DNA of 25,879 nucleotides. Source: Eubacterium sp. UBA4343 (GTDB lineage Bacteria; Bacillota; Clostridia; Lachnospirales; Lachnospiraceae). Shown here piece after piece: positions 1-25,879 of this stretch. Below the pieces are notes generated by a model. It was not told the origin of the DNA, searched no databases, and was given only the letters and a program-made list of their open reading frames with translations. The stretch's first letter is position 1. Each line of letters starts with the position of its first letter. The DNA lies in the NCBI GenBank assembly GCA_002394235.1, contig DGTF01000063.1:1-25879 (forward strand), given 5' to 3'. A program made the translations under genes and the position numbers.

Positions 1-1
1 G

Positions 2-109
2 GTGAGAGCCCTTAGTCTACTCGACCGTTTAAACTATGAGAAATTTGTTGACGCGTTAATAGGCGGCTTTTTTGAAACTATTTCTGCTCTCTTTTCATCT
101 AATATATGA
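2..109 (+). CDS. possible 3' end of an unknown gene (partial)
   Basis: From the window edge, one forward frame stays open for 35 codons and stops at 107-109; the other two forward frames stop within the first few codons or nearby. The peptide ends in a plausible amphipathic stretch (LIGGFFETISALFSSNI). The codons are richer in A+T than in the neighbouring genes. There is no recognisable domain in so short a piece. It may be the C-terminus of a gene that starts upstream of the window, or chance. The upstream sequence would settle it. Confidence 0.3.
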   Translation: MRALSLLDRLNYEKFVDALIGGFFETISALFSSNI

Positions 110-210
110 ATGGACATTCAGGAAGACCGAAAGGAAAGAGGAATGTTCAACGCCGGAAAAGAGGCCCTTGGAAACGGCGATATGATTTCGGGAAGTAAAG
201 GAGCTTTCAT

Positions 211-855
211 TTGGAACAACTGGTTAGAAGAGCAATAAATGGAGATACAGATGCGTTTCTTGAACTGATGGATCAGAATACGCAGATCATGTATAAGACA
301 GCCTGGTCGGTTCTGCGGAATAATGAGGATGCATCGGATGCGGTCGCGGAGACCATTCTGACGTGCTTCGAAAAAATATACACGCTGAAGAATCCGGCGG
401 TTTTTCGTACCTGGATGATTCGAATCCTCCTGAATCATTGTTACGCGATTATCCGGGATCAGGCCCACTACGACAGAAGTGGAGAAATTCCCGAGAAAAC
501 AGAAATGCAGAACTGGGAGGAAAATGAAGGGGATTCGTTTAGGGAACTGATACAGGGAGTCGATGAGAAATATGGGATGATTCTTACACTTTATTATGCG
601 GATGAACTGACGATTCGTGAAATTGCGGAAGTACTCAGACTGAACGAGAATACCGTGAAGACGCGGCTTGTAAGAGGTAGAGCGGCGGGGCTGTGCATGC
701 AGTCCCGCTGTTTTCGGATGCGTGAGTGGTTTTGCCAGTGCATTTATCCGGCCTTTCCGGTCTTGACAGGATGCTGTTTTTCCTTCAGAATGAGCATCGT
801 TCGCTTGGAAAATCATTATGAGGAGCCCGGGAGCCGAAGAGCCCGGGATTTCTGA
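211..855 (+). CDS. ECF-type RNA polymerase sigma factor with abnormal C-terminal tail
   Basis: This is a sigma-70 family protein of the extracytoplasmic function type, which directs RNA polymerase to a small regulon. Region 2 spans about residues 8-75 (ending near FRTWMIRILLNHCY) and region 4 about residues 105-158, with the helix-turn-helix segment LTIREIAEVLRLNENTVKTR. The start is TTG at 211, chosen because AAAGGAG lies at 197-203 at good spacing. ECF proteins normally end shortly after a TRLVRGRxxL segment. Here residues 159-214 do not resemble that ending: they are rich in Cys, Phe and Arg, and the DNA under them contains a promoter-like TTGACA/CAGAAT pair. The natural end has probably been lost by a frameshift or small deletion. 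No anti-sigma gene follows. Sigma identity is secure; whether the gene is functional is uncertain. Confidence 0.8.
   Translation: MEQLVRRAINGDTDAFLELMDQNTQIMYKTAWSVLRNNEDASDAVAETILTCFEKIYTLKNPAVFRTWMIRILLNHCYAIIRDQAHYDRSGEIPEKTEMQNWEENEGDSFRELIQGVDEKYGMILTLYYADELTIREIAEVLRLNENTVKTRLVRGRAAGLCMQSRCFRMREWFCQCIYPAFPVLTGCCFSFRMSIVRLENHYEEPGSRRARDF
763..791 (+). promoter_or_regulatory. candidate sigma-A promoter for the histidine phosphatase gene
   Basis: TTGACA at 763-768 and CAGAAT at 786-791 are separated by 17 bases. The -35 box is perfect and the -10 box matches four of six positions. The site lies inside the odd 3' tail of the sigma-factor frame, about 140 bases upstream of the phosphatase start. 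Placement and spacing support it, but the -10 box is weak. Confidence 0.35.
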
Positions 856-931
856 TATCGAGAGAAGAATACGTTCTAGAGATTGAGGTGCTTAATCGTT
901 ATCCTTTAGAGAAGGAAGATAGGAATTTCAT

Positions 932-1708
932 ATGAGATTATTACTGATCAGACATGGTGACCCGGATTATGTACATGATACGCTGACGGAAAAGGGAGAC
1001 CGGGAGGCGGAACTTCTGGCCGATCTTCTTGCCGGAGAAGAGATTGATGATATTTATATGTCCCCCATGGGCAGGGCACAGAAAACTGCCTCATATACTC
1101 TGGAAAAGCTTGGGGAAAATGGAAAAACAATGGAATGGCTGCATGAATTTGAGTGCAGGATGGATATCAACCATTCGGATGTACTCAGGAAAGCATATCC
1201 GGACGCGCGGAAACTGGAAGACGGGACTCTTGCGCGTGGAATTCCGTGGGACATGCTTCCTTCGTCACTGATGCAGGATCCGGCTTATCTGGATCCCGAA
1301 AAATGGAGGGAGACTCTTGTGGCGCAGAACAGCAATATGACGGAGGTCTACGACTGGGTGACCGGGGAGCTGGATCGTCTGCTTGAAGGATACGGATACC
1401 GGAGAGAAAACGGCTGCTACCATGTGAGTAAAGAATCGAGAAAGACCGTGGCGCTATTCTGCCACTTCGGGGTCAGCTGCGTACTGCTGTCACATCTGTG
1501 GAACTGTTCGCCGTTCATTCCTTGGCATTTCCTTTGCATGCAGCCTTCATCTGTGACGGAGCTCGTGACGGAGGAAAGAGAATCCTGTACGGCGATCTTC
1601 CGCGCGCTGAGGATCGGAGATATCTCACACCTGAAGGCGGGTCACGAGGAGCCTTCTTTCATGGGACGCTTTTGTGAGGTTTATTCGGACATGTCGCAGA
1701 GACACTGA
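932..1708 (+). CDS. histidine phosphatase superfamily protein (phosphoglycerate mutase-like)
   Basis: The 258-residue protein opens with MRLLLIRHGDPDY, which carries the RHG signature of the histidine phosphatase superfamily (catalytic His8). The second conserved histidine is visible in FCHFGVS near residue 178, after a longer than usual central insert. These cytosolic enzymes remove phosphate from sugars, nucleotides or other small molecules through a phosphohistidine intermediate. The sequence alone does not show the substrate. The start at 932 is preceded by a purine-rich AGGAAGATAGGAA site. It stands alone between the sigma gene and a long non-coding region, so it is probably monocistronic. 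Assignment as a true glycolytic mutase is unlikely given the divergence. Confidence 0.85.
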   Translation: MRLLLIRHGDPDYVHDTLTEKGDREAELLADLLAGEEIDDIYMSPMGRAQKTASYTLEKLGENGKTMEWLHEFECRMDINHSDVLRKAYPDARKLEDGTLARGIPWDMLPSSLMQDPAYLDPEKWRETLVAQNSNMTEVYDWVTGELDRLLEGYGYRRENGCYHVSKESRKTVALFCHFGVSCVLLSHLWNCSPFIPWHFLCMQPSSVTELVTEERESCTAIFRALRIGDISHLKAGHEEPSFMGRFCEVYSDMSQRH

Positions 1709-1872
1709 AGATGCCGGCGGCACGGAAACTGCAGCGGGTCACAATGCTTTTAAAGGGTGAATGGCAACCGGACTGTTTATTCCTTACCCGTCAGTCATGA
1801 ATAATCATGAATGTGTGAACCGCAAATGCGAAAAGTTTAAATCAGACAGATGCGAAACGTTTCATTCGGGCC

Positions 1873-1901
1873 TTGACAATCGTAACGATCTGTCATATGA
1901 T
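1873..1901 (+). promoter_or_regulatory. consensus sigma-A promoter of the cobalamin riboswitch transcript
   Basis: TTGACA at 1873-1878 and TATGAT at 1896-1901 are separated by exactly 17 bases, nearly the ideal housekeeping promoter. Transcription would start around 1908, about 20 bases upstream of the riboswitch aptamer. It is one of the best promoters in the window. Confidence 0.8.
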
Positions 1902-1924
1902 AATTGTCGTGTATAAATTCTATA

Positions 1925-2090
1925 TCAGCTTTTCAGGTGAGACCTCAGAAGGGGTCTGAGAGGGAACCAGGTGAAAGGCCTGGACGATCCGGTCACTGTA
2001 TACGGGGAGCGAGATGCGAATGCCATTGTATGTCCGCACATATGAGAAGGCGCATGAAACGTTGATCCGTGAGTCAGGAAACCTGCCTGA
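1925..2090 (+). promoter_or_regulatory. cobalamin (AdoCbl-type) riboswitch
   Basis: The conserved blocks of the cobalamin aptamer occur in order. They are GAGAGGGAACCAGGTGAAA at 1958-1976, CCTGGACGATCCGGTCACTG at 1979-1998, GGGGAGCGA at 2024-2032 region, GCCATTG, AGAAGGCGCAT, and the closing GAGTCAGGAAACCTGCC at 2071-2087 (the B12 box). This family binds adenosylcobalamin and lowers expression of B12 synthesis or uptake genes, or of genes with B12-independent alternatives. A perfect promoter lies just upstream. No B12-related gene follows; valS downstream has its own promoter and T-box. Identity as a cobalamin riboswitch is very likely; the regulated target is unknown. Confidence 0.9.
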
Positions 2091-2421
2091 GAGGTTATAG
2101 GTTAAAGCTTCCGAGCAAAGCTTTCATTTTATGAAGATATGGAATGTCTGAACGAGTAATCACTCCGCCAGAGACCTTGAGCAGGATTTATGCATGGTTT
2201 TACGGCAGGGTGAGATTCTTCAGAGCACGCCAATGTTTTATCGTACCATTTCCTCCGCAACAGATGGCTGACGATTTTCCGCAGAACAGAAGCTGTTCTG
2301 GAGTTCCCGCCCCTCTTGTGACAGACAGGATAGAGATGAGATCAGAGATACCGGTCGCAGCTTCATTCGGAGCCTTTGCCTCCTGTAAAAGAAAAATTGA
2401 GAATATAGAGAGAAGATGACA
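2091..2421 (+). other. riboswitch-controlled transcript with no recognisable protein
   Basis: About 330 bases lie between the cobalamin aptamer and the terminator at 2424-2449. The longest forward frame is 2144-2419 (91 codons). It has no proper ribosome binding site and a composition unlike a folded protein (RVRFFRARQCF, many Pro and Arg), and matches no family I recognise. A perfect hairpin is present at 2282-2300, CAGAACAG pairing with CTGTTCTG over three bases. The stretch could be a regulatory RNA, the decayed remains of a B12-related gene, or an unusual small gene. I favour RNA or remnant. Confidence 0.45.
2104..2130 (+). promoter_or_regulatory. candidate expression-platform hairpin of the riboswitch
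   Basis: AAAGCTT at 2104-2110 can pair with AAGCTTT at 2118-2124 across a 7-base loop, followed by CATTTTATG. It sits 17 bases after the B12 box, where a riboswitch would place a terminator or sequestering stem. The stem is short and A/T rich and the T-run is interrupted, so termination would be weak. The role is inferred from position. Confidence 0.4.
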
Positions 2422-2423
2422 GT

Positions 2424-2449
2424 GCGCCTGCAGATGGGCGCTTTTTTTG
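2424..2449 (+). terminator. intrinsic terminator of the riboswitch transcript
   Basis: GCGCCT pairs with GGGCGC across a loop of about six bases (GCAGAT), followed by seven T residues. It ends the transcript that begins at the 1873-1901 promoter, giving an RNA of roughly 540 nt. Confidence 0.75.
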
Positions 2450-2498
2450 TGTCTTCACAGGCGGTCAGGATACCTTTTCACAGGTGGTCAGGATCCGC

Positions 2499-2527
2499 TT
2501 GACAAAAGAAAACTTCCTTATTATGAT
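2499..2527 (+). promoter_or_regulatory. consensus sigma-A promoter of valS
   Basis: TTGACA at 2499-2504 and TATGAT at 2522-2527 have a 17-base spacer. Transcription from here would begin about 20 bases before stem I of the T-box leader. Confidence 0.8.
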
Positions 2528-2552
2528 TAACGGTAAATATGAAAATGACTGT

Positions 2553-2825
2553 GACGAAGAGGAGTACGCACAACGGCACCGACAGAGAGGACTTCAGCTG
2601 CTGAGAGAGGTCCGGGTTTACCTGTGCGGAAGGTAGCTTCTGAGTCGGAATCCTGAGTGCGTCGGAGAAGTATTCCTGCATGTCGCAAGGGATTCCCGCC
2701 TGATCCCCGTTAACGGATAGAATGAGGCATATATGATTCTGCTTTTCGCGGATACATATGTGAAGCAAGGTGGTACCGCGATATGATCGCCCTTTGCACG
2801 ATGTGTGCAGGGGGCTTTTATTTTT
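2553..2825 (+). promoter_or_regulatory. T-box leader of valS (valine specific)
   Basis: The T-box sequence AAGGTGGTACCGCG is intact at 2767-2780. Stem I can be drawn at its 5' end: GAC/GAAG (2553-2559) pairs with CTTC and GTC (2637-2646), CGCACA (2566-2571 region) pairs with TGTGCG (2623-2628), and GGAC pairs with GTCC below the AG-bulge and GCTGCTGAGAG apical elements. The specifier loop lies opposite AGTA and contains GTA at 2633-2635, a valine codon, matching the gene downstream. Uncharged tRNA-Val binding stabilises the antiterminator, which includes the T-box, so valS rises when valine charging falls. The specifier assignment is my hand fold; the T-box itself is certain. Confidence 0.92.
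2789..2825 (+). terminator. T-box attenuator terminator
   Basis: GCCCTTTGCAC at 2789-2799 pairs with GTGCAGGGGGC at 2805-2815 over 11 base pairs including two G-T pairs, followed by TTTTATTTTT. It directly follows the T-box and is mutually exclusive with the antiterminator. Confidence 0.88.
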
Positions 2826-2857
2826 CGCTTTTCCAAAAGGCAGAGGAGGATTTTTTC

Positions 2858-5512
2858 ATGAGTAAGGAACTTGCCAAAACCTACGATCCGAAGGGCATTG
2901 AGGACCGTATTTACCAGAACTGGATGGACAAGGGATATTTTCACGCAAAGGTGAACCCGGACAAAAAACCGTTCACCATCGTTATGCCGCCGCCAAATGT
3001 TACCGGTCAGCTGCATATGGGACATGCTCTGGACAATACGATGCAGGATATTTTGATCCGCTACAAGAGAATGCAGGGATACGAGGCGCTCTGGCAGCCG
3101 GGTACCGACCATGCGGCTATTGCGACCGAGGTAAAGGTCACAAATATGCTGAAGGATAAGGGCATTGACAAGCGCGAGATCGGACGCGAGGAATTTCTGA
3201 AATACTGCTGGCAGTGGAAGGACAACTATGGAAGCCGGATCATGAAACAGCTGCGTAAGCTCGGATCCTCCGCTGACTGGGAGAGAGAACGCTTTACGAT
3301 GGATGAGGGCTGCTCAAAAGCGGTTGAGGAGGTTTTCTGCCGCCTCTATGAGAAGGGCTGGATCTATAAGGGAAGCCGTATCATTAACTGGTGTCCGAAA
3401 TGTCAGACCTCTCTGTCGGACGCGGAAGTAGAGCATGTGGATCAGGACGGATTCTTCTGGCACATCAATTATCCGATCGTGGGTGAAGAGGGAAGATTTG
3501 TCGAGATCGCGACGACACGTCCGGAGACGCTTCTGGGCGATACCGCGGTTGCCGTAAATCCGGATGATGAGAGATATAAGGATCTGGTCGGCAAGATGCT
3601 GAAGCTGCCGCTGACCGACCGCGAGATTCCGGTCATTGCGGATGAATACGTGGATAAGGAATTCGGAACCGGCTGTGTAAAGATCACTCCCGCTCATGAT
3701 CCGAATGACTTCGAGGTAGGAAAACGCCACAATCTCGAGGAAATCAACATTCTGAATGATGATGCAACGATGAATGAGAAGTGCGGAAAATATGCGGGTA
3801 TGGACCGTTATGTGGCGAGAAAGGCAATTGTAAAGGATCTGGAGGACCTGGGACTTCTGGTCAAGGTCGTTCCGCACACGCATTCTGTAGGTACTCATGA
3901 CAGGTGCCATACAACTGTCGAGCCGATGGTCAAGCCACAGTGGTTTGTCCGGATGAAGGAGATGGGACAGGCTGCGCTGGATGCGCTGAACAGCGGCGAT
4001 CTGCAGTTCGTTCCGGAGAGCTATGGCAAGACCTATACGCACTGGCTGGAGAACATCAAGGACTGGTGTATCTCCCGGCAGCTGTGGTGGGGACACAGAA
4101 TTCCAGCCTACTACTGCGAGGACTGCGGAGAAATGGTTGTACAGCGCGGCGGAGCGCCTGCAAAATGCCCGAAGTGCGGGGGAACGCATTTCCGTCAGGA
4201 GGAGGATACGCTGGATACCTGGTTCTCGTCTGCACTCTGGCCCTTCTCGACACTTGGCTGGCCGGACAAGACGCCGGAGCTGGAGTATTTCTATCCGACA
4301 GATGTGCTGGTGACCGGGTACGATATCATCTTCTTCTGGGTCATCCGAATGGTGTTTTCCGCGATTGAGCAGACCGGGAAGGTTCCCTTCCACCATGTGC
4401 TGATTCACGGTCTTGTCCGTGATTCGCAGGGAAGAAAAATGAGCAAGTCCCTTGGAAACGGCATTGATCCGATCGAGGTGATTGACAAGTACGGCGCGGA
4501 CGCGCTGCGTCTGACGCTCATGACCGGAAACGCTCCGGGTAATGACATGCGTTTCTACTGGGAGAAGGTTGAGGCGAGCCGGAACTTCGCGAACAAGGTA
4601 TGGAATGCTTCGAGATTTATCATGATGAACCTCGGTGATACGGAGGTTCCGAAGGAGATGGATCCTGCAAGGCTGGATTACGCTTCCCGGTGGATTCTCT
4701 CGAAGGCGAATACCCTCGCGAAGGACGTCACGGAGAACATGGACAAGTATGAGCTTGGAATTGCGGTTCAGAAGGTCTATGATTTTATCTGGGAGGAGTT
4801 CTGCGACTGGTACATTGAGATGTCCAAGCCGGTGCTCTACAGTGAGAACGAAGACGAGAAGCTTCCGGTTCTCTGGACGCTGAAGACTGTTCTTTCGGAG
4901 GCGCTTAAGCTTCTGCATCCGTTCATGCCGTTCATTACGGAGGAGATCTACTGTACATTGAATCCGGATGAGGAATCGGTGATGATCTCTCCGTGGCCGG
5001 TCTATAGGGAAGAACACCATTTTGAAGAAGAAGAGTCAGCTGTAGAGCTGATGAAGGAGGCGGTTCGCAGAATTCGTGACGTGCGCAGCTCTCATAACGT
5101 GCCGCCGAGCAAGAAGGCAAATGTCTTCATCGTTTCCGGTGAGGAGGATGTGCTGAAGAAGTTCAGAGAGGCAGAGTCGTTCTTCGGAACACTTGCTCAT
5201 GCGGAGAGCGTTTCTCTTCAGAAGACGAAGGAGAATATCGATGACGATGCCTTTTCGGCGATCATACCGGGTGCGGTGATTTACATCCCGTTTGCGGATC
5301 TGATCGATATCGACAAGGAGAGAGAGCGTCTGACGAAGGAGAGAGAACGTCTGACGAAGGAAATTGCCCGCTCGAACGGAATGCTTGGAAACGAAAAATT
5401 CCTTCAGAAGGCTCCTGAGAAGAAGGTGCAGGAGGAGCGGGATAAGCTTGAAAATTACAGACAGATGATGGCTCAGGTGGAAGAGCGTCTGGTTCAGCTG
5501 GAGAAGAACTGA
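2858..5512 (+). CDS. valS: valine--tRNA ligase
   Basis: This is a full-length class I aminoacyl-tRNA synthetase of 884 residues that charges tRNA-Val. It has the HIGH-type motif HMGH at residues 53-56 within [13 protein letters not shown], the KMSKS motif at 527-531, two zinc-knuckle-like CPKC pairs (CPKCQ early in the editing region and CEDC...CPKC before the second catalytic half), and a valyl editing domain ([15 protein letters not shown]). It ends in the coiled-coil arm typical of ValRS ([17 protein letters not shown]). I start it at ATG 2858, behind GAGGAGGA at 2843-2850. An in-frame ATG at 2783 lies inside the attenuator and is not used. Regulation is by the T-box leader. A 28-base gap to the next gene suggests co-transcription. 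Confidence 0.97.
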
Positions 5513-5540
5513 GAGCAGACGCAGCTGGAGAAAAAGAAAG

Positions 5541-7649
5541 ATGAAGAGAATCGTGTTCAGGCAGAAAGATAACTGCGACGGGAATGACACAGAATGTTTG
5601 AACGGAAGGAAGAAGATGGCGGACCCGGAATACTGGGTCCGTCTGATGAACCGTTTCTCGGTGCCGTTCCAGGCATTGTGGTGCTGCATCCTGTATTTTA
5701 TCATGGAGCTGATCTCCAGGCGTTCATTTATTGGCGCGTGGAAATACATGACAGGAAGTCCTCTTGTCTTTCTGTACAACGCGTTTCTGATCTTTACGAC
5801 GATGTCAGTGGCATTTCTGTTCCGCAGGCGCGTCTGGGTGCGGGTATTTGTGTCTGGCTTCTGGTTTGTACTGAGTCTGGCGAACGGAATTATTCTGTCA
5901 AATCGCGTCACACCTTTTACGGGACAGGATTTGAAGCTCCTCGCAGACGCGAAGAAGGTCGTGACGGAGTATATTCCGCCGGTCCTGTTCGGTCTGATGA
6001 TGGCCGGACTGGCGGCAGGGATTTTCTTCCTGATCCGCTATTTCTTTAAGGCACCGAAATACCAGGGAAAACGCAACTGGTTTGTGGATGTTGTCATCGT
6101 CGGCGCAAGCATTGCCCTTTTTGCGGGTGCTACCGAGTTGGGTATCCACACAAGAATCCTTTCCAGTTATTTCGGAAACCTTGCCATGTCGTATCAGAAT
6201 TATGGATTTCCATATTGCTTCTCGGTCACTGTTTTTGATACCGGAATGAGCCGGCCGAACGGATATTCCGAGAAGCTGATCAGCTATATCGAGAAGGATG
6301 AGGATGAAAAGCTTCCCGATTCTGATACGAAGGGAGCGGCGGACACCAATCTCGTTTTTCTTCAGCTGGAGTCTTTTTTTGATCCGGAGACAGTGACAAG
6401 CCTGAGGATTTCCGAGGATCCGATTCCTTATTTCCATAAGCTGCAGAAAAAGTATTCTTCCGGTATGCTCAAGGTGCCGGTCGTGGGTGCCGGGACCGTA
6501 AACACGGAATTTGAGGCAATCACCGGCATGAGTCTGTCATATTTTGGGGCAGGTGAGTATCCTTACAAGACAGTTCTGAAAAAGGAAACCGTGGAGAGTA
6601 TTCCTTTTGATCTCAGGGAAATCGGGTACAGTACGCATGCCATTCATAATAATGAGGCAACCTTCTACGGGAGGAATACGGTTTATCCGAATCTCGGTTT
6701 TGATACCTTCACCTCCGAAGAATACATGCCGGATATCACCGATGTGACGGAAACCGGGTGGGTCAAGGATCATATTCTGACATCGGAAATCATGAAGGCT
6801 CTGAAATCCACAGACGGGGCGGACTATGTGTATACTGTGTCCGTGCAGGGGCACGGGGATTACCCGACCGAGCCTGTGGTCAGTGATCCGGTGATCACTG
6901 TGACCGGAGCGGAGAAGAAAGAACAGAACGATTATTCGTGGGAATATTACTGTGAGCAGATTCATGAGATGGATCAGTTCGTCCATGAGCTTACGGATAC
7001 GCTTCAGAATTTCGATGAGCCGGTTGTTCTGGTGATGTACGGAGATCATCTTCCGACGATGGGCCTGAAGGAAAGTGATGTGAAGGGATGGAATCTATAC
7101 CGGACACCCTATATCATCTGGGATAACATGGGTCTGAAGAAGAAGGACAAGAATCTGGCCGCCTATCAGATCGGAGCCGAGGTTCTGAAGAGGCTCGGGC
7201 TGTACGACGGGACGCTGGTCAGATACCATGAGTCGGAGCGGGGAGACCGGTTCTACCAGAGCAATCTGGAGGTTATGCAGTATGATATGCTATATGGCGA
7301 GCAGTACGTCTATAACGGAACGAGTCCGTTCGCGCCGACCGACATGAAGATGGGCACCGAGCCGATTCAAGTGGAGCGGATCGTGAAATCCGGAACCGAT
7401 GAGGAACCGCTTTATTACGTTTATGGGCAGAACTTTACGGCGGCCAGCAGACTGGCGGTGAATGGTGAGATGGTGAAGGATACGGTCTGTGTCAGCAACA
7501 GTCTGCTTCTTGCGCAGGGACTTGAGCTGAAGGGCACGGATGAGATCAGTGTGGTTCAGAAGAGTGATACCTCGAACGAGATTCTGTCAGAAACGGATGA
7601 AAAACCGCTCGCATTATACTTTGAAAAGGAAGAGGCAACCAAAAATTGA
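5541..7649 (+). CDS. LTA synthase family membrane sulfatase with C-terminal extension
   Basis: An LtaS-type enzyme that transfers glycerol phosphate (or a similar head group) to build lipoteichoic acid or a related surface polymer. About five N-terminal membrane segments precede an extracellular sulfatase-fold domain. Catalytic and metal residues are visible: Glu277 in QLESFF, nucleophile Thr319 in GAGTVNTEF, and Asp502-His503 in GDHLP. An alternative ATG at 5616, with GGAAGGAAGAAG before it, would give a 677-residue protein. Its active-site numbers (252, 294, 477, 478) lie very near those of S. aureus LtaS (255, 300, 475, 476). Residues from about 598 on form an extra beta-rich segment (YYVYGQNFTAASRLAVNG) resembling an IPT/TIG fold. 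It overlaps folC by four bases. Family is secure; exact polymer unknown. Confidence 0.88.
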   Translation: MKRIVFRQKDNCDGNDTECLNGRKKMADPEYWVRLMNRFSVPFQALWCCILYFIMELISRRSFIGAWKYMTGSPLVFLYNAFLIFTTMSVAFLFRRRVWVRVFVSGFWFVLSLANGIILSNRVTPFTGQDLKLLADAKKVVTEYIPPVLFGLMMAGLAAGIFFLIRYFFKAPKYQGKRNWFVDVVIVGASIALFAGATELGIHTRILSSYFGNLAMSYQNYGFPYCFSVTVFDTGMSRPNGYSEKLISYIEKDEDEKLPDSDTKGAADTNLVFLQLESFFDPETVTSLRISEDPIPYFHKLQKKYSSGMLKVPVVGAGTVNTEFEAITGMSLSYFGAGEYPYKTVLKKETVESIPFDLREIGYSTHAIHNNEATFYGRNTVYPNLGFDTFTSEEYMPDITDVTETGWVKDHILTSEIMKALKSTDGADYVYTVSVQGHGDYPTEPVVSDPVITVTGAEKKEQNDYSWEYYCEQIHEMDQFVHELTDTLQNFDEPVVLVMYGDHLPTMGLKESDVKGWNLYRTPYIIWDNMGLKKKDKNLAAYQIGAEVLKRLGLYDGTLVRYHESERGDRFYQSNLEVMQYDMLYGEQYVYNGTSPFAPTDMKMGTEPIQVERIVKSGTDEEPLYYVYGQNFTAASRLAVNGEMVKDTVCVSNSLLLAQGLELKGTDEISVVQKSDTSNEILSETDEKPLALYFEKEEATKN

Positions 7650-8944
7650 CATACAATGAAACAGTAGATTATATTGAAAGCATCCCGAAATTTACCACCA
7701 AGACGTCTCTTGATCACACACGACGCATTCTGGACAGGCTCGGACACCCGGAAGAGGGAATGAAGATTATACACGTGGCCGGGACAAACGGTAAGGGCAG
7801 TGTGTGCGCCTATTTGAATTCTATGCTGATGGAGGGTGGGTATAAGGTCGGACTTTTCACCTCTCCGCATCTGATCCGGATCAATGAGAGATACCAGATC
7901 AACGGAGAAACGGTGAGTGATGATCTGTTTACAGAGGCTTTTGACAAAGTGATGGCAGCGGTGAAGCTGACCATGGCGGAGGGGGATACTCATCCGACCT
8001 ACTTTGAGACCTTATTCCTGATGGGCCTTATGATTTTCCGGGAAAAACAGGTAGATTATACGATCCTTGAGGTCGGAATGGGAGGCAGGCTGGATGCGAC
8101 AAATGTGATCCGGCATCCCCTCGCATCCATCATTACATCGATCAGCCTGGACCACACGGAGTATCTCGGGGATACAATCCCGGAGATCGCTTTTGAGAAG
8201 GCGGGGATTATCAAGGAGGGCGCACCGGTAATCTTTGACGGACATGATGGGGAAGCTTCCGAAGTGATCCGGAAGCGAGCAGAGGAACTTGGAGCGCCCT
8301 GCTATGAGCTGACACCTGCCATGTACCATGCGGTGCGTACGACGAAGGAAGGGGTCACTTTTGACTTTACGCCGGATGGCACTGCTGCCGTCCGTCTCCG
8401 GATTCCGCAGATTGCGGAGTATCAGATGATGAATGCTTCTCTCGCATTTTTCACGATGAAACTTCTGGAGAAGATACATGGGATACCGGAGGTAAAACTG
8501 GCGGCAGGCCTTTCGCGGATGAAATGGCCCTGCAGGATGGAGACGGTGCTTCCGGATGTCATCATCGACGGCGCACACAATGCGGACGGAATTGCCGAAT
8601 TTGTCAGAACGGTGGAACATTTTCATAAGGATCAGGAGATCACACTGCTGTTTTCCTGTGTCCGGGACAAGAGATACCAGGACATGATCCGGGAACTGGT
8701 GGAGGGAATTCACCCTGACCGCGTCATTACGACCCGGATCTCCGGCAGCCGTGAAGTTTCCGAGGATGAACTTGCAGAGCTGTTTCGGAATGATGGAGCG
8801 GTGGCGGTTTTCTCGGAGCCTTCACCAGAGCGGGCTCTTGATCTGGCCCTTGCCCTGAAGGAGGATGGTATGCTGTTCTGCGTCGGTTCGCTGTATCTGG
8901 CGGGAGAACTGAAGGCTTATCTGAACGCCGCGAAGCGAAACTGA
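7646..8944 (+). CDS. folC: folylpolyglutamate synthase / dihydrofolate synthase
   Basis: A 432-residue ATP-dependent Mur-ligase-fold enzyme that adds glutamates to folates, and in many bacteria also makes dihydrofolate from dihydropteroate. The P-loop is at residues 43-52 (HVAGTNGKGS). The family segments LFTSPHLIRINERYQING, EVGMGGRLDATNV, SISLDHTEYLGDT and IIDGAHN are all present and length is normal. The start is TTG at 7646, overlapping the stop of the upstream gene (TTGA), with AGGAAGAGG about ten bases before it. Translational coupling to the LTA-synthase-like gene is likely. Whether it has both activities cannot be told from sequence alone. Confidence 0.95.
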   Translation: MTYNETVDYIESIPKFTTKTSLDHTRRILDRLGHPEEGMKIIHVAGTNGKGSVCAYLNSMLMEGGYKVGLFTSPHLIRINERYQINGETVSDDLFTEAFDKVMAAVKLTMAEGDTHPTYFETLFLMGLMIFREKQVDYTILEVGMGGRLDATNVIRHPLASIITSISLDHTEYLGDTIPEIAFEKAGIIKEGAPVIFDGHDGEASEVIRKRAEELGAPCYELTPAMYHAVRTTKEGVTFDFTPDGTAAVRLRIPQIAEYQMMNASLAFFTMKLLEKIHGIPEVKLAAGLSRMKWPCRMETVLPDVIIDGAHNADGIAEFVRTVEHFHKDQEITLLFSCVRDKRYQDMIRELVEGIHPDRVITTRISGSREVSEDELAELFRNDGAVAVFSEPSPERALDLALALKEDGMLFCVGSLYLAGELKAYLNAAKRN

Positions 8945-9017
8945 GGGTTTATTTGAATAGGACGAAGCAAAACAGGAGAAAACGCCGGAGTTCACACACG
9001 AAAGGAGCAGGTTCTGT

Positions 9018-9179
9018 ATGCTGGATTATGACGAGGAACTGAAAAAGTTTAAGCCGAGTCTTGATGTGGAGAATGTTGAGAATGCGATAAAAAATCAGGA
9101 TCTGACAGACATTGTCGATCTTCTCAGAGAACTGGAACTCAACCAGAAGAATTCTTCGAAGACAGAAAAGGAGTCATGA
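9018..9179 (+). CDS. small acidic protein of 53 residues, upstream partner of the TPR protein
   Basis: ATG at 9018 follows GAAAGGAGC and opens a 53-codon frame ending at 9177-9179, immediately before the start of the TPR gene at 9180. The product begins MLDYDEELKKFKPSL, contains DIVDLLRELEL, and ends in a lysine- and serine-rich tail. It is acidic, probably helical, and has no signal peptide or membrane segment. I do not recognise a named family. The strong ribosome binding site and zero-gap linkage to the next gene argue that it is real and coupled to it. Function unknown; a role with the TPR protein is inferred from position only. Confidence 0.75.
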   Translation: MLDYDEELKKFKPSLDVENVENAIKNQDLTDIVDLLRELELNQKNSSKTEKES

Positions 9180-10829
9180 ATGGTTTTCGGCCAAGATATA
9201 GCGGAGCAGCTGTCGAGAAGCTATTACAACCAGGGACTTGATATGGCCCAGATCCGTGACCTCTCCGGCGCGGTTGATAAGCTTCGTATCAGCCTGCAGT
9301 TTAATAAGAATAATATCCAGGCCAGAAATCTTCTCGGGCTGGTATATTATGAGACAGGGGAGGCGGTTTCCGCCCTGAGTGAATGGGTTATCAGCGCCAA
9401 TCTCCGACCTGCAGGAAACGATGCTGCTTACTTTATTCAGAATCTGCGGTCGGATCCGAAGCACCTGGAACAGCTGAATCAGACAATTCGTCAGTACAAT
9501 GAGGCGCTGAGATCCTGTCGTGAGGGAAACGATGATATCGCTGCGGTTGAGCTTCGAAAAATTGTCAGCCGCAATCCGAAGCTCGTCAGCGCTTATCTCC
9601 TTCTGGCACTGATTGAGATCAAGGATGGAAAGTATTCTCACGCGCGAAGGATGCTGAAGCGGGTGCTTCGCATCGACAGGGTCAATCCGTCCGCGCTTCG
9701 TTACCTCAGGGAGATTGATGAGGCGACGGGCACAACGACGACAATGGACATTCGGACCCGCGACAGAAGAAGAGGCAGAAAGAAGAATGAGAATCCGGAC
9801 GAGGATCTGCAGCAGAACGCCGCAGTCAGGCAGGCTGCATTTCGTGAGAGGCCGGCGTATCTGACGCTGGTAAATGTACTGTTTGGTGTTCTGATTGGCA
9901 TCGCGGGAGCGGCTTTTGTGGTCGGTCCGGCTGTCCGGAAGAGCCTCAGCGAGTCGACGAACTCCAGGATCACGGAATATACAACGACGATCGCCGCGCA
10001 GCAGAGCAAAATCAATGATCTTCAGCAGCAGGTTGATGATTCAACCAGCTCGGTGAGTTCAGCGAAGGATCAGGTCGCCGATCTTCAGTCGACGGAGCAG
10101 TCCTATGACAATCTGCTTCAGGCGTATGTGGATTATCAGAACGGGGATTACGAGTCTGCCGGAGACGCTTTCGCAAAGGTGGACAATTCCCTGCTTTCAA
10201 CAGAGGCGAGTGAGATCTATGACTCAATTAAGTCTGATCTTCAGAGCCAGGCATACAGCTCCTATGTGACGCAGGGGCAGACTGCTTTTTATCAGGAAAA
10301 CTGGAAAGATGCGGTTTCGTATCTTGAGAAGGCACTGGCGCTGACCGATTCCTCGGATGCTGCCGATAACTACGAGGTAATGAATCTCCTTGCACAGGCC
10401 TACGCGAAAAACGGGGACACGGACAAGGCAATCGCTGAATATCAGGCGATCATCAACGCGAATCCGGACACGCGGAGGGCGGAATACGCGGAGTATGCCA
10501 TTACTGAGCTTGGCGGAACCTATACAACATCCGGGTCCGGCACTGGAGAGGGCGGAGCGGATACGGGTACAGCAGGCACAGCAGAGAATACGGCGGGCAC
10601 CGGCGGCGCGGCAGACACGGCAGGGACGCAGAACAACGGATACGCCGACGCGGACGGCGACGGTATACCGGATGATGAGGGAACAGACGGAGCCGGTACC
10701 GGAGCAGGCGCCGGAACAGCCGGAACGGATACAGGAACAGGCGGTGAAACAGCCGGAACAGATACAGGGGCAGATGTAGGAACAGCAGGAGCAGCCAACG
10801 GGCTCAATCAGTCAGGCTGGGGAGGCTGA
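9180..10829 (+). CDS. membrane-anchored TPR protein with Gly/Thr/Ala-rich tail
   Basis: A 549-residue protein in distinct blocks. Residues 1-180 hold TPR-like helical repeats (NLLGLVYYETGEAVSALSEW; AYLLLALIEIKDGKYSHARRML). A basic linker (RDRRRGRKKN) leads to one membrane helix at about 228-252. This is followed by a predicted coiled coil at about 265-305 and a second TPR set at about 310-440. From about 445 the tail is low-complexity Gly, Thr, Ala, Asp and Glu with DADGDGIPDDEGTD near 490, a pattern that resembles calcium-binding Asp-rich repeats. The first TPR block is probably cytoplasmic and the second block and tail extracellular (positive-inside reasoning). It sits between folC and murB, suggesting an envelope role. 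It is likely a scaffold or interaction protein; no enzyme motif seen. Confidence 0.8.
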   Translation: MVFGQDIAEQLSRSYYNQGLDMAQIRDLSGAVDKLRISLQFNKNNIQARNLLGLVYYETGEAVSALSEWVISANLRPAGNDAAYFIQNLRSDPKHLEQLNQTIRQYNEALRSCREGNDDIAAVELRKIVSRNPKLVSAYLLLALIEIKDGKYSHARRMLKRVLRIDRVNPSALRYLREIDEATGTTTTMDIRTRDRRRGRKKNENPDEDLQQNAAVRQAAFRERPAYLTLVNVLFGVLIGIAGAAFVVGPAVRKSLSESTNSRITEYTTTIAAQQSKINDLQQQVDDSTSSVSSAKDQVADLQSTEQSYDNLLQAYVDYQNGDYESAGDAFAKVDNSLLSTEASEIYDSIKSDLQSQAYSSYVTQGQTAFYQENWKDAVSYLEKALALTDSSDAADNYEVMNLLAQAYAKNGDTDKAIAEYQAIINANPDTRRAEYAEYAITELGGTYTTSGSGTGEGGADTGTAGTAENTAGTGGAADTAGTQNNGYADADGDGIPDDEGTDGAGTGAGAGTAGTDTGTGGETAGTDTGADVGTAGAANGLNQSGWGG

Positions 10830-10848
10830 AGGGAGAATACGCACACAC

Positions 10849-11763
10849 ATGAATAATGAAGCGATAGTTGAAATCCAGAGGATTGTCGGCGCAGATAACG
10901 CATTCCGCGAGGAACCAATGTCACGGCATACGACCTTCCGGATCGGCGGCCCGGCGGATTTGATGGTCTGTCCGACGTCAGGCGAGGCGGTGGCAGAAAC
11001 CGTCAGATTCTGCCGGGGTCAGGAGATTCCATGGTTTATCATCGGCAACGGAAGCAATCTTCTGGTCAGCGATGAGGGATACCGGGGCGTGATCATCCGG
11101 ATTGATCAGAATCTGCAGCACGTTCACACAGAGGGAAGCATAATCCACGCGGAAGCGGGAATCCTTTTGTCCAGACTGGCGGCAGAGGCGAGAGATCACT
11201 CACTTACCGGGCTGGAATTTGCCTCCGGCATACCGGGAACGCTCGGGGGAGCCTGCACGATGAATGCGGGGGCCTACGGGGGAGAGATGAAGAATGTTCT
11301 GAAATCTGTGACCGTTCTTGATGAGAATCTGGAGGTTCGCGTTGTTGCGGCTGGGGATCTGGATCTCGGTTATCGTCACAGCAGGATCATGGACCGGAGA
11401 TGGATCGTTCTGGAGGCGGAGGTCTCGCTTACAGAGGGTGACAGAGAGCAAATCACCGCAAGGATGAACGAACTTCGGGATGCGCGCGTAATGAAACAGC
11501 CACTGGAGTATCCGAGTGCCGGCAGCACCTTCAAAAGGCCGGAGGGATATTTTGCCGGAAAATTGATCATGGACGCAGGACTGTGCGGTTTCCGGGTAGG
11601 AGGCGCACAGGTTTCGGAGAAGCACTGCGGTTTTGTGATCAATCGTGATCACGCGACGGCAGAGGACGTGAGGGAACTGATTGGTCAGGTTCAGAGGCGC
11701 GTCTGGGATAAATTTCAGGTGCATCTGGAGCCGGAGGTACGTTTCCTGGGATTCCGGGGCTGA
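10849..11763 (+). CDS. murB: UDP-N-acetylmuramate dehydrogenase
   Basis: A 304-residue FAD enzyme that reduces UDP-GlcNAc enolpyruvate to UDP-MurNAc in the cytosolic phase of peptidoglycan synthesis. The FAD-binding segment is present (FRIGGPADLMV, GNGSNLLVSD, ASGIPGTLGGACTMNAGAYG). The catalytic region YPSAGSTFKRPEG carries the conserved Ser, and GFRVGGAQVSEKHCGFV follows. The layout matches the Firmicutes-type MurB, which lacks the loop found in E. coli. It starts 19 bases after the TPR gene with GGGAG upstream, so it is probably in the same transcript. After it comes a 208-base gap that holds a tandem repeat. Confidence 0.96.
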   Translation: MNNEAIVEIQRIVGADNAFREEPMSRHTTFRIGGPADLMVCPTSGEAVAETVRFCRGQEIPWFIIGNGSNLLVSDEGYRGVIIRIDQNLQHVHTEGSIIHAEAGILLSRLAAEARDHSLTGLEFASGIPGTLGGACTMNAGAYGGEMKNVLKSVTVLDENLEVRVVAAGDLDLGYRHSRIMDRRWIVLEAEVSLTEGDREQITARMNELRDARVMKQPLEYPSAGSTFKRPEGYFAGKLIMDAGLCGFRVGGAQVSEKHCGFVINRDHATAEDVRELIGQVQRRVWDKFQVHLEPEVRFLGFRG

Positions 11764-11820
11764 GAACAGCGTGCCGTTTTTACATCAGTTCTGGATAAGG
11801 GCAAAATTCCGTTTCAGGGC

Positions 11821-11940
11821 TCATGAGCCTTTGACCGGTGAGGGAACCGTATTTCGGAGATCATGAGCCCTTGACCGGTGAGGAAACCGTATTTCGGAAC
11901 TCATGAGCTGAAGGTCAGTATGAAAACCGTATCAGATCTG
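11821..11940. repeat. 40-bp tandem repeat between murB and rapZ
   Basis: Two adjacent 40-base units at 11821-11860 and 11861-11900 match at 36 of 40 positions, each starting TCATGAGC and containing TTGACCGGTGAGG and AACCGTATTTCGGA. A third, diverged unit at 11901-11940 begins TCATGAGC and keeps AAACCGTAT. TCATGA is palindromic. The repeats end just before the rapZ start region. No hairpin terminator is seen. Confidence 0.85.
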
Positions 11941-11971
11941 GACAATGGCAGATCAGAAAGGATGCAGGCAG

Positions 11972-12859
11972 ATGGATGAACTGGAACTTGTTTTTGTAAC
12001 CGGCATGTCGGGGGCGGGGAAGTCCACCGCTCTGAAAATGCTCGAGGATATGGGATATTTCTGTGTTGATAATCTTCCCGTCTTTCTGATCGGAAAAATG
12101 ATCGAGCTTACCGTTGACGGAGAAGAGGGCAGGATTCATAAGGTGGCGATGGGAGTCGATATCCGAAGCGGAAGCCTGACGGAGGTTCGCGATGTGCTGC
12201 GCGGGCTCCGGGAGAAGGGAATTCGCTACAAGATTCTGTTCCTGGATGCAGATGACAGTACATTGATCAAGCGCTATAAGGAGACGAGGCGAAGCCATCC
12301 TCTCGCGAAGGGAGGCAGGGTCGAGACTGGGATCGCCAGGGAAAGGGAGCAGCTGGAAGAACTGAAAAAGGCGGCAGATTATATTCTGGACACGAGTCAG
12401 CTTCTCACCAGAGAGCTGAGATCGGAACTGGAGAAGATTTTTGTTGAGGATGAAGATTTCAAGAGTCTCATGGTTACGATCCTGTCCTTTGGATTCAAGT
12501 ACGGCATCCCGGCCGATTCAGATCTCGTCTTTGATGTAAGGTTTTTGCCGAATCCATACTATGTTCCGGAGTTGAAGCATCTGACCGGAAAGGATCGCGA
12601 GGTTCATGATTTTGTCATGAAATACGATGTGTCCAGACAGTTCATCGCAAAGCTGGTGGACATGGTGCAGTTTCTGATCCCGAATTACATCGAGGAGGGG
12701 AAGACGCAGCTTGTAATCGCCGTGGGATGCACCGGCGGCAAGCATCGCTCGGTTACCCTTGCCGAGGAACTGTATCACCGCCTGGGCCACTCCGGTGAGT
12801 ACGGACTTCGAATTGAGCACCGCGACATCGATAAGGATGCCGCGAGAAGGAAATCATGA
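11972..12859 (+). CDS. rapZ: RapZ-family nucleotide-binding protein (YvcJ-like)
   Basis: A 295-residue P-loop protein with GMSGAGKS at residues 11-18. In E. coli RapZ is an RNase adaptor that controls glucosamine-6-phosphate synthase through small RNAs; in Bacillus YvcJ affects competence and binds nucleotides. The C-terminal domain keeps AVGCTGGKHRSV and ends in RIEHRDID, as expected for the family. I choose ATG 11972 because AAAGGA lies 9 bases upstream and family members begin a few residues before the P-loop; ATG 11945 is in frame but lacks a binding site. Stop-to-start gap to whiA is 4 bases. Regulatory role in Clostridia is not established here. Confidence 0.94.
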   Translation: MDELELVFVTGMSGAGKSTALKMLEDMGYFCVDNLPVFLIGKMIELTVDGEEGRIHKVAMGVDIRSGSLTEVRDVLRGLREKGIRYKILFLDADDSTLIKRYKETRRSHPLAKGGRVETGIAREREQLEELKKAADYILDTSQLLTRELRSELEKIFVEDEDFKSLMVTILSFGFKYGIPADSDLVFDVRFLPNPYYVPELKHLTGKDREVHDFVMKYDVSRQFIAKLVDMVQFLIPNYIEEGKTQLVIAVGCTGGKHRSVTLAEELYHRLGHSGEYGLRIEHRDIDKDAARRKS

Positions 12860-12863
12860 GATT

Positions 12864-13835
12864 ATGTCGTTTTCCGGAGAGGTAAAAAAAGAGCTTATCG
12901 GACAGGCGGGTCCGGCAAGACATTGTCAGATTGCCGAGCTTGCGGCGATTCTGATTTTCTGCGCGACGGTCAGGACGACACAGGAGGATGATTATCAGAT
13001 TGTTTTCCGCACGGAGCACATGGATGTCGCAGATAAATATTTGTCGCTGTTGAAGAAAATCTTCCGCATCCGTCCGGAGCTTGTCAGAGTGGAAGATAAG
13101 AGGAGAAAAAAGACGGATCTGTACCAGATCATCGTGGAAGACAGGGAGACCGCCATTCGTATTCTGCAGGCGGTGCGTTTTCTGGATGAGAGGGGACGCA
13201 TCTCCGACAGTGTGCCGATCAGCAGGCAGATCATTCTTCAGAGAACGTGCTGCAAGCGGGCATTTATCCGGGGAGCCTTTCTGGCCGGCGGCTCGATCAG
13301 CGATCCGAACACCTCTTATCACCTGGAAATTGTATGCATCACGGAGGAGCAGGCCGAGGGAGTGCGTGATATCCTTGAGATGCTGGGAGTTGACGCAAGG
13401 GTTGTTCAGCGGAAAAAATACAGGGTTGTCTATGTAAAGGACAGCCAGCAGATTTCTGATTTGCTCGGCATGATGGGCGCGAGCGCTTCTCTGCTTGAGT
13501 TTGAGAATATCAGGATTGTGCGCGGAGTGCGGGGAAATGTGAACCGTCAGGTCAACTGTGAGACAGCAAATATCCACAAGACGGCCACGGCATCGGCAAA
13601 GCAGATAGCGGATATCCGGCTGATCGAGGAGCGGATCGGTCTGTCCAATTTACCGGAAGCACTTGACGAAATGGCTAACATTAGGTTACAATATCCGACA
13701 GCGACTTTATCTGAGCTTGGAAAGCATCTCAGCTCTCCGGTGGGTAAGTCAGGGGTCAACCACAGATTAAGGAAGATCAGTATCATTGCTGAGGACCTGA
13801 GGGAGAAACAAGGAGGCAATTTTCAGGATGATTAA
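12864..13835 (+). CDS. whiA: DNA-binding protein WhiA
   Basis: A 323-residue WhiA homologue. The N-terminal part is the degenerate LAGLIDADG homing-endonuclease-like domain (FIRGAFLAGGSISDPNTSYHLEI), and the C-terminal part is a helix-turn-helix (LSELGKHLSSPVGKSGVNHRLRKI). In actinobacteria WhiA controls sporulation genes; in Bacillus it binds DNA and affects chromosome segregation and division. The start ATG 12864 gives the conserved opening MSFSGEVKKEL; a longer frame from 12759 overlaps rapZ and is not used. It overlaps the next gene by 8 bases. Bacillus has yvcK between these two genes; here it is absent. Confidence 0.95.
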   Translation: MSFSGEVKKELIGQAGPARHCQIAELAAILIFCATVRTTQEDDYQIVFRTEHMDVADKYLSLLKKIFRIRPELVRVEDKRRKKTDLYQIIVEDRETAIRILQAVRFLDERGRISDSVPISRQIILQRTCCKRAFIRGAFLAGGSISDPNTSYHLEIVCITEEQAEGVRDILEMLGVDARVVQRKKYRVVYVKDSQQISDLLGMMGASASLLEFENIRIVRGVRGNVNRQVNCETANIHKTATASAKQIADIRLIEERIGLSNLPEALDEMANIRLQYPTATLSELGKHLSSPVGKSGVNHRLRKISIIAEDLREKQGGNFQDD

Positions 13836-14085
13836 AGATAATGTTACAATTCAGATTTCCAACGGACTTGAGACCAGGCCGATCGCTATGCTGGTTCAGG
13901 TGGCAAGTCAGTATGAGAGCAGCATTTATCTTGAGAGCGGTACAAAGAAGGTAAATGCGAAAAGCATCATGGGAATGATGACATTGGGACTGGATAACGG
14001 TGAGAATGTGATTGTAACCGCTGACGGCGCAGATGAGCAGGAGGCAATCCAGAACATCCGCAGCTACCTCACACAGGATAAGTGA
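13828..14085 (+). CDS. HPr-family protein lacking the phosphorylatable His15 (Crh-like)
   Basis: An 85-residue HPr fold protein. In HPr the sequence GxHARPA carries His15, phosphorylated by PTS Enzyme I. Here the same place reads GLETRPI, with Glu at residue 15. The regulatory serine is kept as Ser46 in KSIMGMM. This pattern is like Crh of Bacillus, where Gln replaces His15 and the protein works only through Ser46 phosphorylation by HPr kinase, in carbon catabolite repression. The position after whiA matches crh in Bacillus. AAGGAGG precedes the start within whiA. It cannot act in PTS sugar transport if the usual chemistry applies; the regulatory role is inferred. Confidence 0.88.
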   Translation: MIKDNVTIQISNGLETRPIAMLVQVASQYESSIYLESGTKKVNAKSIMGMMTLGLDNGENVIVTADGADEQEAIQNIRSYLTQDK

Positions 14086-14145
14086 AACGAGCCTTTTTAC
14101 ACGGGCGGGACGGCCGCCTCTGTAATTGTGAAGATATGCAGATAG

Positions 14146-14186
14146 AAAAAGAGCTTCTGATCTGAACTCAGGTCAGAAGCTCTTTT
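14146..14186. terminator. bidirectional terminator between the HPr-like gene and mecA
   Basis: GAGCTTCTGA at 14151-14160 pairs with TCAGAAGCTC at 14173-14182, with further pairing inside the loop. It is flanked by AAAAA on the left and TTTT on the right, so it can end transcription from either strand. It sits between two converging genes. Confidence 0.9.
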
Positions 14187-14206
14187 GGCGTCCATGTATC
14201 CCTTTG

Positions 14207-15013
14207 TCAGAGCTGTGAAAGCCTGTACAGCGCATTTGACGAAATCAGGGAAGTGCCGTGCTCCCGCAGAAAGGCCTCGCCGGCTTCATCCACTGTGCTG
14301 CATGTGCCGTATTCGCTCAGAATGTTGCAGGTCCGGTAAAAATCCACCGGAGACATCCCGGACTGATGCAGGATCAGCTCGTAATTGTTCTGCTCCGCCT
14401 CGGTCTTGTAGAGCGAATTTGCTCCTCTGTAGAAATTGTGAACCGCCCTGGACGCTGAAATGACGTCGTCCAGGCTCCGGAACTGAAATACCTGTATGAG
14501 CTTCTTTGGAAGCATGTCGTTCAGCTTTGAGCTCCTGGAGTCCGGGGATTCTTTGGCTGGAGTGGAATCTGTCGTGCTCCCTGTTGTATCTTTGGCAGAA
14601 CCGGATTTCCCGGAGTCACCGGCGTCCTTCCTTCTCGCCTCGAACAGCCGGTCAAAGAGTTCGGCGAGGGTGGCTGCGTCGCCCCCTGTCGAATCAGAGA
14701 AAAGACCGTCACCCAAGGAGGAATTCGGCTGGGTAAATTTTGAAAATCTGGTATCCAGTTCCTCCGGGTCTTCCACCTTCGTGATTATCAGAGTCAGGCT
14801 ATCGGAAGAGGTGGGGATCGCTTCGATCATCAGAGGAGAGTTCCCGGAATCGAAACCGACTTCATAGTGCGCCTCTCTCATCATATCCTGAAAGAGCTTA
14901 CGCGATTTGTCGGAACCGTATGCGAGCTCACTCAGCCGTATATTCCGGCTGGAAAGATCTTCGCCCGTCAAAATACAGCGTATTTTATTTTCGCTAATTT
15001 TTTCGATTTTCAT
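14207..15013 (-). CDS. mecA: MecA-family adaptor protein
   Basis: A 268-residue adaptor that in Bacillus delivers substrates such as ComK to the ClpC protease. The conserved N-terminal domain is clear: MKIEKISENKIRCILTGEDL, RLSELAYGSDKSRKLFQDMM and ITKVEDPEELDTRFSKF. A Ser/Gly/Asp-rich linker of about 60 residues follows, then a C-terminal domain with YELILHQSGMSPVDFYRTCNILSEYG. I start at ATG 15011-15013 because the family begins MKIEK and GGAAGTGATGAG precedes it; a longer frame to 15103 is not supported. It is transcribed on its own, opposite to its neighbours. The partner Clp ATPase is not in this window. Confidence 0.92.
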   Translation of the reverse strand: MKIEKISENKIRCILTGEDLSSRNIRLSELAYGSDKSRKLFQDMMREAHYEVGFDSGNSPLMIEAIPTSSDSLTLIITKVEDPEELDTRFSKFTQPNSSLGDGLFSDSTGGDAATLAELFDRLFEARRKDAGDSGKSGSAKDTTGSTTDSTPAKESPDSRSSKLNDMLPKKLIQVFQFRSLDDVISASRAVHNFYRGANSLYKTEAEQNNYELILHQSGMSPVDFYRTCNILSEYGTCSTVDEAGEAFLREHGTSLISSNALYRLSQL

Positions 15014-15035
15014 CTCATCACTTCCTTTCAGCCAC

Positions 15036-15065
15036 AGTATATACCACACTCTGAAAAATTGTAAA
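15036..15065 (-). promoter_or_regulatory. mecA promoter
   Basis: On the minus strand TTTACA (15060-15065) and TATACT (15036-15041) are separated by 18 bases, about 25 bases upstream of the mecA start codon. The match is good, with a spacer one base longer than ideal. Confidence 0.65.
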
Positions 15066-15084
15066 GTGCTTCGGATATTTCTGC

Positions 15085-15113
15085 TTGTGCAATATACCTG
15101 CATTATGTATAAT
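15085..15113 (+). promoter_or_regulatory. candidate divergent promoter with no clear gene
   Basis: TTGTGC at 15085-15090 and TATAAT at 15108-15113 have a 17-base spacer. The -10 box is perfect. It points away from mecA into the repeat region. Downstream, GAGGAAAAGAGGTGG precedes ATG 15162, which opens only a six-codon frame ending at TAG. No larger gene follows. Confidence 0.4.
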
Positions 15114-15301
15114 ATTCATACATGAAATGCATCGGCGGCGTGAGGAAAAGAGGTGGTCCTTATGTACCGGTCTGTTATGTAGTTTGCCAGAGCTTATACG
15201 GATATTTCTGTTTGTAATCGGAAATGTCTTTTTTCAATATTTCTTATTCTTCCAAATTTTCTGTTCTTCCAATACTGCTTCCCGGCAGAGGCCAGTTCTT
15301 A

Positions 15302-15360
15302 TCCGGAAGAATCCCATTTTTCATTCAATATAGGTTTTATCACGGAAGAATCCCATTTTT
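15302..15360. repeat. short direct repeat GGAAGAATCCCATTTTT
   Basis: GGAAGAATCCCATTTTT occurs at about 15305 and again at about 15343, separated by an A/T-rich spacer. TTTATCAC also occurs twice, at about 15335 and 15368. The minus strand would read a repeated KWDSS in a frame I do not believe is a gene, because that frame runs on into the dispersed repeat at 15521. The block from 15166 to 15520 otherwise shows nothing recognisable. Confidence 0.6.
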
Positions 15361-15520
15361 TTAGCAGTTTATCACTTAAAGTTTCTTTCCTTCCAGTGGT
15401 GGATTGCTGGAGCTGGAACGCGGAATCCCGGCAGATTCCGCTGATTCCGGAATCTCTGAGAGTACCGTTCCCGGTGATTTCATGCGTGGGAAGGAAAGGT
15501 CTGTACTGATGGCAGTGGGG

Positions 15521-15658
15521 CAATGTGTATAAAGCCAGCTGCTCCGTTGCTTCGCATCGCTCCATGCTCATACATGTTAGCGTCGTTCAAGCATGCAGTT
15601 TTCTGTGCATGCTTCGCATGCCCAAAACTGCCCGCTTGACGACGGCTTTATACAATAA
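15521..15658. repeat. palindromic intergenic repeat, copy A
   Basis: The element is bounded by perfect 11-base inverted ends, TGTATAAAGCC near 15525 and GGCTTTATACA near 15644. Inside, GTCGTTCAAGC pairs with GCTTGACGAC, GCAGTTTT with AAAACTGC, and the centre is GCATGCTTCGCATGC, so the right half can fold into one long stem. It repeats the pattern of copy B almost base for base. It has no open frame of its own that makes sense and behaves like a MITE or REP-type intergenic repeat. No transposase is in the window. Confidence 0.75.
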
Positions 15659-15687
15659 ACGGCCATACGATAAGTCGTGCCACACAC

Positions 15688-15850
15688 TGTATAAGCTACG
15701 GATTGCTCCGTGCTTCGCACTCTCGCAATCCCACAGGCATTCGCACTTCCGTGCCGCTAGCGCGTCACTTCGTGCTCATACCTATTGCCTTCGAAATCGC
15801 ATTCGGTCTCTTACGCGCGCTTCGCGACAGGCGACCTGTCTGCGTTTTCA
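15688..15850. repeat. related palindrome-rich element between copies A and B
   Basis: This stretch begins TGTATAAGCTACGGATTGC and carries many small inverted units around TTC, such as GTGCTTCGCAC, GCGCTTCGCG and CACTTCGTG. It ends CTGTCTGCGTTTTCACAATG directly before copy B. Its start and end resemble the separate element at 21761-21841 (TGTATAAGCTGCGGATTGC and CTGTCTGCGTTTTCG), so it is a second member of that group, longer by about 75 bases. Confidence 0.6.
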
Positions 15851-16034
15851 CAATGTGTATAAAGCCAGCTGCTCCGTTGCTTCGCAACTCACGCAGCTGC
15901 CACATGTATTCGCATTCTCGCGTTGCTTCGCATCGCTCCATGCTCATACATGTTAGCGTCGATCAAGCACGCAGTTTTCTGTGCATGCTTCGCATGCCCA
16001 AAACTGCCCGCTTGACGACGGCTTTATACAATAA
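15851..16034. repeat. palindromic intergenic repeat, copy B with internal duplication
   Basis: This copy has the same inverted ends and right-hand stem as copy A. It differs mainly by a 46-base insertion after GTTGCTTCGCA, which is followed by a second GTTGCTTCGCA, so it looks like an expansion between short direct repeats. The right end TTGACG (16012-16017) followed 17 bases later by TATTTC could act as a weak promoter for the 81-residue gene at 16067. Confidence 0.75.
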
Positions 16035-16066
16035 TATTTCGACGTTTTTTGGGAGGGGGAATCAGA

Positions 16067-16312
16067 ATGTATCATGAAAGAGCAATGATGAATTCATCGG
16101 AGTCGGAGCTCTTCCAATGGGAGGAGAAGGGGTGGAAGCTGTATCTGGACAACCATCCCAGTAATCCGATCCTGATTGAAAATGCAAGGGCAAATGCCGT
16201 TCATGAAGGGGGATGTTACATGCCGGATTTTTATTATGATCCGGTGACCGGAGAGAAAATGCTTAATTATAATCTGATTCAAAGCGAATCAGAGAGAATG
16301 ACAGATAAATGA
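16067..16312 (+). CDS. small hypothetical protein of 81 residues
   Basis: ATG at 16067 follows a strong GGGAGGGGGA site at good spacing. The product is soluble-looking and acidic to neutral, with aromatic-rich segments (LFQWEEKGWKLYLDN; CYMPDFYYDPVTGEKM) and no signal peptide or membrane helix. I do not recognise a family. The Cys and Trp content and normal codon use suggest a real folded protein rather than a chance frame. It is alone, with repeats on its left and a terminator-like stem on its right. No function can be inferred. Confidence 0.7.
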   Translation: MYHERAMMNSSESELFQWEEKGWKLYLDNHPSNPILIENARANAVHEGGCYMPDFYYDPVTGEKMLNYNLIQSESERMTDK

Positions 16313-16374
16313 TACAGAATGGCGCAGATGGCAATTCGATGATTGGAAAGACCGGAATGCGCCAGATCATTACA

Positions 16375-16449
16375 AGAGCCTCACCGGCTGCGTTTCTGAC
16401 GATGAGAGATACCCGACCGTATCCGCACATCCGGAGGGGGCTCTTTTTT
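16375..16449 (+). terminator. long-stem terminator after the 81-residue gene
   Basis: AGAGCC at 16375-16380 and CCGG at 16384-16387 can pair with CCGG at 16431-16434 and GGCTCT at 16439-16444, followed by TTTTT. The loop is long, about 43 bases. The T-run overlaps the start of the dispersed repeat. Confidence 0.5.
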
Positions 16450-16546
16450 ACGCGAACAGTGAGCCGCAGCCGAATGCGAAGTATTCGTGTGCGGCGAGCG
16501 TCGCGATAGCGAGATAAAACTCGCGCAGCGTGTTTTATCTCGTTTG
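16444..16546. repeat. 103-bp dispersed repeat, copy 1
   Basis: This 103-base sequence is identical to 23073-23175. It folds as two hairpins. In the first, GCCGCA pairs with TGCGGC and GAATGC with GTATTC. In the second, CGAGATAAAAC pairs with GTTTTATCTCG with a T-T mismatch, then CGC with GCG. It starts at the T-run of the preceding terminator. Length, structure and intergenic position suggest a REP/BIME-like element. Confidence 0.85.
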
Positions 16547-16556
16547 ACGCTTACGA

Positions 16557-16592
16557 AGAGCAGTTTCCTGTTTTTTTTACGGAAAGTGCTCT
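16557..16592. other. hairpin with T-run in its loop
   Basis: AGAGCA pairs with TGCTCT and TTTCC with GGAAA across a loop containing eight T residues. It lies directly before the GH18 promoter. The T-run is in the loop, so it is not a usual terminator. Its role is unknown. Confidence 0.4.
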
Positions 16593-16594
16593 CC

Positions 16595-16623
16595 TTGCCA
16601 TGCCTCTGTTAACATGTTAAAAT
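16595..16623 (+). promoter_or_regulatory. candidate promoter of the GH18 gene
   Basis: TTGCCA at 16595-16600 and TAAAAT at 16618-16623 have a 17-base spacer and lie about 140 bases upstream of the gene. Both boxes match five of six positions. The leader between them and the gene shows no known riboswitch. Confidence 0.5.
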
Positions 16624-16760
16624 AAGTCCGATTGTGACAGAGCGGATTTCGGCCGCAGCGCCTGAGCAGGCGGGCATGGATGAATGAGCAGCAGGGTCCT
16701 TTCGCCTGGCACGGAAATATATCATGAAGAGACGTCCGTTTGAGGCGCAAGAGGTCTGTT

Positions 16761-18449
16761 ATGTCGAATTCGCGAAAGAGAAGCAGGAGGGGAAAGCGTT
16801 CCGTTCTCCCTGCTGTTATTTTTGGTGTCATTGTTGTATTGATAATCGGAACCGCGGCATTTATCTACCACCGTCATTCTTTTACCTATGATCAGATGGA
16901 TCTGAATTCCTACTTTGGTCTTACATCCGGGAAGGAGGCGGCACTGGTTGTGGATGACGCCGTTCTGGAGACCAAGGGGCTGGTAAAGAACAATCAGGTG
17001 TATGTAGATTATGATACCGTGGAGAGCTATCTGAATCCGGGCTTTTTCTGGGAAAGCGGCAGTGGAAAGCTTCTGCTCACTCTTCCGGACGGCACAAAAA
17101 CCTGGACGCCTGATGACGGGAGCAATGCGGTTCTGAAGGACGGAGACACTGTATATATCTCTGCGGACTGTATCAGGGAGAATTCGGATATCGATCTGGA
17201 AGTGTATCAGGATCCGTGGAGAGTGGTTGCAAGAACCAAATGGACGAACCTTACGGCAGAGACAGTGACAAAAGATGATGTGATCCGCTTCCGCGGCGGT
17301 CCGAAGAGCGATGTTCTGACCAGCGTGAAGGAAGGCGACGTCGTTGTTCTGACAGGAAATGCGGATGAATGGTGTCAGGTGTCCACGAGTGACGGATTTA
17401 TCGGGTATATTCTGAAGTCGGAGCTGAAGACAGCTCCTGAGGGGACGATCCAGCATACCACGGACTCCCGTTTCCTGTTTGACCATAAGTTCGCGGATCA
17501 GAAGATTAATCTCGCCTGGCAGTATTGCAGTGAGAATGATGATGGAACGGGCTCGTTCACCGAGCTGACAAAGGATGCGGAGGGATTGAATACAATTTCT
17601 CCGACGTGGTTCAGTTTTTCCGATGATAAGGGGAAGCTGACTTCCTACGCCAATGCGGAATATGTGAACATGGCGCATAACGCAGGGCTTGAGGTATGGG
17701 GATGTCTGCAGGACGTGGGCGGAAGCAAGGCCGACATCGGCACCATATTGATGGACGGTGACAGCCGTTCTCTCGTGATCAGCCAGCTGATTCAGGCTGC
17801 GGAGGACACGGGAATGGACGGAATCAATGTCGACATTGAAACGGTTACTGCAGAGAACACACCGCAGTATCTGCAGTTCCTGCGGGAACTCTCCGTTGCC
17901 GCTCATGCGAAAGATCTGATTGTCTCCGTGGATAATTATGTTCCGGTATATACAGCATATCTGAATCGTGCCGAACAGGCGAAAACCGTGGATTATCTTG
18001 TTATCATGGGATACGACGAGCACACGGCGGGATCCGACGAGGCGGGGTCGGTTGCCTCGCTCTCCTTTGTAAAGCAGGGCATTGAGGATACGCTTGCGGA
18101 GGTTTCCGCTGACCAGGTGATCAACGCGATCCCGTTTTACACGAGGGGCTGGACGACGGTGTCCGGGGAAGCGCCTTCGAGTGAGGCTCTTGGTATGGAC
18201 GAGGCGGACGAGTGGGTGAAGTCTCTCGGAATTCAGACAAGATGGGATTCGGAAAGCGGCCAGTACACGGGGAGTGCCACCGTGGGTGATGAGACCTACA
18301 GCATCTGGCTGGAGGATGAAAAATCCATCGAAGAGAAGATGAAACTGATCCGAAAGGCGGGTCTTGCCGGTGTTGCGGAATGGAGGCTCGGCTACGAGCG
18401 ATCTGACGTGTGGAAAATCCTCAGCAGTTATCTGAAAGACAGCGAGTGA
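16761..18449 (+). CDS. membrane-anchored SH3/GH18 glycosidase-like protein
   Basis: A 562-residue protein. A basic N-terminus and one membrane helix (about residues 15-38) place the rest outside. There follows a stalk segment resembling the copper amine oxidase N-terminal-like domain (about 50-150), a bacterial SH3-like domain (about 165-220, FRGGPKSDVLTSVKEGD), and a glycoside hydrolase family 18 barrel. The GH18 active site reads DGINVDIE at residues 353-360, with catalytic Glu360; the Asn in place of the first inner Asp is also common in spore and cell-wall GH18 enzymes of the SleL/YaaH type. It probably binds or cuts peptidoglycan or an amino-sugar polymer. ATG 16761 follows AGAGG; a TTG start at 16740 is possible. 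The substrate is not shown by sequence. Confidence 0.87.
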   Translation: MSNSRKRSRRGKRSVLPAVIFGVIVVLIIGTAAFIYHRHSFTYDQMDLNSYFGLTSGKEAALVVDDAVLETKGLVKNNQVYVDYDTVESYLNPGFFWESGSGKLLLTLPDGTKTWTPDDGSNAVLKDGDTVYISADCIRENSDIDLEVYQDPWRVVARTKWTNLTAETVTKDDVIRFRGGPKSDVLTSVKEGDVVVLTGNADEWCQVSTSDGFIGYILKSELKTAPEGTIQHTTDSRFLFDHKFADQKINLAWQYCSENDDGTGSFTELTKDAEGLNTISPTWFSFSDDKGKLTSYANAEYVNMAHNAGLEVWGCLQDVGGSKADIGTILMDGDSRSLVISQLIQAAEDTGMDGINVDIETVTAENTPQYLQFLRELSVAAHAKDLIVSVDNYVPVYTAYLNRAEQAKTVDYLVIMGYDEHTAGSDEAGSVASLSFVKQGIEDTLAEVSADQVINAIPFYTRGWTTVSGEAPSSEALGMDEADEWVKSLGIQTRWDSESGQYTGSATVGDETYSIWLEDEKSIEEKMKLIRKAGLAGVAEWRLGYERSDVWKILSSYLKDSE

Positions 18450-18498
18450 GCAGGGCATCGCGGACGGGCAGGGAGAAAAGCCGGAATGGAATCCGAGA

Positions 18499-18527
18499 TT
18501 TAAAATCCGGGGATGCTGTGCTATACT
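18499..18527 (+). promoter_or_regulatory. candidate promoter upstream of the DivIVA-like gene
   Basis: TTTAAA at 18499-18504 and TATACT at 18522-18527 have a 17-base spacer. The -10 box is good and the -35 box is weak. The third dispersed-repeat copy lies between it and the gene, so the repeat would be in the 5' untranslated region. Confidence 0.4.
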
Positions 18528-18529
18528 TT

Positions 18530-18620
18530 ATTTACGCTTACGGTGAGCCGGGCGCTCATCGCTTTATGGCGGGCATTGCGAAAACGAGATAAAACCCGCG
18601 AAGCGCGTTTTATCTCGTTT
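18530..18620. repeat. dispersed repeat, diverged copy 3
   Basis: This copy shares ACGC, GTGAGCCG and the terminal palindrome with the 103-bp repeat. The palindrome at 18584-18618 pairs ACGAGATAAAAC with GTTTTATCTCGT, has a C-C mismatch where copies 1 and 2 have T-T, then CGC with GCG around GAA. The left hairpin is different. It occupies the leader of the DivIVA-like gene. Confidence 0.75.
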
Positions 18621-18657
18621 CGATTACGGGAGTATACAAGCAAAGGGGGTAACCGCT

Positions 18658-19308
18658 ATGGCCGAAAATGAAGAATTGTTCAAGACTACCGCATTTGGAG
18701 GGTACGACAAGGACGATGTGCTGGCTGAGCTTCAGCGATTAAAGGATAATGCCTATCAGGAAAAGAGCAAAATAATCCGGGATCTCGCGGATGCGAAGAA
18801 AGCCCTTGCAGCGAAGGATAACGAGATCAGCGAAAAGGACGCAAAGATTGCGGAGCTTCAGGAGACACTGGAGGCGCGGGATCAGGAGATCCTCAAGATG
18901 GAGAAAACCATCCGCGAGAAGTATCAGTCGTATGTCGATAATTATGAGACAATCGGAAGCCTGATCTATGAGGCAAAGATCCGCGCAAAGCAGATTGACC
19001 GTGAGACTGAGGCTGAGAAGCAGAGAAGAATCTCAGAGGCGGAGACAGAAGCAAGGAAAATTCGTGACGAAGCGCAGGTAGAGGCACAGAAAACTCTGGC
19101 GGGCGTGCAGAAGGAGGTTGATGAGATCAACCGCGAGGGGAAACAGAAGTATGAAGCTGTCCAGGAAGAGCTTGCAAATGTTGTCGAGATCTTCAACCGT
19201 GTGCAGAAGCAGTTCATGAATTCCTACAAGACGATTCAGGATATTGTGAACGAAAGCCCGGAGATAGGGGAGAACTGTGACCTGCCGCTTCGCGAAGATG
19301 ATTATTAA
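18658..19308 (+). CDS. DivIVA-like coiled-coil protein
   Basis: A 216-residue soluble protein that opens with the DivIVA-type motif TTAFGGYDKDDVLAELQRL and continues as an almost uninterrupted coiled coil rich in Glu, Lys, Ala and Gln (about residues 25-190). DivIVA relatives gather at curved membrane at cell poles or the septum and recruit partners in division, wall growth or chromosome placement. The start is ATG 18658 behind AAAGGGGG. It lies 21 bases before the Sua5-type gene. The N-terminal motif is weaker than in canonical DivIVA, so I keep it as DivIVA-like. A polar or septal role is inferred. Confidence 0.8.
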   Translation: MAENEELFKTTAFGGYDKDDVLAELQRLKDNAYQEKSKIIRDLADAKKALAAKDNEISEKDAKIAELQETLEARDQEILKMEKTIREKYQSYVDNYETIGSLIYEAKIRAKQIDRETEAEKQRRISEAETEARKIRDEAQVEAQKTLAGVQKEVDEINREGKQKYEAVQEELANVVEIFNRVQKQFMNSYKTIQDIVNESPEIGENCDLPLREDDY

Positions 19309-19329
19309 AGGATGGAAGTGAACCGATCC

Positions 19330-20388
19330 ATGCAGACTGGAAAAGCAAAAATTGTCAAGATGACGGAAGATAACCTGGATATGGATGCCCTTCGTGAGGC
19401 GGGAAGAATTCTGAGATCAGGAGGCCTTGTCGCGTTTCCGACGGAGACGGTCTACGGACTTGGAGGAAATGCTTTGGATCCTGAGGCTTCCCGAAAGATC
19501 TATGCCGCGAAGGGAAGACCTTCGGACAATCCGCTGATTGTACATATCGCTGATCTGGAGCATCTATTTCCGCTGATCCGTGAGTTCCCGGAGGGGGCGA
19601 GGAGACTGGCAGAGAGATACTGGCCGGGACCGCTGACCATGATTTTTCAGAAGACCGATCTGGTTCCCTATGAGACAACGGGAGGGCTGGATACGGTGGC
19701 AGTCCGTTTTCCGGACAATGCCATTGCAAGGGAGATGATCCGTCAGGGAGGCGGATATGTTGCCGCGCCGAGCGCAAACACCTCCGGAAGACCGAGCCCG
19801 ACGCTCGCCTGTCACGTGGAGGAGGATCTTGGCAGCAGGATCGATATGATCATTGACGGAGGTCAGGTGAATATCGGTCTGGAGTCTACGATTGTGGATT
19901 TCAGTGAGGGACATCCGGTCATTTTGCGTCCGGGATTTCTGAATCAGGAGATGCTGGAGAACGTGATCGGAGAGGTCACGGTTGATCCTGGTATCATGTC
20001 CGAGAATATTCATGTACGGCCGAAGGCACCGGGCATGCGATATAAGCATTATGCGCCAAAGGCAGATCTTGCGATCGTAGAGGGAGAACCGGAGGCTGTT
20101 TTTTCAAAAATCCGCGAGCTTACCAAAAAGAGGCTTTCAGAGGGCTCTCGTGTCGGTATCATCTGCACACAGGAGAGCCGTAACAGGTACACAGAGGGAG
20201 ATATCCGGTGTATTGGAAGCAGGGCAGACGACAGGACTATTGCGCACCATCTATATGAGATTCTGCGGGACTTCGATGCTGACGGGGTTGACTATATCTA
20301 TACAGAATCCTTTGAGACACCGAGGATGGGGCAGGCGATCATGAACCGTCTGATCAAGGCGGCCGGTCATGAAGTTATCCGGGCGTGA
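19330..20388 (+). CDS. L-threonylcarbamoyladenylate synthase, Sua5 type
   Basis: A 352-residue Sua5/YciO/YrdC/YwlC family protein that makes threonylcarbamoyl-AMP for the t6A37 modification of ANN-decoding tRNAs. The YrdC domain shows LVAFPTETVYGLGGNA, KGRPSDNPLIVHI, RYWPGPLTMIF and APSANTSGRPSPT. A linker (RPKAPGMRYKHYAPKA) leads to the extra Sua5 C-terminal domain, which separates it from the short TsaC type. I start at ATG 19330, with GGAAGTG about nine bases before it; ATG 19312 has no spaced site. The operon partners TsaB, TsaD and TsaE are not in this window. Confidence 0.93.
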   Translation: MQTGKAKIVKMTEDNLDMDALREAGRILRSGGLVAFPTETVYGLGGNALDPEASRKIYAAKGRPSDNPLIVHIADLEHLFPLIREFPEGARRLAERYWPGPLTMIFQKTDLVPYETTGGLDTVAVRFPDNAIAREMIRQGGGYVAAPSANTSGRPSPTLACHVEEDLGSRIDMIIDGGQVNIGLESTIVDFSEGHPVILRPGFLNQEMLENVIGEVTVDPGIMSENIHVRPKAPGMRYKHYAPKADLAIVEGEPEAVFSKIRELTKKRLSEGSRVGIICTQESRNRYTEGDIRCIGSRADDRTIAHHLYEILRDFDADGVDYIYTESFETPRMGQAIMNRLIKAAGHEVIRA

Positions 20389-20462
20389 GATGCGCCTCCC
20401 CGTTTTTTTAGAGAAAAGCAGATACAGATCAGCACGTGGATGCTGCTGAGAAGGAGGACAAT

Positions 20463-20897
20463 ATGATAGCACTTGGATGTGACCATGGCGGTTATCGGCT
20501 GATGCAGGAGGTCAAGACTCATCTTGATGCAAAGGGAATCGCATACAAGGATTTTGGCTGCTTCAGTGAAGAATCTGTTGATTACCCGGATTATGCCCAC
20601 AAGGTCGGACATGCTGTTCAGGACGGAAGCTGCGAGAAGGGAATTCTGATCTGCGGTACCGGCATCGGCATCTCGATCACTGCTAATAAGATGAAAGGGA
20701 TCCGCTGCGCACTCTGTACGAACGAGTATATGGCGAGGGCAACGCGGGAGCATAACGATGCCAATATCCTTGCGATGGGCGGAAGAGTCACGGGACCCGG
20801 AGTTGCATGCGGAATTGTAGACGCGTTCCTCGACACACCGTTCTCCGAGGGGGAGAGACATATCCGAAGGATCCGCAAGATTGAAGAGGAACAGTAA
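20463..20897 (+). CDS. rpiB: ribose 5-phosphate isomerase B
   Basis: A 144-residue RpiB/LacAB family enzyme interconverting ribose 5-phosphate and ribulose 5-phosphate in the pentose phosphate pathway. It has the opening MIALGCDHGGYRLM, the GCFSEESVDYPDYA segment, GILICGTGIGISI with the catalytic Cys, and a normal length. The ATG at 20463 is behind a near-perfect AAGGAGG. A 201-base gap to upp shows no structure that I can name. Allose 6-phosphate isomerase activity cannot be excluded, but the neighbouring Sua5 and upp genes fit the usual rpiB location. Confidence 0.94.
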   Translation: MIALGCDHGGYRLMQEVKTHLDAKGIAYKDFGCFSEESVDYPDYAHKVGHAVQDGSCEKGILICGTGIGISITANKMKGIRCALCTNEYMARATREHNDANILAMGGRVTGPGVACGIVDAFLDTPFSEGERHIRRIRKIEEEQ

Positions 20898-21098
20898 CGA
20901 GGCGGGGATCGGGATATCAGAAAAAAGTCCGTTACACGGGGCAGGGGCACGACTTTATCGAATCGTAACCCTGAGAAGAACCGGGTACCGCGAGAAAGAG
21001 GGTAATCCGACGGGAAATGCGGCACCTGTGTCCGGACGGAGACAGATCGTCTGTGAGGAACCTGTGTCTTGCATTTATATGAGTGGAAAGGAAGAAAA

Positions 21099-21728
21099 AT
21101 GGGAAAAGTAATTATTATGGATCATCCGCTGATCAAGCATAAAATCGGAATCATCCGCGAGGAAAGTACGGGAACCAAGGAATTTCGCGAGATTATCTCC
21201 GAGATTGCCATGCTGGAGTGCTACGAGTCAACACGCAGTATTCCGCTTGAGGACGTCGAGATTCAGACACCGATCACAAAAACAACCGTTCAGAGACTGG
21301 CCGGCAAGAAGCTGGCCATCGTACCGATTCTTCGTGCGGGTCTGGGAATGGTTTCCGGTATCCAGACGCTGATCCCCGCCGCAAAGGTCGGGCACATCGG
21401 CATGTACAGAGATCCGGAATCCCTTCAGCCGGTGGAGTATTACTGCAAGCTCCCTTCCGACATTGAAGAACGTGAGGTTTTTGTGGTAGATCCGATGCTG
21501 GCGACCGGAGGCTCTGCCTGTGACGCGATTCGCCAGCTGAAAAAGCATGGATGCCAGAAAATTCATTTTCTCTGTATCATTGCTGCGCCGCAGGGACTGG
21601 AGCGCCTGAAGAAGGAACATCCGGATGTATCCATCGTGGTAGGCGCGCTGGACGATCATCTGAATGAACAAGGATACATTGTGCCCGGACTCGGCGACGC
21701 GGGAGACAGGATTTTCGGAACAAAGTAA
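21099..21728 (+). CDS. upp: uracil phosphoribosyltransferase
   Basis: A 209-residue enzyme that makes UMP from uracil and PRPP in pyrimidine salvage. The PRPP-binding segment [15 protein letters not shown] and the family segments [23 protein letters not shown] and [18 protein letters not shown] are all present, with the usual length. The start is ATG 21099 behind GGAAAGGAAG; a longer frame from 21069 is not supported. It is followed by a dispersed repeat and then the deaminase gene, both in the pyrimidine theme. Confidence 0.96.
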
Positions 21729-21760
21729 ACCACAGACATGTTGTGAACAGGGGCACACAT

Positions 21761-21841
21761 TGTATAAGCTGCGGATTGCCCATGCTTCGTACACTTGCGA
21801 TCCTACAGGCAATCTGTCTGCGTTTTCGAAGGACTTATACA
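21761..21841. repeat. dispersed palindromic repeat between upp and the deaminase gene
   Basis: An 81-base element with inverted ends TGTATAAG (21761-21768) and CTTATACA (21834-21841). The start (TGTATAAGCTGCGGATTGC), centre (TACAGGC) and end (CTGTCTGCGTTTTCG) match the element at 15688-15850. It ends 10 bases before the GGAGG ribosome binding site of the next gene and fills almost the entire 131-base gap. Confidence 0.7.
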
Positions 21842-21859
21842 CAGAATGCTGGAGGAACG

Positions 21860-22348
21860 ATGTCAGATAAGCGAAAAGACTATATTTCCTGGGATGAGTA
21901 TTTTATGGCAGTTGCCAAGCTGGCAGGCATGCGTTCCAAGGATCCGAATTCCCAGGTAGGATGCTGTATTGTGAGCCAGGACAACAAGATTCTTTCCATC
22001 GGCTATAATGGATTTCCGAGAGGCTGCTCCGATGATGCCTTTCCGTGGGCCAGAAGCAACGAGGATCCGCTGCAGACAAAGTATGTCTATGTGACGCACA
22101 GCGAGCTGAACGCGATCCTGAATTACCGGGGCGGAAGTCTCGAAGGTGCTAAGCTGTATGTCTCGCTTTTTCCGTGTAATGAATGTGCGAAGGCAATTAT
22201 CCAGGCGGGAATCCGGAAGGTCATCTATGATGATGACAAGTATGACAAAACACCTTCCGTCATTGCATCGAAAATGATGTTTCAGGCAGCTGGAGTGGAG
22301 TTTGAAAAATATAACGCCTCAGGCAGGATACTCACAATCCGTGTCTGA
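21860..22348 (+). CDS. ComEB-type deoxycytidylate/cytidine deaminase family protein
   Basis: A 162-residue zinc deaminase of the dCMP deaminase (ComEB) type, which supplies dUMP for thymidylate synthesis. Zinc ligands are His80 in THSELNAIL and the cysteine pair in PCNEC (Cys106, Cys109). The proton shuttle is Glu82. The second residue of the HxE motif is Ser where many members have Ala. Segments WDEYFMAVAKLAGMRSKDPNSQVG and GYNGFPRGCSDD match the family. The start is ATG 21860 behind GGAGG. No terminator is visible between it and the cupin gene. Confidence 0.92.
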   Translation: MSDKRKDYISWDEYFMAVAKLAGMRSKDPNSQVGCCIVSQDNKILSIGYNGFPRGCSDDAFPWARSNEDPLQTKYVYVTHSELNAILNYRGGSLEGAKLYVSLFPCNECAKAIIQAGIRKVIYDDDKYDKTPSVIASKMMFQAAGVEFEKYNASGRILTIRV

Positions 22349-22443
22349 GAAAAAAAGAATGTCAACACATTCAGGTCAGGGTTCAATATTCAGGATAAGG
22401 ACAAGTGCATCGGCTTGAAAAACCAGACAGGAGGGGACAGGAA

Positions 22444-22803
22444 ATGGTCCGTAAAGAGAACGTTACTTATGTAGATGGCCTTGCAGGAGGAAGAGGAAGA
22501 GCAAAGGTTTCCCATATCGTGTCCAGGGAGGAACTTATGGGGCATGGAAGGATGTATGCCAAGGTTACACTTCCGCCAGGCGCAAGCGTAGGCTGGCATC
22601 AGCATGTACATGACACAGAGCCTTACTATATTTTGAAGGGCCACGGTGACTTTATTGATAATGACCACAGGATTTATCATGTGGCAGCCGGAGACGTCTG
22701 CGTGATTGAGGTCGGACAGTATCACAGCATGGAGAACAATTCGGACGATGATCTCGAGTTCATGGCATTAATCTACAATGAAGCCGGGTATCTGAACGAC
22801 TGA
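22444..22803 (+). CDS. small single-domain cupin protein
   Basis: A 119-residue beta-barrel cupin. The metal-binding first motif is WHQHVHDTEPYYILKGHG (two His and a Glu) and the second motif GDVCVIEVGQYHSMEN adds a His. The start is ATG 22444 behind GAGGGGACAGGAA. Such short cupins are used as isomerases, dioxygenases or as sensor domains, so no substrate can be given. It lies 95 bases after the deaminase gene on the same strand, probably in the same transcript, with a terminator about 230 bases downstream. Confidence 0.85.
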   Translation: MVRKENVTYVDGLAGGRGRAKVSHIVSREELMGHGRMYAKVTLPPGASVGWHQHVHDTEPYYILKGHGDFIDNDHRIYHVAAGDVCVIEVGQYHSMENNSDDDLEFMALIYNEAGYLND

Positions 22804-22816
22804 CTGGAACAGATTT

Positions 22817-22902
22817 GTGGTAAATGCGGCGAAGGACATATGACACGTGGAATGCGGCGAGTAACACATGACATACTAAGTAGTGGCGAGTCCCTGACAT
22901 TT
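22817..22902. repeat. imperfect 30-bp tandem repeat
   Basis: Units at 22817-22846, 22847-22876 and 22877-22902 share AATGCGGCGA or AGTGGCGAG followed by a TGACA-type end. Identity is only partial and decreases to the right. It lies just after the cupin stop codon. Confidence 0.55.
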
Positions 22903-22908
22903 ATTTTA

Positions 22909-22991
22909 ATAGAAGCATTGTAAATGATTTAACAGAAACATTACAAACAGAAGCATTACAAGCAGAAGCATTACAAACAGAAGCATTACAA
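22909..22991. repeat. 15-bp tandem repeat
   Basis: Four consecutive 15-base units at 22932-22991 read ACAGAAGCATTACAA with one or two substitutions each, and a fifth diverged unit lies at 22909-22923 (ATAGAAGCATTGTAA). The unit length is a multiple of three, but no ribosome binding site or credible frame covers the array, so it is probably non-coding. Confidence 0.8.
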
Positions 22992-23036
22992 GGGATAAAG
23001 CTGCGCTCTTGCGCGGTATTATATGCCGACAGGCAG

Positions 23037-23078
23037 CAGGCTGGAGCAGACAGGAAACTGTGACGGCCTGTTTTTTTT
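23037..23078 (+). terminator. terminator after the cupin/upp group
   Basis: CAGGC near 23037 pairs with GCCTG near 23066, and inside it ACAG pairs with CTGT over GAAA. Eight T residues follow. The T-run is the start of the 103-bp repeat copy 2. Confidence 0.65.
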
Positions 23079-23175
23079 ACGCGAACAGTGAGCCGCAGCC
23101 GAATGCGAAGTATTCGTGTGCGGCGAGCGTCGCGATAGCGAGATAAAACTCGCGCAGCGTGTTTTATCTCGTTTG
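23073..23175. repeat. 103-bp dispersed repeat, copy 2
   Basis: Identical over 103 bases to 16444-16546, in the same orientation, and likewise placed directly after a terminator T-run and before the promoter of the next unit. The two copies sit about 6.6 kb apart. Confidence 0.85.
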
Positions 23176-23279
23176 TTGATCGTGAAAGGTGACAGGGCTT
23201 TTTTCAGAATCATATTTCTCGAATCATTTTGTTGCAGTGACAGGGCGGCCGGGAATTGGCCGCGCGGCAGCAAAAGTAG

Positions 23280-23308
23280 TTGACAAAAAAATAATGCAGT
23301 GCTATCTT
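23280..23308 (+). promoter_or_regulatory. hrcA operon promoter
   Basis: TTGACA at 23280-23285 and TATCTT at 23303-23308 have a 17-base spacer. Transcription would start around 23315, just before the CIRCE operator. Confidence 0.75.
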
Positions 23309-23322
23309 ATGAAACATAGGCG

Positions 23323-23349
23323 TTAGCACTCTGCAATTCAGAGTGCTGA
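23323..23349 (+). promoter_or_regulatory. CIRCE operator (HrcA binding site)
   Basis: TTAGCACTC at 23323-23331 and GAGTGCTGA at 23341-23349 are separated by nine bases. This matches the CIRCE inverted repeat at eight of nine positions on the right arm and all nine on the left. It is placed at the start of the transcript, so HrcA would repress its own operon, and heat or misfolded protein would relieve it. Confidence 0.95.
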
Positions 23350-23413
23350 CAAACCGGCAAAGGGAACGATCCTGCCGGAGATCAATCCTCAGAAGGAAGA
23401 AAGGAGCCAAGGA

Positions 23414-24508
23414 GTGGGAGAAGATTTGGATGAACGAAAAAAGACGATTCTAAAGGCTATTATCCAGACATACCTGGAGACGGGAGAGCCTGTCGGATCA
23501 CGGACAATTTCCAAATACACAGACCTGAATCTAAGCTCCGCGACCATCCGAAATGAGATGTCGGATCTGGAGGAAATGGGGTATATTATTCAGCCGCATA
23601 CTTCGTCCGGACGGATTCCCTCCGATAAGGGATATCGGCTTTATGTAAACGAGCTGATACAGAAAACAAATCAGGATGCCGAAGCACAGACGCTGATGAT
23701 TCAGAAAACGGATCGTATGGAGAAGGTACTGAAGCAGGTCGTGGATGTGCTGGCACAGAACACCAATTATGCGACAATGATTGCGGGACCGTCGTATCAT
23801 CAGAACTCATTGAAGTTCATTCAGCTGTCCCGGATCAATGAGAAACAGCTTCTCGCGGTAGTGGTGGCACAGGGGAATCTGGTAAAAAACCAGATGATTG
23901 ACCTCAAGGAATCTATTGATGAAGACGATATTCTGAAACTGAATCTGCTTCTGAACAACGAGCTGAACGGAAAGACAATCGGCGAGATCAATCTGGACAT
24001 GATCACCCGGATGAAGCAGCAGGCAGGCATTCATAGCGAAGTCATCAGCAGTGTGATCGATGCAGTGGCAGAGACCATACAGCCGGGAGAGGAGGACATG
24101 CCGATCTATCTGAGCGGTGCGACAAATATTTTCGATTATCCGGAACTTGCGGATTCGAAAAAAGCCAAGGAGCTGATGACCGCGTTCGGAGATAAGAAGG
24201 AACTGGCTGAGATGATTCGCGAGACGGCTCCGGGCGAGGAAGCCTCGAACGGGATCACCGCCTATATCGGGAATGAATCCCCGATTCAGGGTATGAAGGA
24301 CTGCTCCGTTGTCACCGCAAACTACAATCTTGGAAACGGGATGAAGGGAACGGTCGCTATTGTAGGCCCTCGGAGAATGGATTATAAGAAAGTAGTAGAA
24401 AATCTGAAGCAGCTGAAATCACAAATGAATGCTCTCTTCGGAAACGGAGACGCCAAGCTCGAGACATCTTCCGATCATGACATTATCGATGACAGCACAG
24501 AGTCCTAG
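23414..24508 (+). CDS. hrcA: heat-inducible transcription repressor HrcA
   Basis: A 364-residue repressor of the class I heat-shock genes. The N-terminal winged helix-turn-helix is at about residues 5-70 (ILKAIIQTYLETGEPVGSRT, LSSATIRNEMSDLEEMGYI). GRIPSDKGYRLYVNEL follows, and the C-terminal GAF-like and dimerisation regions end in NYNLGNGMKGTVAIVGPRRMDYKKVV. The start is GTG at 23414 with AAAGGAG at 23400-23406; an ATG at 23429 is possible. It binds the CIRCE site upstream and its activity normally depends on GroEL. It is first in an operon with grpE and dnaK. Confidence 0.96.
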   Translation: MGEDLDERKKTILKAIIQTYLETGEPVGSRTISKYTDLNLSSATIRNEMSDLEEMGYIIQPHTSSGRIPSDKGYRLYVNELIQKTNQDAEAQTLMIQKTDRMEKVLKQVVDVLAQNTNYATMIAGPSYHQNSLKFIQLSRINEKQLLAVVVAQGNLVKNQMIDLKESIDEDDILKLNLLLNNELNGKTIGEINLDMITRMKQQAGIHSEVISSVIDAVAETIQPGEEDMPIYLSGATNIFDYPELADSKKAKELMTAFGDKKELAEMIRETAPGEEASNGITAYIGNESPIQGMKDCSVVTANYNLGNGMKGTVAIVGPRRMDYKKVVENLKQLKSQMNALFGNGDAKLETSSDHDIIDDSTES

Positions 24509-24601
24509 CAGACCGGGATCCGGGAGTACACGAAGAAGTGATTAATCCATGCGGAGATTCACATTGGATTAGAAGCAATAAAACAGAAAGGCGGGACAGA
24601 C

Positions 24602-25879
<1,278 letters not shown>

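Follow-up and report, generated by a model that had tools for sequence, protein, structure and literature searches.

A conserved, structured RNA domain lies directly behind a cobalamin riboswitch aptamer in the analysed window (the whole stretch of 25,879 nt from Eubacterium sp. UBA4343), and the two recur together in other genomes. It is very probably a noncoding RNA family of its own, tied to the B12 aptamer and not represented in Rfam 15 as searched; no description of this RNA was found in the open-access literature that was searched. We consider it probable that the unit is a riboswitch-controlled small RNA (sRNA) gene, repressed by B12, whose product would act in trans by blocking Shine-Dalgarno sites, with the mRNA of a corrinoid protein as the leading candidate target. 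The features to which the text refers are as follows.

1873–1901, + strand: putative sigma-70-type promoter, −35 TTGACA and −10 TATGAT with a 17-nt spacer, matching 11 of 12 consensus positions
1918–2104, + strand: cobalamin riboswitch aptamer (RF00174), 100.3 bits, full model
2104–2124, + strand: hairpin AAAGCUU/AAGCUUU directly 3' of the aptamer, from predicted pairing and sequence
2136–2306, + strand: conserved structured RNA domain of 171 nt, body of the proposed sRNA, from alignments and covariance models
2154–2165, + strand: hairpin H2, GAGU/ACUC (2154–2157 with 2162–2165), covarying
2167–2214, + strand: most conserved core, GCC..ACCUU..AUUUAUGCA..ACGGCAGGGUGAG, from alignments
2218–2303, + strand: outer helix, CUUCAG (2218–2223) with CUGGAG (2298–2303), from covariation
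2240–2275, + strand: inner covarying hairpin with the loop UUUCCUCCGC at 2249–2258, from covariation and held-out copies
2275–2282, + strand: second C-rich motif UUUUCCGC, beside the hairpin, from alignments
2424–2448, + strand: predicted intrinsic terminator, hairpin 2424–2441 followed by a T run, from a sequence scan

This layout agrees with the original prediction of a near-perfect promoter, a complete cobalamin aptamer and a terminator bounding a transcript of about 540 nt. The −35 box TTGAC is retained in all seven genus copies that extend that far, and the transcript is predicted to run from about 1908 to about 2448. A hairpin with a T run was also read by eye at the RNA end in relatives, while a scan of 5 kb gave four terminators against 3.9 expected from shuffled sequences, i.e. 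no excess. Within the segment 2090–2420, singled out earlier for alignment across related genomes, similarity to the relatives extends to about 2319, and 2320–2420 is extra sequence specific to the window and absent from seven relatives. The RNA sits between a histidine phosphatase gene (PF00300 by Pfam; 932–1708, +) upstream and valS downstream, all three on the + strand, and terminates before valS, which has its own promoter-like site (2499–2527) and its own T-box (2542–2797). The phosphatase shows weak, below-cut-off similarity to alpha-ribazole phosphatase, an enzyme of the B12 pathway. Elsewhere in the window, tandem Clostridiales-1 RNAs (RF01699, an RNA family of unknown role) occupy intergenic positions 15690–15850 and 15856–16030 on the − strand, with 76 and 100 bits.

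By its sequence, the window aptamer is a full member of RF00174, matching model positions 1–189 end to end (E 2.8e-24, score 100.3 against a cut-off of 31.5). The adjoining hairpin at 2104–2124, which we take to be P13-like, is maintained in genus copies with changes on both strands and probably belongs to the 3' part of the aptamer. As regards a protein gene under aptamer control, there is no conserved ORF before the terminator.

To characterize the domain, 19 copies were aligned from sequence alone. A scan of column pairs, from which two near-identical rows (G002, G011) were left out, revealed three stacks far above the rest, namely the UUUCCUCCGC hairpin, H2 and the outer helix, the last of which appears in relatives as CUUCGG/CCGAAG and CUUCGU/ACGAAG. 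Together the three helices comprise 17 pairs, and 90.1% of the alignment cells pair. Changes on both sides occur in 11 pairs, compared with 8.1 in shuffles (11 of 500 shuffles reach 11). The covariation score is 0.485, a value reached by none of 500 shuffles (mean 0.233) and far from the maximum of 0.102 obtained when the structure is slid along the alignment; the slid control carries more weight, because related sequences can exceed shuffles without any structure. Folding of the window sequence alone is not unusually stable (z −1.28).

The loop UUUCCUCCGC is complementary to Shine-Dalgarno sequences, and the Shine-Dalgarno complement UUUUCCUCCGC is presented by one hairpin. Most copies carry CCUCCGC in the hairpin loop, usually followed by A, and UUUCCGC or UUUCCUC beside the hairpin; the C-rich motifs diverge in L070 and in the type represented by G707, G709 and G186. 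When the better motif of each copy was taken, the hairpin with a C-rich loop was found in 11 of 13 held-out copies, its stem being reached by at most 16 of 300 shuffles, and L060 and L070 failed this test. In the same test, the second motif of L141, L142, L158 and L313 lay outside any hairpin. Inspection by eye suggested that the second motif may pair with the core. The domain has no Rfam match. With relaxed cut-offs on 2060–2470, Rfam matched the aptamer tail and also gave U6 (19.4 bits, cut-off 44) and mir-2432 (13.8 bits, cut-off 100), both of which were taken as chance.

The distribution of the family was followed by DNA searches and by models. A DNA search covered 98 relatives and then the genus, represented by 16 genomes; eight of the 16, the window's genome included, contain the segment that lies 3' of the aptamer. 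A covariance model built from eight sequences of 2136–2306, with no aptamer included (R1), matched 19 of 397 family genomes at E 0.01. Outside the genus it hit 18 loci, 11 of which are preceded by a same-strand RF00174 aptamer; the other seven (22–25 bits, no aptamer) were taken as chance. Carriers number 13 of 397 genomes counting two genus members, or 14 with G186. A domain-only pattern scan over named genomes yielded 20 loci, Bilifractor porci NZ_VUMV01000003.1 among them. Eight had already been found, and eight of the 12 new ones have RF00174 upstream; of the remainder, L111 and L118 have an R1 match but sit where the available sequence ends, and L109 and L110 have none. The new loci are labelled Fusicatenibacter, Candidatus Scatomonas, Lacrimispora saccharolytica An817, Lachnospiraceae and Eubacterium.

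A second model built from 19 sequences (R2) gave 41–88 bits for nine aptamer-linked copies outside its training set and at most 20.4 for nine aptamer-less loci, a split that is supporting rather than independent because the copies were first found via R1 or the pattern. When 392 genomes of the order were searched, R2 contributed G707 and G709 with three loci (36–42 bits), all three behind aptamers, and its 15 other loci there reached at most 25.3 bits, none behind an aptamer. G709 has two copies, both behind aptamers, the second of which (L158, G709:C6) has the variant C-rich motifs CUCCGCAA and UCCUCCGCA. Over 28 genomes the same model added G186, behind an aptamer, and a partial copy in G010 at a contig edge, which brings the genus to nine of 16 genomes, Bilifractor porci among them. 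Weakly scoring loci without an aptamer (L063, L065, L066, L068, L069, L071, L072; L109, L110; L143–L157; L314–L324) were treated as chance, as was a 43-nt match in the window's own genome (L052, E 1e-3) with no sign of the unit. Searches of more than 40 genomes scored only a few candidates per genome under strict filters, so that "non-carrier" here means not found; the non-carriers used in the target comparison below were searched again, more deeply.

Neighbouring genes differ among copies. valS lies close downstream of the RNA in G000, G006, G008, G014 and G015. In G002, a PAS-EAL-GGDEF gene (Pfam; L038, about 4962–8420) separates valS from the RNA; G011 has a close counterpart behind the RNA (L039, from about 5100), at which point the contig ends. 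This gene is absent at the equivalent place in the window. In G007 (L043), the RNA is followed by a serine acetyltransferase gene and a cluster with a dehydratase large subunit (PF02286), which looks like a B12-dependent propanediol cluster.

We have also addressed how B12 might control the RNA. The distance between aptamer and domain ranges from 32 to 186 nt in the 24 loci having both parts. Ten of these (L057, L062, L064, L067, L070, L116, L141, L142, L158 and L313) contain a U-tract between the two, preceded by a hairpin in eight according to a simple search and, in L062 and L064, by a hairpin with a longer loop recognized by eye. This anatomy suggests a riboswitch that would stop transcription, and an excerpt of PMC11477304 describes cobalamin riboswitches as OFF switches. 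The other 14 loci, including that of the window, have no U-tract and a gap of 32–44 nt.

CCUCC complements the Shine-Dalgarno core. Since most copies keep CCUCCGC, beyond CCUCC, B12-related mRNAs with a matching ribosome site were sought. PF02310 proteins surveyed in five carriers gave 16 loci, and the target idea arose after these had been viewed. Among them was a methyltransferase-type corrinoid protein of 213 aa (PF02310 and PF02607; its best NCBIfam match, MtgC, is below cut-off). In the window's genome, G000, its gene has the ribosome site aaaGCGGAGGA and is followed by a corrinoid-activator-like gene, and in G008 a methyl-THF:corrinoid methyltransferase precedes it. Elsewhere in G000 (G000:C22:170220–172077), two homocysteine S-methyltransferase genes in tandem stand just before another cobalamin riboswitch (172113–172305); the ribosome site of the first is CGGAGG, which makes this gene a possible second target. 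Taken together, all these genes probably make up a split B12-dependent methionine synthase.

The Shine-Dalgarno sequence of the corrinoid gene is CGGAGG in 13 of the 14 carriers with an orthologue (eight of the genus and G111, G420, G323, G278 and G254), the exception being G186 with AGGAGG. Among 19 non-carrier orthologues, CGGAGG occurs once (G282), next to 15 cases of AGGAGG and three of UGGAGG. The Fisher test gives 3.3e-7 when loci are counted and 0.001 when genera are (5 of 6 against 1 of 17), in both cases uncorrected for the ancestry that the rows share. Two fused MetH-like proteins (the third match of G315, and G232) are left out of this tally. As background, CGGAGG precedes the start codon of 15 among 372 genes of the window's genome; the corresponding figures are 3 of 166 in G323 and 2 of 87 in G008. 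These counts are approximate because the simple gene caller missed or mis-started genes, the corrinoid gene included. Within the genus, all eight full carriers possess the orthologue (at least 90% identity). The remaining eight genomes, among them the partial carrier G010 (67% complete), lack it and have relatives that reach at most 63% identity. No orthologue was found in G010 or in the six carriers G171, G155, G446, G158, G707 and G709; in G442 and G146 the sole match is a paralogue, with AGGAGG.

Perfect pairing between the RNA and the candidate target extends over 8 nt in G000, 9 nt in G323 and 6 nt in G008. Pairing of at least this length occurs, by approximate count, in 13 of 372, 1 of 166 and 28 of 87 of the remaining start regions, respectively, making the length ordinary in G000 and G008, two of the three genomes. 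The exact sequence GCGGAGGAAA has 36 sites in the window's own genome, and of the 30 examined five lie shortly before an ORF start of at least 60 aa, with no obvious target. Among the matches listed for TGCGGAGG..ATG in eight genomes there were too many for interpretation, and ranking start regions by energy, with entire hairpins as seeds, was uninformative, the stems being dominant.

According to the mechanism that we propose, transcription would start near 1908 and the cobalamin aptamer would be made first. With B12 bound, the RNA body would not be produced in active form: in distant copies, the intrinsic terminator between aptamer and body would halt synthesis, and in the 14 compact loci B12 might act by refolding, by masking of the loops or by another type of termination. 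Without B12, the structured body of about 170 nt would follow and end at its own terminator. The C-rich stretches UUUUCCUCCGC, in the hairpin loop, and UUUUCCGC, beside it, are complementary to Shine-Dalgarno sequences, with a match that goes past the generic CCUCC and takes in CCUCCGC. They would therefore prevent translation of mRNAs with the ribosome site (G)CGGAGG, first of all that of the methyltransferase-type corrinoid protein. That the RNA acts in trans is likely; Shine-Dalgarno pairing, judged from the sequences, is on balance favoured, and the corrinoid protein is a plausible target with chances close to even. The outcome would be B12 sparing, with less B12-binding protein made when the vitamin is scarce, comparable to the way in which RyhB spares iron. 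We put forward only tentatively the fuller reading of a Lachnospiraceae family of riboswitch-gated sRNAs which, under B12 scarcity, turns off the corrinoid subunit and perhaps homocysteine methyltransferase too.

Several other readings were weighed. It is unlikely, yet the best placed of these, that the B12-controlled RNA binds a protein and not mRNA, either as an ANTAR sponge of the EutX/Rli55 kind or as a ligand of some other RNA-binding protein, one that would recognize both the invariant core and the C-rich loops. PMC5821096 and PMC8934654 describe the same layout, a B12 aptamer and then noncoding RNA; conservation of the core at 2167–2214 exceeds the needs of antisense pairing, and an ANTAR gene is present in 15 of 16 genus genomes. 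ANTAR genes are, however, also present in genomes without the RNA, and among 34 sequences scanned A1/G4 hexaloops with at least four pairs occur in only 10, in unlike places and never in the window. As this motif is not conserved, the ANTAR sponge was rejected, and the particular Rli55/EutX model to which the original prediction had pointed is not supported.

A smaller chance is given to the domain being a second sensor or another complex cis-acting element, such as one half of a tandem riboswitch deciding read-through into the next gene. The core is strongly conserved and valS is downstream in several copies, and in the Fusicatenibacter-type loci L103, L113, L114 and L121 the end terminator seems, by eye, to overlap the 3' arm of the outer helix; this shared sequence implies that terminator and helix may exclude each other. 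Against a cis role, the next gene varies (valS, PAS-EAL-GGDEF in G002, the serine acetyltransferase and dehydratase cluster in G007), valS lies on the opposite strand in L058, and the window's valS comes with a promoter-like site and a T-box of its own.

That the segment is what is left of a lost gene once regulated by B12, or that it encodes a small protein, is very improbable and was rejected: the window does contain a 91-aa ORF (2144–2419), and L056 one of 87 codons, but the former has no Pfam match, its reading frame is not conserved among 27 copies (an ATG stands at the corresponding position in 21, and in 17 of those the ORF falls short of 50 codons), the helices of 2136–2306 covary, and the unit of aptamer and structured RNA is present in several genera. 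The earlier view that no credible protein follows the aptamer is thus borne out, and the comparison of covariation with codon conservation that it called for comes down on the side of structure. Of the two origins it had left side by side, covariation, aptamer linkage across genera and the absence of a kept frame favour a B12-responsive sRNA over a relic.

Gene-less riboswitches are easily taken for relics; here the riboswitch is half of a conserved unit of sensor and structured RNA, found in several gut-bacterial genera and accompanied by a specific candidate target in B12 metabolism. If the preferred reading of a trans-acting sRNA is true, a riboswitch governs a base-pairing RNA, a local sensor becomes a trans-acting regulator, and vitamin sparing can take an RNA route.

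Comparison with known systems places the unit as follows. The window shares with cobalamin riboswitches of RF00174 the full aptamer, and differs from them generally in that the aptamer precedes a structured RNA and not a transporter or biosynthesis gene. RsaE and RNAIII are C-rich, Shine-Dalgarno-pairing sRNAs of Firmicutes, and resemble the window RNA in having hairpin loops whose C-rich motifs are complementary to ribosome sites, whereas the domain described here has no match in Rfam; sRNAs of this type are not known to follow a riboswitch aptamer. Antisense-acting riboswitches (pocR of Listeria, the ubiG operon of Clostridium acetobutylicum) silence cofactor-dependent functions when the cofactor is missing, as summarized in an excerpt of PMC9943018, and the proposed logic of silencing without cofactor is the same; as described there, however, they are antisense to a neighbour, while the window RNA is intergenic and on the + strand like its neighbours. 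The nearest precedent in plan, as described in PMC5821096 and PMC8934654, is EutX/Rli55 of Enterococcus faecalis and Listeria monocytogenes, a gene-less cobalamin riboswitch with noncoding RNA downstream that is shortened upon binding of AdoCbl. Both combine an aptamer with noncoding RNA and no gene, but the defining dual A1/G4 hexaloop of the ANTAR site is unconserved in the present family, which has instead a larger covarying fold with CCUCCGC loops.
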